Source: Nautilia profundicola AmH (GTDB lineage: Bacteria > Campylobacterota > Campylobacteria > Campylobacterales > Nautiliaceae). Taken from it: a DNA stretch of 64,000 nucleotides. Location of the stretch: the NCBI RefSeq assembly GCF_000021725.1, contig NC_012115.1:707001-771000 (forward strand), read 5' to 3'. The translations under genes were made by a program, and so were the position numbers. Positions 1-64,000 of this stretch are shown piece by piece (position 1 is the stretch's first letter; each line of letters starts with the position of its first letter). The notes below the pieces were generated by a model, which was not told the origin of the DNA, did not search any database, and was given only the letters and a program-made list of their open reading frames with translations.

Positions 1-1
1 G

Positions 2-1270
2 GCTGAGAAACTCGGAATTACAAGAATAGATTTGGTAGCTGTAAACCTTTATCCGTTTAAAGAAACGATCGAAAGAACGGACGATTTTGATGAAATTATC
101 GAAAACATCGATATCGGCGGGCCTACAATGGTAAGAAGCGCGGCTAAAAACTTCAAAGACGTGCTTATTGTAACGGATCCGGAAGATTACGATACAGTTG
201 TAAACGCACTTAAAGAGAAAAAAGACACATATGAATTCAGAAGAGATCTGATGATAAAAGCGTATGAGCACACAGCCGCATACGACAGTATGATTGCAAA
301 CTATATGAACGAAAGATTCAACGGCGGGTTCGGAAACAAAAGATTTATCGTAGGAAACAGGGTGTTTAACACAAGATACGGTGAAAACCCTCATCAAAGA
401 GGCGCACTGTATGAATTTGAAGACTTCTACAAAGTTCTAAACATTATAAAAGGCGAGCCGAGTTTTAATAACCTCACAGACATTAACGGTGCCGTTAAAA
501 TTGCGGTGAGTCTGGGAGAAGGTGCTATAAGTATCATCAAACACGCAAACCCGTGCGGAGCAGCAAAAAAAGACGATCTTGTTACAACATGGCAAAAAGC
601 TCTTGAATGTGACCCTATCAGTGCGTACGGAGGGGTTGTAGCGGTTAACGGCGTAGTTACGAAAGAGCTTGCGGAAGAAATTAACAAAATTTTCGTAGAG
701 GTGCTTATTGCGGGTACTATTACGGATGAAGCGGTAAAAGTATTTGAAAAGAAAAAAAGAATCAAACTATTCGATTTAAGAAAACCTAAACTCGAAATTC
801 CGGGAGATGTTTGGGATTTCAAACACATTGAAGGCGGATTTGTATTCCAGGATGCGGACGTGGTAACTGAAGATGAGGTTGCTGAAGCCAAATGCGTTAC
901 TAAAGTGTGCGTGGAAGATAAAAAAGATCTTGAAATGGCGTGGAAAATTGCGGCTCTTACGAAATCAAACTGTGTTGTGTTCGTAAAAGATTCTCAAATG
1001 GTGGCAATCGGTATGGGAATGACTAGCAGGGTTGACGCAACAAGATGTGCCGTTGAAAAAGCAAAATCACTTGGACTTGACATTACGGGAAGCTCACTTG
1101 CGAGTGAAGCGTTCTTTCCGTTTAGAGACAGCGTAGATTACGCGGCTGAAGTAGGGGTAAAAGCTATTATCCAGCCGGGCGGCAGCATCAGAGACGATGA
1201 AGTTATAGAGGCGGCTGATGAAGCTGGAATCGCAATGTATTTCACAGGTAAGAGACATTTTCTTCATTAA
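2..1270 (+). CDS. purH: Bifunctional AICAR formyltransferase/IMP cyclohydrolase PurH, 5'-truncated by the window edge
   Basis: This enzyme catalyses the last two steps of purine synthesis (AICAR to FAICAR to IMP) in the cytosol. The reading frame is already open at base 2, and the residues before the TTG at 32 ([10 protein letters not shown]) continue the IMP cyclohydrolase domain. The true start therefore lies upstream, and the TTG is only an internal Leu. The 422 visible residues compare with about 510 in the family. Visible marks are [15 protein letters not shown] from the cyclohydrolase domain, then the formyltransferase domain with the catalytic KHANPCGAA segment near residue 180, ending in the family-typical RHFLH. 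Identification is from family motifs and is firm. Confidence 0.97.
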
Positions 1271-1282
1271 CACTAATAATTA

Positions 1283-1296
1283 AGCCCTTCCGGGCT
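1283..1296 (+). promoter_or_regulatory. Small GC-rich hairpin just upstream of the MFS start
   Basis: AGCCC, loop TTCC, GGGCT forms a perfect 5-bp stem. It sits between the purH stop and the GGAG ribosome site (1297-1300) of the next gene. There is no T-run after it, so a standard terminator is doubtful. It could weaken read-through or affect ribosome access to the downstream start. Confidence 0.4.
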
Positions 1297-1305
1297 GGAG
1301 ACAGT

Positions 1306-2415
1306 ATGAAAAAAGAAGTTTTGATTTTAGGATTTGTCAGTTTTTTTACCGACATGGCGAGTGCCATGATAACCACTACTTTTCCTCTTTTTTTGGTTTA
1401 TGTTTTAAAAAACGGAGTTGATAAATTAGGATTTGTAATAGGAATTGCTACGTTTGTATCGTATTTTTTCCGGGTGATTTTCGGTATTTTAAGTGATAAA
1501 TACGGAGTAAGAAAGCCTTTGGCACTTACCGGATATATTATATCGGCCGTATCTAAACCTCTTTTTTATTTTGCCACGTCCTGGCAGCATGTGGCTGTTT
1601 TCAGAAGTCTTGACAGATTTGCAAAAGCCATGAGGAGTGCTCCCAAAGACGCACTTTTAAGTGCTTACGGCAAAGAAAAAGGAAAAATTTTCGGAATTCA
1701 TAAAATGCTTGATGTTGCGGGTGAAATGAGTGGGGCATTGATCGTGTTTTTAATGTTTTATGTTTATTCTGCAAATGAAGAAACTTTCAGAAATATTTTT
1801 TTGATGACAGTATTTCCCGGATTTATGGCAATAATACTCAGTTTTTTTATAAAAGATGTGAAAACGAAAAGAGATTATAAATTTGACCTGCAAAAAGATA
1901 AAGATTTTGTTAAGCAGCTTTTAATTTCAAATTTAATATTGCTTTTTGTAATTAGTGAAAGTTATTTTCTTATCAAAGCAAAAGAAAGTTTTGAGTTTAT
2001 TTACATTCCTCTTTTTGTAGTGCTGATGAATGCAACAGAGACTCTTTTCAGTTATCCTTTCGGGCTTTTGATTGAAAAACTCAACGAAAAATTTTATTAT
2101 TTTTTGATTGTCTTTCATATACTGGCCGTAATAACGCTGTATTTCGGGTTTGTTACCGGCGCGTTTATGTTTGAAGGGTTGTTTTTGGTCGGGTTTTTTA
2201 ATTATTTCAGGATAATGATTTCAAAAAAAGCTTACAATACCGCAACCGTTTACGGTGTTTTTTATTTTATTGTTGCTGTTTTGGGTGGGATTGGTAGTAT
2301 AATTACGGGAATAATATGGAAGCGTTTCGGATTTGACACTGCCGTTTGTTTTACGGTTTTCGGAATGCTTTTAAGCTTGCTTTTATGGAGGGCGTATGTT
2401 AGAACCGATAATTGA
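1306..2415 (+). CDS. MFS transporter
   Basis: A 369-residue, strongly hydrophobic protein with roughly eleven to twelve membrane segments, starting with MKKEVLILGFVSFFTD. The N-terminal half has the FGILSDKYGVRKP loop, which matches the MFS A-motif pattern (G-x3-D-x-G-x-R) between helices 2 and 3. It belongs in the inner membrane. The substrate cannot be read from sequence. The start has a GGAG ribosome site. The 3' end overlaps the next gene by 20 bases, so the two are probably co-translated. A second, different MFS transporter lies at 15325-16533. Confidence 0.88.
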   Translation: MKKEVLILGFVSFFTDMASAMITTTFPLFLVYVLKNGVDKLGFVIGIATFVSYFFRVIFGILSDKYGVRKPLALTGYIISAVSKPLFYFATSWQHVAVFRSLDRFAKAMRSAPKDALLSAYGKEKGKIFGIHKMLDVAGEMSGALIVFLMFYVYSANEETFRNIFLMTVFPGFMAIILSFFIKDVKTKRDYKFDLQKDKDFVKQLLISNLILLFVISESYFLIKAKESFEFIYIPLFVVLMNATETLFSYPFGLLIEKLNEKFYYFLIVFHILAVITLYFGFVTGAFMFEGLFLVGFFNYFRIMISKKAYNTATVYGVFYFIVAVLGGIGSIITGIIWKRFGFDTAVCFTVFGMLLSLLLWRAYVRTDN

Positions 2416-2827
2416 ACATCAAAAAGATTTAAAAGAAATTTATAAAAAAATGGATTTTTTAAGGGAAAATTTCATTCCCGGGCAAAATGCTTTTTTTGAA
2501 GAGCTTAAAGATCTTGCAAAAGAGATGAAAGAGGAGCTTGAATACCATTTTAATCTGCAAATTCATTCGGTAGGAACAAATCCTAAAACCGAGTATCTGG
2601 TTAAAGAGAACATGCTTGTAAGGGATATGCTTTTTAGAATGCTTGATTTCATGATTTATAAAGCACAGGAAAATTCAATGGATGCATTTTTAAAATTTGA
2701 CGATTTTGATGAAATTTTCAGGGCATATCTGAAAAAGGAAAAGGGTCTTTTTATACAAAACATAGAATCCGAACTGAGTGAAAACGAAATAGCGGAAATT
2801 GAAGAGAGGTTAAAAGCCCTTGTTTAA
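2396..2827 (+). CDS. Hypothetical helical protein
   Basis: A 143-residue protein that I do not recognise. It is rich in Glu, Lys and Leu, predicted almost wholly helical, with no signal peptide, membrane segment or Cys motif. The sequence hints at two long helices around residues 5-55 and 70-100, then an acidic C-terminal helix. It starts inside the end of the MFS gene, with GGAGGG as ribosome site, and is followed by the DUF2018 gene. A few His residues (at 8, 51 and 57) made me consider hemerythrin, but the H-x3-E spacing of that family is absent. Confidence 0.65.
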   Translation: MLEPIIEHQKDLKEIYKKMDFLRENFIPGQNAFFEELKDLAKEMKEELEYHFNLQIHSVGTNPKTEYLVKENMLVRDMLFRMLDFMIYKAQENSMDAFLKFDDFDEIFRAYLKKEKGLFIQNIESELSENEIAEIEERLKALV

Positions 2828-2877
2828 CTTGCAAAAAAAATTATTTTATGATAAATTGCAGCAAAAAAGGAGAATCC

Positions 2878-3141
2878 ATGGATTGGTTCGATGAAAATAA
2901 AAGTCCTAAGGACAAATTTTTTGAGATTGTATACCATGCCAATAAAAATCTCGTAATAGAAGAACTTGAAGATGTGTTTAAAAGACTTGCAGCACTTGAA
3001 ATAATAGCTGAAGAATGTCTCGGTGATGAAGTTGATCAGAAAATAAACGAAATAGTTTTTACACGCTCAGGTGACCTTGAAGCTGTTGAAACGGATTTAT
3101 ATATTCACACAATGTCAAATATTTTAACTAAAAATGAATAA
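2878..3141 (+). CDS. DUF2018 family protein (HP0242-like)
   Basis: An 87-residue soluble helical protein. The segment DKFFEIVYHANKNLVIEELE followed by RLAALEIIAEE resembles the Campylobacterota-restricted DUF2018 family, which includes the Helicobacter protein HP0242, a small helical homodimer of unknown function. The start is set by AAGGAG at 2868-2873 ahead of the ATG at 2878. A longer reading from 2848 would place the ribosome site inside the coding sequence. The family assignment is from memory of the pattern, so moderately sure. Confidence 0.75.
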   Translation: MDWFDENKSPKDKFFEIVYHANKNLVIEELEDVFKRLAALEIIAEECLGDEVDQKINEIVFTRSGDLEAVETDLYIHTMSNILTKNE

Positions 3142-3517
3142 ATTTTTTATACTTTTTTTCCCTCTTTTTTTATTTGCCGAATTTTGGAATTTTCCTCACA
3201 CGATTGAGCTTAAAAAAGATGAAACAATAAATTTCGACGTATATTACTTGAAAAAAGTATATCCGTTAAAACTCAGATGGACTCTTTTTATAAACGATAT
3301 ATTGACGGTATTGTACAGATATGACGATTTTCCGAGACAGATTACTCTTTATAAAGACCCCCCTTTGAATACATTTAAAATACCCATTGCCAAAATACCT
3401 GAAAAATATCCGTATTTTTATATAGAATTTAAAGATTTTAATGGTAAAATAGCAACATTTGATATATATTTGAAAAACGGGGCAGGGGTAAAAGTTGATT
3501 ATAAAGGTAAAAAATGA
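3134..3517 (+). CDS. Exported hypothetical protein
   Basis: A 127-residue protein with an N-terminal signal peptide (MNKFFILFFPLFLFAEF, likely cleavage after the Phe-Ala), so periplasmic or outer surface. The remainder is rich in aromatic and beta-forming residues (RWTLFINDILTVLYRYDDFPRQITLYKDPP) and looks like a small beta domain. No known family recognised. It overlaps the upstream DUF2018 gene by 8 bases and the downstream polyprenyl synthase start by 4 bases (ATGA), so it is in the same operon. Confidence 0.7.
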   Translation: MNKFFILFFPLFLFAEFWNFPHTIELKKDETINFDVYYLKKVYPLKLRWTLFINDILTVLYRYDDFPRQITLYKDPPLNTFKIPIAKIPEKYPYFYIEFKDFNGKIATFDIYLKNGAGVKVDYKGKK

Positions 3518-4377
3518 ACTATTTTGACATAATGGATGAGATGTTTAATGAATTTGAAGAATATAAAGACATTCAAAAAGGAAAAGGAATCCGTGGAAAA
3601 CTTATAACCATAATAGACCCTAACGCTCAAAAACTTGCGGCTGTTGTAGAATCTATTCATCTTGCAAGCTTGCTTCACGACGATGTAATAGATGAAGCGG
3701 ACACAAGAAGGGGAGCGGCTTCGATAAACGCAAAATACGGTGACCATACTGCCGTTATGCTTGGAGATATTGTATATTCACGTGCTTTTTACGAACTTAT
3801 AGATTTTGGAAAAGATATTGCAAAAACGGTTTCAAATGCGGTTTATCTGCTCTCTCAAGGAGAACTTGAGGACGTAAAACTTTCAAATTCTATAAACCTT
3901 GATAAAGATAAATATATGCAAATGATTTATAAAAAAACGGCATCTTTAATCGAAGCTGCATGTGCCGCAGGAGCTATAAGCGCCGGGCTTGACAGAAACA
4001 AATTTGCGACATACGGGAAAAATATCGGAATTGCGTTTCAGATAATCGATGATCTTTTAGATATAACACAAGATGAAGAGACTCTCGGTAAACCTTCTAT
4101 GCATGATTATTATGAAGGTAAAACTACTCTTCCTTATATATATCTATTTGAAGTTTTGGAAGAAGATGATAAAGAAAAATTAATGAATCTTTACAGAAAA
4201 AAACTGCAAAAACATGAAATAGAATGGATAAGAAATAAAATGCAAGAACACGGAATAATCGAAAAATGTTACAACGAAGCAAAAGAATTGATTGAATCCG
4301 CAGTAAATGCAATAAAAATTTACAACATTCCGGCACTTGAAGTAATTGCAAATAAAGTAATCGACAGAAAGTTCTAA
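3514..4377 (+). CDS. Polyprenyl diphosphate synthase (trans-isoprenyl chain elongation)
   Basis: It condenses isopentenyl diphosphate onto allylic diphosphates, most likely making the side chain of menaquinone, the respiratory quinone of Campylobacterota. The first Asp-rich motif is LLHDDVIDEAD at about residues 54-63 (DDxxD spacing, as in long-chain synthases) followed by TRRG. The second is IDDLLDITQDEETLGK near residue 178. It is 287 residues long. The stretch before the first motif is some 25 residues shorter than in typical family members, so the first helices are reduced. Octaprenyl versus shorter product cannot be decided here. It ends tail to tail with parA, overlapping by 4 bases. 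Confidence 0.9.
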   Translation: MNYFDIMDEMFNEFEEYKDIQKGKGIRGKLITIIDPNAQKLAAVVESIHLASLLHDDVIDEADTRRGAASINAKYGDHTAVMLGDIVYSRAFYELIDFGKDIAKTVSNAVYLLSQGELEDVKLSNSINLDKDKYMQMIYKKTASLIEAACAAGAISAGLDRNKFATYGKNIGIAFQIIDDLLDITQDEETLGKPSMHDYYEGKTTLPYIYLFEVLEEDDKEKLMNLYRKKLQKHEIEWIRNKMQEHGIIEKCYNEAKELIESAVNAIKIYNIPALEVIANKVIDRKF

Positions 4378-5039
4378 ATTATTTCTTCAAACATTTTTTC
4401 ATAAACTTTCGCTTCCCGGCTTTCGGGAAATCTTTCTACAACACTCATTTTCTCAAACGGCATCGACTCAATAAGGTCGCTTTTTGGAATATATGTTTTA
4501 AGATATTGGGATTTTGGAAGTTTGAGAATTGTTTGGATTATTTTTTTATGGGCAGGTTTATTTTCAAAGCCGTTTACAAAAAGTTTTATGTTTTTGGCAA
4601 GTTTTGTTTTTAATATTTGATTGTAAGTTCTGAGTGATAATATATTTGGAAGTACCGGCACAAGAATAATATCAGAATGCTTTAGTAAATCTCTTGTAAG
4701 AGCATTTAAACTCGCTGGTGCGTCCATTATGATGAAATCATATCTATTTCTTAAAATACTTAGCAGTTCTTTCATTTCGTTTTTGTATTTTTCAAGTTTT
4801 ATATCGGCCGGGATTATGTCAATATTTTCGTATTGGGTTGATTTTATGATTTTTTCGATAGGTTTTTGGAAAATATATCTTTTTTTCGGTTTTTTATTAA
4901 AAAAATAACTGCTGGCACCCTGAATATCCAAATCCCAAAGCAGGGTTTTGCCTTTTTTTGAAGCAACACTTACAAGGTTTATGGAGGTTGATGTTTTACC
5001 TACCCCGCCTTTTATATTATATAACGATATTATCATCAA
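4374..5039 (-). CDS. ParA/MinD-family ATPase, orphan
   Basis: A 221-residue deviant Walker A ATPase. KGGVGKTST near residues 10-18 carries the signature lysine, DLDIQG near residue 37 is the switch region, and FIIMDAPA near 104 is the Walker B strand. Proteins of this group position DNA or cell structures by ATP-dependent dimerisation. There is no parB partner or parS-like repeat beside it, so it is not an obvious chromosome partition pair; the C-terminal third is divergent. It is divergent from ppk2 and shares a 60-base promoter gap with it. A ParA-like protein for flagella, chemosensory clusters or an old plasmid remnant are all possible. Confidence 0.82.
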   Translation of the reverse strand: MMIISLYNIKGGVGKTSTSINLVSVASKKGKTLLWDLDIQGASSYFFNKKPKKRYIFQKPIEKIIKSTQYENIDIIPADIKLEKYKNEMKELLSILRNRYDFIIMDAPASLNALTRDLLKHSDIILVPVLPNILSLRTYNQILKTKLAKNIKLFVNGFENKPAHKKIIQTILKLPKSQYLKTYIPKSDLIESMPFEKMSVVERFPESREAKVYEKMFEEII

Positions 5040-5069
5040 ATCTCCGTTTTTTAGCGTTCATTATTTTGA

Positions 5070-5075
5070 TATAAT
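5070..5075 (+). promoter_or_regulatory. Sigma-70 type -10 box for ppk2
   Basis: TATAAT in the context GATATAATATC, 24 bases before the ppk2 ATG, in the gap shared with the divergent parA gene. A GCGGAG ribosome site follows. No clear -35 is visible, which is usual for Campylobacterota. Confidence 0.6.
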
Positions 5076-5099
5076 ATCAAAAAGAGTGCGGAGTTTCAA

Positions 5100-6005
5100 A
5101 TGAAAGAGATAAATATTAACGAACTACAAAATCCCGAGTATGTTTTGGTAGGTAATAAAAAAATGCCTTTGAATGATTTGATCAATGAATATATTGATTT
5201 AAAAAGAGTCAATAAAAAAGCAATAAGAAAATATCTGCAAGAACAGGAGCTTAAACCTTATCAGGCTGAACTTATAAAGCTTCAAAAGTATCTTGAAGAC
5301 AATCAAAAAAGAATGATAGTTTTATTCGAAGGGCGTGATGCCGCCGGTAAGGGTGGAACAATCAGAAGAATCGTAAGATATATGAACGAAAAACACTATA
5401 GAGTCGTGGCACTCGGAAAACCAAGCGACGTTCAAAAAACCCAGTGGTATTTTCAAAGATACGTAGAACAGCTTCCTCACGGAGGTGAAGTGGTGCTTTT
5501 TGACAGAAGCTGGTACAACCGCGCAATGGTTGAGCCGGTTTTTGGTTTTTGCACACCTGAGCAGTATGAGACGTTTATGCAAGAAGTTCCTATGTTTGAA
5601 AAATCACTTGTAATGGAAGGGTCAATTCTTGTAAAAATTTATCTTTCAATTTCAAAAGAAGAACAGGCAAAAAGATTCGAAAAAAGAAGAAGAGACCCTT
5701 TGAGGCAGTGGAAACTAAGCGAAATAGACCTACAAGCACAGGATAAATGGGACGAATTTACCGAAATGAAATATAAAATGCTAAAAGCCACCCATACGCA
5801 TTTTGCACCATGGACGGTTATCAGAAGTGATAATAAACATTTAGCAAGACTTAATGCAATGAAGGTAATTTTAAACGCGGTAGATTATCCGGACAGAAAC
5901 GAAGAGCTTGATTATGTTCCGGATGAAGGAATAGTGGTAAGTGGGGCAAGAGAAATTGAAATAATGGAAGCAGATAGAATCAGAAGTGGAAAATTTGTAA
6001 GTTAA
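5100..6005 (+). CDS. ppk2: Polyphosphate kinase 2 (class I type), copy 1
   Basis: PPK2 enzymes transfer phosphate between polyphosphate and nucleoside diphosphates (usually GDP or ADP). The Walker A segment GRDAAGKGG is at residues 78-86, the Walker B strand VLFDRSWYNRA near 131, followed by VEPVFGFCT, and the lid segment RRRDPLRQWKLSEID near 198. This is the single-domain class I arrangement, 301 residues. A paralogue is at 42364-43272. It stands alone after parA and is followed by trpD after 10 bases. Confidence 0.95.
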   Translation: MKEININELQNPEYVLVGNKKMPLNDLINEYIDLKRVNKKAIRKYLQEQELKPYQAELIKLQKYLEDNQKRMIVLFEGRDAAGKGGTIRRIVRYMNEKHYRVVALGKPSDVQKTQWYFQRYVEQLPHGGEVVLFDRSWYNRAMVEPVFGFCTPEQYETFMQEVPMFEKSLVMEGSILVKIYLSISKEEQAKRFEKRRRDPLRQWKLSEIDLQAQDKWDEFTEMKYKMLKATHTHFAPWTVIRSDNKHLARLNAMKVILNAVDYPDRNEELDYVPDEGIVVSGAREIEIMEADRIRSGKFVS

Positions 6006-6015
6006 GGAGATATAT

Positions 6016-6999
6016 ATGACATATGCTGAAGCAAAAGAAAAATTTGAAAAACTTTTTAATAACGAAATGAGCGAAGTTGAAGCAAAAGAACTGCTTGTAA
6101 GTCTATACGAAAAAGGCGAAGAAGCGGCGGAAATTGCCGCAGCAGCTGATGTAATGAGAGAGCACAGCATTAAACTTCCTGTAAGTGAAGAATTAAGAGA
6201 TAAGCTTATAGACATAGTCGGAACGGGCGGTGATAAAAGTCATAGTTTTAACATTTCTTCAACAACCGCTTTGCTTTTAGCAGCAGCAGGAAGCTATGTG
6301 GCAAAACACGGAAACAGAAGCATTACAAGCAAATCCGGAAGTGCGGATATGCTTGAAGCACTCGGAATCAATCTGAATTTGAGTCCTGAAAACCAGGTGA
6401 AAATGCTTGAGGAAACCGGTTTTACTTTTATATTTGCGATCAATCATCATCCGGCTATGAAATATATTATGCCGATTAGAAAATCACTTAGCCATAGGAC
6501 GATATTCAATATTTTAGGACCTCTTACAAACCCGGCCGGGGCGAGAAAATATCTGCTTGGGGTCTTTTCACCCGATTTTGTTGAAAAAATAGCAAGCGCG
6601 CTTGCACTTATGGATGTAAAAAGCGCAATGGTTGTAAGCAGTCTTGACGGAATGGATGAAATAAGTGTAGAAGCGCCTACGAAAGCAATATATTTTAACG
6701 GAGTGAATCTTAAAGACTTGGAAATAAGACCTGAAGCGTTCGGGCTTAAGGGCAAAAAAGAAAACCTGATAGGCGGTGATGCGAAAGAAAACGCCGAAAT
6801 CACAAAAGGAATATTAAGCGGAGAAATCAGGGATGATAAAAGAAACGCCGTACTATTAAACGCCGGGGCGGCACTGTTTGTTGACGGTAAGGTTAATTCT
6901 ATTGAAGACGGGATTAAAACGGCGGCCGAAGTTATAGACAGCGGCAGGGCGATAAAACATCTTGAGAAAATTATTCAAATCAGCAATAAACTTAATTGA
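6016..6999 (+). CDS. trpD: Anthranilate phosphoribosyltransferase
   Basis: It joins anthranilate to PRPP in tryptophan synthesis. Marks are GTGGDKSHSFNIS at residues 69-81 (PRPP diphosphate loop), KHGNRSITSKSGSADMLEALG at 97-117 (anthranilate and PRPP binding) and the ILGPLTNPA stretch. It is a full-length single-domain protein of 327 residues, not fused to a TrpG amidotransferase. AAGGAG lies before the ATG. No other trp genes are near. The stop codon falls inside the first unit of a five-unit heptamer repeat shared with the start region of tsaE. Confidence 0.97.
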   Translation: MTYAEAKEKFEKLFNNEMSEVEAKELLVSLYEKGEEAAEIAAAADVMREHSIKLPVSEELRDKLIDIVGTGGDKSHSFNISSTTALLLAAAGSYVAKHGNRSITSKSGSADMLEALGINLNLSPENQVKMLEETGFTFIFAINHHPAMKYIMPIRKSLSHRTIFNILGPLTNPAGARKYLLGVFSPDFVEKIASALALMDVKSAMVVSSLDGMDEISVEAPTKAIYFNGVNLKDLEIRPEAFGLKGKKENLIGGDAKENAEITKGILSGEIRDDKRNAVLLNAGAALFVDGKVNSIEDGIKTAAEVIDSGRAIKHLEKIIQISNKLN

Positions 7000-7028
7000 G
7001 AATGGAGAATGCAGAATTGAGAATTGAG
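6994..7028 (+). repeat. Short heptamer run (5 units of AATTGAG type) at the trpD/tsaE junction
   Basis: Five head-to-tail 7-mers: AATTGAG, AATGGAG, AATGCAG, AATTGAG, AATTGAG. The unit is the same as in the 52-copy array at 18813-19176 and the run at 31768-31795. The first unit supplies the TGA stop of trpD and the next units supply the ATG and N-terminal codons of tsaE. Confidence 0.9.
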
Positions 7029-7418
7029 GTTAACAGTTTAGAAGAACTAAGCAAAGTTGCGGAATGTATAAAAAAGAGCGACAAAAACATAGTGATTTTA
7101 AGCGGTACGCTCGGAAGTGGGAAAACGACGCTTGTTAAGGAATTCGTAAAAAGCCTCGGGCTGAAAGACGAGGTGACTTCCCCCACGTTTGCGATACAAA
7201 ACGTATATGACGATACTGTTTTTCATTATGATCTTTACAACAAAGGCGTTGATGAGTTTTTGGCTCTCGGGATGCTTGAAGAGCTTGAAAGAAACGGGTT
7301 TCATTTTATCGAATGGGGAGAAGATTTGGAAGATATATTAAAAACATACGGTTTTGAGTATTTAAAAATAACTATTACGGCAGAGGGTGCGAAAAGGATA
7401 TTTGAATGTCAGTCTTAG
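7002..7418 (+). CDS. tsaE: tRNA threonylcarbamoyladenosine biosynthesis ATPase TsaE
   Basis: TsaE is the ATPase that works with TsaB and TsaD to make t6A at position 37 of ANN-reading tRNAs. The P-loop is GTLGSGKTTL at residues 35-44. TSPTFAIQNVY and HYDLYN follow in the order typical of the YjeE family, with FIEWGE towards the end. The start is uncertain. The ATG at 7002 gives 138 residues but has no good ribosome site. A TTG at 7017 sits 9 bases after GGAG and would remove five repeat-encoded residues. It overlaps lptB by 13 bases; tsaE-lptB-rpoN is a recurrent Campylobacterota order. Confidence 0.92.
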   Translation: MENAELRIEVNSLEELSKVAECIKKSDKNIVILSGTLGSGKTTLVKEFVKSLGLKDEVTSPTFAIQNVYDDTVFHYDLYNKGVDEFLALGMLEELERNGFHFIEWGEDLEDILKTYGFEYLKITITAEGAKRIFECQS

Positions 7419-8125
7419 AAGCAAAAGATCTAAAAAAAGCATTTAAAAAAACACTGATAATAAAAGGTGTTTCACTTAATGTAAGAAGAGGTGAGGTTGT
7501 GGGGCTTTTAGGTCCGAACGGTGCCGGGAAAACAACCTCTTTTTACCTTATTTGCGGACTGTTGCAGCCGGATGAGGGGAGTGTTACATTAGACGGTAAA
7601 GATATCACGAAACTGCCGCTTCACAAAAAAGCAAGACTCGGAATCGGGTATCTTCCACAGGAGAGTTCGGTATTCAGGGATTTAAGCGTAGAAGACAACC
7701 TCTATATCGTAGCCGAGCAGTATTACGACAAAAAAAAGCAAAACGAAATAGTTGAAGATTTGCTTGAAAAGTTCAATATCGAGCCTATCCGTAAAAGAAA
7801 AGGTATCAATTTAAGCGGTGGTGAGAGAAGAAGGGTTGAGATTGCAAGGGCGCTTGTTCCGAGCCCTAAGTTTTTGTTTTTGGATGAGCCTTTTGCGGGG
7901 GTTGACCCGGTGAATGTCAGCGATATCAAACATCTTGTCGAACTTCTTGCCAAAGAAAACATCGGAGTGATTATTACCGATCACAATGTAAGGGAAACGC
8001 TTTCAATATGCCACAGGGCGTATGTGCTTAAAGAAGGTATGATACTCACAGAGGGTGATGCTGAGCATATTGTAAACCACCCTGAAGTTAAAAAATCTTA
8101 TCTTGGAGAAGATTTCAAGCTATGA
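7406..8125 (+). CDS. lptB: LPS export ABC transporter ATPase LptB
   Basis: The cytoplasmic ATPase of the LptB2FG complex that extracts lipopolysaccharide from the inner membrane. It has the Walker A GPNGAGKTT at 36-44, the Q-loop within GYLPQESSVF, the signature LSGGERRR near 136, the Walker B LFLDEPFAGVDP near 155, and the H-loop ITDHN near 190. The QESSVF and EPFAGVDP wording separates LptB from general ABC ATPases. It has 239 residues, the normal length. It overlaps tsaE and, by 4 bases, rpoN, so translation is coupled. Confidence 0.95.
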   Translation: MSVLEAKDLKKAFKKTLIIKGVSLNVRRGEVVGLLGPNGAGKTTSFYLICGLLQPDEGSVTLDGKDITKLPLHKKARLGIGYLPQESSVFRDLSVEDNLYIVAEQYYDKKKQNEIVEDLLEKFNIEPIRKRKGINLSGGERRRVEIARALVPSPKFLFLDEPFAGVDPVNVSDIKHLVELLAKENIGVIITDHNVRETLSICHRAYVLKEGMILTEGDAEHIVNHPEVKKSYLGEDFKL

Positions 8126-9354
8126 AACTCAAAACAAAAATTACAAACAAACTTTCAACGAAACTGTTAGGGTTTTTGCCTATTTTAAAAGCCGGAGTCG
8201 ATGAGCTTTTTGAAGAGATTAAAGAAATCAGTAAAGAAAATCCCTACATTGAAGTCAGAAACAAAAGGTTTGTAACGGTCAGTAACCTTAAAAACGCAAA
8301 TGCGGATGAAATAGAAGCATTGACACTTAGTGAAGAGACTCTTTATGAATCGCTCTTAAAACAGATTGAGGATTCGAATCTTTTTCCGACCAAGCGTTCT
8401 AAGGATATTGCGCTTGAAATTATCGAAGATATAAATAACGAAGGTTTTTTTGAAGGTGATGAAAAAGAAATTGCAAAAAGACTCGGGGTGGATGAAGAGA
8501 AGGTAAAAAGGGTTAGAGAGAGGTTTATGTATCTGAATCCTGCAGGCGTGGGGGCGAAAGATCTGAAAGAGTGTATGATATTCCAGCTGCAAAACATAGA
8601 TATGCCCGAAGATGTGTATAAACTTGCAAGTGAGATGATTACGTATCTTGAAAATATAGACAAATTCGTAAACGAGCCGAAATATAAAGAGGCTATGAAA
8701 ATCATAAAACAGTTAAACGTAGTCCCCGCAATGGAATATATTAAAGATGAAGAGATTATTCCCGAAATAATAGTTTTAAATATCGACGGTCAGCTTGAAA
8801 TCAGAATAAACGACGAGCATTATCCGGAAATAAACGTAAAAGATCCGGAAAACAAAAACAGTTTTTCAAAAGAGAAATTCAAAGAGGCAAGAAACATCGT
8901 AGATGCGCTTGAGATGAGAAAAGCGACACTTAAAAAAATTGCGCTTATGATTGTGGAACTGCAGTATGAATTTTTCCAGGGCGGCGTAATCAAACCTATG
9001 AAAATAAAAGACCTCGCAGACGAGCTTGAATATGCCCCTTCGACTATCAGCCGTGCCATTTCAAACAAATACCTGCTTTGCGACAGGGGTATAATTCCTC
9101 TTAAGAATTTCTTTTCAATAGCCCTTGATGAGGATACATCATCCAACCAGATAAAAGAAGAAATCAAAAACCTCATTAAAAACGAAGATAAAAACAAACC
9201 TCTAAGCGACGATAAACTCACAGAAATAATAAATCAAAAATATAATCTCAATCTGGTTAGAAGAACCATCTCAAAATACAGAGACCAGCTCAAAATTCCT
9301 ACCAGCAGGGAGAGAAAAAGGATTTATAAAGTGGGCGGGGAGATTAGTTTTTAG
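8122..9354 (+). CDS. rpoN: RNA polymerase sigma-54 factor
   Basis: Sigma-54 directs transcription of mid-class flagellar genes (hook, rod, minor flagellin) in Campylobacterota, together with the activator FlgR. The N-terminal activator-interaction region (residues 1-45) is present but less Gln-rich than in proteobacterial homologues. The core-binding region follows, then the HTH around 305-325 (ADELEYAPSTISRAISNKY), and the RpoN-box-like VRRTISKYRDQL near 376. It has 410 residues, similar to campylobacter RpoN. The stop overlaps the end of ybeY on the other strand by 4 bases. Confidence 0.95.
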   Translation: MKLKTKITNKLSTKLLGFLPILKAGVDELFEEIKEISKENPYIEVRNKRFVTVSNLKNANADEIEALTLSEETLYESLLKQIEDSNLFPTKRSKDIALEIIEDINNEGFFEGDEKEIAKRLGVDEEKVKRVRERFMYLNPAGVGAKDLKECMIFQLQNIDMPEDVYKLASEMITYLENIDKFVNEPKYKEAMKIIKQLNVVPAMEYIKDEEIIPEIIVLNIDGQLEIRINDEHYPEINVKDPENKNSFSKEKFKEARNIVDALEMRKATLKKIALMIVELQYEFFQGGVIKPMKIKDLADELEYAPSTISRAISNKYLLCDRGIIPLKNFFSIALDEDTSSNQIKEEIKNLIKNEDKNKPLSDDKLTEIINQKYNLNLVRRTISKYRDQLKIPTSRERKRIYKVGGEISF

Positions 9355-9770
9355 TCTTCGTTTCTTACAATCAGACTTGAAGGAAGGTTTAGTTTTTTGA
9401 TAATTTCCTCTTCTTTGGCTCTCATTTCTCCGTTGTCCGTTTCATGGTCGTATCCCAATAGATGCAAAAGTCCGTGAAGAAAAAGAAGTCTGATTTCATC
9501 ATCCACGCTGTGTCCGAACTCTTCTGCACCTTTTTTTGCCGTGTCGATTGAGATTACTATACTTCCAAGCGGCATTCCGGGCATGGCTTCGAGAGGGAAA
9601 CTTAGTACGTCTGTGGCTTTGTCTTTGTTTCTAAACTGACTGTTTAGTTCTTTTATTTCTTCATCGTCTGTTAAAATCAGCTCTATATCTTTGTCTGTAA
9701 GCAGATTGTAAATATCGTTTAGTTTGTTTATGTCAAATTCATAGTCCGTTCTGTTGTCGAAATCTATCAT
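9351..9770 (-). CDS. ybeY: Endoribonuclease YbeY (rRNA maturation factor)
   Basis: A zinc-dependent RNase involved in 16S rRNA 3'-end processing and ribosome quality control. The catalytic HGLLHLLGYDH motif (H-x3-H-x5-H) has its histidines at 99, 103 and 109, and DVLSFP is the upstream family motif near residue 54. It has 139 residues, within the family range. A TATAAT-like -10 on the minus strand is seen at 9791-9796. Confidence 0.95.
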   Translation of the reverse strand: MIDFDNRTDYEFDINKLNDIYNLLTDKDIELILTDDEEIKELNSQFRNKDKATDVLSFPLEAMPGMPLGSIVISIDTAKKGAEEFGHSVDDEIRLLFLHGLLHLLGYDHETDNGEMRAKEEEIIKKLNLPSSLIVRNED

Positions 9771-9855
9771 TAAATAGCCTTTTTTAGTAAAATTATAATA
9801 AAAAATTATTGATTAAAAATTTTTCATAAAATTATTTTTTTCAAACGGCTTCACT

Positions 9856-9885
9856 ACGGTACCCGAAATCATAGATTTCGACCGT
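9856..9885. other. Long imperfect hairpin in the ybeY-queC divergent gap
   Basis: CGAAATC, loop ATA, GATTTCG is a perfect 7-bp stem (9864-9880). It is extended by ACGGT (9856-9860) pairing with ACCGT (9881-9885), with a 3-base bulge on the left arm. It is markedly richer in GC than the surrounding DNA and is not followed by a T-run. A possible queC promoter (TATACA at 9916-9921) lies downstream, so the hairpin is probably DNA-level or a relic rather than in the queC leader. Function unknown. Confidence 0.6.
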
Positions 9886-9942
9886 GACGTTGCAGATGTT
9901 TTCTCAAAATGATTTTATACAAAATTCAAAAAAAGGCGGCAA

Positions 9943-10611
9943 ATGAAAAAAGCGGTAGTAATATTAAGCGGAGGTATGGATTCCACAACCGCCGCATTTA
10001 TAGCGAAAAGCGAAGGGTATGAAATAATACCTGTTCATTTTAATTACTCACAGAGAACGGAAAAAAGAGAGCTTAAAGCCTTTAACGATATATGTGATTA
10101 TCTAAATCTGGATAACAGATACATAATCGACATACCGTTTTTTAAGCAGATAGGTGCAAGTGCGCTTGTAGATGAAAATATCGATGTGCCGGTTGACGGT
10201 GTCAAGCCCGGGATTCCTGTGACATATGTGCCTTTTAGAAACGGAATTTTTCTCTCAATCGCCGCTGCGGTTGCAGAAAAAGAGGGTGCCGAAGCGATAT
10301 ATATAGGTGTGGTTGAAGAGGATTCAAGCGGATATCCGGACTGTACGGAAGATTTTATTCAGAATATGCAAAAGGCTGTCAATTCAGGTACCAAACCGGA
10401 AACAAACATTGAAATCAAAACGCCGCTTGTACATCTAAAAAAAGAAGATATAGTAAAAACGGCGGTAAAATACAACGTACCCCTTCATCTTACTTGGAGC
10501 TGTTATAAGAATGAAGATGAAGCGTGCGGGGTGTGCGATAGCTGCAGATTAAGGCTTAAAGGCTTTGAAAAAGCGGGTATTGAAGATAGGATACCATATA
10601 AACAGAAATAA
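9943..10611 (+). CDS. queC: 7-cyano-7-deazaguanine synthase QueC
   Basis: It converts 7-carboxy-7-deazaguanine to preQ0 in queuosine synthesis, using ATP and ammonia. The PP-loop SGGMDST is at residues 9-15. The C-terminal zinc site is formed by four Cys in the region SCYKNEDEACGVCDSC near 187-202. It has 222 residues, typical length. AAAGGCGG lies before the ATG. I see no preQ1 riboswitch pattern in the upstream gap; the 9856-9885 hairpin does not fit one. Confidence 0.96.
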   Translation: MKKAVVILSGGMDSTTAAFIAKSEGYEIIPVHFNYSQRTEKRELKAFNDICDYLNLDNRYIIDIPFFKQIGASALVDENIDVPVDGVKPGIPVTYVPFRNGIFLSIAAAVAEKEGAEAIYIGVVEEDSSGYPDCTEDFIQNMQKAVNSGTKPETNIEIKTPLVHLKKEDIVKTAVKYNVPLHLTWSCYKNEDEACGVCDSCRLRLKGFEKAGIEDRIPYKQK

Positions 10612-10751
10612 TATTATGTTAATTTGATTAGTTATAAATAAAAGCAGGTAATAAAAATATTAAAGTGTGTTTGAATTATTTAATGTTCGGACAGTTATGT
10701 TAAAATCTTATAATAAAAAAATAAATATATCAATTACAAAAAAGGACAGGC

Positions 10752-11594
10752 ATGCAAAAGAAGATAGAAACCGTTAAAACCCTTCTTGACTCGCTTCCGT
10801 TTATAAGAAAATTTTACGGAAAAACGATAGTTATAAAATACGGGGGAAGTGCACAGATTGACGAGAGACTGAAAGAGAGTTTTGCGATAGATATTTTAAT
10901 GCTTTACATGGTCGGGATCAAACCTGTAATCGTTCACGGCGGGGGTAAAAGAATTACCGAAATACTGACTGCTTTGAATGTCAAAACCGAATTTAAAGAC
11001 GGTGTCAGGGTAACTACTGCCGAATCTATTAAAATAGCGGAAATGGTACTAAGCGGGGAGATAAATAAAGAAATCGTTAACATGCTAAACCAGCACGGGG
11101 CAAAAGCAATAGGTATCAACGGAAAAGATATGAGCTTTATGAAAGCGAAATCCCTTGTGGGTTATACGGGTGAAATTACGTCTATTGACGGAGTGTTTGT
11201 AAATAAACTTTTAAGTGAAAGCCTCATTCCGGTAATTGCGCCGATAGCTGCAGGAGACAGCGCGACGCATCCCGGATACAACATAAACGCCGATACTGCA
11301 GCAAGTGAAATAGCTGCTGCAATCGACGCTAAAAGAGTGATCTTTTTAACAGACACTCCGGGAGTGCTTGATAAAGGCAAAAACCTTATCAGTTCTCTTA
11401 CAAAAGAAGAGATTGAAAAGCTAAAACAAGACGGAACGATTGCCGGAGGTATGATTCCGAAAGTTGATGCGGCACTAAGGGCAGTTGAAAGAGGTGTTGA
11501 AAAAGCGCATATTATTGACGGAAGAATAGAACACTCAATTTTACTCGAACTCCTTACAAGCGAAGGTATCGGGACAGAAATCAAGGAAAGCTGA
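10752..11594 (+). CDS. argB: Acetylglutamate kinase
   Basis: It phosphorylates N-acetylglutamate, the second step of arginine synthesis. It has VIKYGGSAQ near residue 27, VIVHGGGKRI near 60, the NADTAASEIAAAI segment near 180, and the GGMIPKV motif near 234. It has 280 residues, a full-length amino acid kinase fold. It starts after AAAGGACAGGC, and its stop shares bases with the start of the antiporter gene (TGATG). TATAAT at about 10710 in the 140-base gap upstream is a likely -10. Confidence 0.96.
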   Translation: MQKKIETVKTLLDSLPFIRKFYGKTIVIKYGGSAQIDERLKESFAIDILMLYMVGIKPVIVHGGGKRITEILTALNVKTEFKDGVRVTTAESIKIAEMVLSGEINKEIVNMLNQHGAKAIGINGKDMSFMKAKSLVGYTGEITSIDGVFVNKLLSESLIPVIAPIAAGDSATHPGYNINADTAASEIAAAIDAKRVIFLTDTPGVLDKGKNLISSLTKEEIEKLKQDGTIAGGMIPKVDAALRAVERGVEKAHIIDGRIEHSILLELLTSEGIGTEIKES

Positions 11595-12799
11595 TGCATT
11601 ATATATGGACCGAGCTTTTTATACTTTTTCTAACTGTATTTGCGGCTAAAATAACAGCCAAAAAAACAAATACGGTTGATGTTTTATGGTTTATAATCTA
11701 CGGTGCGGTACTTGGAAACATAGGGCTTTTCAGCGGGGATCACAGACTTGAGTTTTTGGGAGAGATAGGAATTATACTCGTAATGTTCGCACTCGGGTTT
11801 GAAGAGGATCTTAGTAACTTTTTAAAAGGTGTTAAAAAAGCGTGGGGTATTGCAATAATAGGTGCGATATTTCCGTTTTTAGCGGGTTATTTCAGTGCTA
11901 AAATATTCGGCTTTTCCACAACCTCGTCGCTTATCTGGGGACTCACCATGACGGCAACCGCCGTTTCGCTTACAATGGTTAGCCTAAAATCCCTCGGGCT
12001 CGAAAAAACGCCTGCGGCTACAGGGATTATGACAAGTGCGGTTGTTGATGATGTATTAAGTCTTATAGGTGTAGCGGTACTGCTTCCTATTATATTGAGC
12101 GGAGGCGGTAAGGGTGAGCTTAATATCGATACCGCGAAACTTTTAAGAACTCTTCTTGATGTTGTACTGTTTTTCGGATTTGTATTTCTTGTAGGTAAGT
12201 TTATAGTGCCTCACAAAAGAGGGATAAGATATCTGTTTGTTGTTAATAAAGGGCATTATGCAGTACTTGGGGTATTTATTCTTGTGTTTTTATTTGGAAG
12301 CGTAGCTCATGCGCTTGGGTTTCATCCGGCAATAGGTGCTTATTTTGCAGGACTGATACTAAAAGCTGAATATTTCGGAGTAGGTAATCAAAATCGAGCA
12401 AAAGAAGTTGAAAAAATAACATCCGTTATGGCCTACACTGTGTTTGGCCCTGTATTTTTTATACTTTTAGGCGGGAAGATTTTATTTGATTTGGGAGTGC
12501 TTCAGCAGGTTATTTTACCGACACTGACACTCTTTTTAAGTGTGCTTATTTTACAGATAATCTCCGCGGCGGGTGCTGCCAAATATACAGGAGGGTATTC
12601 GACTAAAGATTCGGTTTTAATAGGATTCGGGATGCTCGGAAGGGCGGAGCTTGCGTTTATTGTAATAAATATTGCTTTTGTACAGAATCATCTGATTACG
12701 CAAGAAGAGTTTTATATTTTAATGTTTACAACGTTTTTACTTAATATTTCGGTGCCTTTATTGTTAAAATGGTACAAACCGATATATCTTAAAAAATAA
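11594..12799 (+). CDS. CPA2-type cation:proton antiporter
   Basis: A membrane protein of 401 residues with about eleven to twelve predicted helices and no C-terminal regulatory TrkA domain. FALGFEEDL near residue 57 and AVVDDVLSLIG near 144, with the paired acidic residues of the ion-binding helix, are typical of the KefB/NhaA2/GerN branch. It exchanges Na+ or K+ for protons across the inner membrane; the ion cannot be decided from sequence. It is translationally coupled to argB. Confidence 0.88.
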   Translation: MHYIWTELFILFLTVFAAKITAKKTNTVDVLWFIIYGAVLGNIGLFSGDHRLEFLGEIGIILVMFALGFEEDLSNFLKGVKKAWGIAIIGAIFPFLAGYFSAKIFGFSTTSSLIWGLTMTATAVSLTMVSLKSLGLEKTPAATGIMTSAVVDDVLSLIGVAVLLPIILSGGGKGELNIDTAKLLRTLLDVVLFFGFVFLVGKFIVPHKRGIRYLFVVNKGHYAVLGVFILVFLFGSVAHALGFHPAIGAYFAGLILKAEYFGVGNQNRAKEVEKITSVMAYTVFGPVFFILLGGKILFDLGVLQQVILPTLTLFLSVLILQIISAAGAAKYTGGYSTKDSVLIGFGMLGRAELAFIVINIAFVQNHLITQEEFYILMFTTFLLNISVPLLLKWYKPIYLKK

Positions 12800-12834
12800 T
12801 ATGTTACAATAAAAAAAATCATAAAGGAGAAAGT

Positions 12835-13197
12835 ATGAAATTTACGGTTAAAAAGCCGATACCGGGGTTTGAAAATGTAAATGAGGTGGAATTAAGTAAA
12901 GTAGATGAGTCTATTGCAGTTTTGAAAGATAATGAAGGAAGAGCTCTTTTTTCGCTTATTAATCCTTTTGTACTTAGAGAATACTCTTTTGACGTACCGG
13001 CGGATGTAAAAGCACTTCTTGATATCAACGAAAACTCTAATATTGAAGTTTATAACAATATTGTTATGAAAGATCCTGTAACAGAATCCGTTGTAAATTT
13101 TAAAGCACCATTTTTATTTAACCTTGACAATAACACATGTGCTCAAGTAGTATTAGGTGAGGAAAAGTTTGCAAAACTCGGGGATTTTATTAAATAG
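12835..13197 (+). CDS. fliW: Flagellar assembly factor FliW, copy 1
   Basis: FliW binds newly made flagellin and antagonises the translational repressor CsrA. The 120-residue protein shows the family features: IPGFENVNEVEL near the N terminus, FSLINPFVLREYSFDVP near 43, and VNFKAPFLFNLDNNTCAQVVL near 90. A second FliW is at 54266-54643. Helicobacter also has two FliW proteins. AAAGGAG is the ribosome site. No csrA gene is in the window. Confidence 0.93.
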   Translation: MKFTVKKPIPGFENVNEVELSKVDESIAVLKDNEGRALFSLINPFVLREYSFDVPADVKALLDINENSNIEVYNNIVMKDPVTESVVNFKAPFLFNLDNNTCAQVVLGEEKFAKLGDFIK

Positions 13198-13255
13198 TTT
13201 CTTTTTTTTCTTTTTTCTTCGATAAAATTACACTCCAAAAATTTTCAAAGGAACA

Positions 13256-15286
13256 ATGTTGCCGCTTTCACGTCTGAACAAAGAACAATTACAAGCCGCC
13301 ACGGCGCCTCTTGGACACAATCTTGTCATAGCAAGTGCGGGTACCGGGAAAACATCCACAATTGTCGGAAGAATCGCATATCTTTTAGAAGAAGGCATTA
13401 AACCTGAAGAAATACTGCTGCTAACTTTTACCAACAAAGCCGCTCAGGAGATGAAAGAGCGTGTGGCAGGAGTGCTTCCGAGTGCCAGAAATATTGAGGC
13501 CGGAACGTTTCATGCGGTAAGTTACAGGTGGCTTAAAAAACTGAATAAAAACATTGTCCTTAAACAGCCGAAAGACTTGAAGATTCTTTTCAGGTCCATT
13601 TATGACAAAAGGGATTTTTTAAGACTAAGAGGCGAAGAGAAGCCTTACAGTGCTAATTATCTGTTTGATCTGTATTCGCTGTTTTTAAATTCAAACGTTT
13701 CCGATTTCGGAGAATGGCTGACTGAAAGGGCTCCGCTTCAGGAAGAGTATATTTTGGTATATGAGAGTATATTTGACGAGTATGAAGAAATAAAAAGAGC
13801 ACACGGACTTGTTGATTTTAACTCATTGCTTATCAGGATGATAGAAGAGCTCAAAAATGGAATCGAAGTTCCTTTTAAAGAAGTTTTGGTTGATGAGTAT
13901 CAGGATACGAACCCTCTTCAAAACGAACTTATTGAAAACATAAAACAGACTTCTCTTTTTTGTGTCGGGGATTACGATCAGAGCATTTACGCATTTAACG
14001 GTGCGGATATCAGTATTATTTCCACGTTTGACAAGCGCTACGCGGATGCGAATGTTTTTACTCTTAAGAAAAACTACAGAAGCTACGGTGAAATACTTGA
14101 AATAGCAAACAAGGTAATAGCCAACAACCCGAGAATTTATCCCAAAAGCCTTGAAGTAACAAGAGGGTTTTCTGGCGAGTGGCCAAAAGTGCTTTATTAT
14201 AACGATACGTTTGAAGAATACAGAGACGTTGCAAACAGAATATTAAACTCACTCACCCCCAGAGATGAGATTGCCGTACTTTTCAGAAACAATTCAAGTG
14301 CCGACGCCATTGAAGCTATGCTTAGGGAAAAAGGGATTGAGTGCAGAAGAAAAGGAGGGGTGAGCTTTTTTGATTCAAGGGAAATTAAGATTACATTGGA
14401 TCTTTTGACGTTTATGGTTAATCCTAAAGATATAATGGCTTTTATTCATATATTCGAGCATGCTAAAGGCGTGGGAAGCGCTATAGCCAATGAAATATTC
14501 GAGGCTCTTATGACTTTGGGAGACGGTGATCCTAAAAAAGGGTTTTTAAATCCGGATTTAAGCAAAAAAGTTTTTAATAAGAAAAAAACCTCTTATCAGT
14601 TAGGACTCTTTGATGATTTTACACAGCTTGGAAGTGTGAGTAAGTTTAAAAGTGTGGGAATGGATGAAGTGTTTTTGGCAAACCCGATACTCAAACACCC
14701 GAAACTTTCCGTAGAAGGCGGGGAATTTTTATATAACTTTTATAAACTCATAAAAAGGGTAAACAAACTCAAAAACCCGATGTCGGTATATAATGAAATA
14801 ATTGAGAGTAAAACATTCAAACACATCATCTCAAATATTGCAAAAGAAAGAGCCAAAGACAAAAACGGCAAAATAGTGGAAGAGAGATACCATGAAGCGC
14901 TTGAAAAAATAGAGAACAAAGTGAAGGTTTTAGGGAATCTTTTGAAAAATTACAGTGATCTTGAGAAGTTTTTAAATGCAATGGTTTTGGGAGCGAATGA
15001 GATGAGTGAGGGAAGAGGGGTTAATTTGCTGACGGTTCACGCGAGCAAGGGGCTTGAATTTAAAGAAGTGTATCTTGTGGACCTGATGGAAAAAAGGTTT
15101 CCTAATATCAAACTCTCAAAACCTGCAGGAGGAATCGAAGAAGAAAGGCGTCTTTTTTATGTGGCGGTTACAAGGGCTAAAGACAGGCTCTTTTTGTGCC
15201 TTGCAAAAAACGACCGTATCAGAAATATGAGTTATGAACCGAGCAGGTTTTTGAGTGAAGCGGGGTATAAAGTAGCCGAAAAATAA
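13256..15286 (+). CDS. UvrD/PcrA/Rep-type DNA helicase (superfamily 1A)
   Basis: A 3'-5' DNA helicase of repair and replication restart. Motif I is ASAGTGKTSTI near residue 25, Ia is LLTFTNKAA, II is VDEYQDTNP near 213, III is VGDYDQSIYAFNGAD near 237, IV is LKKNYRS, V is LTVHASKGLEF near 595, and VI is EERRLFYVAVTRAKDRL near 627. It has 676 residues. In Campylobacterota this position usually holds a Rep/UvrD homologue; which of the two it equals is not decidable here. The ATG start follows AAAGGAAC. Confidence 0.94.
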   Translation: MLPLSRLNKEQLQAATAPLGHNLVIASAGTGKTSTIVGRIAYLLEEGIKPEEILLLTFTNKAAQEMKERVAGVLPSARNIEAGTFHAVSYRWLKKLNKNIVLKQPKDLKILFRSIYDKRDFLRLRGEEKPYSANYLFDLYSLFLNSNVSDFGEWLTERAPLQEEYILVYESIFDEYEEIKRAHGLVDFNSLLIRMIEELKNGIEVPFKEVLVDEYQDTNPLQNELIENIKQTSLFCVGDYDQSIYAFNGADISIISTFDKRYADANVFTLKKNYRSYGEILEIANKVIANNPRIYPKSLEVTRGFSGEWPKVLYYNDTFEEYRDVANRILNSLTPRDEIAVLFRNNSSADAIEAMLREKGIECRRKGGVSFFDSREIKITLDLLTFMVNPKDIMAFIHIFEHAKGVGSAIANEIFEALMTLGDGDPKKGFLNPDLSKKVFNKKKTSYQLGLFDDFTQLGSVSKFKSVGMDEVFLANPILKHPKLSVEGGEFLYNFYKLIKRVNKLKNPMSVYNEIIESKTFKHIISNIAKERAKDKNGKIVEERYHEALEKIENKVKVLGNLLKNYSDLEKFLNAMVLGANEMSEGRGVNLLTVHASKGLEFKEVYLVDLMEKRFPNIKLSKPAGGIEEERRLFYVAVTRAKDRLFLCLAKNDRIRNMSYEPSRFLSEAGYKVAEK

Positions 15287-15324
15287 TTCAATATATGCTA
15301 CAATTCGCTTCAAAAAGGACTTCC

Positions 15325-16533
15325 TTGTCACCTAATTATAAAGAAAACAATATAAAAAACATTCTTCACGGATTTTTCCTGGCGGTTGCCATGGCAGTGG
15401 CTGAACCGAGTACGATTTTACCGCTTATTGTACATCATTTCAGTGAAAGCGTTATACTTGTAGGTGTGTTTGCTTCGCTTTTAAGGGGCGGTGCCATTGC
15501 CGTACAGCTGTTTGCGGCTTTTTATGCTCAGGGGTATAAAAAAGTAATGCCTTATATGCGAAAGGTTTTCCTTGCAAGGTTTGTCAGCTGGTTTATGATA
15601 GGGCTTGCCATACTTCTTATAGGAGATAAAAATCCGACTCTTACTCTTTGGGTGTTTGGGATAGGGCTTTTTATATTCAGTTTCTCCGCGGGATTCGGAA
15701 GTATATATTTCAGTGAAATAATCGCTAAGATTTTTGATAAAACAGAACGCGGCAAATCAATGGCGAACAGGCAGTTTTTTGCCGCAATCGCTTCAATAAT
15801 AAGCGGAGGGATTGCCGGATGGGTTTTGAGCAATTTCGAACCGCCGAAAAGCTATGCGTATCTTTTTATGATCAGCTCTTTTCTTTTAGGTCTGGGTCTC
15901 TTGGCGTTTGCAACCATAAAAGAGCCGGTTAAAGAAAAAGTCAGGGTAAAAGAAGAGAGTTTTTGGAAGTTTTTAAAAAACGCGTTTAAATTCTTAAAAA
16001 CCGACAAGGCGCTTCAGATTCAGATTCTGACAATTTTATTCAGTTATTCGTTTTTATTTGCGTTTCCTTTTGTAATCTTAAAGGCAAACCAGACTATTAA
16101 CCTTACAGGTTGGCTTATCGGTGGGTTTGTAACCGTTCAGATGCTCGGAGCTCTTATCGGTAACCTTGTATGGAAAAAGCTCGCTCCTCAATATAAAAAA
16201 ATAATTATATTTTCATTTATAAGTGTAATACTTGCATTTGTGGTTGCATTTTTTGCCAATAATGCAGTAATGTACGGTTTAGTGTTTTTCTTAATCGGTT
16301 TTGCGATGGACGGGTTTAAAATAAGCGGAATGAATCTGCTTTTTGAAATAGCGCCTGAAGACAAAAGACCTATATACGTGGCGCTTCAGAATAACCTTAC
16401 GTCAATCGGGCTTTTCTTTGCAATTCCGGGAGGATTTATACTTGAAAAGTTCGGATACAATGTTTTATATATTTTTACAATCTGTATGCTTTTAGTCGGA
16501 CTTTTCTTTGCTACGAGGCTTAAGGCGGAATAG
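15325..16533 (+). CDS. MFS transporter
   Basis: A permease of about 402 residues with twelve predicted membrane segments, substrate unknown. I place the start at the TTG at 15325. AAGGA (15315-15319) lies 5 bases ahead of it, whereas the in-frame ATG at 15295 has no ribosome site and overlaps a likely -10 (TACAAT around 15298). From the ATG the protein would be 412 residues. The last base of the stop codon is the first base of the dedA GTG start (TAGTG). Confidence 0.85.
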   Translation: MSPNYKENNIKNILHGFFLAVAMAVAEPSTILPLIVHHFSESVILVGVFASLLRGGAIAVQLFAAFYAQGYKKVMPYMRKVFLARFVSWFMIGLAILLIGDKNPTLTLWVFGIGLFIFSFSAGFGSIYFSEIIAKIFDKTERGKSMANRQFFAAIASIISGGIAGWVLSNFEPPKSYAYLFMISSFLLGLGLLAFATIKEPVKEKVRVKEESFWKFLKNAFKFLKTDKALQIQILTILFSYSFLFAFPFVILKANQTINLTGWLIGGFVTVQMLGALIGNLVWKKLAPQYKKIIIFSFISVILAFVVAFFANNAVMYGLVFFLIGFAMDGFKISGMNLLFEIAPEDKRPIYVALQNNLTSIGLFFAIPGGFILEKFGYNVLYIFTICMLLVGLFFATRLKAE

Positions 16534-17114
16534 TGCAGGATATTATTAACTGGATAGTTTATAGTGTAGGGGATTTGGGATATATTGGAATATTTGTAAT
16601 GATGTTCCTTGAGAGCAGTTTGTTCCCTTTTCCGAGTGAAATTGTGATGGTTCCTGCCGGGTATCTTGCAAGTAAGGGGGAAATGAATCTTTTTGCGGCG
16701 ATATTAAGCGGTATTTTGGGTTCAGTTGCGGGTGCGTGGTTTAATTATATTATTGCAAAGAGTGCTGGAAGAAAAGTGGTGCTTAGATTTTTAAAAGAAC
16801 ATCATCTCGAAAAAATTGAGAAATTCTTCGAACGTCACGGTGAGATTTCCACTTTTAACGGAAGGCTGATACCGGGTGTTAGGCAGTATATTTCATTTCC
16901 TGCGGGACTTGCTAAAATGCATCCGGTTAAATTTAGCGTTTATACGGCACTTGGGGCCGGAATCTGGGTGGTCGTACTTACAATGCTTGGGTATTATATC
17001 GGGGAAAATCAGGAACTGGTACATAAATACATTAAGGAAATTACAATACTAACACTTTTAATATTAATTCTCATAACTTTTGTATATTGGAAAAAGAAAA
17101 AAGTTAAATTTTAA
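16533..17114 (+). CDS. DedA family membrane protein, copy 1
   Basis: DedA proteins are inner-membrane transporters; some flip undecaprenyl phosphate or other phospholipids. This 193-residue copy has the family hallmarks: FLESSLFPFPSEIVMVPAG near residue 25, and NGRLIPGVRQYISFPAG near 108, which retains both conserved arginines of the R-x3-P-x2-R motif. It starts at GTG with AAGGCGG upstream, coupled to the MFS gene. The 3' end overlaps the convergent nifX-like gene by 11 bases. A paralogue lies at 39218-39802. Confidence 0.92.
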   Translation: MQDIINWIVYSVGDLGYIGIFVMMFLESSLFPFPSEIVMVPAGYLASKGEMNLFAAILSGILGSVAGAWFNYIIAKSAGRKVVLRFLKEHHLEKIEKFFERHGEISTFNGRLIPGVRQYISFPAGLAKMHPVKFSVYTALGAGIWVVVLTMLGYYIGENQELVHKYIKEITILTLLILILITFVYWKKKKVKF

Positions 17115-17451
17115 AATTTTTAATAAAACTGTCTATGTCTGTTTCATCTGTTACGATTGTTTTAATACCTACATATTCAAGATTACCAAGCATACCTTCA
17201 CCAAACTCCCTTCCTACAAAAGCGTCAACACCTGCTTCTTTTAGCATTGGAGGTACTACTCTTCCCGTTCCAAGCCCGTGTTCTCCACAGTCTCCGTTTA
17301 ATTTGATATGTTTTTCCTGAACTTCTTTCATAACGGGATTTTCTAAATATATTTTTTCATTTGTATCTGTATCTACTATTAAAAATCCTTTTGAAAGTCC
17401 TATATGCTGAGCAATTGTTTTTTTATTATTTGTAGGAAAAGCGATTTTCAT
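17104..17451 (-). CDS. NifX/NifB-like dinitrogenase iron-molybdenum cofactor family protein, copy 1
   Basis: A 115-residue single-domain protein of the family that binds Fe-S or FeMo-cofactor precursors (NifX, NafY, NifB C-terminus). Features are MKIAFPTNNKKTIAQHIG at the start, GLGTGRVVPPML near 60 and REFGEGMLGNL near 80. There are no nitrogenase genes nearby, so the role is probably general metal-cluster handling rather than nitrogen fixation. It is clearly paralogous to the N-terminal part of the protein at 19228-19812. Its promoter carries the same paired palindromes as the DUF134 promoter, suggesting shared control. Confidence 0.9.
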   Translation of the reverse strand: MKIAFPTNNKKTIAQHIGLSKGFLIVDTDTNEKIYLENPVMKEVQEKHIKLNGDCGEHGLGTGRVVPPMLKEAGVDAFVGREFGEGMLGNLEYVGIKTIVTDETDIDSFIKNFKI

Positions 17452-17467
17452 TCAATCTCCTTTTTAT

Positions 17468-17516
17468 AAGGTCATATGTTCAACATAATTATATAACTTT
17501 TCAAACATATGTCAAA
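17468..17516 (-). promoter_or_regulatory. Promoter with paired CATATG-centred operators upstream of nifX-like copy 1
   Basis: Two related 16-base sites, AAGGTCATATGTTCAA (17468-17483) and TCAAACATATGTCAAA (17501-17516), have centres 33 bases apart. The minus-strand -10 TATAAT (reads ATTATA at 17488-17493) lies exactly between them. One site therefore covers the start point and the other the -35 region. The ideal site appears to be the palindrome TTGAACATATGTTCAA. The same layout occurs at 20113-20162. Confidence 0.75.
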
Positions 17517-17624
17517 ATATTTTATGAATATTTTTTTAACATAAATTTTACTTATATTGCTTGATTGTTTATAAATTTCTGTTATACTTCCGCAAAATTA
17601 AAATTAAATTAAGAAGGAGTTAAA

Positions 17625-18671
17625 ATGGAAAGCAGATTAAAACACTTTCCGGCACCTTTGTTTGCGGTTGTAATGGGTTTAACCGGTCTTGCAATTGCAT
17701 ATCAAAAGGCTGCTCATTTTTTCGGATATCCTAAAATTATAGGAACATCACTTGTTTATTTTGCAATTGCAGTATTTACTGTATTTGCTGTTACGTATCT
17801 TTTTAAACTTATTAAGTACCCTGAAGTTGTAAAACATGAATTTTCACATCCGATAAGAATTAATTTCTTTCCGGCAATTTCAATATGTTTATTATTATTT
17901 TCAATTGCTTTACATAAAATGTCGCCTACCGCATCAAAAATACTTTGGTATATTGGTGCACCGTTACATTTATTCTTTACATTATATGTAATAAGATATT
18001 GGATTGTTAAAAACCTTGAAATTCATCACAGTAACCCAGCTTGGTTCATTCCTATCGTAGGTAACGTATTGGTTCCGATTACAGGTGTTTATTATGGTGG
18101 AGTAGAAGTTGCACAGTTTTATTTTTCAATAGGTATCTTTTTCTGGGTGATTTTGTTTACGATTGTTTTATACAGAATCATTTTCCATCATCAGTTTCCG
18201 GCTAAGTTTTTACCGACACTATTTATATTTATAGCACCGGCAGCTGTTGGATTTATTTCTTATGTTAAAATAGCAGAAGGTATTGCGCATATTACTGGTG
18301 GAGCTGTTCATACTCAATATATTTTATTTGATTTCTTTGCGCATTTTCTTTATGATGTGGGACTTTTCTTTACATTTTTAGTGTTTTTTATGTTCAGACT
18401 GTTTGTAAAAGTTCCATATGCGATTACATGGTGGGCATATACATTCCCGATGGCGGCTATGACTATTGCGTCAATTTTAAACTATCACTTAAATAAAGTT
18501 GCAATTGAAAAAGGTATAATGAAAATAGATTATGTTTTCGGAATTCAAAAAGACGTACTATTTTATTATCTTTCAAATGCGCTTTTATGGTTTACTACAG
18601 CATTGATTGTTTATGTTGCTTATAAAACAATAATCGCAGCATTAAAAAGAGAAATCTGCGTACCTGAATAA
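17625..18671 (+). CDS. SLAC1/TehA-type (TDT family) anion channel or transporter
   Basis: A 348-residue membrane protein with about ten helices. The start LKHFPAPLFAVVMGLTGLAIAY is typical of the TDT/SLAC1 family, which carries anions, C4-dicarboxylates or sulfite or affects tellurite tolerance. The exact substrate is unknown. It is divergent from the nifX-like gene across a 173-base gap, with TATACT at 17583-17588 as a likely -10 and AGAAGGAG before the ATG. It is monocistronic, ending in a hairpin. Confidence 0.85.
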   Translation: MESRLKHFPAPLFAVVMGLTGLAIAYQKAAHFFGYPKIIGTSLVYFAIAVFTVFAVTYLFKLIKYPEVVKHEFSHPIRINFFPAISICLLLFSIALHKMSPTASKILWYIGAPLHLFFTLYVIRYWIVKNLEIHHSNPAWFIPIVGNVLVPITGVYYGGVEVAQFYFSIGIFFWVILFTIVLYRIIFHHQFPAKFLPTLFIFIAPAAVGFISYVKIAEGIAHITGGAVHTQYILFDFFAHFLYDVGLFFTFLVFFMFRLFVKVPYAITWWAYTFPMAAMTIASILNYHLNKVAIEKGIMKIDYVFGIQKDVLFYYLSNALLWFTTALIVYVAYKTIIAALKREICVPE

Positions 18672-18676
18672 TTTAA

Positions 18677-18697
18677 AAGAAGGCTTAAGGCCTTCTT
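18677..18697 (+). terminator. Hairpin after the SLAC1 gene
   Basis: AAGAAGGC, loop TTAAG, GCCTTCTT is a perfect 8-bp stem 5 bases after the stop. There is only a short T content after it, so termination may be imperfect. It is the first element of the 556-base gap up to 19228. Confidence 0.7.
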
Positions 18698-18780
18698 GAT
18701 AATTTAAAGTGAAACATGGAGAATGATTAATTAGGATTAAATATATATAAATGTAATTAGCGTCATTAATAGTTAACTGT

Positions 18781-18797
18781 TTAGTGTCAGGCATTAT
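18781..18797 (+). repeat. REP-like palindrome, left boundary of the heptamer array
   Basis: TTAGTGTCAGGCATTAT, an imperfect palindrome. It matches the reverse complement of the right boundary copy (19176-19192) at 15 of 17 bases. Related copies are at 23592-23608 and 29295-29311. Confidence 0.75.
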
Positions 18798-18812
18798 AAT
18801 TAGCCGTCAACC

Positions 18813-19176
18813 ATTGAGAATTGAGAATTGAGAATTGAGAATTGAGAATTGAGAATTGAGAATTGAGAATTGAGAATTGAGAATTGAGAATTGAGAATTG
18901 AGAATTGAGAATTGAGAATTGAGAATTGAGAATTGAGAATTGAGAATTGAGAATTGAGAATTGAGAATTGAGAATTGAGAATTGAGAATTGAGAATTGAG
19001 AATTGAGAATTGAGAATTGAGAATTGAGAATTGAGAATTGAGAATTGAGAATTGAGAATTGAGAATTGAGAATTGAGAATTGAGAATTGAGAATTGAGAA
19101 TTGAGAATTGAGAATTGAGAATTGAGAATTGAGAATTGAGAATTGAGAATTGAGAATTGAGAATTGAGAATTGAGA
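18813..19176. repeat. Tandem array of 52 perfect ATTGAGA heptamers
   Basis: Counting line by line, 364 bases are exactly 52 head-to-tail copies of ATTGAGA with no mismatch. Because 7 is not a multiple of 3, all three minus-strand frames stay open and encode the same heptapeptide period (FSILNSQ). Long reading frames over this area (18800-19240 and 18807-19442, minus) are by-products and not genes. The array lies in the gap between the SLAC1 gene and the nifX-like gene with the Gly-rich tail, 15 bases inside the left palindrome and abutting the right one. Perfect homogeneity implies recent expansion or frequent length change by slippage. The same unit occurs in short runs at 6994-7028 and 31768-31795. 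Confidence 0.98.
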
Positions 19177-19192
19177 TAGTGCCAGACACTAA
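19176..19192 (-). repeat. REP-like palindrome, right boundary of the heptamer array
   Basis: ATAGTGCCAGACACTAA: arms TAGTG and CACTA around the 5-base loop CCAGA. It is inverted relative to 18781-18797, so the array is enclosed by 17-base inverted repeats. Confidence 0.8.
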
Positions 19193-19227
19193 TAAAGGAG
19201 CGAGTAAAAAAGAATAAAAGGAAGGAA

Positions 19228-19812
19228 TTAATCTTCCCATCCTCCTCTAAAACCGAATCCTCTACCAAAACCGTAACCTCTGCCTCTTCCGAATCCTGCT
19301 CCTCTACCTCTGCCAAAGCCTCTACCCATACCACGGCCGAAGCCCAGACCTCTACCGAATCCGTATCCGTAACCTCTGCCTCTGCCAAAGCCATATCCTC
19401 TACCGAAACCGTAACCTCTTGCAAATTCTTCGTTTTGTTCAAAATTAACTTCTCTCATTTCTCCCTCCTTAATATCGTTTAAAATTTCTTCAATATCTTT
19501 TTTATCTGTTTCATAATATGCAATGCCTTCTGCCTGAAGGTTTCTTGCCATACCTTCACCGAATTCGTCTGCTACTAAAACATCCACTCCTGCTTCAGCA
19601 AGAAGCGGTGGAATTATTCTTCCTGTACCAAGACCTCTGTTACCTTCCGGAAGATCTTTTAGGTTTATATGTTCTTCTTGAATTTTTTCCATTACAGGAT
19701 TAGTGATGTAAAATCTTTCGTTTGTATCGGTATCAACCACTAAAAAACCTTTTGCAAGACCTATATGTGGTGATAATGTTTTTTTGTTGTTTGTTGGAAA
19801 TGCTATTCTCAT
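19228..19812 (-). CDS. NifX/NifB-like protein with a long Gly/Arg/Phe-rich tail, copy 2
   Basis: A 194-residue protein. Residues 1-115 are a NifX-type domain closely similar to the 17104-17451 protein (MRIAFPTNNKKTLSPHIG, GLGTGRIIPPLL, DEFGEGMARNL). From about residue 130 the chain becomes a low-complexity tail of GFGRG and GYGFGRG units ending in RGGWED. Such Gly-rich ends occur in some Fe-S or metal-linked small proteins of anaerobes; the tail could bind nucleic acid or metal, or drive self-association, but this is inference. It lies just downstream of the DUF134 gene (20-base gap, GGAGGG ribosome site) and is probably co-transcribed with it. Confidence 0.88.
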   Translation of the reverse strand: MRIAFPTNNKKTLSPHIGLAKGFLVVDTDTNERFYITNPVMEKIQEEHINLKDLPEGNRGLGTGRIIPPLLAEAGVDVLVADEFGEGMARNLQAEGIAYYETDKKDIEEILNDIKEGEMREVNFEQNEEFARGYGFGRGYGFGRGRGYGYGFGRGLGFGRGMGRGFGRGRGAGFGRGRGYGFGRGFGFRGGWED

Positions 19813-19832
19813 TTTACCCTCCTTAAAAGTTT

Positions 19833-20102
19833 TTATATTAATTCTAATGATTTTCCGTTAATGATTGCATCGGCTATTTTAGCCCTTGCGTTGTTAAGTA
19901 TTCTTCCGAATGTCGGACGTGATACTTCCATTTTATTAGCTGCATCTTCCTGATACAGCCCTTCGAGATCTGCAAGTCTGATAGCTTCAAGTTCATCTTT
20001 TGTAAGTGTAATTACATCTAATGAATGTGCAGGTACACCGCACGGTTTAAAACAGATATTATTAAAATTACCTCTGATTCTTCTTCTTATTCTTCTTGGC
20101 AT
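19833..20102 (-). CDS. DUF134 family DNA-binding protein, likely local regulator
   Basis: An 89-residue basic protein. It opens with [10 protein letters not shown], then CFKPCGVP, then a sigma-region-4-like HTH (residues about 45-75: [19 protein letters not shown], then [18 protein letters not shown]). DUF134/UPF0251 genes commonly sit beside NifX-type genes, as here. The promoter region carries two near-identical palindromes around its -10 that also occur at the other nifX-like gene. The simplest reading is an autoregulated repressor or activator of this metal-related regulon. Confidence 0.9.
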
Positions 20103-20112
20103 TTAAACCTCC

Positions 20113-20162
20113 TTGAACATATGCTCAATAAAATTATACAACTTTTTTGAACATATGTCAAG
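20113..20162 (-). promoter_or_regulatory. Promoter with paired CATATG-centred operators upstream of the DUF134 gene
   Basis: Sites TTGAACATATGCTCAA (20113-20128, one mismatch from a perfect palindrome) and TTGAACATATGTCAAG (20147-20162), centres 34 bases apart. The minus-strand -10 (ATTATA at 20133-20138, read as TATAAT) lies between them. The arrangement matches the promoter at 17468-17516 almost exactly. Confidence 0.8.
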
Positions 20163-20189
20163 ATAGGGTATGTAATTTTTTTTGTTTGA

Positions 20190-20195
20190 TATAAT
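20190..20195 (+). promoter_or_regulatory. -10 box of the ATPase/HNH module
   Basis: TATAAT in TTTGATATAATTATC, 26 bases before the ptuA-like ATG, with AAAGGA at 20211-20216 as ribosome site. It stands back to back with the DUF134 promoter. Confidence 0.6.
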
Positions 20196-20221
20196 TATCT
20201 TAGTTTTAAAAAAGGAATATA

Positions 20222-21892
20222 ATGGAACTTGTTTATTTATGGATAGAAGATTATAAAAATATAAAACGTCAGGGGTTTACTTTTTCCCCAAGGTTTAAGT
20301 GTGAATTTAAACCCCAATATGATGAAAATGATAATTTAATTGCAGAAAAGAGCGAACTGATTATAGAAGAGAAAAAAGATTATATTAATATTTTTCCCGA
20401 TAATATCAACGTAACTGCAATTGTTGGAAAGAACGGGGCAGGGAAGAGTAGTGTTTTTGAAATTTTAAAATATCAAAATTATACTTTTTTAATTTTATAT
20501 GATACTAAAAAAAATTTTTTTTATATTGATAAAAAAAATAATATTAAAATCATATTGAAAAATGTGAGTAAAAAAATTGAGAATAAGAATTTATCAAATG
20601 TTTTTTTCTCACATAGTTCAGATATTTTAGATATATCACTTTTTTTTAATTCTAATAATAGTATTTACAATGTTTCAGACATTTTAACAAAAGATAATTT
20701 TGAGTATTTTTCACCATTGCATAAGCAAATGTTATTAGTAACTAATGGAATAACTTTTAATTTTCGTAATTTTTATAAGAGTGTTAATTCTTTACTTTTA
20801 AAGTATTTTTTAACAAATAAAATAAAAAATTATTTTTTTAATCCAAATATTTTTTATCTTGATAATTACGATGTGACATATATTATTTACAGGTTATCGA
20901 ATATATTATCATATTATTCGGATATTACAAATGAATTATTAAAAATAAATGAAAATAATATTTTTTATAATGAACTAAAGGAAAACAAAAAAATTGATTA
21001 TGTAATATATCTATATTGTTTCTTAAAACAATTTAAGATTGACAATGAAATTAATGATGATATTTTTTTATATAGTTTAAAAAATAAAATATTACCTGAA
21101 TTTAATTATTTACAAAGAAAATGTAGTTCATTAAAAGAAATTATTAATAAAATTTTAATAGTTTATAATAGTAAAGATAAAAAAATAGAGATTGATTTGA
21201 TGAAAAAAATACTAAATGATAATTTACTTCAAGATATTTTTTCTGAATTAATAAGTATAGAACTAATCGATACAAAATATAATAAAAATTATATTGATTT
21301 AAGTTCAGGAGAAAAAAATTTCTTATTAATATTAAGTATAATATTTGATGCTTTAGATAAGTTTAATTTATTTTTATTAGATGAGTTAGAAAATTTTATA
21401 CATCCAAATCTAATTAAAAATTTAATCAATGAAATATTAAAATTATTACATAATAAAAAAAACTTTTATCATTTAATTTTATCAACACACTCCCCATTTA
21501 TTCTTTCAGACATTCCAAAAGAAAATATCATTTTTATGAAAGATGGTAAAAATGTTAGTAATGAAGTTGATATTGAAACGTTTGGAGCTAATATTCATAC
21601 TCTTTTGACTCATGGATTTTTTATGGAAGACGGGCTTATGGGTGAGTATGCTAAAAGTCAAATTGATGAAGTTATTAAATATCTAAATCATGATGATTCT
21701 AAAATAAAATCTGACGATGAAGCTCAAAAATTAATCAATATTATTGGTGAGCCAATAATTAGAAAACAACTACAGAGAATGCTTGATTCTAAGAGATTAA
21801 ATAAAATTGATAAAATTGACAAAATTGATGAATTAGAAAAAGAAATAGAGCTTTTAAAAGCAAGAATTGAAATTTTAAGGAAAAAAAGTTGA
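20222..21892 (+). CDS. ptuA: PtuA-like AAA/ABC-type ATPase of a Septu-like defence system
   Basis: A 556-residue ABC-class ATPase of the SMC/OLD type. It opens with YLWIEDYKNIKRQGF, and the Walker A GKNGAGKSS is at residues 69-77. A long, very Asn/Lys/Ile-rich middle separates this from the signature LSSGEKN near 360, the Walker B LFLLDELENF near 383 and the H-loop LSTHSPF near 419. The C terminus (about 520-556) is a Lys/Glu coiled coil. No TOPRIM or nuclease motif is visible, which argues against OLD nucleases; the nuclease is the next gene. In Septu, PtuA senses invasion and controls PtuB. Codon use is much more AT-rich than neighbours, consistent with transfer. Naming rests on architecture and gene pairing. 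Confidence 0.8.
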   Translation: MELVYLWIEDYKNIKRQGFTFSPRFKCEFKPQYDENDNLIAEKSELIIEEKKDYINIFPDNINVTAIVGKNGAGKSSVFEILKYQNYTFLILYDTKKNFFYIDKKNNIKIILKNVSKKIENKNLSNVFFSHSSDILDISLFFNSNNSIYNVSDILTKDNFEYFSPLHKQMLLVTNGITFNFRNFYKSVNSLLLKYFLTNKIKNYFFNPNIFYLDNYDVTYIIYRLSNILSYYSDITNELLKINENNIFYNELKENKKIDYVIYLYCFLKQFKIDNEINDDIFLYSLKNKILPEFNYLQRKCSSLKEIINKILIVYNSKDKKIEIDLMKKILNDNLLQDIFSELISIELIDTKYNKNYIDLSSGEKNFLLILSIIFDALDKFNLFLLDELENFIHPNLIKNLINEILKLLHNKKNFYHLILSTHSPFILSDIPKENIIFMKDGKNVSNEVDIETFGANIHTLLTHGFFMEDGLMGEYAKSQIDEVIKYLNHDDSKIKSDDEAQKLINIIGEPIIRKQLQRMLDSKRLNKIDKIDKIDELEKEIELLKARIEILRKKS

Positions 21893-22788
21893 TGAGAATA
21901 ATTTTAAAAAAAGAAAATATAATAAAAAACTTTCGATACATCGTTTATAATAAAGTCTTTAAAACAGAAAAAACACAAAAACTAAAAAAGGATTTCATTG
22001 AGGTAATAAAGTATTTAAAAAAAATTTTTCCAAACCAAAATATACACGATTTTTTATTTTCTGATAATATTCATTCCTTAGCTACAACAATTGGTGAAAA
22101 ATCATTTCCTAATAATATAAAAGATAGAATTGATAATTTATATAATAAATTAAGAGGAGAATGGGGAAAGGAAATTGTCGAAATTACAGGTATCAAAGTT
22201 TGTCCTTATTGTAATAGAAATTATATATTTAATTATAAAGAAAACAATAATAATCTTAAAACTACAATAGAATTAGATCATTATTTTCCTAAAAGTAAAT
22301 ATCCATATTTAGCATTGAATCCTTATAATTTGATTCCTATTTGTCATACTTGTAATAAAAAAAAGAGTGATGAGAGTTTTAAAATTTATCCGTATAAAGA
22401 TAATATCGATGATTACTTTAAGTTTAAGTTTAAATTTGTAAATAATGAAATGAGTAAAGAGGATATAAAAAAATATTCTTTTTTCGATGAAAAATTCATA
22501 GAAATAGAAATAGAGGAAAAAACTTCATTGGATGAATGGTATAAAGAATATATTGAGGGTTTATATGCTGAACATAAAGATATTATAAGTGAAATGTTAT
22601 TGAGAGAACATATTTATCCTGAAAGTTTCATACAAGAACTTTACAACAATTACGGAAGATTGCTTTTTAATTCGATAGATGAAATTCAAGGACTAATTCA
22701 TTGTAATTATGTGGAAAAAGAAAAAATAAACAAACGTCCATTATCCAAATTTTTAAAAGACATTTCAGAAGAATTGGGACTTATATAG
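21892..22788 (+). CDS. ptuB: PtuB-like HNH endonuclease of a Septu-like defence system
   Basis: A 298-residue HNH nuclease. Zinc ligands are C104 and C107 (CPYC) and C151 and C154 (CHTC). The beta-beta-alpha metal core has D129-H130 in ELDHYFPKS, with N146 in the NPYNLIP loop. This resembles the HNH family of PtuB effectors. The ATG at 21892 overlaps the ptuA TGA (TGATG), so the pair is translationally coupled; a TTG at 21889 is less likely. It shares the low-GC codon use of ptuA. The end overlaps the sirtuin gene on the other strand by 8 bases. A related but uncharacterised ATPase-HNH pair remains possible. Confidence 0.8.
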   Translation: MRIILKKENIIKNFRYIVYNKVFKTEKTQKLKKDFIEVIKYLKKIFPNQNIHDFLFSDNIHSLATTIGEKSFPNNIKDRIDNLYNKLRGEWGKEIVEITGIKVCPYCNRNYIFNYKENNNNLKTTIELDHYFPKSKYPYLALNPYNLIPICHTCNKKKSDESFKIYPYKDNIDDYFKFKFKFVNNEMSKEDIKKYSFFDEKFIEIEIEEKTSLDEWYKEYIEGLYAEHKDIISEMLLREHIYPESFIQELYNNYGRLLFNSIDEIQGLIHCNYVEKEKINKRPLSKFLKDISEELGLI

Positions 22789-23527
22789 CTCCTTTTAGTT
22801 CTTCTTTCAGTTTCTTACTTGCTACAGTGGCTTTGTCTTGTAGGAAGATATCAGTGATAGTATTTGTGTAATTAGACGGTTCGATATTGATTTCAATAAT
22901 TTTAGCTCCGTTTTCTTTTGCCAAAATAGGTATCTGGCTTGCGGGTTGGATTTCTCCTGTTGTACCGATTACCAGCATTAAATCACAATCCTGAGCGAGT
23001 TCGAGTGATTTTTCAAGTGCTTTTTTTGGTATCGGTTCTTTAAAGAATACGAAATTAGGCTTTAATAATCCCCAGCATTTAGGACAGGCTGGCGGTAAAT
23101 CATTTAAATCAACTACATCTTTGTCGTATTTTTTAAAGCAGTTCATACACACAAGATTTTTAGCGGTACCGTGAAATTCTATTACGTTTTTGCTTCCGGC
23201 TTCCTGGTGCAGGTTGTCGATGTTTTGAGTTATAACTGCTTCAAGCATTTTTTCTTTTTCAAGGTCGGCTAAAAAATAGTGTGCGTCGTTTGGTTTTATG
23301 TTTTGCATATAATCGTAAAAGATCTCTTTTATTTTTTCCCAAGCGTCTTTCGGATTAAGGGTGAAATAGTCTATATCGAGTATTTTGGGGTCATATTTGC
23401 TCCAAAGTCCATTTGGACCTCTGAATGTAGGAATCCCGCTTTCTACGGAAATACCCGCACCTGTAAACGCTACTGCTTTTTTGGAGTTTTTTATCAGTTC
23501 TGCGGCTTGATTATATAAGTTGCTCAT
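22781..23527 (-). CDS. cobB: Sir2-family NAD-dependent protein deacylase
   Basis: It removes acyl groups from protein lysines using NAD. It shows GAGISVESGIPTFRG at 23-37, TQNIDNLH near 99, the catalytic His in EFHGT near 119, and the structural zinc ligands CMNC and CPKC around 127-152. It has 248 residues, the ordinary CobB/SIR2 size with no extra effector domain. Although it lies tail to tail with the Septu-like module, codon use matches the housekeeping genes, so I read it as a core gene and not part of the defence unit. Confidence 0.93.
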   Translation of the reverse strand: MSNLYNQAAELIKNSKKAVAFTGAGISVESGIPTFRGPNGLWSKYDPKILDIDYFTLNPKDAWEKIKEIFYDYMQNIKPNDAHYFLADLEKEKMLEAVITQNIDNLHQEAGSKNVIEFHGTAKNLVCMNCFKKYDKDVVDLNDLPPACPKCWGLLKPNFVFFKEPIPKKALEKSLELAQDCDLMLVIGTTGEIQPASQIPILAKENGAKIIEINIEPSNYTNTITDIFLQDKATVASKKLKEELKGAI

Positions 23528-23591
23528 ATAATACCTTTAAATGTTGATTTCTTGATATGAGTAATTCTATCATAAAATATTGTTTAAATAA

Positions 23592-23608
23592 ATAGTGACA
23601 GACACTAT
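23592..23608. repeat. REP-like palindrome copy between cobB and the flavin oxidoreductase
   Basis: ATAGTG ACAGA CACTAT, a perfect 6-bp stem with a 5-base loop. It belongs to the same 17-base family as 18781, 19176 and 29295. Confidence 0.75.
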
Positions 23609-23642
23609 GTAAAATTAAAGAAAAAGAAAGGAAAAAAGGAAG

Positions 23643-24644
23643 TTATTTTTTGCTTGCGATATCTTTTACCGCAAGATATGCATGGTTGAACGCAAGTGCG
23701 ATACTTCCTGCACTTGTAACAACATCACCGATTACATATAATCCTTCAACGTTGCTTTCCATAGTTTCTTCGTTGTAAGTAGGCTCACCCCATTCATTTA
23801 GTTCGATTCCGCTGTTTTTAAGGAAATCAACCGGGCTTGTACCACCAAGTGCATAAACAACTCTATCATATACTTCGCTTGTACCGTCTTTGAAGTTTAC
23901 TTTTACTCTTGGAGGTGTTACACCGTCTTCTTCATATGGCTCAACGCTTTCAACGTCTACACCAAGTTTTGAGTGAAGTTTACCTTCTTTTATATATCTT
24001 TCTACGATTTCTTTGTTAGTAGGGTTCATTCTTGTGATTTCCGCTCTTCTGTAGTTAAGAGTTACATCACACCCGATATCCATATCCACAAGACCGTAAG
24101 CATATTCACCGGCAGTGTCACCACCACCAACTACCATTACTTTTTCACCAGGTTGAACTTTGTCAAGGTTGAAGTTAAGTCTTGGTCTGATTTTACCAGG
24201 GAATTTGTATCCAGGTTTATTCGGTTTACCCATTCTTCCGATTGCGATAATTACTTTTTTAGCTTGAATTACACCAAGTTCGTGATCCGCGCCGATTTCA
24301 AAAAGACCGTCTTTATTTTTTTCTACTGCATATACGTGATGGTTGTATTTGAATTTGTCAGCAACACCTGCGTCTTGGATTTTTTTCTCCATTTGTTCAA
24401 GGTATTCCTCTTTTGAACATTCTTCAAATGTAACGTTTCCGATAAATTCGAATTTTTTACCTTGCCAGTCTTTATCAACTCTTTTTCCAGGTTTGTAGAA
24501 TTTTCTTATCATATCACTGTGATTGTCTGCTTTTTCTAATACTAATACTTTATCAATTCCTGCTAATTTTGCTTCTATAGCACTTGCAATCCCACCAGGT
24601 CCTGCTCCGATTATAGCAATGTCTAATACTTTATCTAAAGACAT
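23643..24644 (-). CDS. FAD/NAD(P)-dependent oxidoreductase (thioredoxin-reductase-like, YpdA-type)
   Basis: A 333-residue two-dinucleotide-fold flavoprotein. The FAD site is GAGPGGIAS near residues 13-21, the NAD(P) site is VVGGGDTAGEYA near 160, and the C-terminal YVIGDVV segment closes the FAD pocket near 305. No redox CxxC is present, so it is not a classical thioredoxin reductase. YpdA-type or a ferredoxin/flavodoxin reductase role is more likely. Start chosen at 24644, where AAAGGAG precedes ATG; an upstream in-frame ATG at 24749 would add 35 residues unlike the family. Confidence 0.85.
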   Translation of the reverse strand: MSLDKVLDIAIIGAGPGGIASAIEAKLAGIDKVLVLEKADNHSDMIRKFYKPGKRVDKDWQGKKFEFIGNVTFEECSKEEYLEQMEKKIQDAGVADKFKYNHHVYAVEKNKDGLFEIGADHELGVIQAKKVIIAIGRMGKPNKPGYKFPGKIRPRLNFNLDKVQPGEKVMVVGGGDTAGEYAYGLVDMDIGCDVTLNYRRAEITRMNPTNKEIVERYIKEGKLHSKLGVDVESVEPYEEDGVTPPRVKVNFKDGTSEVYDRVVYALGGTSPVDFLKNSGIELNEWGEPTYNEETMESNVEGLYVIGDVVTSAGSIALAFNHAYLAVKDIASKK

Positions 24645-24665
24645 TAAAGCTCCTTTTTTATTTGT

Positions 24666-24797
24666 ATTATAACGCACGTATTTGATTAAGAAGTGAAAAA
24701 GTAACTTATTAGCTTTTTCGATATTGAAAAACGTGTAAAAAAGTAACACGAAAAAAAACTAAATAAATACCGAACAGTATAAATGAATATTTATTCA
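24666..24797. promoter_or_regulatory. Divergent promoter region with several symmetric elements, including an ARG-box-like palindrome
   Basis: On the minus strand TATAAT (ATTATA at 24666-24671) serves the oxidoreductase. Between it and proA lie GAAAAAG/CTTTTTC (24695-24719), two direct copies of AAAAAGTAAC (24696-24705 and 24738-24747), CGTGT/ACACG (24732-24750), and the perfect palindrome TGAATATTTATTCA (24784-24797). The last matches the TGAAT-N4-ATTCA core of ArgR boxes. No regulator is known from the window. Confidence 0.45.
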
Positions 24798-24864
24798 CCA
24801 TAAATACGTTATTTTTGTTATTATTTACTTAATTTGGTAAAATAATATATAAAAAAGGAAGATT

Positions 24865-26100
24865 ATGAAAGAAGTGTTACGAAAAGTAAAAGATGCTTCC
24901 AGAGTAACAGCTACGCTAAACGGTGAAATAAAAAGAAAAATTTTAAAAGAAATGGCTGAAGCGTTAGAACAAAATTCTTCGCTTATAATTAATGAAAATA
25001 AAAAAGATTTAAAATACGCAAATGAAAATAATCTTTCAGCAGCTCTTATTGACAGACTTTATCTTGATGAAAAAAGAATAGGGTCAATGGCAGACGCACT
25101 TCGTGATATTGCTACGCTTAAAGACCCTGTCGGAAGAGTGATTGACGGATGGATGCTTGATAATGGACTTAGAATTGAAAAGGTGAAAATCCCTATCGGT
25201 GTAATCGGAATTATTTACGAAAGCAGACCAAATGTAACAAGTGACGCGGCGGGGCTTTGTTTTATGAGCGGTAACGCATGTATTTTAAAAGGCGGTAAGG
25301 AGGCGATGTATTCAAATATAGCTATTATAAATGTATTAAGAGACGTGCTTGAAAGAAATTCACTTCCAAAAGACGCCGTCTCACTGCTTCCTGATTACTC
25401 AAGAGAGGGCGTATATAAACTGATACAGGAAGATAAGTATGTTGATTTGATCATACCAAGAGGAGGGGAAAAACTTATTAAATTTGTAAGTGAAAACTCA
25501 AAAGTTCCCGTTGTTAAACATGATAAGGGACTGTGCCACATTTATATACATAAAGATGCAAATATCGATGAAGCCGTTAAAATAAGTGTAAATGCAAAAG
25601 TTCAAAGACCCGGAGTCTGTAACGCCGTAGAAACACTGCTTGTAGATGAAAGCGTAAAAAATGAAATATTGCCTAAACTAAAAGCAGAAATGGAAAAAGA
25701 AGGCGTGGAGCTTAGAGGATGTGAAAAAACCCTTGAGGTGATTGATATAAATAAAGCAACTGAAGAAGACTGGAATACGGAATATTTAGATAAAATTCTG
25801 TCTATAAAAGTAGTAAGAGATTTAAATGAAGCTATTGAGCATATCCAAACATACGGATCAGGGCATAGTGATTCGATAATTACCGAAAATTACAGTGCAA
25901 GTGAAGAATTTTTAAACAGGGTTGACAGTGCATGTGTATATGTAAACGCATCCACGAGATTTACCGACGGAGGAGAATTCGGATTTGGAGCGGAAGTCGG
26001 TATTTCAACAAACAAACTTCATGCAAGAGGCCCTATGGGTATTGATGATTTAACAACATACAAATATAAAATCTACGGAAACGGACAGATAAGAGAATAA
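24865..26100 (+). CDS. proA: Gamma-glutamyl phosphate reductase
   Basis: The second enzyme of proline synthesis; it reduces gamma-glutamyl phosphate with NADPH. It shows the aldehyde-dehydrogenase-like fold with YESRPNVTSDAAGLCFMSGNA near residue 108, the catalytic Cys in RPGVCNAVETLLVD near 250, and FTDGGEFGFGAEVGISTNKLHARGPMG at the C-terminal end. It has 411 residues, full length. proC is far away at 54640 and no proB is in the window. AAAGGAAG lies before the ATG. Confidence 0.96.
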   Translation: MKEVLRKVKDASRVTATLNGEIKRKILKEMAEALEQNSSLIINENKKDLKYANENNLSAALIDRLYLDEKRIGSMADALRDIATLKDPVGRVIDGWMLDNGLRIEKVKIPIGVIGIIYESRPNVTSDAAGLCFMSGNACILKGGKEAMYSNIAIINVLRDVLERNSLPKDAVSLLPDYSREGVYKLIQEDKYVDLIIPRGGEKLIKFVSENSKVPVVKHDKGLCHIYIHKDANIDEAVKISVNAKVQRPGVCNAVETLLVDESVKNEILPKLKAEMEKEGVELRGCEKTLEVIDINKATEEDWNTEYLDKILSIKVVRDLNEAIEHIQTYGSGHSDSIITENYSASEEFLNRVDSACVYVNASTRFTDGGEFGFGAEVGISTNKLHARGPMGIDDLTTYKYKIYGNGQIRE

Positions 26101-26110
26101 AGGAGTATAA

Positions 26111-27019
26111 GTGATTGCAATAGATTTAGGCAGTAACACAATCAGGGCGATAAAATACGACTGTGCTACGAATACGAAAATAGACGAATTTGAAAGAATT
26201 GTCAAAACGGCTGATAAACTTGTAAAAACCGACGGTATTACCGATGAGGCAATTGAAAGAATAATAAACGCCATTAACGATATGAAACAGAGATTTAATA
26301 TTTCAGAAAATGAAAAAATAAAAGCGATCGCCACGGAGGCGTTAAGAGCCGCTAAAAATAAAGATTATGTTATAAAAAAAATTAAAGAGGCTACGGGTAT
26401 TGAGTTTGAAATAATTACTCCTGAAGATGAAGCGAATTATACGGCAATTGCAGTTGAAAAATGTCTTGAAAAATGCGGTTATGATAATTACAATCATTTT
26501 TTACTGGTTGATATCGGAGGTGGAAGTACTGAAGTTACCGTTAAAAATAAAGACAGTATTTTGAGTGAGAGTTTCAGACTCGGAATTGTCACTATTACAC
26601 AAAGGCATAAAACTCCTGAAGCGATTAAAATAGCAATAAAGAAGAAAATGAAAGATGTTAAGAGTTTTTTTGATTTTGCATTTAATACTCTTAGAAAACC
26701 AAAGATTTTCGTCGCAAGCAGCGGAACACCTACTACAATCGCCGCATTAAAACTCGGAATGAATTATTCAAATTATGACGGCAGCAGGGTAAACGGAACT
26801 AAAGTCACTTTGGAAGATCTTGATTACTGGGCTGAAAAACTTATGAAGATGGAAATGAAAAAAAGAGAAGAACTTGTAGGTGTAGGCAGAGGTGATTTGA
26901 TTATAAGCGGTATATATATTTTCAAAGAGATATTTAAACTTGCAAAATATAAAGAATGTATCGTGTGCGATGACGGTCTCAGAGAGGGTGTGGCAATAGA
27001 AGAATGTAAAAACATATAA
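26111..27019 (+). CDS. Ppx/GppA family phosphatase
   Basis: An exopolyphosphatase or pppGpp phosphatase with the ASKHA fold. It has 302 residues, a short form with only the two core domains and lacking the C-terminal HD-like extension of E. coli Ppx. Motifs are IDLGSNTIR at the start, LLVDIGGGSTEV near 137 and ASSGTPTTIAAL near 198. The start is GTG with AAAGGAG upstream. It follows proA after 10 bases. With two PPK2 genes in the window, a polyphosphate role is attractive. Confidence 0.9.
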   Translation: MIAIDLGSNTIRAIKYDCATNTKIDEFERIVKTADKLVKTDGITDEAIERIINAINDMKQRFNISENEKIKAIATEALRAAKNKDYVIKKIKEATGIEFEIITPEDEANYTAIAVEKCLEKCGYDNYNHFLLVDIGGGSTEVTVKNKDSILSESFRLGIVTITQRHKTPEAIKIAIKKKMKDVKSFFDFAFNTLRKPKIFVASSGTPTTIAALKLGMNYSNYDGSRVNGTKVTLEDLDYWAEKLMKMEMKKREELVGVGRGDLIISGIYIFKEIFKLAKYKECIVCDDGLREGVAIEECKNI

Positions 27020-27089
27020 ATTTATATTTATAAAAATAATAGGTTTTAGTTAATTATGCAAGCAATCGTTGAAATTTTTTTAAATTTGC

Positions 27090-27095
27090 TATAAT
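27090..27095 (+). promoter_or_regulatory. -10 box of ilvBN
   Basis: TATAAT in TTTGCTATAATTCCG, 21 bases before the ilvB ATG. TTGAAA at 27069-27074 is a possible weak -35. No leader peptide or attenuator can fit in the short leader. Confidence 0.65.
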
Positions 27096-27115
27096 TCCGA
27101 CAAAAAGGTTTTTTT

Positions 27116-28813
27116 ATGAAATTGACCGGCGCTCAAATAGTAATTGAAAGTCTTATAAAAGAGAATGTTGAGGTTGTTTTCGGATATCCCGGCGGGGCTA
27201 TTATGAATGTTTATGATGAAATATATAAACAAAATTCATTTAAACACATTTTGGCTAAACACGAACAGGGTGCCGTACATATGGCCGACGGATACGCAAG
27301 GGCAACAGGAAATGTAGGTGTTGCCATGGTTACAAGTGGGCCGGGACTTACCAATGCGGTTACCGGTATCGCTACTGCGTATACGGACTCGATTCCGATG
27401 GTAATTATATCAGGACAGGTACCTACTACTGCAATTGGGACGGACGCATTCCAGGAAGTTGACGCGGTTGGTGTTACAAGACCTATTACAAAACACAATT
27501 TCCTTGTAAAAGACGTAAAAGACTTGCCTTTTATTATGAAAGAAGCGTTTTATCTTGCAAAAAGCGGAAGACCGGGACCTGTGCATATTGATATCCCTAA
27601 AGACGTTACTGTTGCAAAAACTAAATTCGAATATCCTGAAAAAATTGAACTTATCACATACAAACCAACATACAAAGGTAATAAAAGAGCGATAAAAAGA
27701 GCGGTTGATGCAATAAAAAGAGCGAAAAAACCAGTATTTTACGTAGGTGGCGGAGCAGTTCTTAGTGGTGCGTATGAACTTGTAAGAGAAGTAGTAAAAC
27801 TTACAAAAATACCTACTGTTGAAACACTTATGGCAAGAGGCGTTATAAGATATGATTGTCCGTATCTACTCGGAATGGTTGGAATGCATGGAACATATGC
27901 GGCGAATATGGCTATGAATGATGCGGATTTAATAATATCTCTTGGTGCAAGATTTGATGACAGGGTTACCGGTAAACTTGACGAGTTTGCGAAACATGCG
28001 GATATCGTTCATATAGATATAGATCCGAGCCAGATAGGTAAAGTGGTGCCTACAAAATATCCGATAGTCGGTGATTTGAAAAACGTACTTGAAGATATGC
28101 TTCCACTACTGATTGAAGAAATTGAACCTGAAAGATATGAAGAGTGGAGGGAAATATTAAACAGATATCAAGAACTCTATCCACTGAAATACAATGATGA
28201 CGACACTGTAATAAAACCTCAGTGGGCAATTCAAAAAACAGGTGAAATTGCACCGGAAGATGCCGTTATTTCTACAGATGTTGGTCAGCATCAGATGTGG
28301 ACAGCTCAGTTTTATCCGTTTACATATCCAAGACAGCTTCTTACAAGCGGTGGGCTTGGAACTATGGGATTCGGATTCCCTGCAGCGCTTGGTGCAAAAG
28401 AGGGAGTTAAAGACAGAGTTGTTATAAACTTTACAGGTGACGGTAGTATTATGATGAATATTCAGGAAGTTCTTACGGGATATAAATATAAACTTCCTGT
28501 TATAAATATTATTTTAAACAACAACTATCTTGGTATGGTTAGACAGTGGCAAACAATGTTTTATGACGACAGACTCAGTGAAACGGATCTTAGCGACGTT
28601 CAGCCTGATTTTGTTAAACTTGCCGAAAGTATGGGCGGAATCGGATTTAGGGTTAAAACGAAAGATGAATTTGAAAAAGCCTTAAAAGAAGCTATTGAGT
28701 CTAAAAAAGTAGCATTTTTGGATGTACAGATTGACAGACGTGAAGATGTTTTACCAATGGTACCTCCTAACTCACCACTAAAAAATATGCTAATATTTAA
28801 GGAAGACAAATGA
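27116..28813 (+). CDS. ilvB: Acetolactate synthase large subunit
   Basis: A ThDP and FAD enzyme that forms acetolactate or acetohydroxybutyrate, the first common step to Val, Leu and Ile. It has the catalytic Glu in HEQGAVHMADGYARATG near 47, TSGPGLTNAVTGIATAY near 76, and the ThDP motif GDGSIMMN near 440 with LNNNYLGMVRQWQ. It has 565 residues, full length. It overlaps ilvN by 4 bases (ATGA). Confidence 0.97.
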   Translation: MKLTGAQIVIESLIKENVEVVFGYPGGAIMNVYDEIYKQNSFKHILAKHEQGAVHMADGYARATGNVGVAMVTSGPGLTNAVTGIATAYTDSIPMVIISGQVPTTAIGTDAFQEVDAVGVTRPITKHNFLVKDVKDLPFIMKEAFYLAKSGRPGPVHIDIPKDVTVAKTKFEYPEKIELITYKPTYKGNKRAIKRAVDAIKRAKKPVFYVGGGAVLSGAYELVREVVKLTKIPTVETLMARGVIRYDCPYLLGMVGMHGTYAANMAMNDADLIISLGARFDDRVTGKLDEFAKHADIVHIDIDPSQIGKVVPTKYPIVGDLKNVLEDMLPLLIEEIEPERYEEWREILNRYQELYPLKYNDDDTVIKPQWAIQKTGEIAPEDAVISTDVGQHQMWTAQFYPFTYPRQLLTSGGLGTMGFGFPAALGAKEGVKDRVVINFTGDGSIMMNIQEVLTGYKYKLPVINIILNNNYLGMVRQWQTMFYDDRLSETDLSDVQPDFVKLAESMGGIGFRVKTKDEFEKALKEAIESKKVAFLDVQIDRREDVLPMVPPNSPLKNMLIFKEDK

Positions 28814-29271
28814 AAAGAATAATATCGGTAATAGTGGAAAACGAACACGGTGTGCTCGCAAGAATCGTTAATATGTTTGCCGGGCGTGGTTATAATATAA
28901 CTTCTTTAACTGTAGCACCGATTCCAAACAGTGAATTTTCGAGAATGACAATAGTGAGTGAGGGTGATCCTAAAGTATTTGAGCAGATTGTAAAGCAGCT
29001 TCATAAACTGATTCCTGTGTATAAAGTTATTGAAAGCGACGACTTTATAGAAAAAGAGATGGCCATGGTTAAGTTTCCGATAGAAAACCATTTGGCAGAT
29101 ATTGATGCACTTGCGAGATGTTATAACGGAAGTATAAGCAACGTGGGTGAAAAACACGTAATAGTAAGTGTGGTTGATAGACCTGTAAGAATTGACAACT
29201 TTTTAAAAGCCATTAAAAAGTATAAACCTATTGAGATAGTAAGAAGCGGAGCGAGTGTTATCGAAAGATAA
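28810..29271 (+). CDS. ilvN: Acetolactate synthase small (regulatory) subunit
   Basis: A 153-residue ACT-domain protein that activates IlvB and confers valine feedback. The ACT part begins RIISVIVENEHGVLARIVNMF, followed by AGRGYNITSLTVAP. The C-terminal half has the ALS_ss_C pattern ending in EIVRSGASVIER. Coupled to ilvB. Confidence 0.96.
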   Translation: MKRIISVIVENEHGVLARIVNMFAGRGYNITSLTVAPIPNSEFSRMTIVSEGDPKVFEQIVKQLHKLIPVYKVIESDDFIEKEMAMVKFPIENHLADIDALARCYNGSISNVGEKHVIVSVVDRPVRIDNFLKAIKKYKPIEIVRSGASVIER

Positions 29272-29556
29272 CATTTTGCTCATTTTCTTATATAATAGTG
29301 TCTGGCACTATAAGTTTGAAATGAAAATTTAAGTTTTGTTATTATAAATGTTATTATAAAGTGAAAACTAAGAAATAAAAAAGCTGGCTTTATACTATAT
29401 ATTTACTTAAAATAGAGCTTTATGAAAATTTTAATCTGACATCAAGTATAATCAATTGATTTTAATAAATCATCAGCCTTTACCACTTAACCACTTCCCA
29501 ACTTTACCAACCCTTCTTTTTGGTATAATTTTTAAAAAACACAAAGGTTATTTATT
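29272..29556. other. 285-base gap between ilvN and lpxD
   Basis: It contains the REP-like palindrome (29295-29311), AT-rich DNA without a convincing reading frame or tRNA, and at its end the lpxD promoter TATAAT at 29524-29529 (TTTTTGGTATAATTTTT). A small RNA cannot be excluded, but I see no strong hairpin plus T-run. Confidence 0.5.
29295..29311. repeat. REP-like palindrome copy after ilvN
   Basis: ATAGTG TCTGG CACTAT. The core AGTGTCTGGCACT is the exact reverse complement of the core of the 19176-19192 copy. It lies 23 bases after the ilvN stop, so it could also act as a weak 3'-end hairpin. Confidence 0.8.
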
Positions 29557-30531
29557 ATGTGCGAAAGAAATATAAATAATAAAACGTTTACTTTAAAAGA
29601 AATTTGTCAATATTTAGAATTGGATTGTGATAATGATGCTGAAATACAAGGAATAAACACACTTCATGATGCAAACGAAAATGAAATAAGCTTTTTGGAA
29701 AACCCTAAATATGAAAAATTTTTAAAAAACACAAAAGCAAAAGCAGTTTTAATCAGAAAGGAAGACGCGGATAAACTTCCCGAGGGAGTTATACCACTGA
29801 TAACCGACGAGCCTTATTTAAAATTGGCTATCCTTACTAAACTTTTTGTAAAAGATCCTTGGGAAGACGGTGGATATCAAATAGCGTTCAGCGCAAAAGT
29901 CCATCCGTCCGTTCAAATAGGAAAAGGAGCAAGAATAGGTAAAAACAGTGTGATTATGCCTGGATGTGTAATAGGTCCTGATGTGGAAATAGGGGACAAC
30001 TGTGTTATTTATCCAAATGTGACAGTTTACAGAGATACGCAAATAGGAAACAATGTAAAAATTCATGCAGGCAGTGTTATTGGAAGTGACGGGTTCGGAT
30101 ATGCGCACACAAAAGATGGAAGGCATATTAAAATTTATCATTTGGGCTTTGTTGAAATTGAAGACGATGTGGAAATCGGTGCAAATACCACAATCGACAG
30201 AGGGGTGTTTGGTAAAACAGTAATAAAAAAAGGAACTATTATCGATAATCTGGTTCAAATAGCACATAACTGCGAAGTGGGAGAAGGATCAATACTTGTT
30301 TCACAAGTAGGACTTGCCGGAAGTACAAAACTCGGACACCATGTTGTAATGGGCGGACAAAGTGCTACGGCGGGGCATTTGGAAGTAGCTCCTATGACTA
30401 CGATTGCCGCAAGGGGAGGTGTAAGTAAAAGTATAAAAAAACCGGGAGTGTACAGCGGATTTCCGTTAATGCCTCATAAGCAATGGTTAAAGCTTCAAGG
30501 ACTTTTAAACAGACTTCTTAAAAAATCTTGA
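29557..30531 (+). CDS. lpxD: UDP-3-O-acylglucosamine N-acyltransferase LpxD
   Basis: It adds the second acyl chain in lipid A synthesis. The N-terminal uridine-binding domain (about 1-100) is followed by a left-handed beta helix of hexapeptide repeats (about 108-270), with the catalytic His in LVQIAHNCEVGEG near 239 and SQVGLAGST after it. It has 324 residues, near the family norm. It has its own promoter. lpxA and lpxB are not in the window. An alternative reading as a general sugar acyltransferase is unlikely given the LpxD N-terminal domain. Confidence 0.94.
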   Translation: MCERNINNKTFTLKEICQYLELDCDNDAEIQGINTLHDANENEISFLENPKYEKFLKNTKAKAVLIRKEDADKLPEGVIPLITDEPYLKLAILTKLFVKDPWEDGGYQIAFSAKVHPSVQIGKGARIGKNSVIMPGCVIGPDVEIGDNCVIYPNVTVYRDTQIGNNVKIHAGSVIGSDGFGYAHTKDGRHIKIYHLGFVEIEDDVEIGANTTIDRGVFGKTVIKKGTIIDNLVQIAHNCEVGEGSILVSQVGLAGSTKLGHHVVMGGQSATAGHLEVAPMTTIAARGGVSKSIKKPGVYSGFPLMPHKQWLKLQGLLNRLLKKS

Positions 30532-30595
30532 TATATATCAAAAAAATTTTTCCCTCTTTCGTTACAATTAATCAAAACTATATAAAGGTAGTGCA

Positions 30596-31768
30596 ATGAT
30601 GGTATATTTGGATAACAATTCCACAACACCTATGGATAATAGAGTTAAAGATATTTATTGTAAAAGTACTGAGCTTTTTGGAAACGTAAATGTTATTTAT
30701 CAGCTTGGAATTGATGCAAGACGTGCAATGAACGAAGCTTATGATATATTGTATCCGGGTATCGGAGCGGCAGATGAAGACGATATTATTATTACATCAT
30801 CGACAAGCGAAGGTAACAATACGGTAATCAAAACATTTATTGACGCGTTTTTAAAAGGCAGCGGTAAAAAACATATTATTACAACAGTTAGCGAACACTC
30901 TTCAATAAAAGCGCCTTGCGCATATGCAAAAACTTTGGGAATGGAAGTAACATACCTTTATACGGATGAAAACGGAAGAATTGATCCAATAGAGCTTGAA
31001 AACGCCATAAGAGAAGATACTGCACTTATTAGCGTATTGTTTGCAAGTAACGAAAGTGGAGCGATACAACCTATAAAAGAGATTTCTCAAATTGCGAGAA
31101 AACATAATATTCCTTTTCACTGTGATGGAGCACAGGCTATTGGAAAAGTAAAAGTGAATGTCAGGGATTTGGGCGTTGATTATTTTACATTCAGTGCACA
31201 TAAATTTCACGGTCCTAAGGGTGTAGGCGGACTTTATGTAAGAGAGGGTGCTCCGTATGTAAACCTTATACACGGCGGTAATCAGATGGGAGGTAAAAGA
31301 GGCGGAAGTGTATACCTTAACGGTATGATTGCAATGGCGGAGGCTTTGAAACTCGCAAATGAACATCTTGATGAAATGCATACAAGGGTTGCAAAACTAA
31401 GAGACAAACTCGAAGAAGCCATCCTTCAGATTCCGGATACGAAAAGCTATGTAGATAAAAAATACAGACTTCCTAATACCGTGGTTGCTTCATTTAGAGG
31501 GATAGAGGGCGAATCGATGCTTTGGGATCTGAACGTAAACGGTATATACGCGGCTACAGGCAGTAGCTGCAGCAGCGAAAGACTGGAAGGTAGCGAAGTG
31601 CTTGAAGCACTTGGAGAAGATCCTGAAATAGCACATACCGGGATAATTTTTTCACTGAGCCGTTTTACTACCGAAGAAGAGATTGATTATGTTATTGAAA
31701 AACTGCCTGGTATTGTTGAGAGACTAAGAGCTATATCTATGACATATGCCAAAGTGGCGCCTAAATAA
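30596..31768 (+). CDS. nifS: Cysteine desulfurase NifS
   Basis: A PLP enzyme that supplies sulfur for Fe-S clusters. It has YLDNNSTTPM at the start, the HCDGAQAIGK cofactor segment near 178, the PLP lysine in SAHKFHGPKG near 202, and the active-site Cys in ATGSSCSSE near 322 on a NifS-type loop. It has 390 residues. In Campylobacterota NifS with NifU forms the main Fe-S machinery, so this does not imply nitrogen fixation. Two adjacent ATG codons (30596 and 30599) are both possible starts. Confidence 0.95.
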   Translation: MMVYLDNNSTTPMDNRVKDIYCKSTELFGNVNVIYQLGIDARRAMNEAYDILYPGIGAADEDDIIITSSTSEGNNTVIKTFIDAFLKGSGKKHIITTVSEHSSIKAPCAYAKTLGMEVTYLYTDENGRIDPIELENAIREDTALISVLFASNESGAIQPIKEISQIARKHNIPFHCDGAQAIGKVKVNVRDLGVDYFTFSAHKFHGPKGVGGLYVREGAPYVNLIHGGNQMGGKRGGSVYLNGMIAMAEALKLANEHLDEMHTRVAKLRDKLEEAILQIPDTKSYVDKKYRLPNTVVASFRGIEGESMLWDLNVNGIYAATGSSCSSERLEGSEVLEALGEDPEIAHTGIIFSLSRFTTEEEIDYVIEKLPGIVERLRAISMTYAKVAPK

Positions 31769-31795
31769 ATTGAGAATTGAGAATGTAGAATTGAG
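31768..31795 (+). repeat. Short heptamer run (4 units) between nifS and nifU
   Basis: AATTGAG, AATTGAG, AATGTAG, AATTGAG, beginning on the last base of the nifS stop and trailing into a degenerate AATTAGA. It is the same unit as the 52-copy array. Confidence 0.85.
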
Positions 31796-31843
31796 AATTA
31801 GAGACTTAATAACTTCAATAATTTATAAATACAAGGAGATAAA

Positions 31844-32809
31844 ATGGGAAGAAACGATTTAATAACAGGAAATGTGTGGGAGCAGTATTCAAATAAAGTA
31901 ATAGACAGAATGAACAATCCGAAATACCTTGGAGAGTTTACGGAAGAGGATGCGAAAAAAAGAGGGCTTAAACTTGTAGTTGCTGATTTCGGTAGTGAAG
32001 CGTGCGGTGATGCCGTAAGACTTTACTGGCTGGTGGATCCTAAAACGGATAAAATCGTTGATGCGAGATTCAAAAGTTTCGGATGCGGTACCGCAATTGC
32101 TTCATCAGATATGATGACGGAACTCACTATCGGAAAAACGGTGGATGAAGCTATGAAAATTACAAACCTCGATGTTGAAAAAGCACTAAGAGACGATCCG
32201 AACACACCTGCGTTTCCACCTCAAAAGATGCACTGCAGCGTAATGGCTTATGACGTTATTATCGAAGCGGCTGCAAAATATAAAGGCAAAAACGCAGATG
32301 AACTTAGAGATAACGAAATAGTGTGTGAGTGTGCAAGGGTTACAAGAAAAGAAATTGAAGATATTATTAGAAAACACAACGTAAAAACGGTTGAAGAACT
32401 TCAAAAGTACACAGATGCCGGAAAATACTGCAAAAGCTGCGTAGCTCCGGGCGGACATGAGGAAAAACCCGTTTATCTTGTGGATATAATTAAAGAAGTT
32501 CAGGAACAGATGAAAAAAGAAAACCTCAAAAATGCCACTGAAACTGAAGATTTTGAAAAAATGAGCCTTATTAAAAAAATAAAAGCGATTGAGGAATTTT
32601 TAGATACTAAAATAAAACCGATGCTTGCAATGGACGGAGGTAGTCTGGAACTTCTCGATATAAGAGAAGAAGACGGAATCACAAAAGTTTACATCAGATA
32701 TATGGGTGCATGTGCAACTTGCGCAAGCGGAGGCGTTACGCTTCTTGCGATAGAAGATGAAATGAAAAAACACTTCAAAACCGATAAAATCAAAATAGAA
32801 CAAATATAA
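31844..32809 (+). CDS. nifU: Fe-S cluster scaffold NifU
   Basis: A three-part scaffold of 321 residues. The N-terminal IscU-like domain has Cys in SEACGDAVR near 46, FGCGTA near 82 and KMHCSVM near 129. The central [2Fe-2S] domain has VCECARVT near 165 and YCKSCVAPG near 197. The C-terminal NifU-type domain has the GACATCASGG CxxC near 287. All cluster ligands are present. It follows nifS after 75 bases that include the heptamer run, and has AAGGAG before the ATG. Confidence 0.96.
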   Translation: MGRNDLITGNVWEQYSNKVIDRMNNPKYLGEFTEEDAKKRGLKLVVADFGSEACGDAVRLYWLVDPKTDKIVDARFKSFGCGTAIASSDMMTELTIGKTVDEAMKITNLDVEKALRDDPNTPAFPPQKMHCSVMAYDVIIEAAAKYKGKNADELRDNEIVCECARVTRKEIEDIIRKHNVKTVEELQKYTDAGKYCKSCVAPGGHEEKPVYLVDIIKEVQEQMKKENLKNATETEDFEKMSLIKKIKAIEEFLDTKIKPMLAMDGGSLELLDIREEDGITKVYIRYMGACATCASGGVTLLAIEDEMKKHFKTDKIKIEQI

Positions 32810-32857
32810 CTTTTTCTTTCTTTTTTTATAAAACACATAAAAGACACAAAAAAGGGA

Positions 32858-32863
32858 TATAAT
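32858..32863 (+). promoter_or_regulatory. -10 box of the EAL gene
   Basis: TATAAT in GGGATATAATATATAAT, about 32 bases before the ATG at 32895. A second overlapping TATAAT-like hexamer follows 7 bases later. Confidence 0.55.
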
Positions 32864-32894
32864 ATATAATTAATTTGTCTTTTAGGTGTTAAAA

Positions 32895-34805
32895 ATGAAA
32901 CTAAGCAAACTTTTAAAACAAAAATTATTAAATGACGAAATTGTCAAAGACTCTTTTAGTGAAGAGGATATAGAACGTATTGCAAAAGTTTTGGAAGAGT
33001 TCTTGTCATCGGAAACTATTGATGAAGAGGTTTGTTATAATTTTTATAAGGAAATGAAACTACCGTATTCTATTGTATACCGTTCATTCGGTCTTATAAA
33101 AGAAGAAATAAAAGACAAACAAATCAGAGAAAAACTTAATAAACTTCTAAACATTACCGCTAAGGTATATATAAAAAAAGAGATATCTTCTTTAAAAACA
33201 CTAATACTTCAAAAACAAAAACATGATTTTTTACTTTTTAAAGCTCATGAAGAATGGATAGAACAAATCGTTAAAGCAGTAAAAAATGATAATTTAAAAG
33301 ATTTTCCTATAGTAGATGCAAAAAAATGTAAATTTAAAAAATATCTTTCTTATTTAGAATCTTTAATGATATGCTTAGACGTTAATCTATGCGTTTATAT
33401 TCATGATTTGCACAATTTAATACATACGCTTGCAAATTCTTTTTATGTTTTTTATAAAAAAGGATATTACGCCGAATCATATTTTGTATTTAGAGATTTA
33501 AAAGAGCAGATTTTAAAGTTTTATAATACTTTAAATGAACTTTATATGGCTACTTTTACAAATATAGAAAAAAGCTTTTTCGATTTAATTGAAATTTTAG
33601 TTAAAAGCAAAACATTATATGTAGCTGTAATTGATTTAAAAAATTTAAAAACAATGAACAGTTTATTTAATGAAAACACCGTAACAAATGCAAAAATCAT
33701 ATTGTACAACAAGCTACATAACATATATAAAGATAAAAAAAATTTCCTTTTGATTCAAGGTTCGAGTAATGATTTTTATTTTATAGGGACTGATATTGAT
33801 TTTCATACTTTTGAAAAAGAAATAGATCACATACACAAAGTAATCTGTGAAACTATTGAAATAAACGGAGAAAAAATAAATTTTGACGGTGCAATTTTCG
33901 GTATTAAATTGGATAGATATACACAAATACAAATAAAAGATTTGATCAATTATTTCCGATTTTTGAAACAAGCAGCAAAAGAAGAACATAAAAACATAAT
34001 CTTAAATAATAAAGAAAATCATCTTGAAGACTGGATTAAAAATCAAATAGATATTAAATTTATTAAAGAAAAAATCGAAAAAAAAGAGATAGATGTAATG
34101 TTTCAGCCTATTTTTACTGCAAAAGATAATGAGGTTTTTTCTTTGGAAGCTCTCGGAAGAATTGTTGACAAAGGCAAATTAATTCCTGCAGGTATGTTTA
34201 TTGACCATATTTACTCTATGAATAAAATTGCCGAGTTTGATATGGTGGTACTTGATAAGATTTTAGAAAAAGAGCATTTAATAAAACAAATAACGAATAG
34301 AATATTTTTAAATATTTCGTTTGAGGCTTTGAAAAATGACGAATATATTAAAAAATTAAATATGATTATTAAAAAAATCGACGTTGATATAGTTTTGGAG
34401 TTGACTGAACAACGTTTTGTAGAAAATTTAGAATTAATTGAAAGTATAAATAAAAATACAAATACATATTTTGCAGTAGACGATTTCGGTAGCGGTTATT
34501 CTTCTATATTGCTTGTAATAAATCTTTTAAGAAGAGATATGATAAGGGTTTTGAAAATAGACGGAACTTTGGTTAAAGGTTTAAAAGACGACGAATTTTT
34601 AAAAAAAGCAATAAAAATAATTGTAGGATTCAGAAAAGAATTCGATCTACATTTGGTTGCTGAATTTGTTGAAGATAAAGAAACTCTTGAATTTTTAAAA
34701 GATGCAGGTGTAGACTTATTGCAAGGTTATTATCTTTCTATGCCTAAAACGATTGAAGAGCTATTGATAGAAAAAGAGGAGAGAATAAGAGAAATCGTTA
34801 ATTAA
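32895..34805 (+). CDS. EAL-domain cyclic-di-GMP phosphodiesterase with degenerate GGDEF
   Basis: A 636-residue cytosolic protein. The N-terminal 200 residues are helical and unrecognised. A diguanylate-cyclase fold follows near 220-370, but its active loop reads GSSNDF instead of GGDEF, so it is not a cyclase. The EAL domain occupies about 390-630 with the key residues in place: EALGR, NISFEAL, ELTEQ, VDDFGSGYSS, KIDGTLVK, AEFVED and QGYYLS. It should hydrolyse cyclic-di-GMP, with the GGDEF remnant perhaps acting as a GTP sensor. Start ATG at 32895; a GTG at 32886 is the alternative. Confidence 0.9.
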   Translation: MKLSKLLKQKLLNDEIVKDSFSEEDIERIAKVLEEFLSSETIDEEVCYNFYKEMKLPYSIVYRSFGLIKEEIKDKQIREKLNKLLNITAKVYIKKEISSLKTLILQKQKHDFLLFKAHEEWIEQIVKAVKNDNLKDFPIVDAKKCKFKKYLSYLESLMICLDVNLCVYIHDLHNLIHTLANSFYVFYKKGYYAESYFVFRDLKEQILKFYNTLNELYMATFTNIEKSFFDLIEILVKSKTLYVAVIDLKNLKTMNSLFNENTVTNAKIILYNKLHNIYKDKKNFLLIQGSSNDFYFIGTDIDFHTFEKEIDHIHKVICETIEINGEKINFDGAIFGIKLDRYTQIQIKDLINYFRFLKQAAKEEHKNIILNNKENHLEDWIKNQIDIKFIKEKIEKKEIDVMFQPIFTAKDNEVFSLEALGRIVDKGKLIPAGMFIDHIYSMNKIAEFDMVVLDKILEKEHLIKQITNRIFLNISFEALKNDEYIKKLNMIIKKIDVDIVLELTEQRFVENLELIESINKNTNTYFAVDDFGSGYSSILLVINLLRRDMIRVLKIDGTLVKGLKDDEFLKKAIKIIVGFRKEFDLHLVAEFVEDKETLEFLKDAGVDLLQGYYLSMPKTIEELLIEKEERIREIVN

Positions 34806-36348
34806 GCTTAGTATAAGTATGACCTAAAAACGCGTGATCGCTTTCTGGGAAGTCAAGTCTGAAATGTGCACCTCTGCTTTCTTCTCTGTCAAGTGCGGCT
34901 TTTGCGATTGCCGTTGCAATATCAATACCATTGATAAGTTCTATTTTTTCCTGTATTGACGAGTCGTTTTCACTTTCAAGGTTGTTTTTCATTTCGTTTA
35001 ATGTTTCAAGAGCTTTTTTAAGCTGATAACCATTTCTTATAATGCCAACTTTATTAAACAGTAAATCACCAAGTTTATGTTTTAGTTCTTTTGCATCAAT
35101 TTTAGTATTGTTTAGTTTGTTTAAGAGATCTTTGTCTTTTTCAATTTGTTCATTCGGTAAATCTACGTATGACTGCTGTCTGTGAGAATATTTTACAGCT
35201 TGATATCCAGCAATTTTACCGAAAACCGCACCTTCACTCAATGAATTACCTCCGAGTCTATTAGCACCGTTTACTCCGTTGTTTCCAGCTTCTCCGGCAT
35301 AAAAGAGTCCTTCAATATCCGTAAAACAATACGTATCGGTTTTGATACCTCCCATTGTATAATGAGCAAGCGGGGTAATAGGGATAGGCTCTTTTGCAAT
35401 ATCGATACCTTTTAAAGACTTAACTCTTTTTTTCAGGTTAATAAGTTTAGTGTTTATAATATCTTCCGGAATATCGGTTAAATCCAAATATACTTTTTTA
35501 CCTCTTTGAAGCTGTTTAACAATGGCACGGGTTACGAAATCTCTCGTATTTAATTCATCAACGAATTCTTTACCTTCACTATTGATAAGCTTTCCTCCTT
35601 CTCCTCTTGCAGCCTCACTGATCAAATAATTACTGCCTTCAAGTCCCGTAGGATGAAACTGTATAAACTCCATATCCATTCCCTCAAGACCGGCTCTAAG
35701 TCCCATAGCCACACCATCACCGGTGGCATCATTAACATTTGTAGTATAACCTTTGTAAAGTCCGGCATATCCTCCAGTAGCTACGATAACCGCTTTTGCT
35801 TGAATAACTCTTAATTCATTTGTTTTTTCGTCTAAAAATGTAACCCCTGCTATTTTTCCGTCGTTTACAAGTAAATTTAATGCTAAATGGTTCTTAATAA
35901 TATCAATGCCCAAATCTTTCAAAGCTTTATTTAATGCTTTCATAATAGCCGGACCTGTTGCATCCGCAGCATATACTGTTCTTTTAAATTTTGTACCGCC
36001 AAAAGGTCTTTGTGCAAGTTTACCGTTAGGCAACGTATTAAAAGGGACTTTAAATCTTCTATGTAGTTCCCTTACAACCTGAGGAGCTTGTTCACAAAAA
36101 ATTCTGACAGCTTCTTCGTCAGCAATACCTACTCCACCTTTTAATGTATCCTGAATATGATGTTCGATAGAATCACCGTCTTCCATATTGTTAAGGGCCG
36201 CGTTTATACCTCCCTTGGCCATGAAAGAATTATTTGCCATAGGGGATTTTTTTGTAACGATAGCTATATTGCTTCCTAATTCTTTTGCTTCAATTGCAGC
36301 CATCATTCCGGCAATTCCGCTTCCAATTACCAAAATATCATATTTCAT
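34798..36348 (-). CDS. Fumarate reductase/succinate dehydrogenase-type flavoprotein
   Basis: A 516-residue FAD protein of the FrdA/SdhA/NadB superfamily. It has the FAD motif IGSGIAGMMAAIEA near 7-20, FMAKGGINAA near 43, QFHPTG near 235, the catalytic Arg region ARGEGG near 250 and RDFVTRAI near 275, HYTMGGI near 340, GEAGNNGVNGANRLGGNSL near 362, and ESRGAHFRLDFP near 495. The GANRLGGNSL and SRGAH wording favours FrdA/SdhA over L-aspartate oxidase. No iron-sulfur or membrane subunit gene adjoins it, and there is no Tat signal, so it may pair with distant subunits or act alone. It converges with the EAL gene (8-base overlap). Confidence 0.75.
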   Translation of the reverse strand: MKYDILVIGSGIAGMMAAIEAKELGSNIAIVTKKSPMANNSFMAKGGINAALNNMEDGDSIEHHIQDTLKGGVGIADEEAVRIFCEQAPQVVRELHRRFKVPFNTLPNGKLAQRPFGGTKFKRTVYAADATGPAIMKALNKALKDLGIDIIKNHLALNLLVNDGKIAGVTFLDEKTNELRVIQAKAVIVATGGYAGLYKGYTTNVNDATGDGVAMGLRAGLEGMDMEFIQFHPTGLEGSNYLISEAARGEGGKLINSEGKEFVDELNTRDFVTRAIVKQLQRGKKVYLDLTDIPEDIINTKLINLKKRVKSLKGIDIAKEPIPITPLAHYTMGGIKTDTYCFTDIEGLFYAGEAGNNGVNGANRLGGNSLSEGAVFGKIAGYQAVKYSHRQQSYVDLPNEQIEKDKDLLNKLNNTKIDAKELKHKLGDLLFNKVGIIRNGYQLKKALETLNEMKNNLESENDSSIQEKIELINGIDIATAIAKAALDREESRGAHFRLDFPESDHAFLGHTYTKLN

Positions 36349-36363
36349 TAACGTCCTTTTTGA

Positions 36364-36369
36364 TATAAT
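36364..36369 (+). promoter_or_regulatory. -10 box of the PgbA_N-type gene
   Basis: TATAAT in TTTTTGATATAATTGTATC, 23 bases before the ATG at 36393, in a 44-base gap shared with the divergent flavoprotein gene. Confidence 0.6.
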
Positions 36370-36392
36370 TGTATCAAAAAAGAGGAAAGCTT

Positions 36393-37016
36393 ATGAGATG
36401 GTTGTTTTGGTTGTTAGCTGCGGTATTGTTAAGCGGTTATGAAGTAAGTATTACAAATATTAACGGAGATGTTGTAACATTAGACAAATATGTAAAAAAA
36501 GGTGTAAGCGGAGTAGTTTTATGTCCATTTGAAGGTAAGCATATAATTTGTGCAAAAGCCGTAACATACGGTAAAAAAGCTAAATTAAAAGTTTATGACA
36601 ATTTAAAAAACGAAGCATTCGCTTTGCCTGTTGTATTACCGAAAAAAGGTGATAAAATCCTTCTTGCAAAGAATTATAATAGAATTCTGATAATCGCACC
36701 TAATCAATATCTGTATCTTAAAACAAAAGAAAATTACAAGAATGCAATTATTATAAATCCTGATAATTTCGCAGCCTTTTTAGAAGATATCCCCACAAGA
36801 GAGGAATTTATAAATTTTGCTAAAAAAATGGATATAGGAAGATATGTTTTCGTATTGGATAAAATTTATGAAGTAGATGCTGACAGTTTTTACGCAATAA
36901 AAAAATACGGGAAAAATTCTCAAAAATTTAAAGAAATGTTCTTTACAACATATCCTAAATTCGATATAAATGACAAAAATATGATTGCATATTATAAAAG
37001 TTTGATAAAGGAATAA
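36393..37016 (+). CDS. Exported PgbA N-terminal-domain-like protein
   Basis: A 207-residue protein with a signal peptide (RWLFWLLAAVLLSG). The body reads GVSGVVLCPFEGKHIICAKAV, VVLPKKGDKILLAKNYNRILIIAPNQ and NPDNFAAFL. This matches my memory of the N-terminal domain of Helicobacter plasminogen-binding proteins PgbA/PgbB, a domain conserved in non-pathogenic Campylobacterota where plasminogen cannot be the real ligand. It probably faces the periplasm. Start set by AGAGGAAA before the ATG at 36393; the longer reading from 36369 begins on the -10 box. Followed by glcD after 1 base. Confidence 0.7.
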   Translation: MRWLFWLLAAVLLSGYEVSITNINGDVVTLDKYVKKGVSGVVLCPFEGKHIICAKAVTYGKKAKLKVYDNLKNEAFALPVVLPKKGDKILLAKNYNRILIIAPNQYLYLKTKENYKNAIIINPDNFAAFLEDIPTREEFINFAKKMDIGRYVFVLDKIYEVDADSFYAIKKYGKNSQKFKEMFFTTYPKFDINDKNMIAYYKSLIKE

Positions 37017-37017
37017 A

Positions 37018-38400
37018 ATGATAGACGCAAAACATATTGATGCTTTAAAGCAAATTGTCGGTGAGGAAGATGTAAAAATAGATAAACCTCATTTAAGGGC
37101 CTATTCGTATGACGCTACAAAAGAACATTATGAACCGGATGCGGTGGTGTTTCCTGCGAACGAAGAAGAAGTAAGCAAAGTACTTAAATACTGTAACGAG
37201 AATAAGATAGCAATAGTTCCAAGAGGTGCCGGAAGCGGTTTTACCGGAGGTGCTTTGCCCGTTAACGGTGGGATTGTATTGGCACTTGAGAAATATATGA
37301 ATAAAATTCTTGAAATTGACGAAAAAGACATGGTTGCGGTTGTTCAGCCTGGTGTTATTAATGCAGATCTACAAAAAGCAGTTGAAGCAAAAGGACTTTT
37401 TTATCCGCCTGATCCGGCAAGTATGGATTACTCAACTATAGGTGGAAATGTAAGTGAAAATGCGGGTGGTATGAGAGCTGCTAAATACGGGCTTACTAAA
37501 GACTATGTAATGAGTCTTAAAGCCGTACTTCCAAATGGAGACATCATAAGAGCCGGAAAAAGAACAATTAAAGATGTTGCGGGATATAATGTTGCCGGAA
37601 TTTTAATTGCAAGTGAGGGTACTCTTGCTGTAATTACGGAAATTACATTGAAATTACTTCCAAAACCGAAACTTAAAAAAACATATATGGGAATTTTTGA
37701 AAACGTTGAACAGGCTATGAATGCGGTGTATAAATCACTTGCGGGTGGTGCGATGCCTGTAGCTATGGAGTTTATGGATGCTCTTGTAGTAAAAGCGCTT
37801 AGAGAAAAGTTAGGTGTGAATTTACCTGAATGGGCAGGGGCTCTTCTTGTAGGAGACGTAGACGGTAATGTTGACGAAGAGATTGATTATCAATTAAACA
37901 TATTAGAAAAAAGCTTTAAAGAAGAAGGTGCTAAAGAATTCAGAATAGCAGCGAATGATGAAGAGGCAAACGAAATATGGTATGCAAGAAGAAATGCATC
38001 ACCGTCAATCACAATGTATGGAAGTAAAAAAATTAACGAAGATATTTCGGTACCAAGAAGCAAATTACCCGAAGCATTAAACGGAATTTATGCTATTGCT
38101 GAAAAATACAATGTTTTAGCTCCTTGTTTCGGTCATGCTGGGGATGGTAATATTCATGTAAATGTTATGGTTGACGGTAGCAATGAAGATGAGGTTAGAA
38201 GAGGGTATGAAGCTGTTGAAGAAATATTTAAGCTTGTAGTGGAACTTGACGGAACGCTAAGCGGGGAACACGGTATAGGTATCAGTAAGGCTCCGTTTAT
38301 GAAACTTGCCTTTACCGAAGAGGAGTTAAACCTTTTTAGAAGAATTAAAAATGCATTTGATCCGAACGGTATACTTAATCCCGGAAAAATGGGACTGTGA
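37018..38400 (+). CDS. glcD: FAD-linked oxidase, GlcD/D-lactate dehydrogenase type
   Basis: A 460-residue flavoprotein that oxidises 2-hydroxy acids (glycolate or D-lactate). The PCMH FAD-binding domain spans about 35-215 with PRGAGSGFTGGALP near 66, PGVINADLQ, and GGNVSENAGGMRAAKYG near 143. The C-terminal FAD-oxidase domain has CFGHAGDGNIHVNV near 376 and LDGTLSGEHGIG near 411. No GlcE/GlcF partners adjoin. In the same transcript as the PgbA_N-type gene. Confidence 0.88.
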   Translation: MIDAKHIDALKQIVGEEDVKIDKPHLRAYSYDATKEHYEPDAVVFPANEEEVSKVLKYCNENKIAIVPRGAGSGFTGGALPVNGGIVLALEKYMNKILEIDEKDMVAVVQPGVINADLQKAVEAKGLFYPPDPASMDYSTIGGNVSENAGGMRAAKYGLTKDYVMSLKAVLPNGDIIRAGKRTIKDVAGYNVAGILIASEGTLAVITEITLKLLPKPKLKKTYMGIFENVEQAMNAVYKSLAGGAMPVAMEFMDALVVKALREKLGVNLPEWAGALLVGDVDGNVDEEIDYQLNILEKSFKEEGAKEFRIAANDEEANEIWYARRNASPSITMYGSKKINEDISVPRSKLPEALNGIYAIAEKYNVLAPCFGHAGDGNIHVNVMVDGSNEDEVRRGYEAVEEIFKLVVELDGTLSGEHGIGISKAPFMKLAFTEEELNLFRRIKNAFDPNGILNPGKMGL

Positions 38401-38457
38401 TTTTTTAGTAATAAGTAGTTAAATTTATTAGTTGTGAAGTGAATAAGGAAAACAGTA

Positions 38458-39210
38458 ATGAGAATATGTACGTTTAATGTAAATTCTATAAGAAGTAGAC
38501 TTGAAATTGTTCAAAACCTTATTAAAGAATATGATATAGATGTGTTATGTATGCAGGAGATTAAAGTCGAAGAAGATAAATTTCCTAAAATTGACGAAGA
38601 GTACGAATGTGTAATACACGGACAAAAAAAACTAAACGGCGTGGCTGTATGTTCAAGAATTCCTATAGAAAAATATCAAAAGGGTTTTGAAGGAGAGCTT
38701 GAAGAAGCAAGATTTATATATTCTTTAATAGATGAAATTCATATAATTAACGTATATGTTCCGTTAGGGGATAATTACGGGGAAAGGTTTGAATATAAGA
38801 TTTATTTTTATAATAAACTTTTTGAGTTTTTAAGCAGGTTTGATTTAAGTAAAGACAAAGTTGTTTTATGCGGCGATATGAATGTGGCTTATAGTGATTT
38901 GGATGTATGGGATCCTGAAATATGGGAAGGAGAAGTGACGTTCCTTCCCGAAGAAAAAGCAATGATAAATAATATTTTGAATATGGGGTTTGTAGACGTT
39001 ATCAGAGAATTCAATAAAAATGAAAGAGTATATACATTTTATGATTACAGAGGTGCGAAAGTTTATAAAAATGAAGGAATGAGATTAGATTATGTGTTTC
39101 TTTCTCCTACTCTTGCTAAAGAAGTTAAAAATGTGGAAATATTAACTTCCGTGAGAAGAAAAAGAAAGCCGACACCTTCGGATCATGTTCCAATAATTGT
39201 TGAATTGTGA
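38458..39210 (+). CDS. xth: Exodeoxyribonuclease III (AP endonuclease)
   Basis: A class II AP endonuclease of base-excision repair. It has ICTFNVNSIRSR at the start, CMQEIKVEEDKFP near 31-43 with the catalytic Glu, GDMNVAYSDLDVW near 140, RLDYVF near 205 and the terminal SDHVPIIVEL. It has 250 residues, full length. AAGGA lies before the ATG. Eight bases separate it from the dedA paralogue start. Confidence 0.95.
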   Translation: MRICTFNVNSIRSRLEIVQNLIKEYDIDVLCMQEIKVEEDKFPKIDEEYECVIHGQKKLNGVAVCSRIPIEKYQKGFEGELEEARFIYSLIDEIHIINVYVPLGDNYGERFEYKIYFYNKLFEFLSRFDLSKDKVVLCGDMNVAYSDLDVWDPEIWEGEVTFLPEEKAMINNILNMGFVDVIREFNKNERVYTFYDYRGAKVYKNEGMRLDYVFLSPTLAKEVKNVEILTSVRRKRKPTPSDHVPIIVEL

Positions 39211-39217
39211 GGTTGAG

Positions 39218-39802
39218 ATGTTTAATGAAATAGTTCAGTTTTTAGTTGATTTTTGTAATTCAATAGGATATGTCGGTGTTTATATTTACATGGTTTTAGT
39301 AGGAACATTTATTCCCGTTCCGAGTGAACTTGTATTATTACCTGCCGGATATTTGGCTGCAATTGGTGAAAAAAACCTTTTATTACTTTGGATTGCAGGT
39401 TCTTTAGGCTCACTTACCGGAGCTTTGATAAATTATTTCCTTGCGAAATATTTAGTTAATAAACTTTTAAAAGATAAACCGATAATCGAAAAAGTAAATA
39501 AATTCTGGGCAAGACACGGTAAAATTTCCGCATTTCTTGCTCCGTTGACACCCGGTCTTGGTCAGTATATTTCAATTCCGGCCGGTCTTTCTCATATGCC
39601 TCTTAGGTGGTTTATACCTTTAACATACGCAGCAAATTTGATCTGGGTAGGTTTTATGTTAATGATAGGTTATATATTCGGAGCAGGTGAAAGTGCTCAT
39701 AAAGAAGTAGTATATGGTAGTTTGGTTTTATTTGGCGGTGTTATTGTTATCGCAAGTGTTTATGTGTTTTTTGACTTAAAAAAACAAAAAACTACTGACT
39801 GA
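39218..39802 (+). CDS. DedA family membrane protein, copy 2 (divergent)
   Basis: A 194-residue paralogue of the 16533-17114 protein. It keeps the first hallmark (FIPVPSELVLLPAG). The second hallmark reads LAPLTPGLGQYISIPAG, so both arginines of the R-x3-P-x2-R motif, present in copy 1, are missing. It probably has a different function or substrate. Start at ATG 39218 after GAGGTTGAG; a TTG at 39197 would lie inside xth. Converges with the diguanylate cyclase gene (11-base overlap). Confidence 0.88.
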   Translation: MFNEIVQFLVDFCNSIGYVGVYIYMVLVGTFIPVPSELVLLPAGYLAAIGEKNLLLLWIAGSLGSLTGALINYFLAKYLVNKLLKDKPIIEKVNKFWARHGKISAFLAPLTPGLGQYISIPAGLSHMPLRWFIPLTYAANLIWVGFMLMIGYIFGAGESAHKEVVYGSLVLFGGVIVIASVYVFFDLKKQKTTD

Positions 39803-40832
39803 TTATAACTTTATCTTTTCCTGCTCTTTTTGCTCTATAAACGGCTTCGTCAACTCTTTCAATAAATGAAAACATTCCTTCGCCTTTATATGTGCCCACA
39901 CCCATACTTACTGTAACCGGTTTAGATTTTATTTGAATTTTTTCTTTAATGCTCTGTCTAAGTCTTTCTGCAATTTGAAACGCTTCATAAAGTTCTGTTT
40001 CCGGTAAAATAATAACTATTTCTTCTCCACCATATCTGAATGCCAAGTCTGTATTTCTCAGCATCTGCATAATATGTTTAGAGAGGTTTATTAAAATTTC
40101 ATCACCTTTTTGGTGTCCGTAAGTATCATTAATTTTTTTGAAGTTGTCTATGTCTAAAAAAATTATAGAAAAAGGTCTTTTGTATCTTTCATATAAGTCT
40201 ATGAAATAATTGAAATTTTCTATAAAATGGCGCCTGTTGTATAGTTTGGTTAAAGGGTCTATTATTTTTTCTTTTTCTAAACCTTTTTTGATCATAAAAT
40301 AGACAAAAAAGATTATAAAAAGAATAAGTATTGCAGTTATTAAAGTAATGTATGAAACTTTTTTTAATAAAAGATTGTTTTTGTATTCGGAAACTCTGGC
40401 GGTATAACTTGTAAGTTTATCCGCTTCTTCCCAGCATTTTTCGCTTAATATTAAAATTGCGTCGCAGTCATTTTCATTTTTAAGTTCATTCCAAGAATGT
40501 CTGACCTTATTATATAAATATTTAAATTGAGATTCTTTTTCTTTTGGAAAATAGCCGTTTTTGGCTAATTCATCGATAATATTAAAATCGTTTTCAATTT
40601 GCGCTTTCACAAAATCTGCGGAAATATGCTGAAGTTTTAATTTAGCATATCTTTGAACAGACCCTCTGATTTGTCCTAATTTATTTACTAAAAAAGCATC
40701 TTTATAAATAGAAGTTTTTAATGATTTTGTTAATAAGTATCCGTTAAAAAGGGTAATACCTAAAATAAGCAATAGCAGTACCAAAATAGGTGACGATACT
40801 GCTATTCCTTTTTTTCTTAATTTTATTAACAT
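39792..40832 (-). CDS. Membrane diguanylate cyclase (GGDEF)
   Basis: A 346-residue protein that makes cyclic-di-GMP from GTP. It has a membrane anchor at about 12-35, a periplasmic helical sensor (about 36-160) resembling the type IV pili methyl-accepting chemotaxis N-terminal module (GQIRGSVQRYAKLKLQ), a second membrane helix near 165-185, and the GGDEF domain (190-346). The active loop is GGEEI near 268, catalytically competent, with LDIDNFKKINDTYGHQKGDE before it. No RxxD inhibitory site is seen at the usual position. Last gene of a leftward trio with the Dabb and aminotransferase genes. Confidence 0.92.
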   Translation of the reverse strand: MLIKLRKKGIAVSSPILVLLLLILGITLFNGYLLTKSLKTSIYKDAFLVNKLGQIRGSVQRYAKLKLQHISADFVKAQIENDFNIIDELAKNGYFPKEKESQFKYLYNKVRHSWNELKNENDCDAILILSEKCWEEADKLTSYTARVSEYKNNLLLKKVSYITLITAILILFIIFFVYFMIKKGLEKEKIIDPLTKLYNRRHFIENFNYFIDLYERYKRPFSIIFLDIDNFKKINDTYGHQKGDEILINLSKHIMQMLRNTDLAFRYGGEEIVIILPETELYEAFQIAERLRQSIKEKIQIKSKPVTVSMGVGTYKGEGMFSFIERVDEAVYRAKRAGKDKVIISQ

Positions 40833-40834
40833 TT

Positions 40835-41116
40835 TTATACCTTAAAGTCTACCACTTTCCTTTCTATAATATATGGTTTGATATAAGAGATAACCTCTAA
40901 ATGTTTTGGATGTTTTGCATAAATTTCTAAATCATTTATGTTTTTTACATCCGTTATTACACAGAAATCGGAAGAATTAGGGTCAAACTTAATATCAATA
41001 CCTACTTGTATGTTTATAATTTCGGGAATATCATTTTTTAAATTTTCTATTTTTTCTTTAAAAATCTCCAAAGGAGCGTTCTCTTTTGTTTTAAACAGTA
41101 CTACGTGTTTGATCAT
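40835..41116 (-). CDS. Stress-responsive alpha/beta barrel (Dabb) domain protein
   Basis: A 93-residue ferredoxin-like fold protein. It has IKHVVLFKTKENAP at the start, IQVGIDIKFDPNSSDFCVITD in the middle and a near C-terminal AKHPKHLEVISYI, the typical Dabb pattern. Function in bacteria is mostly unknown. It overlaps the aminotransferase stop by 4 bases and is 2 bases from the cyclase gene. Confidence 0.88.
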   Translation of the reverse strand: MIKHVVLFKTKENAPLEIFKEKIENLKNDIPEIINIQVGIDIKFDPNSSDFCVITDVKNINDLEIYAKHPKHLEVISYIKPYIIERKVVDFKV

Positions 41117-42279
41117 TTAAGACCTTTTACGAACTCTTCTATTCTTTTTATCCCGTTTTTGATCGTTTCAAGGTCTGTAGCGAATGAAAATCTAAAATAT
41201 CCTTCACTTCCAAATCCGATGCCCGGCACAACTGCTACACCTTTGTCTTCCAATAATGTAAGCGCAAATGCCATTGATTCTTCCATAACTTCTTTGTGGT
41301 TTACATAAATATAAAAAGCGCCTTGAGGTTTCGCTGCACTTAATCCCGGAATATTATTGAAAGCTTCATAAACATAATCTCTTCTTTTTTTAAATTCGGC
41401 TTTCATCATTTCCACATCAGCGTCAGCTTTTCCTAAAAGAGCCGGGATTGCTGCTTTTTGAGTAATTGAGTTTATATTTGATGTCATTTGAGATTGGAGT
41501 TTTATCATAGCTTTTATTAAATCTTTGTTTTTACTTGCAAGATATCCGAATCTCCAACCTGTCATTGCATGAGATTTACTCAGTCCGTTTACTGTAATTG
41601 TTCTTTGAAGCATATCATTATTGATACTTGCCGTAGCGCAAAACTCACCTTCATAAATGAGTTTTTCGTACATTTCATCACTTACAACCCAAATGTCGGT
41701 ACCTTTAAGTACTTCAGCCAGAGCGCTTAATTCTTCTTTCGAATAAACTGCACCGGTAGGATTGCTCGGGCTTGTTAAAATTAACATTTTCGTATTAGGA
41801 TTTATAGCTTTTTTAAGCATTTCCGGGGTAATTTTGAAATTAGTTTCTTCCGTTGTGTTAATTGCAACCGGAATACCGTCGTGATATTTTACAAGCTCAG
41901 GATATGTTACCCAATAAGGTGCAGGTATGATAACTTCGTCACCTTCTTCGATTAGACATGCCATAATATTATATAAAGATTGTTTAGCTCCGTTACTTAC
42001 GATAATTTCATCATGAGAATAGTCTAAGTTGTTGTCTCTTTTTAGTTTTATTCTGATTGCTTCCAATACTTCAGGAATACCTGCAACGGAAGTATATTTA
42101 GTAAATCCTTCGTTTATCGCTTTGATAGCTTCTTCTTTTATAATTTTAGGTGTATCAAAATCAGGCTCTCCCGCACTGAAAGCCAATATGTCTCTTCCTG
42201 CAGCTTTTAATTCTCTTGCTTTTTGAGAGATAGCTATTGTAAGAGAAGGGGATAATTTTTCGATTCTTTTACTAAACAT
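41113..42279 (-). CDS. aspC: Class I aspartate aminotransferase
   Basis: A PLP aminotransferase of 388 residues, probably aspartate to oxaloacetate. It has FSAGEPDFDTP near 35, the SNGAKQSLYN segment near 95, TSPSNPTGAVYS near 167, the PLP lysine in GLSKSHAMTGWRFGY near 233, and FRFSFA near the C terminus with the substrate-carboxylate Arg. This is the thermophile/Bacillus-type subgroup Ib, which may also act on other substrates such as prephenate. Confidence 0.9.
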   Translation of the reverse strand: MFSKRIEKLSPSLTIAISQKARELKAAGRDILAFSAGEPDFDTPKIIKEEAIKAINEGFTKYTSVAGIPEVLEAIRIKLKRDNNLDYSHDEIIVSNGAKQSLYNIMACLIEEGDEVIIPAPYWVTYPELVKYHDGIPVAINTTEETNFKITPEMLKKAINPNTKMLILTSPSNPTGAVYSKEELSALAEVLKGTDIWVVSDEMYEKLIYEGEFCATASINNDMLQRTITVNGLSKSHAMTGWRFGYLASKNKDLIKAMIKLQSQMTSNINSITQKAAIPALLGKADADVEMMKAEFKKRRDYVYEAFNNIPGLSAAKPQGAFYIYVNHKEVMEESMAFALTLLEDKGVAVVPGIGFGSEGYFRFSFATDLETIKNGIKRIEEFVKGLK

Positions 42280-42363
42280 ATTTGACCCTTATATTTTTAA
42301 CATAATTATATAATATTTTTTTTAATTTGCCGATTTATTTATAATAAAGATAAAAGGAAAAAA

Positions 42364-43272
42364 ATGAAAACACTTTTCAATACAATAAACGATTTAAAAA
42401 AAGAAATTAAAAATGAAGAGTTATTAAAAAAGCTTGATTTTTTAGAAGAAGCATTCAGGAAGTTACGGACAAAAACAGGACTTAAAGGTCTCGTAAGAAA
42501 AAAGAAACTTAGAAAAGTTTTAAGAGATGTGGAGTATGAAGAAGAATTGATAAGACTTCAAATAGAACTTATAAAACTTCAAAACTGGGTATATGAGAAT
42601 AAAAAAAGAGTAATGATAATTTATGAAGGAAGGGATGCAGCAGGAAAAGGCGGAGCAATAAAGCGTTTTACGGAACATTTGAATCCAAGAAAATACAGAG
42701 TAGTTGCATTACCGAAACCAACAGAAGTAGAAACCGGGCAGTTTTATTTTCAAAGATATTTTAAACATCTTCCTGATCCTGGTGAAATAGTCTTTTTTGA
42801 CAGAAGCTGGTATAACAGGGCTATTGTAGAGCCTGTTTTCGGTTTTTGTACACCTGAACAGTATGAAAAATTTATGATGGAAGTTCCTGAAATAGAACAT
42901 GCACTTATAGACGACGGAATAATAATGATTAAATTTTGGTTTAGTATTTCAAAAGAAACACAGAAAAAAAGATTTGATGAAAGAATGAAAAATCCTCTTA
43001 AACAGTGGAAACTTTCACCTGTTGATAAAAAGGCACAAGAATTGTGGGATGAAATCACACATTATAAAGAAGAGATGTTTAGCAGAACGCATACAAGTTA
43101 TTCACCTTGGATAATAGTTAATTCAAACGATAAAAAAACGGCAAGACTTGAAAGTATAAGATATGTATTGTCTCAAATTCCTTATGATGGGAAAAAAGAT
43201 GCAAAAGTATCACTGCATCCTGATCCGGATATAGTACAAAGATATCATAGAAAAAATTTACAACTTGATTAG
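42364..43272 (+). CDS. ppk2: Polyphosphate kinase 2 (class I type), copy 2
   Basis: A 302-residue paralogue of the 5100-6005 protein. The Walker A EGRDAAGKGGAIKR is near 88-101, FDRSWYNRAIVEPVFGFCTPEQYE near 143, and RMKNPLKQWKLSPVD in the lid. Its N-terminal 70 residues differ most from copy 1 (Lys-rich RKKKLRKVLRDVEYEE). The two may prefer different nucleotides (ADP versus GDP). It is divergent from aspC. Confidence 0.94.
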   Translation: MKTLFNTINDLKKEIKNEELLKKLDFLEEAFRKLRTKTGLKGLVRKKKLRKVLRDVEYEEELIRLQIELIKLQNWVYENKKRVMIIYEGRDAAGKGGAIKRFTEHLNPRKYRVVALPKPTEVETGQFYFQRYFKHLPDPGEIVFFDRSWYNRAIVEPVFGFCTPEQYEKFMMEVPEIEHALIDDGIIMIKFWFSISKETQKKRFDERMKNPLKQWKLSPVDKKAQELWDEITHYKEEMFSRTHTSYSPWIIVNSNDKKTARLESIRYVLSQIPYDGKKDAKVSLHPDPDIVQRYHRKNLQLD

Positions 43273-43314
43273 CATTATGTTAAAATTATAAAAATCGAAG
43301 AAAAAAGGGTTTAA

Positions 43315-45672
43315 ATGTTTAAGAATTGGAGCATAAAGAAAAAGCTTTTAATTGCGGTGGGGCTTCCGTTGACGTTTTTGATATTGTTGGCAGGTAATTT
43401 ATTGGTAACTCAGTATAATAACCTTCAATATGAAAAAACTTATCAAAAAATTTTATCTCTTACAATTAACTATATGTCAAACGCACTTGTGGAATTACAA
43501 AAAGAAAGAGGTTTAAGCAGTGCATATATAGCTAACAGAGGTAAAAAGTTCAAATCAGAACTTCAGCAGCAAAGAAGAAAAACTGATGAAAAAATTGCCG
43601 AGTTGAAAAAATACATCAATAAAATCAATTTGAAAAAACTTGACGATCAAACATATTCTGAATATGAAGATGCTTTTAATATGTTAAAAAAACTTCCTTT
43701 AATAAGAAGTGAAGTAGATAATCTAAAAATTGATATTTTGGATATGGTTAATTACTATTCAAAAGTTAACGAAACGTTCTTAAATACTAAAGATGAAGTT
43801 TTGAAATATTTTATAGATGAAAAACTAAGTGATGACGTAAACGATTATTTTAAACTGCTCAATCTGACTGAGAGTGCAGGAAAAGAAAGAGCGTTTATTG
43901 CATATATGTTAAGTACCGGAAATATGAGAGAAGACATATTAACAGCTTGGAATTCAACTATTGTTAGTCAAAATGATATTTTAGCCGATTTACAAAAGAT
44001 TTCTGCAAAAACAGCAGCTGTAAATAAAAGAGTTGAAGAAATCAGAAGAGAATTTCAAATAATTCCTAAAAAACTTGCAATCATTTCCAAAATGAAAGAT
44101 ATTGCCGGATACGGTGGATTGATTCATAACTTCAAAAACTACGTATTAAGAGGAAAAGAAAAATACGAACAAAAATTTAATAAACTTTATTTTAAACTTT
44201 TAGACACTATTGAAGAATACAAAAAATTAAACCCGTCGGCTGAGGAATTAAAACAGCTTGAACAAATAAAAAAAGTTTTCACACAATATTACAACGGTTT
44301 ACCAAAAGTTGTTCAGGCGTACAATGAGGGTATGAGTGTTAAACAGTTAGACAAAATCGTTAAAGTAAACGATTCACCTGCTATTAACGCATTTAAAAAA
44401 TTAAGTAACGGTAAATTGAGTACTTCTTTAACAACGGCTGATTGGATTAAAATTTCAACACAAAGAATTAACACATTTAAAAAATTTGCAGATGAAATTG
44501 GTAAAAAAATCTTAAAAGAAGTTGATGAAGAAATATCACACACATTCATCTCTATTATAATAATTGGTATTGCGACTGTATTAATAGTATTAATCGTTGT
44601 GTTTATCGGTATTACAATTTCAAAAACATTAGCGGAATCTGTTGAAAAACTTAAAAACGGTTTATTGGAATTCTTTAAATTCTTGAATAGAGAAAGTAAA
44701 GAAGCTAAAAAAATCGAAATAAACAGTAATGATGAGCTTGGATTGATGGCCAAACTTATTAATGAAAATATTTCGAAAATTGAACAAAACCTCATGCAAG
44801 ACGCACATATGATTAATGGCCTTGTAAGAGAAGTTGAGAAAATGAAAAGAGGTATTTTAGTTGGCAGAATTACTGAAGAAGCTGCAAACCCTGAGCTTGA
44901 AAGAGTAAGAAAACTATTTAACGAAATGCAAGATGCTTTAGAAAAAATTATAGGTGAAGACGTAAATAAAACTGTTGTAGTATTAGATAGTGCAATGAAT
45001 AAAGACTTTACTAAACGTATTCAAAATGCAATCGGAAAAGTTGAAATAGCTGTAAACAGTGTGATTGATACTATCGTTGAAATATTAAGAATCAACAAAG
45101 AAAACGGTGAATTATTAACTCTAAAATCAAATGAATTAAAAGAAAAAATGAATACTTTAAAAGAAGTTGCGAAAATTTCTTCTAAAGAACTTGCGCATTT
45201 ATCAAGTGTAATGCAAGAATTAAACAATGAAATCATCGATATTTCTAATCAAACAAAAATGGTTGTTGATCAATCACAAGATATTAAAAATGTTGTGGGA
45301 ATCATTCAAGAAATTGCAGATCAGACTAATCTTCTTGCCCTTAATGCTGCTATTGAAGCTGCAAGAGCAGGCGAACATGGAAGAGGGTTTGCGGTTGTTG
45401 CCGATGAAGTAAGAAAACTTGCTGAAAAAACACAAAAATCATTAAGTGAAATCGATGCGAATATAAACATCTTGACACAGTCTATTACAAATATTGGTGA
45501 AGCTATTATTAAACAAACCGATTCAATCTCTAATGCTACTGTAAAAATTGAAGAAGTAAATAGAAAAACTCAAGAAATGGAACAATTAGTAAGTGAAGTG
45601 GACAATGTAGCGGAAGAAGTAGACGAAATGGCGGATAAAATGCTTAAAAACGTAGAGCGTAATAAATTTTAA
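43315..45672 (+). CDS. Methyl-accepting chemotaxis protein with a NIT sensor domain
   Basis: A 785-residue transmembrane receptor. One membrane helix is at about 12-32. A large helical sensor (about 40-330) matches the nitrate/nitrite-sensing NIT pattern ([19 protein letters not shown] near 60). A second membrane helix (about 404-430) is followed by HAMP-like helices and the signalling hairpin with [35 protein letters not shown] near 662-700. There is no C-terminal CheR/CheB pentapeptide. Ligand is inferred from the NIT family (nitrate or nitrite), relevant to nitrate-respiring vent bacteria. Confidence 0.92.
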
Positions 45673-45689
45673 CGCTCTATCTGTTTTTT
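45653..45689 (+). terminator. Intrinsic terminator of the chemoreceptor gene
   Basis: TAGAGCGT (45653-45660) and ACGCTCTA (45672-45679) form a perfect 8-bp stem, followed within 5 bases by six T (45684-45689). Unusually, the left arm is inside the last codons and the stop codon is in the loop. The right arm also overlaps the end of the convergent cysE. Confidence 0.8.
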
Positions 45690-46378
45690 AACGCTTCAAG
45701 ATAATCTCTATATTTTTTTTCGATTTCCTCATCTTTTTCAATAATATTTTTATCACTGTTTATTACAGCTTCTTCAAGTACTTTGATTCTATCCATTAAA
45801 TATTCGAACAATTCTTTTTCAATATCAGGAAGTTTATCATGTCCTAATGGAGAATAATCTTTTCTTTTGATAACTTTTCCGGGTATACCAACAACAGTTG
45901 AGTATGGAGGCACATCCTTAACAACTACCGAATTTGCGCCTATTTTACTTCCTTTTCCGATAGTGATATTTCCTAAAATTTTTGCTCCTGCTCCAATTGT
46001 AACATCATCTTCGATTGTTGGGTGTCTTTTACCGGGATTTAAACTTACACCGCCTAAAGTCACACCCTGATAAATTGTGACATTATTCCCAATTACAGCT
46101 GTTTCTCCGATTACAACACCGATTCCATGATCAATAAAAACATTTTCTCCAATAGTAGCGCCGGGATGGATATCCATATTTGTAATAAATTGATTGATAG
46201 ACATAATAAATCTTGCAGTTCTTTTGAAACCGGCTTTATATATTTTATTGGATATCCTATAATTTACTAATGCCCATATTCCCGGGTATGCATATAAAAG
46301 TTCAATTTTGTTTTTAAATGCAGGGTCCCTGTCTTTTACTGCTGCAAAATCTTTTTTAATCAATGTCCATATACTCAC
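45677..46378 (-). CDS. cysE: Serine O-acetyltransferase
   Basis: It makes O-acetylserine for cysteine synthesis. It has 233 residues. The N-terminal helical domain (KDFAAVKDRDPAFKNK) is followed by a hexapeptide beta helix from about 65, with DIHPGATIGENVFIDHGIGVVIGE near 72-95 carrying the catalytic Asp and His, and HPTIEDDVTIGAGAKILG near 120. The C-terminal extension (about 180-233) is charged and longer than in minimal CysE forms. Overlaps tmk by 23 bases. Confidence 0.95.
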   Translation of the reverse strand: MSIWTLIKKDFAAVKDRDPAFKNKIELLYAYPGIWALVNYRISNKIYKAGFKRTARFIMSINQFITNMDIHPGATIGENVFIDHGIGVVIGETAVIGNNVTIYQGVTLGGVSLNPGKRHPTIEDDVTIGAGAKILGNITIGKGSKIGANSVVVKDVPPYSTVVGIPGKVIKRKDYSPLGHDKLPDIEKELFEYLMDRIKVLEEAVINSDKNIIEKDEEIEKKYRDYLEALKNR

Positions 46379-46940
46379 TGATAACCTTTTTTATTCTAAA
46401 ATTAATTTCTTCAATGTTTTTTGAAGCGTCAAGTAAAAGATACGGGATTTCAAGTCTGTTACAGACTTCAATCATATTATCCTGAATATTTATAAGATAA
46501 TCCAATCCTCTTTTTTCAATATTATCATGATTTTTTTGGGATAATCTGTATTGTAACGTTTCTTTGTCAAGTTTTAATATTATTACAAACTCAGGAAATA
46601 TGCCGTCAGTTGCAAATTTGTTAAGATTTACAAGCATATTGAAATCAAAAAATTCCATTGCATACGCAATACCGCTTATGACACTTCTGTCTGTCAAAAT
46701 GTTTTTATGAAGATTGGGTTTTACAAATTTTTCTATTGTTTCGGCCCTGTCGGCTAAAAACAAAAAAAGTTCAGCTTTTTTTGAAATATCGTCATTAAAA
46801 ATAATTTCTCTAATTTTTGTGCCGAATTTTGTAAATCCGGGTTCTTTTATAAATAAAATGTTGTTTTTATATTCATTTTTTAACAATTCAATTTGTGTAG
46901 ATTTTCCCGCGGTATCTATACCTTCTAAGGCAATGTACAT
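46356..46940 (-). CDS. tmk: Thymidylate kinase
   Basis: It phosphorylates dTMP to dTDP. It has 194 residues. The P-loop is EGIDTAGKST near 6-15, KEPGFT near 36 is the position of the DR(x)-type substrate loop, and LTDRSVISGIAYA near 84 is the DRY-like motif. Slightly shorter than E. coli Tmk but typical for Campylobacterota. It lies between coaD and cysE in a tightly packed leftward operon. Confidence 0.94.
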   Translation of the reverse strand: MYIALEGIDTAGKSTQIELLKNEYKNNILFIKEPGFTKFGTKIREIIFNDDISKKAELFLFLADRAETIEKFVKPNLHKNILTDRSVISGIAYAMEFFDFNMLVNLNKFATDGIFPEFVIILKLDKETLQYRLSQKNHDNIEKRGLDYLINIQDNMIEVCNRLEIPYLLLDASKNIEEINFRIKKVISEYMDID

Positions 46941-47404
46941 TATAAATCCTTAATTATTTCATTTGGAATTAAATGAGACACATCTCCGTTGTATTTTAAA
47001 ATACTTCTTACAACACTCGATGATATAAATGCGTTTTCAAGATTAGGCATTAAATAAATCGTGTCTATTTCGCTGTCTAAACTTTTATTTGCGTAACCCA
47101 TTTGAAGTTCATATTCAAAATCACTTACCGCTCTAAGCCCTCTAATGATTATTTTACACTCTTTTTCCCTTGCAAAATCGACAAGTAATGAATTGAAACT
47201 TTCAACTTCAATTTTTGGAAGATGTGAGGTTGCTTTTTTCATGAGTTCTACTCTTTTTTCAAGGCTAAACATTGTTTTTTTATCTTTATTATCGGCTACT
47301 GCCACAATGATTTTATCAAACATTTTACATGCTCTTTTTATAATATCTAAATGACCGTTTGTTACAGGGTCGAATGTTCCGGGATAGATAGCTTTTGTAT
47401 ACAC
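46940..47404 (-). CDS. coaD: Phosphopantetheine adenylyltransferase
   Basis: The fourth step of coenzyme A synthesis. It has [18 protein letters not shown] near the start (the TNGH nucleotidyltransferase motif), [18 protein letters not shown] near 85-102, and ISSSVVRSI near 128, all CoaD hallmarks. I favour the GTG at 47404, which shares its G with the ubiX stop (TAGTG) and has AAAAGGTGG 7 bases upstream, giving 154 residues. A GTG at 47413 (157 residues) is the alternative. Confidence 0.94.
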
Positions 47405-47919
47405 TATGACCACCTTTTATATAAATTATTTTTAATGCCTGCAAGGTCAAACCATTTACCTATTAAAAACATTTCAATGTCTTCTATTTTTTCAGGGTTG
47501 TTATAATACCCGAAAATAGGAGGTGCAATTATAACATTTTGTAATTTAGATAATTTTAACATATGTTCGAGATATATTTCGCTAAACGGCATCTCTCTTG
47601 GCGCTATTATTAATTTCTTTTTTTCTTTAATAGCTACTTGTGCGCTTCGAGTGATTAAGTTGTCCGCTATTCCCAAAGCGGTTTTTGCAAGAGTATTCAT
47701 ACTGCATGGTACGATAAAAGTAATGTCTATACCGAAACTTCCACTTGCCGGAGGTGCAGATATATCATCATTTATGAATATATTTTCTTCTTTTTCAAAA
47801 ACGGTTTGTGCGTGATTGCTGAGTATCAAAAATCTTTCATATTCTGCCGGAATGAGATTATAAAGTTTCAGTCCTAAGTTTACTCCGCTTGCTCCGCTTA
47901 TACATACTAATACTTTCAT
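47404..47919 (-). CDS. ubiX: Flavin prenyltransferase UbiX
   Basis: It makes prenylated FMN, the cofactor of UbiD decarboxylases, here probably for menaquinone synthesis by the futalosine route used in Campylobacterota (inference). It has 171 residues. It has [13 protein letters not shown] near 7, [23 protein letters not shown] near 85, and [15 protein letters not shown] near 120, all characteristic. Confidence 0.93.
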
Positions 47920-47931
47920 TTTTCCTCTTTT

Positions 47932-48531
47932 TTATTTAATAATTACTTCTCCGTTTTTATTTGCAATTCCGTTATATATTTTGGTGTTGATTTTAACTTT
48001 TACATTTTCATTTAAATTTGCATCATTAAGTGCAGTCCCTTTTGAATATATTTCAATATTTTTATCTTTAAATATTACGCTTACACTGTCACCTTTTAAT
48101 ATTAAAGGTCTGATTTTTGTATTGGAGCGGTTAATTACCGCATTTTTAGAGATTATTTTTGATGCTATTAGATTATTTGGGATTACAGTGAGCGGTTGTG
48201 AGTAAAAGCTTCTGAATTTGATTATTTCAGAAGTTGTGTTTGGTTGAACAAGTTCATTGAGATGTATGACTCTTGTCGCCTTAAATACTTTGATTTTTGC
48301 ATTGAGTTTATAAAAATAATATTTACCGTCAATTATAACAGTAGAAGAGGGAAGTTTATAATTTGCAAGTTTGAAATCAATTTTTTTGTATTTTTTAGGA
48401 AAAGGTTTATTTGATTTTATATCATTTATGATTATAGTAGGATAATGTGATTTGTAAAATTTTATAATTTCTTCTTTTACTGAAGCCGATAACAAAAGAG
48501 GCATAAAAAAAAGTAAAAATTTTTTATTCAT
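47932..48531 (-). CDS. flgA: Flagellar P-ring assembly chaperone FlgA
   Basis: A periplasmic protein needed for the flagellar P ring. It has 199 residues with a signal peptide (KKFLLFFMPLLLSASV). The C-terminal SAF-type beta domain is recognisable: VIPNNLIASKIISKNAVINRSN near 115-137, and LKGDSVSVIFKDKNIEIYSKGTALNDANLNENVKVKI near 148-185, ending in NGIANKNGEVIIK. It is in the ubiX-lon run, an arrangement seen in Campylobacter. Confidence 0.88.
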   Translation of the reverse strand: MNKKFLLFFMPLLLSASVKEEIIKFYKSHYPTIIINDIKSNKPFPKKYKKIDFKLANYKLPSSTVIIDGKYYFYKLNAKIKVFKATRVIHLNELVQPNTTSEIIKFRSFYSQPLTVIPNNLIASKIISKNAVINRSNTKIRPLILKGDSVSVIFKDKNIEIYSKGTALNDANLNENVKVKINTKIYNGIANKNGEVIIK

Positions 48532-48543
48532 ATTTTTCCTATT

Positions 48544-50868
48544 TTAGGTTAATGAATGAGCTAATACTTCCTCAATTCTTTTAACAGGAACTATTTCAAG
48601 ACCGTTTTTAACTTCATCAGGAATATCATCAAGGTCTCTTTCATAGTTTTTTTGAGGTATTAAAACTTTTTTAATTTTTGCTTTATATGCCGCAATTAAT
48701 TTTTCTTTCAAACCTCCTATTGGAAGTACATCGCCCGTCAAAGTTATTTCTCCGGTCATTGCTATATCGGCTTTTACTTTTTTTTCAGCAAAAAGGCTTG
48801 CTATAGCAGTTGCCATTGTAATTCCCGCGCTCGGCCCGTCTTTTGGGATAGCGCCTTCCGGTACATGGATATGGATGTTATATTTAGAATATATCGGTTC
48901 TTTTGTGCGCTCTTTGATTTTTATTTTTTTAGTATCAATTAAAACTTTAATCAATGTATACGCAATATGCGCACTTTCTTTCATTACGTCACCGAGTTGC
49001 CCCGTTAATATAACCTGACCTCTACCTCTGTATTTTACGGCTTCAACTTTTAAAACATCTCCTCCAACAGGGGTCCAAGCAAGTCCGTTTACAACTCCGA
49101 TTTTGTCTTTTTTATCAACGCTTTCAATTCCGAAATATCCTTTTTCAAGAAATTCTTCAAGGTTTTTAATACTTATTCTAACTTTTTCTTTACCTTTTAT
49201 TATTTCAAGAGCTGCTTTTCTCATAATTTTAGCGATGACACGTCTAAGGTTTCTTACTCCCGCTTCTTTTGTGTATTTGTCAATAATTTCCATTAATGCT
49301 TTATCTGATATAGAGACTTCGCTTTTTTTCAAAGAATGCTTTTTCATTTCCTGAGGAATAAGATATCTTTTTGCAATTTCGAATTTTTCCTGAGGAGTGT
49401 AGCTTCCTACGAATATCATTTCCATTCTGTCTTTAAGAGGCGCTGGAATAGTACTCGGATCATTAGCCGTTGCAATAAACAGAACTTTGCTTAAATCCAA
49501 ATCAAAGTTTAGATACAAGTCTCTGAATTCTTTATTCTGCTCAGGGTCTAATATTTCAAGAAGTACAGCGGTAGGATCTCCTCTGTATCTTGCTATTTTG
49601 TCAATTTCATCAAGTACCATTACAGGATTCATCTCTTTTGCGTTGATAATTCCTTGTGCGATTCTTCCCGGCATTGCACCTATATACGTTCTTCTGTGGC
49701 CCCTTAGTTCGTTTACGTCCTCAAGACCGCCAAGAGCGATTCTAACAAGTTTTCTGTCGAGAGATTTTGCAATAGAATTGGCTAAAGATGTTTTACCAAC
49801 ACCAGGAGGTCCTACAAAACATAAAATTGCACCGCTAAATTCGTTGTTTCTTTTTTTTGCAAGTTCTTTTGCCGCAAAATATTCGACAATTCTTTCTTTC
49901 GGTTTTTTAAGACCGTAATGATCTTTGTCCAGTCTTTCCTGAAGTTCGTCTATACTGAATTCTTCTTTCGCATATTTACCAAAAGGAATTTCAAGAGCCC
50001 ATTCTATATAGTTTTGTGTAGTTGTGGCTTCTGCACTGTCAGGATGCATTCTTGAAAGCCTGTCTATTTGTTTTTTGATTTCTTTATATGCGTTTTCAGG
50101 CATATAAGGTTTAAGTTCTTCTAATTTTTCGTAATATTCTCTAATTTCTTCTTCTAATTCGTTTGTAATTCCAAGTTCTTGCTGGATTAGTTTTAATTGT
50201 TGTTTAAGAAGATGCTCTCTGTTTGCTTCTTGGACTTGTTCCATTACTTTTTTAGAAAGTTCATTTTTAAGTTTTATAGATTCAATTTCTTCAAGAATAA
50301 AATGTATTAATTTTACCAGTCTTTTATGTGTGTCCGTCTCTTTAAAAAGTTCATAACCTTTTTCGGTAGGTAATTTTAGCGAGCTTGCTATTATATCTAT
50401 GATTCTGTCCGCATCAGAATTATTATCTATTATTTTTATAAAATCTTTAGGGAAAAACGGGCTTAGTTCACTTAAAGTAATAATGTGTTCTTTTAGTGTT
50501 TCCAAAAGTGCACTTAATTCTTTTTTATCAACATCTGTATGAGATTCAACTTTGTCAATCAGTGCTAAAGTCGGGTTTTTGTCCGTAATTTCAAGTATTT
50601 TTCCCCTGACAAGCCCTTGGAAAAGTATTTTAACTCTTCCTTCAGGCAGAGTGACTTTTCTTATGATAGTTCCAATAGTTCCATACGTGCCTACTTCATC
50701 ATTTATAGATACAAAGAGTAAAGAGTGGTCGTTTATAGCTTTTTGAACGGCAATTATGTCGTTTTTATCTTCAAGGAAGATAGGGATTATCATAAATGGA
50801 TATATTAGTTCTTTTTCTTTAAGAACAGGAATAATGCTTGGCAACTCACTGTAATTTTCTAACGTCAA
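48544..50868 (-). CDS. lon: ATP-dependent protease Lon
   Basis: A 774-residue AAA+ protease that degrades misfolded and regulatory proteins. The N-terminal substrate domain (1-190) is followed by a coiled-coil linker (195-290), Walker A GPPGVGKTS near 348, Walker B PVMVLDEIDK near 412, and the proteolytic domain with the Ser in PKDGPSAG near 670 and the Lys in GGLKEKLIAAYKAKI near 713. All catalytic residues are present. Confidence 0.97.
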   Translation of the reverse strand: MTLENYSELPSIIPVLKEKELIYPFMIIPIFLEDKNDIIAVQKAINDHSLLFVSINDEVGTYGTIGTIIRKVTLPEGRVKILFQGLVRGKILEITDKNPTLALIDKVESHTDVDKKELSALLETLKEHIITLSELSPFFPKDFIKIIDNNSDADRIIDIIASSLKLPTEKGYELFKETDTHKRLVKLIHFILEEIESIKLKNELSKKVMEQVQEANREHLLKQQLKLIQQELGITNELEEEIREYYEKLEELKPYMPENAYKEIKKQIDRLSRMHPDSAEATTTQNYIEWALEIPFGKYAKEEFSIDELQERLDKDHYGLKKPKERIVEYFAAKELAKKRNNEFSGAILCFVGPPGVGKTSLANSIAKSLDRKLVRIALGGLEDVNELRGHRRTYIGAMPGRIAQGIINAKEMNPVMVLDEIDKIARYRGDPTAVLLEILDPEQNKEFRDLYLNFDLDLSKVLFIATANDPSTIPAPLKDRMEMIFVGSYTPQEKFEIAKRYLIPQEMKKHSLKKSEVSISDKALMEIIDKYTKEAGVRNLRRVIAKIMRKAALEIIKGKEKVRISIKNLEEFLEKGYFGIESVDKKDKIGVVNGLAWTPVGGDVLKVEAVKYRGRGQVILTGQLGDVMKESAHIAYTLIKVLIDTKKIKIKERTKEPIYSKYNIHIHVPEGAIPKDGPSAGITMATAIASLFAEKKVKADIAMTGEITLTGDVLPIGGLKEKLIAAYKAKIKKVLIPQKNYERDLDDIPDEVKNGLEIVPVKRIEEVLAHSLT

Positions 50869-50877
50869 CTTTTCTCC

Positions 50878-51504
50878 TTACCAGTAAAATAATTTTTTAT
50901 ACCATGGAATAACCGGTGGTTTTGAATTATTAGGGATTTTTACTTTATAAAGTTCCGAAGCTTTTGGTTTATCCAATTTTTTATATAGGTTACTTATTTT
51001 AGCATCTAAATATTTATTTGTCAATTCCGCTTTTGCCAGTATTGTCGAAACTTCAGGGCTGAAATTTGAATTTGGATATTTTTTTAAATAATTATCACAC
51101 ATCGTAATTAGGTTTAATAGCATTTGTTGGTTTGTATATGGGTTGCTGTATTTTAAATAATTCATTTTTATTTTCTGATATTCAATCCAAGGAATTTCTT
51201 GAACGGAAGCATATCTTTTTTCATATTCATTTAAATAAAACAGCGCTAAATCGTATTCTTTTAATTGCTGATGTGCTAAAAAAAGATTTAATAAATCGGT
51301 TTTAATATATATTGAAGCGGGGTGTTCCGCTTCGAGTGAAATAAAATCTTCATCCGCCTGGTCAAGGTTTGTATTTTGTATGTCTTTATAAATTTTATAA
51401 TGCCAACTTAATGCAGTAAGGTTTTCCGAGTGGGTAACTTCGTTTTTTGAAGAACAACCTATAAAAAAAAGCAAAGGAAGCAATAAAAGTGTTTTTTTAG
51501 TCAT
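50878..51504 (-). CDS. bamD: Outer-membrane assembly lipoprotein BamD
   Basis: A 208-residue lipoprotein: KKTLLLLPLLFFIGCSS has the lipobox FIGC with Cys17. The rest consists of TPR-like helical pairs (residues 30-200) with the pattern AHQQLKEYDLALFYLNEYEKRY. BamD works with BamA in inserting beta-barrel proteins. The lon-bamD neighbourhood and later fliW-proC match the Campylobacter jejuni order (Cj1073-1076). Its start overlaps the end of valS by 8 bases. Confidence 0.88.
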   Translation of the reverse strand: MTKKTLLLLPLLFFIGCSSKNEVTHSENLTALSWHYKIYKDIQNTNLDQADEDFISLEAEHPASIYIKTDLLNLFLAHQQLKEYDLALFYLNEYEKRYASVQEIPWIEYQKIKMNYLKYSNPYTNQQMLLNLITMCDNYLKKYPNSNFSPEVSTILAKAELTNKYLDAKISNLYKKLDKPKASELYKVKIPNNSKPPVIPWYKKLFYW

Positions 51505-54073
51505 TTAGTTTCCTTAATTCATCTTCCACTTTTTGGAATTTTTCTTTTAATTCGATTAATTCGTTTTTATTTTTTTCAACTACTTCCTGAGGGGCACGTT
51601 CCACGAAATTTTTATTTGAAAGTTTTTTCTCAAGTTTTTCTATTTCTTTATTTAATTTTTCTTTTTGTTTTGTAAGTCTTTCAATAAGTGGAGTAATGTC
51701 GACTTCTTCTTTGCTTACCATTGTTTCAAGGTTGTCGCTGATATCTCTTATTGCGTTTGGAATTTGAGAATCTACAAACTCAACCTCATTTACACGTGCA
51801 AGTCTTTTAATGTACTCTTTTGCAAGTTCAGGTAAATTTGCAAGAACGTACGCTTTTTTGATCTCTTTTGCACCTGTAAGCGCTTTGATTCTTCTGAGGC
51901 TAACGATTGCTTCGATGATCATATCAAAATCCGCAGGTTTTTCCACTTCTTTAACCTCAGGGAAATCTTTTAGCATGATTGAGTTGTTTTCGATATCAGT
52001 TTGTGAGAGCTCCTGATATAAAAATTCGGTAATAAACGGCATAAACGGATGAAGCAGTTTCATAGCCTCTTTATATATACTTCCAAGTTCACTGATAGAA
52101 TCTTTGCTGACTTTGCTAAGCTCAATTCCCCAGTCGCAGAAATCCTGCCATAAGAATCTGTAAAGCGTCATAGCCGCGTCGTTAAATCTGTATTCGTCAA
52201 GTTCACGTCTTACCTGTTTGGTTGCTTCGTTTAGCTTATAAAGCATCCATTTTCCAAGGTCTGTTTTGATTTCAGTATTTTCAAGGTCTTCAAATTTCTC
52301 TTGATGCATTTTTAAAAATCTTGCGGCGTTATAGAGTTTATTGGTGAAATTTCTGCTCTCGATAAGTTTAGCTTCGCTAAGTTTTATATCCCTTCCTTGA
52401 ACCGCAAGGATTGCTAATGTAAATCTGAGTGCGTCGGCAGAGTATTTTTCAATCATTTCAAGAGGGTCTATTACGTTTCCTTTTGATTTTGACATTTTCT
52501 GACCGTGCTCGTCCCTTACGAGAGCATGAAGGTATACGTCTCTAAACGGTACGTCTTTTAGGAAGTGCGTACCCATCATCATCATTCTCGCAACCCAGAA
52601 GAAAAGGATGTCAAAACCGGTAATTAATAGGTTGTTTGGATAAAATCTCTCAAGGTCTTCAGGATTCCATTTTTCACCTTTACCCCATTCTCCGTTTTCC
52701 CATCCGAGCGTTGAGAAAGGCCATAGGGCTGAACTGAACCACGTATCAAGTACGTCAGGGTCCTGGTGGAAGTTTTTGCTTTTACATTTAGGACATTCTG
52801 TAGGCTCTTCCACGCTTGCCCATTCATGTCCGCATTCGTCGCAGTAATATACAGGAATCTGATGACCCCACCATAGCTGTCTACTTATACACCAATCCCT
52901 AAGTTCTCTCATCCATGCGTCATAGTTGTTTTTCCACTGTTTAGGGTGAAATTTGACATCTCCTCTGTTTGCAGCTTCAATTGCAGGAATCGCCACTTCT
53001 TTTTTCAAAAACCATTGAGTAGAAACATACGGCTCGATTATGCTTTTACATCTGTAGCAGTGTCCTACCTGATGGGTATGCTCTTCAATTTTTTCAATAA
53101 ATCCTTTTTCTTCTAATTTTTTAATAATATCTTCTCTCGCTTCTATTCTGTCTCTTCCTTTAAATTCAAGAGCGTGTTCGTTTAAAATACCTTTTTCATC
53201 AAATACTTTAATAATTTCAAGATTATGTCTGAGTCCGACTTCGTAGTCATTAGGGTCATGAGCAGGAGTCACTTTAACACATCCCGTACCGAATTCCATA
53301 TCTACGTATTCGTCAGCGATTATTGGAATTTCTCTATTTACTAACGGTAAAATAACTGTTTTACCTATTAGATGTTTGTATCTTTCATCTTCCGGGTTTA
53401 CCATTACAGCCGTATCGCCGAAATATGTTTCAGGTCTTGTTGTCGCCACAACTACAAATTCGTCACTATCTTTAATAGGATATTTTATATGTACAAGCTG
53501 TCCTTTATGAGTATCATATTCCACTTCAATATCACTTAGCGCTCCGTCTTTCGGACACCAGTTGACCATATAATTGCCTTTTACTATAAGGCCTTCTTCA
53601 TATAATTTTTTAAACGCAACCCTTACGGCTCTTTGAAGCCCCTCATCCATTGTAAAACGTTCTCTGCTCCATGCCGGTGAAGCACCGAGGTGTCTTAACT
53701 GTTTGGTTATTGTTCCACCGCTGAACTCTTTCCATTCCCAGACTCTTTTTAAGAATTCCTCACGTCCAAGATCTTCTTTTGTTTTACCTTCTGCTAATAT
53801 TTGCTTTTCTACGACATTTTGAGTAGCAATGCCGGCATGGTCTGTACCAGGTTGCCAAAGCGTAGCATAACCGTCCATTCTTTTGTATCTAACCATAATA
53901 TCTTGAAGAGTAAATGTTAAAGCGTGTCCGATATGTAAACTTCCCGTTACGTTAGGAGGAGGCATAACAATGCAGAAATTTTTCTTTTTTGAATAATCTA
54001 CCTCAAAAAAACCTTTATTTTCCCATAAATTATAATATTTTTGTTCAATTTCGTGAGGATTATATTCTTTCAT
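51497..54073 (-). CDS. valS: Valyl-tRNA synthetase
   Basis: A class I synthetase of 858 residues. The HIGH motif is PPPNVTGSLHIGHALTF near 36-52, the CP1 editing domain lies at about 190-330 with TTRPETYFGDTAV, and a zinc-ribbon-like CDECGHEW/CPKCKSK is near 405-425. KMSKSKGNVIDP is near 514, with the anticodon domain after 580. The C-terminal coiled coil ends in repeated KLNKEIEKLEKKLSNK, the ValS tRNA-binding arm. Promoter: minus-strand TATAAT at 54096-54101. Confidence 0.97.
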   Translation of the reverse strand: MKEYNPHEIEQKYYNLWENKGFFEVDYSKKKNFCIVMPPPNVTGSLHIGHALTFTLQDIMVRYKRMDGYATLWQPGTDHAGIATQNVVEKQILAEGKTKEDLGREEFLKRVWEWKEFSGGTITKQLRHLGASPAWSRERFTMDEGLQRAVRVAFKKLYEEGLIVKGNYMVNWCPKDGALSDIEVEYDTHKGQLVHIKYPIKDSDEFVVVATTRPETYFGDTAVMVNPEDERYKHLIGKTVILPLVNREIPIIADEYVDMEFGTGCVKVTPAHDPNDYEVGLRHNLEIIKVFDEKGILNEHALEFKGRDRIEAREDIIKKLEEKGFIEKIEEHTHQVGHCYRCKSIIEPYVSTQWFLKKEVAIPAIEAANRGDVKFHPKQWKNNYDAWMRELRDWCISRQLWWGHQIPVYYCDECGHEWASVEEPTECPKCKSKNFHQDPDVLDTWFSSALWPFSTLGWENGEWGKGEKWNPEDLERFYPNNLLITGFDILFFWVARMMMMGTHFLKDVPFRDVYLHALVRDEHGQKMSKSKGNVIDPLEMIEKYSADALRFTLAILAVQGRDIKLSEAKLIESRNFTNKLYNAARFLKMHQEKFEDLENTEIKTDLGKWMLYKLNEATKQVRRELDEYRFNDAAMTLYRFLWQDFCDWGIELSKVSKDSISELGSIYKEAMKLLHPFMPFITEFLYQELSQTDIENNSIMLKDFPEVKEVEKPADFDMIIEAIVSLRRIKALTGAKEIKKAYVLANLPELAKEYIKRLARVNEVEFVDSQIPNAIRDISDNLETMVSKEEVDITPLIERLTKQKEKLNKEIEKLEKKLSNKNFVERAPQEVVEKNKNELIELKEKFQKVEDELRKLND

Positions 54074-54219
54074 TAAAAAATCCTTTTTTCGTGCAATTAT
54101 ACTATAAATGTTGAAAGTAGGTAAGCCTTTATTGACGATATATATAAGTTATGCTTTTTTAATAATTTTAGTAAAAAACACCAACTGTTTAATTTGCATC
54201 ACTAAAATAAATTTTGTGC

Positions 54220-54225
54220 TATAAT
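54220..54225 (+). promoter_or_regulatory. -10 box of the fliW2-proC-pseudopilin operon
   Basis: TATAAT in TTTGTGCTATAATTAGG, 40 bases before the fliW ATG, within the 192-base gap shared with the divergent valS. Confidence 0.6.
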
Positions 54226-54265
54226 TAGGAATATTAATTGCTTTATTTGGAAAAAAAGGAATAAA

Positions 54266-54643
54266 ATGACGTTTAAAGTTGTGTTGCCTATACTTGGATT
54301 TGAAGATATAAAAGAATTTGAGCTTGAAAAAATAGATGATAATTTCTACACTCTAAAACATGATAAAGTTACTTTCACATTGATCAATCCTTTTTTAATA
54401 AGAAATGATTATGATTTTGAAATATCTCAAAATGAACAAGAAATTCTACAGATTGATGAAAATAGTAATTTTTTAGTATTAAACATAATGATTGTTAATA
54501 AACCTTTTATAGAATCAACCGTTAATTTTGCAGCTCCGTTAATTTTTAATTTGGATAAAAACATAATGGGGCAGGTAATACTTGAAAAATACGGTTACGG
54601 TTTGACCGAACCGCTTAAAAATTTTATAAAGAACGGAAAATGA
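54266..54643 (+). CDS. fliW: Flagellar assembly factor FliW, copy 2
   Basis: A 125-residue FliW paralogue: ILGFEDIKEFEL near 9-20, FTLINPFLIRNDYDFEI near 37, and VNFAAPLIFNLDKNIMGQVIL near 85. Its place directly before proC is the same as Cj1075 in Campylobacter jejuni, so this is probably the main FliW by position. It overlaps proC by 4 bases (ATGA). Confidence 0.92.
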   Translation: MTFKVVLPILGFEDIKEFELEKIDDNFYTLKHDKVTFTLINPFLIRNDYDFEISQNEQEILQIDENSNFLVLNIMIVNKPFIESTVNFAAPLIFNLDKNIMGQVILEKYGYGLTEPLKNFIKNGK

Positions 54644-55377
54644 TATATATTATCGGTTACGGTTCAATGGCAAAAGCAATTGCCGGAGGTTTAAAAAATA
54701 AAAAAGAATTTGCGGTTGTTGGAAGAGATGAAAAAAAACTAAAGGAATTTTCGCAAGAATTTAATTGTAAATATTATCTTTTAGACGGTTTTGATATAAG
54801 CGGCAAAATTATTTTACTTACTGTAAAACCTTATGCGCTTCAAGAAGTTTCTATGAGATTAAAAGGTGAAGCGGATGTTTTAATTTCTATTTTGGCGGGA
54901 AAAAGCTTATTGGAACTTGAAAGAATAAAAGCCAAAGCTTATATCAGAGCAATGCCTAATGTAGCCGCTAAATATAATGCTTCGACTACCGCAATAACCG
55001 GAGATATTGAAGCTAAAGATATAGCAATGGAAATTTTTTCAGCTATTGGTACTGCTATATGGATGGAAAATGATGATGAAATAGATATGGCAACCGCCAT
55101 TATAGGAAGTGGACCCGCATTTTTGGCTTTAATAGCTGAAGCATTTAGCGATGGCGGTGTTTATATAGGTTTGAAAAGGGATAAAGCTATTGAACTTACA
55201 AAAGGACTTTTTAAAAGTTTTGCGGCAATTGACGATAATTACTCATCAATAAAAGATTCGGTAATGTCTCCTAAAGGAACGACTGCTGAAGGTGTATATG
55301 CGCTTGAGGAAGAAGGAATCAGAGGAAAAATAATAAAGGCAGTAAAAAAAACCTATGAAAAATCAAAAAAAATATAG
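54640..55377 (+). CDS. proC: Pyrroline-5-carboxylate reductase
   Basis: The last step of proline synthesis. It has 245 residues. The N-terminal NAD(P) fold IIGYGSMAKAIAGGL starts at residue 3, and the C-terminal domain has AIIGSGPAFLALIAEAFSDGG near 163 and MSPKGTTAEGV near 212, the family signature. Somewhat shorter than the 270-residue norm. Overlaps the pseudopilin gene by 23 bases. Confidence 0.94.
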   Translation: MIYIIGYGSMAKAIAGGLKNKKEFAVVGRDEKKLKEFSQEFNCKYYLLDGFDISGKIILLTVKPYALQEVSMRLKGEADVLISILAGKSLLELERIKAKAYIRAMPNVAAKYNASTTAITGDIEAKDIAMEIFSAIGTAIWMENDDEIDMATAIIGSGPAFLALIAEAFSDGGVYIGLKRDKAIELTKGLFKSFAAIDDNYSSIKDSVMSPKGTTAEGVYALEEEGIRGKIIKAVKKTYEKSKKI

Positions 55378-56029
55378 AGGATTTACTTTATTCGAAGTAC
55401 TTGTTTCTATTATTATACTCGGAATTGTTATGAGTTCTTTTCCTATTATATTTCAAACTATGACTACAGCAAACAAACAAGTACTGCGTGAAGAGATATT
55501 TTTTCAGGAATTTACTATTCTTTCCCTTATCAATCCAAGATATTTTGATGAAAAAAACACAATCGATGACAATTTTTATAAAGATCTAAACGCTACGGGC
55601 GGTGATAGTGAGTTATTAAACAATTATAGCTCTAAATTCGCTGGTTTAACAAGTAGAATAGGGAAAGCTACATTTAACAATAATATCTTGAGAAGCGGTA
55701 GTAGTGATACTACTTCAAGTATAGGTCTTGATGCCGGGGAAAACGCATCTGACGTTTCTACTTACGATGATATTGATGATTTTAACGGATATAGTGAAAA
55801 TTTTTTAAGTAACACGATCCATGTAAATGTGAAATATATTTCCGATAACGCTGCATATTCTGATGAAAATATTAGTTTTACCTATAATTATTCTACAGCA
55901 GCAAATAATACAAATATTAAATTAATAACCATTTGGGCTCAAGTCGGAGACACAAATATTACATTAAAGTATCCTACTTGTAATATAGGAGCAAGTAAAT
56001 TTTTATCTTTAGAGGAAATAAGCAGATGA
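55355..56029 (+). CDS. Pseudopilin-like protein (competence/type II secretion type)
   Basis: A 224-residue protein with a type IV prepilin leader: KKYRGFTLFEVLVSIIILG, cleavage expected between Gly9 and Phe10, with Glu14 as the +5 glutamate, then a hydrophobic helix and a Ser/Asn-rich globular part. Position after fliW-proC matches ctsT of Campylobacter, a transformation gene. A minor pseudopilin for DNA uptake is the likely role; a small type II secretion role cannot be excluded. Confidence 0.82.
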   Translation: MKNQKKYRGFTLFEVLVSIIILGIVMSSFPIIFQTMTTANKQVLREEIFFQEFTILSLINPRYFDEKNTIDDNFYKDLNATGGDSELLNNYSSKFAGLTSRIGKATFNNNILRSGSSDTTSSIGLDAGENASDVSTYDDIDDFNGYSENFLSNTIHVNVKYISDNAAYSDENISFTYNYSTAANNTNIKLITIWAQVGDTNITLKYPTCNIGASKFLSLEEISR

Positions 56030-57027
56030 AAAAATCATTTACATTAGTAGAATTAATTATTGTTGTTGTAATTCTTGGAATTTTAGGAACTATTTCAATA
56101 GAAATATTACAAAACACGTTTCAAAATTACATCAAAACCAAAGAACTTAACAAATTAGCATTTAAAACGGATTTGACACTTAATATTATTGCTTCAAAAC
56201 TTCAAAACAGAATTAAAAACAGTGTAATAGCTGTTGAATGTAACGCAACATTACCTGCATCAAATTCTCAAAGCTGTATAAACTCTTCAATGAAAAACTT
56301 CATTACCGTGAGTAATTTAGATCCTACGAATAGTTATAAATATCCTGTTTTAGAATGGCTGTATGTACCTATTTACGCTAAAAGAGGAATGTGGGATTCC
56401 GCTAAAAAATCGATACAACCGGGTTGGAGCGGTTTTGTGGATTTGAAATTGACTGATGTAAGCAATAATGACGAATACAATATTACAAGTCCTGACAGTA
56501 ACTTTACAATAGCTAAACAGATAGAAAAAGCATGGTTTGATTCTTGGGGTGTACCGAATAGCGGCGATGTATTTGCTGATAAATTTGATGTTTTGGTATT
56601 TAGCGGTAGTGACGGAAGAGGGGATTTTGATGATATTAACAATTCTTACGGTTATTATGGAAATACTGCAACAAGAGTATTTGAACTTAATAACACTTCA
56701 GATACAAAATTGAATATAAAAGCAATAAACCCTTCAAATTCTACAACCGTATATGAAGGTTATTATTTAGTAAGAGGCGCTATGGCAATAGTACCGGTAT
56801 ATGATGCTTCTTCCCATGATTATAATTTAACTTTAAGATTTAATTATTTCCCATGGAATGCCGAAATGTATATGGAAGGTAACAGTACGTTACTTGCAAC
56901 TCATGTTACGCAGTTTAAGTTTAAAGAAGAGGGCGGGGTAGTTAGACTTTATTTATGTATAACGGCGCCTCAAGCTAAACTAACAGATTTTAATCTTACA
57001 ATTTGTAAAGAAAAGGTTGTATTTTGA
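56026..57027 (+). CDS. Pseudopilin-like protein with a long globular part
   Basis: 333 residues with the prepilin segment MKKSFTLVELIIVVVILG (cleavage after Ser4, +5 Glu present; Ser instead of Gly at -1 is unusual). The extracytoplasmic part is Asn-rich with paired Cys (CNATLPASNSQSC near 68-80, CITAPQ and NLTICKEK near the end) that could form disulfides. It looks like a large minor pseudopilin (GspK/J-like in size). Overlaps both neighbours by 4 bases. Confidence 0.8.
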   Translation: MKKSFTLVELIIVVVILGILGTISIEILQNTFQNYIKTKELNKLAFKTDLTLNIIASKLQNRIKNSVIAVECNATLPASNSQSCINSSMKNFITVSNLDPTNSYKYPVLEWLYVPIYAKRGMWDSAKKSIQPGWSGFVDLKLTDVSNNDEYNITSPDSNFTIAKQIEKAWFDSWGVPNSGDVFADKFDVLVFSGSDGRGDFDDINNSYGYYGNTATRVFELNNTSDTKLNIKAINPSNSTTVYEGYYLVRGAMAIVPVYDASSHDYNLTLRFNYFPWNAEMYMEGNSTLLATHVTQFKFKEEGGVVRLYLCITAPQAKLTDFNLTICKEKVVF

Positions 57028-57461
57028 AAAAAGCGTTTAGTATGATTATAACTATTGTGTTTATTGTGGTAATGTCAATTATAGGAATAATGATATTAAA
57101 ATTCAGTTCAGCCTCAACAACACATACTGCGAGAAGTTTTATGGATACAAAAGCTGAATTAATGTTAAAAAGTGCTACAGAATATGCAATATTGGCTTTA
57201 CAGGGGCATGAGTTTAATTCAACAAATAAATGCATAAACAACATACATCTTACAGATAGTGATAATATGTTTGATGCGAATATAACTTTTCATTATTTTG
57301 TTACCGACTGTACAAGCAATCCTACATTGTGGAGCGGGTGCAAATGTAGCGATATTCAAACCGGAGACACCAACGGAAGTGTTCTTGTATATGTGACAGT
57401 AACTTCAAAAAATCCTAATTTTAATATAAGAAAAGTACGTTTTACTCTTCAAAATCCATAA
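57024..57461 (+). CDS. PilX-like small membrane-anchored protein
   Basis: 145 residues. The N terminus AFSMIITIVFIVVMSIIGIMIL is a prepilin-like hydrophobic helix that lacks the +5 Glu, as in PilX/GspK-type proteins. The globular part has Cys residues in TNKCIN, VTDCTSN and SGCKCSD, likely disulfide-bonded. Third gene of the pseudopilin cluster; probably forms a tip complex with the two before it (inference). Confidence 0.75.
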   Translation: MKKAFSMIITIVFIVVMSIIGIMILKFSSASTTHTARSFMDTKAELMLKSATEYAILALQGHEFNSTNKCINNIHLTDSDNMFDANITFHYFVTDCTSNPTLWSGCKCSDIQTGDTNGSVLVYVTVTSKNPNFNIRKVRFTLQNP

Positions 57462-57485
57462 TATATAGGTTATAATTTAGATAAT

Positions 57486-57502
57486 AAACGGTTAAGCCGT
57501 TT
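57486..57502 (+). promoter_or_regulatory. Hairpin in the hpf leader or 3' end of the pseudopilin operon
   Basis: AAACGG, loop TTAAG, CCGTTT, extendable outward by TAAT/TTA pairs. A TATAAT-like -10 (around 57471-57476) lies just before it, so the hairpin would be at the 5' end of the hpf message. It could also stop upstream transcription. Only short T-runs follow. Confidence 0.55.
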
Positions 57503-57530
57503 GTTATTTAAAAAGAAAGGAGCACGTATC

Positions 57531-58031
57531 ATGAACGTAACAATAGTTGGTAGAAACGTTGAGCTTACAGAAGCTATGAAAGATCATATTTCTAAAGTAG
57601 TAAGCGAAGTAGAAAAATATAATCTTGGAATTTTACATTCAATTGTAACTGTTGAAAAAGATAAAAGAGATTTTTTTACAGTTGAAATAATAATGAATAT
57701 ACCTGATAAAGGAACCGCTGTAGTTCATTATAAAGATAAAGATATGTATGCAGCACTTGATAAAGCAAAAGACAAATTAGAAAAACTTCTTAGAAGATAC
57801 CATGATAAAATTACAGATTATCGTAAAAAAGACAGAATTGAAGAATTAATTGTAGAAGAAGAGCAAGATGAGATTGTTGAAATGCCTCTTGATATCGAAA
57901 AACCTTTAAGTATTGAGGAAGCCAAAGAAGAGTTTAAAAATTCAGGGCTTTATTTTATGGTATTTAAAGATTTAGAAGGTGAAAAAAGAGTAATTTACAG
58001 AAGAAAAGACGGAAAATTAGGATTATATTAA
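57531..58031 (+). CDS. hpf: Ribosome hibernation promoting factor, long form
   Basis: 166 residues. The N-terminal HPF domain (1-100: MNVTIVGRNVELTEAMKDHI, AALDKAKDKLEKLLRRYHDK) binds in the 30S mRNA channel. The C-terminal domain (115-166: PLSIEEAKEEFKNSGLYFMVF) mediates 100S ribosome dimers, so this is the long form. Start at ATG 57531 after AAAGGAG; a reading from 57501 would include the ribosome site and hairpin arm. Confidence 0.94.
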   Translation: MNVTIVGRNVELTEAMKDHISKVVSEVEKYNLGILHSIVTVEKDKRDFFTVEIIMNIPDKGTAVVHYKDKDMYAALDKAKDKLEKLLRRYHDKITDYRKKDRIEELIVEEEQDEIVEMPLDIEKPLSIEEAKEEFKNSGLYFMVFKDLEGEKRVIYRRKDGKLGLY

Positions 58032-58068
58032 AAATTTTGTTAAAATTCCGTCCAAAAAAGGAGATTAA

Positions 58069-58203
58069 ATGAAAAGAACATACCAACCAAGTAAAATCAG
58101 AAGAAAAAGAACTCACGGGTTCAGAGCAAGACTAAAGACTAAAAACGGAAGAAAAGTATTAGCGAGAAGAAGAGCTAAAGGTAGAAAAAGATTAGCGGTT
58201 TAA
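58069..58203 (+). CDS. rpmH: Ribosomal protein L34
   Basis: A 44-residue, highly basic protein: [20 protein letters not shown], then [20 protein letters not shown], the textbook L34 sequence. Preceded by AAAAAAGGAG and a TTAAAAT -10 at about 58040-58046. The end overlaps the probable start of rnpA. First gene of the rpmH-rnpA-yidD-yidC-jag-mnmE run. Confidence 0.97.
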
Positions 58204-58490
58204 ATAAAAAAGAAATTGAAATAGTTTTTAAAAAAGGGAAGAAATTTAATACTGAATTTTTCCTTATTTTTTACTTCCCTTTAACTGAGCTTAAAGTTTC
58301 GCCTGTCGTTTCTAAAAAAATATCCAAAAAAGCTGTTATTAGAAATAAAATAAAAAGACGAATCAGAAGCTTGGCATACGATGTTTTAGAAAAAGGTGGT
58401 TATGCTATAGTTGCAAAAAAAGATATATCGGAATACGAATTTGCAAAACTTAAAAAAGATTTTCAAAAAATTATTAATAAAATTAATTAA
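58191..58490 (+). CDS. rnpA: Ribonuclease P protein component, with a non-standard start
   Basis: It assists the RNase P RNA in maturing tRNA 5' ends. The reading frame gives [16 protein letters not shown], then [17 protein letters not shown], then [14 protein letters not shown], containing the RnpA signature (K-x4-RN-x-KRR-x-R). In this frame a stop at 58182-58184 is followed by no ATG, GTG or TTG before the conserved region. The only plausible initiator is ATT at 58191, with AAAGGT (58177-58182) 8 bases upstream and inside rpmH. From there the protein has 99 residues, slightly short. The stop is TAA at 58488. A sequencing frameshift is the alternative. Confidence 0.88.
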
Positions 58491-58785
58491 TATATATCAG
58501 ATATATCTAAGTCCGATGCTTGGTGACAACTGCAGATATTATCCGAGCTGTTCGGAATATACTAAAATAGAATTTGAAAATGATAATTTATTTAGAGCCG
58601 TTTATAAATCAACAAAGCGTATTTTAACTTGCAATCAGTTGTTTAGAGGCGGTATTGATTATCCTGTTGTTAAAAAACAAATTAAAACCGACTTTTTTAT
58701 TAAAAAGCCTAATTTTAAGTATTGGCTGATACCAACTGATAAAAAAGACGAATATATAATAATAAAGGCTGAAAATGGAAAATAA
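58441..58785 (+). CDS. yidD: YidD membrane protein insertion efficiency factor
   Basis: A small membrane-associated protein that aids YidC. It shows [32 protein letters not shown], the family hallmark, then CNQLFRGGIDYP. There is no ATG before the conserved part. TTG at 58441 (114 residues, [11 protein letters not shown]) is the best start; a TTG at 58411 would add ten residues. Either start lies inside rnpA. The C-terminal 40 residues (about 75-114) extend beyond the minimal YidD and are Lys-rich. Overlaps yidC by 11 bases. Confidence 0.9.
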   Translation: MQNLKKIFKKLLIKLINIYQIYLSPMLGDNCRYYPSCSEYTKIEFENDNLFRAVYKSTKRILTCNQLFRGGIDYPVVKKQIKTDFFIKKPNFKYWLIPTDKKDEYIIIKAENGK

Positions 58786-60316
58786 CGGACAATTAAGAAG
58801 AATATTAATTGCAACAGTAATATCTTTTGCGTTTTTTGTTGCATATGATTATTTCGTATTAACTCCTCAGCAAAAAGCTGCTTCTCAATTAGTTGAACAA
58901 AACAAAACTACTGTAAAAACTGTATCTAACACAAACAATGCTGCTGACAAAATTTCAAAAAAAGCTAATAACGAAAACGTTACAACAATAGCAACTGTTA
59001 GTGCGAAAAATTTCCAGATCAAAATTGATTCATTAGGAAGAATTAGCAGTTTTAAATTAAAACAGACAAAATTTAATACGGAAAACGGTAAACATTTAGA
59101 ACTTGTAAACGACAAGTTACCTAAACCTTTAGAAATCAGATTTGAAAATAAAGTATTAAATAAATTAGCTTTCGAAAAACCTGTGAAAGCAGATAAAACA
59201 GAAATTACTTTAAACGACAAACCTCAGACTTTAACTTTAACACAAAATTTGAATGATAAAGAAATTGTTACAAAAATAATAACATTTTATCCTGACGGGC
59301 ATTATGACGTAAAAGTAAAACTTACTAATCCGGCGATATACTACATTACTCCGGGATACAGACCTAAAGTTGCTGTAGACAAACTTACAATTCACGGTCT
59401 TGTTGTTAAAAAAAGTGACGGGACACTAAGTATTATTGAGGATGGGGATGCTGTAAACGAAACAATAGACAATGCAATTATAACTGCTGGATTTGATAGA
59501 TACTATACTACTCTTTTATTTTCTAAAAAACCGTACAGTGTTATAGTGGTTCCTGACAATGAAGAAAATCCGGTGGCGTTTATTAAAGCCGACGACAACA
59601 GAGAATTTATAGGTTATATTGGCCCTAAATTTGTTGATACATTAGCTGCTATCGATAAAGAACTTGTAGATGTTGTTCAATATGGTGTGGGAACATTTTT
59701 TGCGAAAAACTTATTCTTTTTACTTGACTGGTTTTATAAACTTGTTGGAAACTGGGGAGTTGCAATTATTCTTTTAGTTGTTTTAGTTAGACTGGTACTT
59801 TTCCCTTTAACATATAAGGGAATGGTAAGCATGTATAAACTAAAAGAACTTGCTCCGAAAATGAAAGAAATTCAACAAAAATATAAAAAAGATCCGCAAA
59901 AACTTCAAATGCATATGATGAAGCTATATAAAGAACATGGAGCAAATCCTTTAGGAGGTTGTTTACCTTTAATATTACAAATTCCTGTTTTTTACGGTAT
60001 TTATAAACTCCTTTTATATGCTATTGAACTTAAAGGTGCATCATTTTTATGGATTAAAGATCTGAGTGTAATGGATCCTTATTTTATTTTACCTGTGTTA
60101 ATGGGTGTGAGTATGTATATACATCAGAAATTAACACCGACTAATTTCCAAGACCCTATGCAGGAGAAAATATTTAAATTTTTACCATTGATATTTACAT
60201 TCATGATGGCTACATTCCCGGCAGGGCTTGTATTATATTGGACAGTGAATAATATTCTATCAATAGCTCAGCAATGGTTGATCAACAGAATAATGGCTTC
60301 AAAGGCTAAAAAATGA
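58775..60316 (+). CDS. yidC: Membrane protein insertase YidC
   Basis: 513 residues. N-terminal membrane anchor (about 7-27), periplasmic beta-sandwich domain (about 60-300), then five-helix insertase core: GNWGVAIILLVVLVRLVLFPLT near 327 carrying the conserved groove Arg, the cytoplasmic KMKEIQQKYKKDPQKLQMHMMKLYKEHG loop, NPLGGCLPLILQIPVFYGIY near 390, and the last helix WTVNNILSIAQQW. Gram-negative YidC architecture. Confidence 0.96.
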   Translation: MENNGQLRRILIATVISFAFFVAYDYFVLTPQQKAASQLVEQNKTTVKTVSNTNNAADKISKKANNENVTTIATVSAKNFQIKIDSLGRISSFKLKQTKFNTENGKHLELVNDKLPKPLEIRFENKVLNKLAFEKPVKADKTEITLNDKPQTLTLTQNLNDKEIVTKIITFYPDGHYDVKVKLTNPAIYYITPGYRPKVAVDKLTIHGLVVKKSDGTLSIIEDGDAVNETIDNAIITAGFDRYYTTLLFSKKPYSVIVVPDNEENPVAFIKADDNREFIGYIGPKFVDTLAAIDKELVDVVQYGVGTFFAKNLFFLLDWFYKLVGNWGVAIILLVVLVRLVLFPLTYKGMVSMYKLKELAPKMKEIQQKYKKDPQKLQMHMMKLYKEHGANPLGGCLPLILQIPVFYGIYKLLLYAIELKGASFLWIKDLSVMDPYFILPVLMGVSMYIHQKLTPTNFQDPMQEKIFKFLPLIFTFMMATFPAGLVLYWTVNNILSIAQQWLINRIMASKAKK

Positions 60317-60963
60317 GAGTTGAGGCTAAAACATTAGAAGATGCATATTATGAAGCTGCCAAAAAATTAAACTGTTCTGTAACCGATTTAGAAGTTACAA
60401 TAATCCAATATCCGAGCAGAGGTCTTTTTGGCCTTTTTTCAAAGACTGCCATTATAGAAGTGGATGATAATATTCAAAGGGATATTGAAGATGTAATCCC
60501 CGAGATAAAAGAACAACTAAAAAAATTATTTGAAAAATCTTGTTTTAACCTTGACACTTTTGAGGTGTATAAATATGACGAAGAAACTGTTTTCATTAAA
60601 ATAGACGGAGAAGACGCCGCATTACTCATCGGAAAAGAAGGGTATAGGTATAATGCGCTAAACTTTATGCTTTACAGCTGGATAAACCAAAAATACGGTT
60701 TTAAAGTTAGACTTGAAATAGCTGAATTTTTAAAAACACAAGAAGAAATGCTTAGAAGTTTTTTAGCTCCGTTTATAGAAAAAGTAAGGGAAAGAGGTTA
60801 CGGTAAAACAAAACCTTTTGATGGAATTTTGGCTTTTATTGCACTTGAAATATTAAGAGAAGAATTTCCTGACAGATACGTGGCAATTAAAGACAGAAAC
60901 GGTGAAAAATTTGTTGTTATAGGTGAAAAACATGGAAACAATAGCGGCAATAGCGACGCCTAA
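60313..60963 (+). CDS. jag: Jag/KhpB-type RNA-binding protein
   Basis: 216 residues. The Jag N-terminal domain (1-50: RVEAKTLEDAYYEAAKKLNC, YPSRGLFGLFSKTAIIEV) is followed by a KH domain (about 85-155) with IGKEGYRYNALNFML as the GxxG-like loop. The C-terminal R3H domain is not clearly present: the end (RYVAIKDRNGEKFVVIGEKHGNN) is related but short. It binds RNA, presumably with KhpA. Overlaps yidC by 4 bases and mnmE by 32. Confidence 0.92.
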   Translation: MRVEAKTLEDAYYEAAKKLNCSVTDLEVTIIQYPSRGLFGLFSKTAIIEVDDNIQRDIEDVIPEIKEQLKKLFEKSCFNLDTFEVYKYDEETVFIKIDGEDAALLIGKEGYRYNALNFMLYSWINQKYGFKVRLEIAEFLKTQEEMLRSFLAPFIEKVRERGYGKTKPFDGILAFIALEILREEFPDRYVAIKDRNGEKFVVIGEKHGNNSGNSDA

Positions 60964-62260
60964 CGGTGTCGGCGCCATTTCAATCGTTAGATTATCAGGA
61001 GATAATGCTTACGAAATTGCAAAAAAACTTACAAAAAAAGATTTAACTCCAAGAGTCGCTACACTATCAAAACTTTACAATAATAAAAACGAACTAATAG
61101 ACATAGGTCTTGTAATATATTTCAAAGCTCCAAATTCATTTACAGGAGAAGATATAGTTGAATTTCAATGTCACGGCGGGGTTATCGTTAGCAGACTCGT
61201 ATTGGAAACTTTATTTGAATACGGTGCAAGAGCGGCATTTCCAGGTGAATTTACTAAAAGGGCTTTTTTAAATGGTAAAATCGACGCTTCACAGGCGGAA
61301 GCTATTGCAAAACTTATTGAAACACGTTCTCGCGAAGGAGCTAAACTTCTTTCACGTCAGTTAGATGGTGACCTTGGAGAATTTGTTGATGAAGTAAGAG
61401 AAAAATTAATTGAAATAATGGCTTATACCGAAGTGTTTATTGATTATGCTGAAGAAGATCTACCTGAAACTTTAGGATATGAAATAGAAGAAAGACTTGC
61501 TAAAATAGAACACCTGCTCAAGCATACTCTTGAAGTCAGCAAAAGAAGAGAAGGAATGCTCAGCGGATACAAAATAGCAATAGTCGGAAAACCTAATGTC
61601 GGTAAAAGTTCTATTCTAAATGCATTGCTTAATAAACAAAGGGCAATTGTCAGCGATATTGCAGGGACGACAAGAGATACTATAGAAGAAGATATACAAA
61701 TAGGCTCACATTTAATTAGAATAATTGACACAGCCGGTATAAGAGCAGCTAAAGATGAAATTGAAAAAATAGGTGTGGAAAGAAGCAAAGAAGCAATAAA
61801 AGAAGCCGATATAGTATTAGCCGTGTTTGACGCAACGGAATTTACCGACGAAGATGAACAAATTTTAAATATCATAAAAGAAAGCGGAAAAGATACCATA
61901 ATCGTTATTAATAAAATTGATAAAGGTATTGATAGTGATATATCAAAATTTGAGAATATGCCTGTTGTTAAAATATCCGCAAAAGAAGATATCACTCCAC
62001 TTGTTGAAAAGCTTAAAGAAATTTTAGATTCATACAGTGGAGAGGATGAGCATGTATTAATTTCAGCTCGTCAGATAAATGCCGTAGAAAAAGCGCTTAA
62101 ATCCATTGAAGAATCAAAAGAGTTTTTACAAACGGGTGAGCTTGAACTTTTCAGTTATCAGATACAAGATGCTATACGTGCAATTAGTGAGATTACAAAA
62201 CCTTTTGAATACGACGAAATGCTTGATAAAATGTTCGGAAGCTTTTGCGTCGGAAAATAA
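60932..62260 (+). CDS. mnmE: tRNA modification GTPase MnmE (TrmE)
   Basis: It works with MnmG to make cmnm5U34 in tRNAs. 442 residues. The folate-binding N domain (METIAAIATPNGVGAISIVRLSG) is followed by the helical domain, then the G domain with GKPNVGKSS near 218, TRDTIEE near 241, DTAGIR near 262 and NKID near 328, and the C-terminal FCVGK with the conserved Cys. Start ATG at 60932 after TAGGTG; an in-frame GTG at 60923 adds three residues. Confidence 0.97.
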   Translation: METIAAIATPNGVGAISIVRLSGDNAYEIAKKLTKKDLTPRVATLSKLYNNKNELIDIGLVIYFKAPNSFTGEDIVEFQCHGGVIVSRLVLETLFEYGARAAFPGEFTKRAFLNGKIDASQAEAIAKLIETRSREGAKLLSRQLDGDLGEFVDEVREKLIEIMAYTEVFIDYAEEDLPETLGYEIEERLAKIEHLLKHTLEVSKRREGMLSGYKIAIVGKPNVGKSSILNALLNKQRAIVSDIAGTTRDTIEEDIQIGSHLIRIIDTAGIRAAKDEIEKIGVERSKEAIKEADIVLAVFDATEFTDEDEQILNIIKESGKDTIIVINKIDKGIDSDISKFENMPVVKISAKEDITPLVEKLKEILDSYSGEDEHVLISARQINAVEKALKSIEESKEFLQTGELELFSYQIQDAIRAISEITKPFEYDEMLDKMFGSFCVGK

Positions 62261-62277
62261 AATTTAAAGGAGTCAAT

Positions 62278-62670
62278 ATGACAATAATAGAGCTTAAAAA
62301 AATGATGATGAAAGCAAAAAAAGAAGATAAAACAAAAGCAAACGCACTTATGATGCTTGTGGATTCAGCTCAAAAAATTGCAAAAGAAAAGGGTGAGGAA
62401 GTTAGCGAAAAAACTATCCAGGAAGCTGCTAAAAAGCTTGCTAAAATGGCAAAAGAATCAATAGAAGCAGGAATGGAAGAAGCTAAGAAAGAACTTGAAA
62501 TATATGAAAGTTTCTTGCCTAAAATGCTTGGAGAAGAGGAAACAACTAAAATCGTTAAAGAAATCATCGATGAAATAGGCGGTAAAAATATGGGTGAAAT
62601 TATGAAAAGACTAAAAGCAAGAGGTGATATTGATATGGCTCTTGCGAGTAGGATTATTAAATCACTTTAA
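62278..62670 (+). CDS. yqeY: GatB/YqeY domain protein
   Basis: A 130-residue helical protein resembling the tRNA-binding tail domain of GatB: IELKKMMMKAKKEDKTKANALMMLV and IYESFLPKMLGEEETTKIVKEII near 80-102, ending in GDIDMALASRIIKSL. About 15-20 residues shorter than usual. Function as a stand-alone protein is not settled. Start ATG at 62278 follows AAAGGAG. Converges with the gdh gene (9-base overlap). Confidence 0.9.
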   Translation: MTIIELKKMMMKAKKEDKTKANALMMLVDSAQKIAKEKGEEVSEKTIQEAAKKLAKMAKESIEAGMEEAKKELEIYESFLPKMLGEEETTKIVKEIIDEIGGKNMGEIMKRLKARGDIDMALASRIIKSL

Positions 62671-64000
62671 TAATTGAAGAATTAAAGAATTGGCTATATG
62701 AGAAAGAAGGGTTAGAGATTTTTTCTCTTTTTTTATTTTTTTAATCTCTTCAATAATATCTTCATATTCGTCATTTTTTCTTTTTATATAATTATCAAAA
62801 GAACGTTTTAAGTTTTTGGCATTAAAATCGGAAGAATTTATAACCTCTTTTGCAAAAGTAATAACAAAGTATTCTATCAATCTTTCAACTTCTTCTTTTA
62901 AATTTTTATCTAATCTGTTTTTTGGTTTTATACTTTTTATAGTTTTGAGTATTGTGTTGATTTTAAATTTCGTGATAATTAATTTGAACAGATTTAAGAT
63001 TGTTTTTAAATCAAGATTATATTCGTGTTTAATCATAAACATTGCAGGTAAAAATTTATAAAAGTCTTTCCATTTTTCATATATTTCAAGTTCGTTTTGC
63101 TGATTTATGAGTTTTCTTAAGTCGTCTTTGTATGTGATAAATAAAAGAGGTTTAATATTACTGTTTTCAAGAGATTTTACCATCCATTTAACGGCAAATT
63201 TAATTGTTTGCTCTACGTCGATTAAAAGGTCATATTGTTTATTTACGTCATTAACATTTTGAATGATTTCTTTTCTTAAAACGTCCGCATTAATAAGTTC
63301 GTTCATTATTAAATAACTCTCTATTTTATATTTAAACGATTTTTCATGGTAATCACTAATAAAGCCTATTCCGTGAGCATTTATGATTTTGTTGGCTATT
63401 TGTGTAGCAATAATTTCTTTTTTTAAAGGATGTGAAAAAATTTCATGTTCGAATTTGTTGAAAAAAGATTCTGGAAAATATTCTTTTAAAAATTTATCAT
63501 AATAATTTGAATCTAATACGTTCGATTCTAATATATATTTTTTCAAAAATATTTTGCTGTAAAGCATAACTATAGCGAGTGCAGGCCTTATTACGTGAGT
63601 ATTTTGATATAGAGTTTCTATTTCACTATTTTTCGGCATATTATAATTTTTTCTTTTAAAATAATCGGTATTTTTTTCTAAGATTTCCAAAACTTTGATC
63701 AATTTTTCTTTATATATTTTTTTCTCATCCAATGATAATAACAAAGCATGTTCAAAATTGTTTTGTAACACCTTGTCAATTACATCGTTTTGAATTTCTT
63801 TTAAGATTTTAATTTTTTCATTTTCTGTAAGTTTGTTTTTATCGATTAAACTGTTCAGAATAATTTTTAAATTTACTTCATAGTCACTTATATTAACACC
63901 TGCGGAATTATCAATAGCATCAAGATTGATTTTACCGCCTTTAAGAGCGTATTCATATCTTCCTTGCATTGTAAGAGCTAAGTTTGCACCTTCACAGATA
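62662..64000 (-). CDS. NAD-specific glutamate dehydrogenase (large type), C-terminal part; runs off the window
   Basis: The reading frame is open to the last base. Residues before the Met at 63969 read ICEGANLALT, continuing into QGRYEYALKGGKINLDAIDNSAG and VNISDYEVNLKI. This is the conserved segment of the large (about 1,000-1,600 residue) Bac_GDH family, so the gene starts well beyond the window. About 445 residues are visible, mainly the helical C-terminal region with many Asn, Lys and Ile. It deaminates glutamate to 2-oxoglutarate with NAD, a catabolic or redox role. Confidence 0.88.
   Translation of the reverse strand, partial: ICEGANLALTMQGRYEYALKGGKINLDAIDNSAGVNISDYEVNLKIILNSLIDKNKLTENEKIKILKEIQNDVIDKVLQNNFEHALLLSLDEKKIYKEKLIKVLEILEKNTDYFKRKNYNMPKNSEIETLYQNTHVIRPALAIVMLYSKIFLKKYILESNVLDSNYYDKFLKEYFPESFFNKFEHEIFSHPLKKEIIATQIANKIINAHGIGFISDYHEKSFKYKIESYLIMNELINADVLRKEIIQNVNDVNKQYDLLIDVEQTIKFAVKWMVKSLENSNIKPLLFITYKDDLRKLINQQNELEIYEKWKDFYKFLPAMFMIKHEYNLDLKTILNLFKLIITKFKINTILKTIKSIKPKNRLDKNLKEEVERLIEYFVITFAKEVINSSDFNAKNLKRSFDNYIKRKNDEYEDIIEEIKKIKKEKKSLTLLSHIANSLILQLLK

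What the first reader, a model, noticed from the sequence alone, without database searches (positions are those of the whole stretch)
18781..19192. Fifty-two perfect heptamers enclosed by inverted REP-like palindromes
Seen directly: 364 bases are exactly 52 copies of ATTGAGA, with no variant unit, lying between two 17-base imperfect palindromes in opposite orientation (15 of 17 matching). Cyanobacterial short tandem heptamer repeats are a known analogue, but enclosure by REP-type palindromes gives this the look of a defined element (412 bases) rather than simple slippage. Perfect homogeneity suggests active gain and loss of units. It might act as a length-variable spacer or regulator for the downstream metal gene cluster, as a protein-binding array, or as the product of a transposition-linked process. 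The function is inference.
Basis: partly seen in the sequence, partly recalled or inferred. Interest (0 to 1): 0.8.

Follow-up and report, generated by a model that had tools for sequence, protein, structure and literature searches.

The report
Heptamer array beside a REP hairpin
A vent bacterium carries 52 perfect copies of a 7-base word ending beside a small hairpin repeat; two other long 7-base arrays found in the same genome end beside the same hairpin, suggesting the hairpin marks where such arrays grow.

Summary

The heptamer forms 43 further short tracts, nearly all without palindromes, so enclosure does not define it. The palindrome is a dispersed REP-like family: 78 collected sites with at most one mismatch, one upstream of a RAYT-like gene.

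The two are nevertheless linked. The three longest arrays found (52 ATTGAGA, 33 ACCATTG, 16 AACCATC) each end 1-2 bases from a REP core, on the same REP side. Five of 48 tracts abut a REP, against 0.43 expected (post hoc P about 8e-5).

Most likely: 7-base slippage arrays expand at the foot of a REP hairpin that stalls replication. That mechanism is inferred.

The site lies beyond the 3' ends of two convergent genes, so a promoter role for the metal gene is unlikely. Two relatives do not clearly show the coupling. ATTGAGA arrays elsewhere lack flanking inverted repeats, though 7 of 114 have a hairpin just after them.

The parts
18813..19176 (+). 52 perfect tandem copies of ATTGAGA
18781..18797 (-). 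left REP-like palindrome (TTAGTGTCAGGCATTAT), degenerate copy, inverted relative to the right one
   Evidence: does not fold better than shuffles
19176..19192 (+). right REP-like palindrome (TAGTGCCAGACACTAA at 19177-19192), exact consensus core; the array ends at its foot
18803..18812 (+). leader motif GCCGTCAACC; similar motifs lie near REPs at 184, 364, 396 and 1229 kb
   Evidence: by eye
19193..19225 (+). purine-rich tail after the REP, resembling blocks after REPs at 184, 271, 364 and 396 kb
   Evidence: by eye
17625..18671 (+). left neighbour: SLAC1/TDT family transporter, converging on the array
18677..18697 (+). 8-bp perfect stem (AAGAAGGC/GCCTTCTT) after the transporter gene, possible terminator
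   Evidence: sequence, by eye; not called by the scan
19228..19812 (-). right neighbour: Nitro_FeMo-Co domain protein with Gly/Arg/Phe-rich tail, converging on the array
19219..19238 (-). terminator-like stem overlapping the end of the Nitro_FeMo-Co gene, before the array
18800..19240 (-). open frame of 146 aa through the array (ILNSQFS heptad); judged spurious
6995..7029 (+). short degenerate tract of the same heptamer, no REP-like site within 200 nt
31769..31796 (+). short tract of the same heptamer between two co-directed genes; nearest REP-like hit is over 2 kb away

Best explanation
The array is a heptanucleotide simple-sequence repeat that has grown at the foot of a REP-like hairpin. The genome scatters short 7-base tracts (shown). 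It also carries a dispersed REP-like palindrome family and one RAYT-like transposase gene with a copy upstream (shown). Three tracts that lie directly against a REP are expanded to 16-52 identical units (shown). I infer that the REP forms a hairpin on single-stranded DNA at the fork, the polymerase stalls there, and the nascent strand slips back in 7-base steps, so units are added next to the hairpin. Perfect homogeneity would then mean recent growth and a changeable copy number (inferred). No effect on gene expression is needed; the site lies between two convergent genes, beyond terminator-like stems.
For: Period 7 stands out: in 464 kb of this genome 19 tracts at period 7 (one masked run left out) against 0-1 at each other period from 3 to 13; one shuffle of each stretch gave 0 at period 7. 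Three long pure arrays of different unit (52 ATTGAGA; 33 ACCATTG at 396419-396649; 16 AACCATC at 1426655-1426766) each end 1-2 nt from a REP core, on the 5' side of AGTGMCAGACACT. 5 of 48 tracts found by genome-wide pattern searches lie within 5 nt of a REP; 0.43 expected with 105 kb of intergenic DNA (P 8e-5) or 0.75 with 60 kb (P 1e-3); that the three longest are all among the five has P 6e-4. 6 of 102 REP-like sites have period 7 in the 30-nt 5' flank against 0-1 for lags 5, 6, 8-11. The right REP folds as DNA. In 6 of 7 loci the array precedes the REP in the direction of fork travel (P 0.06; loci oriented by eye), while REPs overall show no such bias. Outside this genome, ATTGAGA arrays of five or more units have a hairpin of score 10 or more in the 40 nt after them in 7 of 114 cases, before them in 0 of 114, against 2 of 224 random places (Fisher P 0.008; a 19-unit array in L247 runs straight into a 38-nt hairpin). 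Hairpin-provoked slippage with short direct repeats is shown in vitro for P. abyssi polymerases (abstract of PMC4134008); a polymerase contact length of about 7 nt was proposed for bacterial heptamer repeats (Mrazek 2007, as cited in PMC4679880, and PMC4692102).
Against: The coupling is not clear in relatives: of 27 REP-like sites from two same-genus genomes one just reaches the period-7 threshold in the 5' flank, as a diffuse A/T match, and one in the 3' flank; L200 in G019 has degenerate heptamers before its REP by eye only; none of 15 heptamer loci from five relatives has a REP-like site in its roughly 1-kb stretch. 43 of 48 tracts are not at a REP by the call's criterion, so a hairpin is not needed for heptamers to arise. 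One REP-linked tract (1229 kb) is on the other REP side, and at 1126 kb the tract is about equally near two REPs. The left REP and the whole 421-nt region do not fold better than shuffles. The hairpins after arrays in other genomes may simply be terminators. The statistics are post hoc on small numbers. No slippage was observed; one genome of the species, no second strain.
Confidence: 0.5

Rival explanations
1. Ordinary heptanucleotide slippage with no role for the REPs. The array is one of some fifty dispersed heptamer tracts that happened to run away; REPs are nearby because both accumulate in non-coding gaps.
For: 43 of 48 tracts are not within 5 nt of a listed REP. The same ATTGAGA x 5 is found in many phyla, and of 114 such arrays with both flanks none has inverted repeats scoring 12 or more across the array, against 2 in shuffled flank pairs. 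Arrays of the reversed heptamer also occur in other genomes of the phylum (control columns).
Against: Abutment is to 1-2 nt, on one REP side, in long arrays of three different units, and exceeds random placement in intergenic DNA.
Confidence: 0.3
2. RAYT-driven growth. The Y1 transposase that recognises the REP cuts at its foot, and repeated cutting and resynthesis adds 7-base units, so the array is a product of REP/RAYT biochemistry.
For: One RAYT-like gene with a REP core about 50 nt upstream of its start codon; the same order in two relatives. Long arrays end at the REP foot to within 1-2 nt.
Against: The two relatives keep the RAYT-like gene and REPs but lack clear REP-linked arrays. Short heptamer tracts form without REPs. 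Nothing is known here of where this enzyme cuts; its NCBIfam score is below the family cut-off.
Confidence: 0.12
3. A functional element: a length-variable spacer, transcription barrier or protein-binding array between two convergent genes.
For: Position between convergent 3' ends; homogeneous array; 53 promoter-like matches against 4.7 in shuffles, nearly all one per unit and so a consequence of the repeat.
Against: Neither neighbour reads away from the array, and stems that could terminate transcription lie between each gene end and the array. The other long arrays found lie in other gene settings with other units.
Confidence: 0.06
4. Assembly or cloning artefact in copy number.
For: Single published assembly by whole-genome shotgun with small and medium insert libraries and the Celera Assembler (passage of PMC2628731); long perfect repeats are error-prone.
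Against: At 412 bases the region would fit inside one conventional long read of that period (read lengths recalled, not from a call). Two other long perfect arrays in the same genome also end at a REP.
Confidence: 0.08

Closest known systems
Bacterial heptanucleotide simple-sequence repeats (long SSRs; TAACTGA repeats of Beggiatoaceae, PMC4679880; GGGAATC and GGGGA(C/T)T of Xanthomonas and Nostoc, PMC4692102; cyanobacterial STRR, recalled)
   Same: Unit of 7, dispersed tracts, a few long arrays; TAACTGA arrays reach 43 copies in other groups (abstract). Many ATTGAGA tracts here sit at junctions of co-directed genes, as TAACTGA lies in front of start codons.
   Different: Unit sequence; here several unit families occur and the three longest arrays found stop at a REP. 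I saw no mention of such coupling in the abstract, introduction and passages read.
REP/RAYT systems (GTAG REPs, REPtrons; passages of PMC2817692 and PMC3733652)
   Same: Dispersed short palindromes, many just after genes, with a Y1 (IS200-like) transposase gene next to one copy.
   Different: No GTAG or CGTC tag; short stem; REP only upstream of the RAYT-like gene.
REPINs (passages of PMC3116915)
   Same: Two REPs in inverted orientation.
   Different: 378 nt between arms, no excess folding, and no second copy of this inverted pair around heptamers among the sites examined.
Small dispersed repeats of Nostoc (Elhai 2008; recalled, paper not held)
   Same: Recalled: small hairpin elements often embedded in tandem heptamers.
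   Different: Here the array lies on one side of the hairpin, and a copy of the hairpin stands by a transposase gene.

Membership tests
Heptanucleotide simple-sequence repeat | head-to-tail 7-nt units above chance | tested here: met
Heptanucleotide simple-sequence repeat | dispersed tracts of the unit elsewhere in the genome | tested here: met
   44 loci, 22 on each strand, at most 1 mismatch in 14; reversed control 1 hit
Heptanucleotide simple-sequence repeat | copy number varies between strains or cells | not testable with these tools
   one genome of the species held
REP (repetitive extragenic palindrome) | short palindrome in many, mostly extragenic, copies | tested here: met
   62 forward and 62 reverse hits at up to 3 mismatches (a palindrome can count twice; some are chance), controls 6 and 9; 78 collected sites at up to 1 mismatch; extragenic place judged by eye
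REP (GTAG or CGTC super-family) | GTAG or CGTC tag at one end of the palindrome | tested here: not met
   GTAG at or beside the core in 2 of 78 sites, CGTC in 0 of 78; CGTC-like motifs 10-46 nt away from a few
RAYT | Y1 (IS200-like) transposase domain | tested here: met
   PF01797 33.5 bits, cut-off 23
RAYT | NCBIfam REP-associated tyrosine transposase over cut-off | tested here: not met
   NF047646 50.3 bits, cut-off 80
RAYT | gene flanked by two inverted REPs | tested here: not met
   one REP core and, by eye, a truncated second one, both upstream
REPIN | two inverted REPs forming one long hairpin, repeated as a unit | tested here: not met
   no excess folding, z 0.21; inverted pair around heptamers seen once among 102 REP-like sites
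Protein-coding heptad repeat | evidence of a real coding frame | tested here: not met
   all three minus frames are open because the unit holds no stop on that strand; the only Pfam hit is DASH_Hsk3, 29.1 bits with cut-off 24 but no single stretch passing, taken as low complexity

The most novel reading that the evidence does not exclude
REP hairpins in this genome act as site-specific growth points for heptamer arrays: the hairpin foot, possibly cut by the RAYT-like enzyme, fixes one end of the array and units of any suitable 7-base sequence are added there, giving a bacterial counterpart of a fork- or nick-driven minisatellite generator.
Probability: 0.15. Interest if true: 0.8.

Novelty: new variant of a known kind. 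Interest (0 to 1): 0.5.

Why it matters
Why bacterial tandem repeats favour a unit of seven is, in the texts seen here, answered only by a polymerase-contact idea. A genome in which the three longest heptamer arrays found stop at one kind of hairpin, on one side, gives natural sites to test what sets the place, direction and step of array growth. It would also tie REP/RAYT elements to simple-sequence instability.

Tried and rejected
Reverse transcriptase as a source of tandem repeats: no PF00078 match at E 0.001 in the genome, rejected. Coding array: rejected. The same call did show hairpins after, not before, some arrays (7 and 0 of 114; random 2 of 224), looked at again. REP inserted into a ready-made array: rejected because at the three long arrays the other side of the REP holds no heptamers. 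Empty-site comparison at this locus: in relatives the transporter query gave matches of 50-55% identity or weaker, like its own paralogue at 432 kb (54%); their neighbourhoods were not read and the other neighbour was not searched, so no comparison was made. Promoter role for the metal gene: rejected from gene direction. Long arrays of this unit in the phylum: 7 of 397 genomes have four exact ATTGAGA units in a row; in the other six each listed place is a single match, that is four units. The statement 'three longest found' rests on two genome-wide pattern families, 102 REP-like contexts and a 464-kb sample, not on a whole-genome repeat scan; long arrays of other units could have been missed, and REP contexts were searched more thoroughly than the rest.

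Full report
What is there. Window 18813-19176 is exactly 52 copies of ATTGAGA. To its left lie a 15-nt leader holding GCCGTCAACC and a degenerate palindrome (18781-18797); to its right lies a consensus palindrome, TAGTGCCAGACACTAA (19177-19192). The two arms match at 15 of 17. The genome is one contig of 1,676,444 bp, the size given for Nautilia profundicola AmH, CP001279 (passages of PMC2628731); the identification rests on that size alone.

Setting. The left gene (17625-18671, +) is a SLAC1/TDT transporter; the right gene (19228-19812, -) is a Nitro_FeMo-Co domain protein. They converge on the array. A perfect 8-bp stem follows the transporter (18677-18697, by eye) and a terminator-like stem overlaps the end of the other gene. 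The array is therefore downstream of both genes.

The heptamer. Two ATTGAGA units with at most one mismatch in 14 occur at 44 places, 22 on each strand, with one hit for the reversed control. Apart from the window array these are tracts of about 2-5 units, many mixed with ATGGAGA and other variants. With genes called roughly from open frames, 29 of the 44 lie outside a long frame: 21 between co-directed genes and in their direction, 7 between divergent genes, 1 against two co-directed genes, none between convergent genes. 15 overlap a frame, among them the window array (a spurious minus-strand frame) and alaS (tallied by hand). The ATTGAGA strand is + in 16 of 22 loci before 840 kb and - in 16 of 22 after it (positions); in the sampled stretches the GC skew changes sign between about 800 and 850 kb, and gene direction may explain the bias. 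In a 464-kb sample 19 tracts have period 7 and 0-1 any other period from 3 to 13, one masked run left out. At a looser threshold there are 28 period-7 tracts, of several unit families (ATTGAGA/ATGGAGA, AAAATGG, AAAAGTG, ATCAACC/ATTAACT), against 0-7 for other periods from 4 to 12; 26 of 28 have no REP-like site within 200 nt.

The palindrome. Its 16-mer has 62 hits per strand at up to 3 mismatches in this genome (controls 6 and 9; palindromes can count twice). I collected 102 REP-like sites at up to 2 mismatches of a 13-base core, some of them chance matches inside genes; 78 have at most one mismatch. Many stand just after genes (by eye). A Y1 transposase gene at 388 kb has an exact core about 50 nt before its start codon and, by eye, a truncated second one after it, still upstream of the gene; the same order is seen in same-genus genomes G018 and G019 (REP core and gene start). 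The protein matches PF01797 over the cut-off and the RAYT model NF047646 below its cut-off. By the defining features seen in passages of PMC2817692 and PMC3733652 it is only RAYT-like: two-sided inverted flanking is not met, and a GTAG or CGTC tag is at the core in 2 and 0 of 78 sites.

The link. ACCATTG x 33 (396419-396649) and AACCATC x 16 (1426655-1426766) each end 1-2 nt from a REP core. CATTGAC, three units and a partial fourth, lies between two direct REPs at 244520 and 244572. AATCAAC x 3 lies between two direct REPs at 1126666 and 1126707, about equally near both. ATTGAGA tracts at 1452443 and 1185722 touch REPs, the latter a diverged copy not in the list of 102. The arrays are on the 5' side of AGTGMCAGACACT (at 1126 kb of one REP, and on the 3' side of the other) except for a two-unit tract at 1229188. 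A genome-wide search for CATYRAC x 3 found four places, three of them against REPs; the fourth, at 1029596, has no REP-like site within 200 nt. Of the 48 tracts from these searches 5 are within 5 nt of a REP; 0.43 expected with 105 kb of intergenic DNA (P 8e-5), 0.75 with 60 kb (P 1e-3); the three longest are all among the five (P 6e-4). These tests are post hoc and treat tracts as independent. Period 7 reaches 0.65 identity in the 30-nt 5' flank of 6 of 102 sites, lags 5, 6 and 8-11 in 0-1; in the 3' flank 3, the other lags 0-3.

Direction. Where array and REP touch, the array comes first in the direction of fork travel in 6 of 7 loci (one-sided P 0.06; orientation read by eye); the exception is 1126 kb. 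Counting 1229 kb as well gives 7 of 8 (P 0.035). REPs overall are not so biased: 18 + and 23 - before 840 kb, 15 + and 22 - after.

Relatives and other phyla. In the family 6 of 21 genomes hold three exact ATTGAGA units; in the phylum 7 of 397 hold four. Of 27 REP-like sites from G018 and G019 (17 of 18 G018 hits and 7 of 14 G019 hits were fetched) one just reaches the period-7 threshold in the 5' flank, a diffuse A/T match, and one in the 3' flank; L200 in G019 has degenerate heptamers against its REP by eye. None of 15 heptamer loci from G018, G019, G001, G002 and G014 has a REP-like site in its roughly 1-kb stretch. The G018 locus that matches the 396-kb locus (after a tsf-like gene, name recalled) keeps REP-like sites but has no long array, so at this one locus the array has changed faster than the REPs. 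A hairpin scoring 10 or more follows the array within 40 nt in 7 of 114 and precedes it in 0 of 114; random places give 2 of 224 (Fisher P 0.008). In L247, an Anaerolineales contig, a 19-unit array runs straight into a 38-nt hairpin. These hairpins may be terminators, but the side agrees with the window, where the folding REP also follows ATTGAGA.

Reading. Anatomy and the REP link are shown for this genome. That a hairpin stall makes the polymerase slip in 7-base steps is inferred, with in vitro precedent for hairpin-provoked slippage (abstract of PMC4134008) and a published guess about why seven. RAYT-driven growth is possible but without direct support. I saw no mention of REP-bounded heptamer arrays in the listings of searches or in the passages opened; subscription papers were mostly out of reach, including Elhai 2008 (recalled: small hairpin repeats embedded in tandem heptamers in Nostoc). 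That recalled precedent lowers the novelty.

Noticed in passing
G000:C1:109809-109822 (L082), alaS: Heptamer-like sequence inside the alaS frame goes with about 7 residues in a loop that G018 lacks; G014 has a different insert at the same loop.
   Followed up: partly
G000:C1:434981, 515906, 516576, 804737, 1392084: Further heptamer tracts inside long open frames; by sequence the first lies in a TruB-like frame and the next two in a HypF-like frame (names from recall, no family search).
   Followed up: no
G000:C1:184336-184588, 271386-271951, 363826-364096, 396128-396665: Composite arrangements of three or more REP-like sites with purine-rich blocks and, in most, a GCCGTCAA-like leader; look like BIME-type mosaics (term recalled).
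   Followed up: partly
L247, GTDB contig JAUCGA010000037.1 (Anaerolineales): 19 pure ATTGAGA units followed at once by a strong 38-nt hairpin; a possible independent case of array growth against a hairpin.
   Followed up: partly
window 19228-19812: Nitro_FeMo-Co domain protein with a long Gly/Arg/Phe-rich tail; a shorter paralogue without the tail lies at 17104-17451.
   Followed up: no
control columns (e.g. G205, G238): Arrays of the reversed heptamer occur in several other genomes of the phylum, so other heptamers also form arrays there.
   Followed up: no
window 20222-22788: Adjacent frames for a protein with a GKNGAGKS motif and a protein with CxxC pairs, HNH-like; may be a defence pair. 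Judged from the translation only.
   Followed up: no
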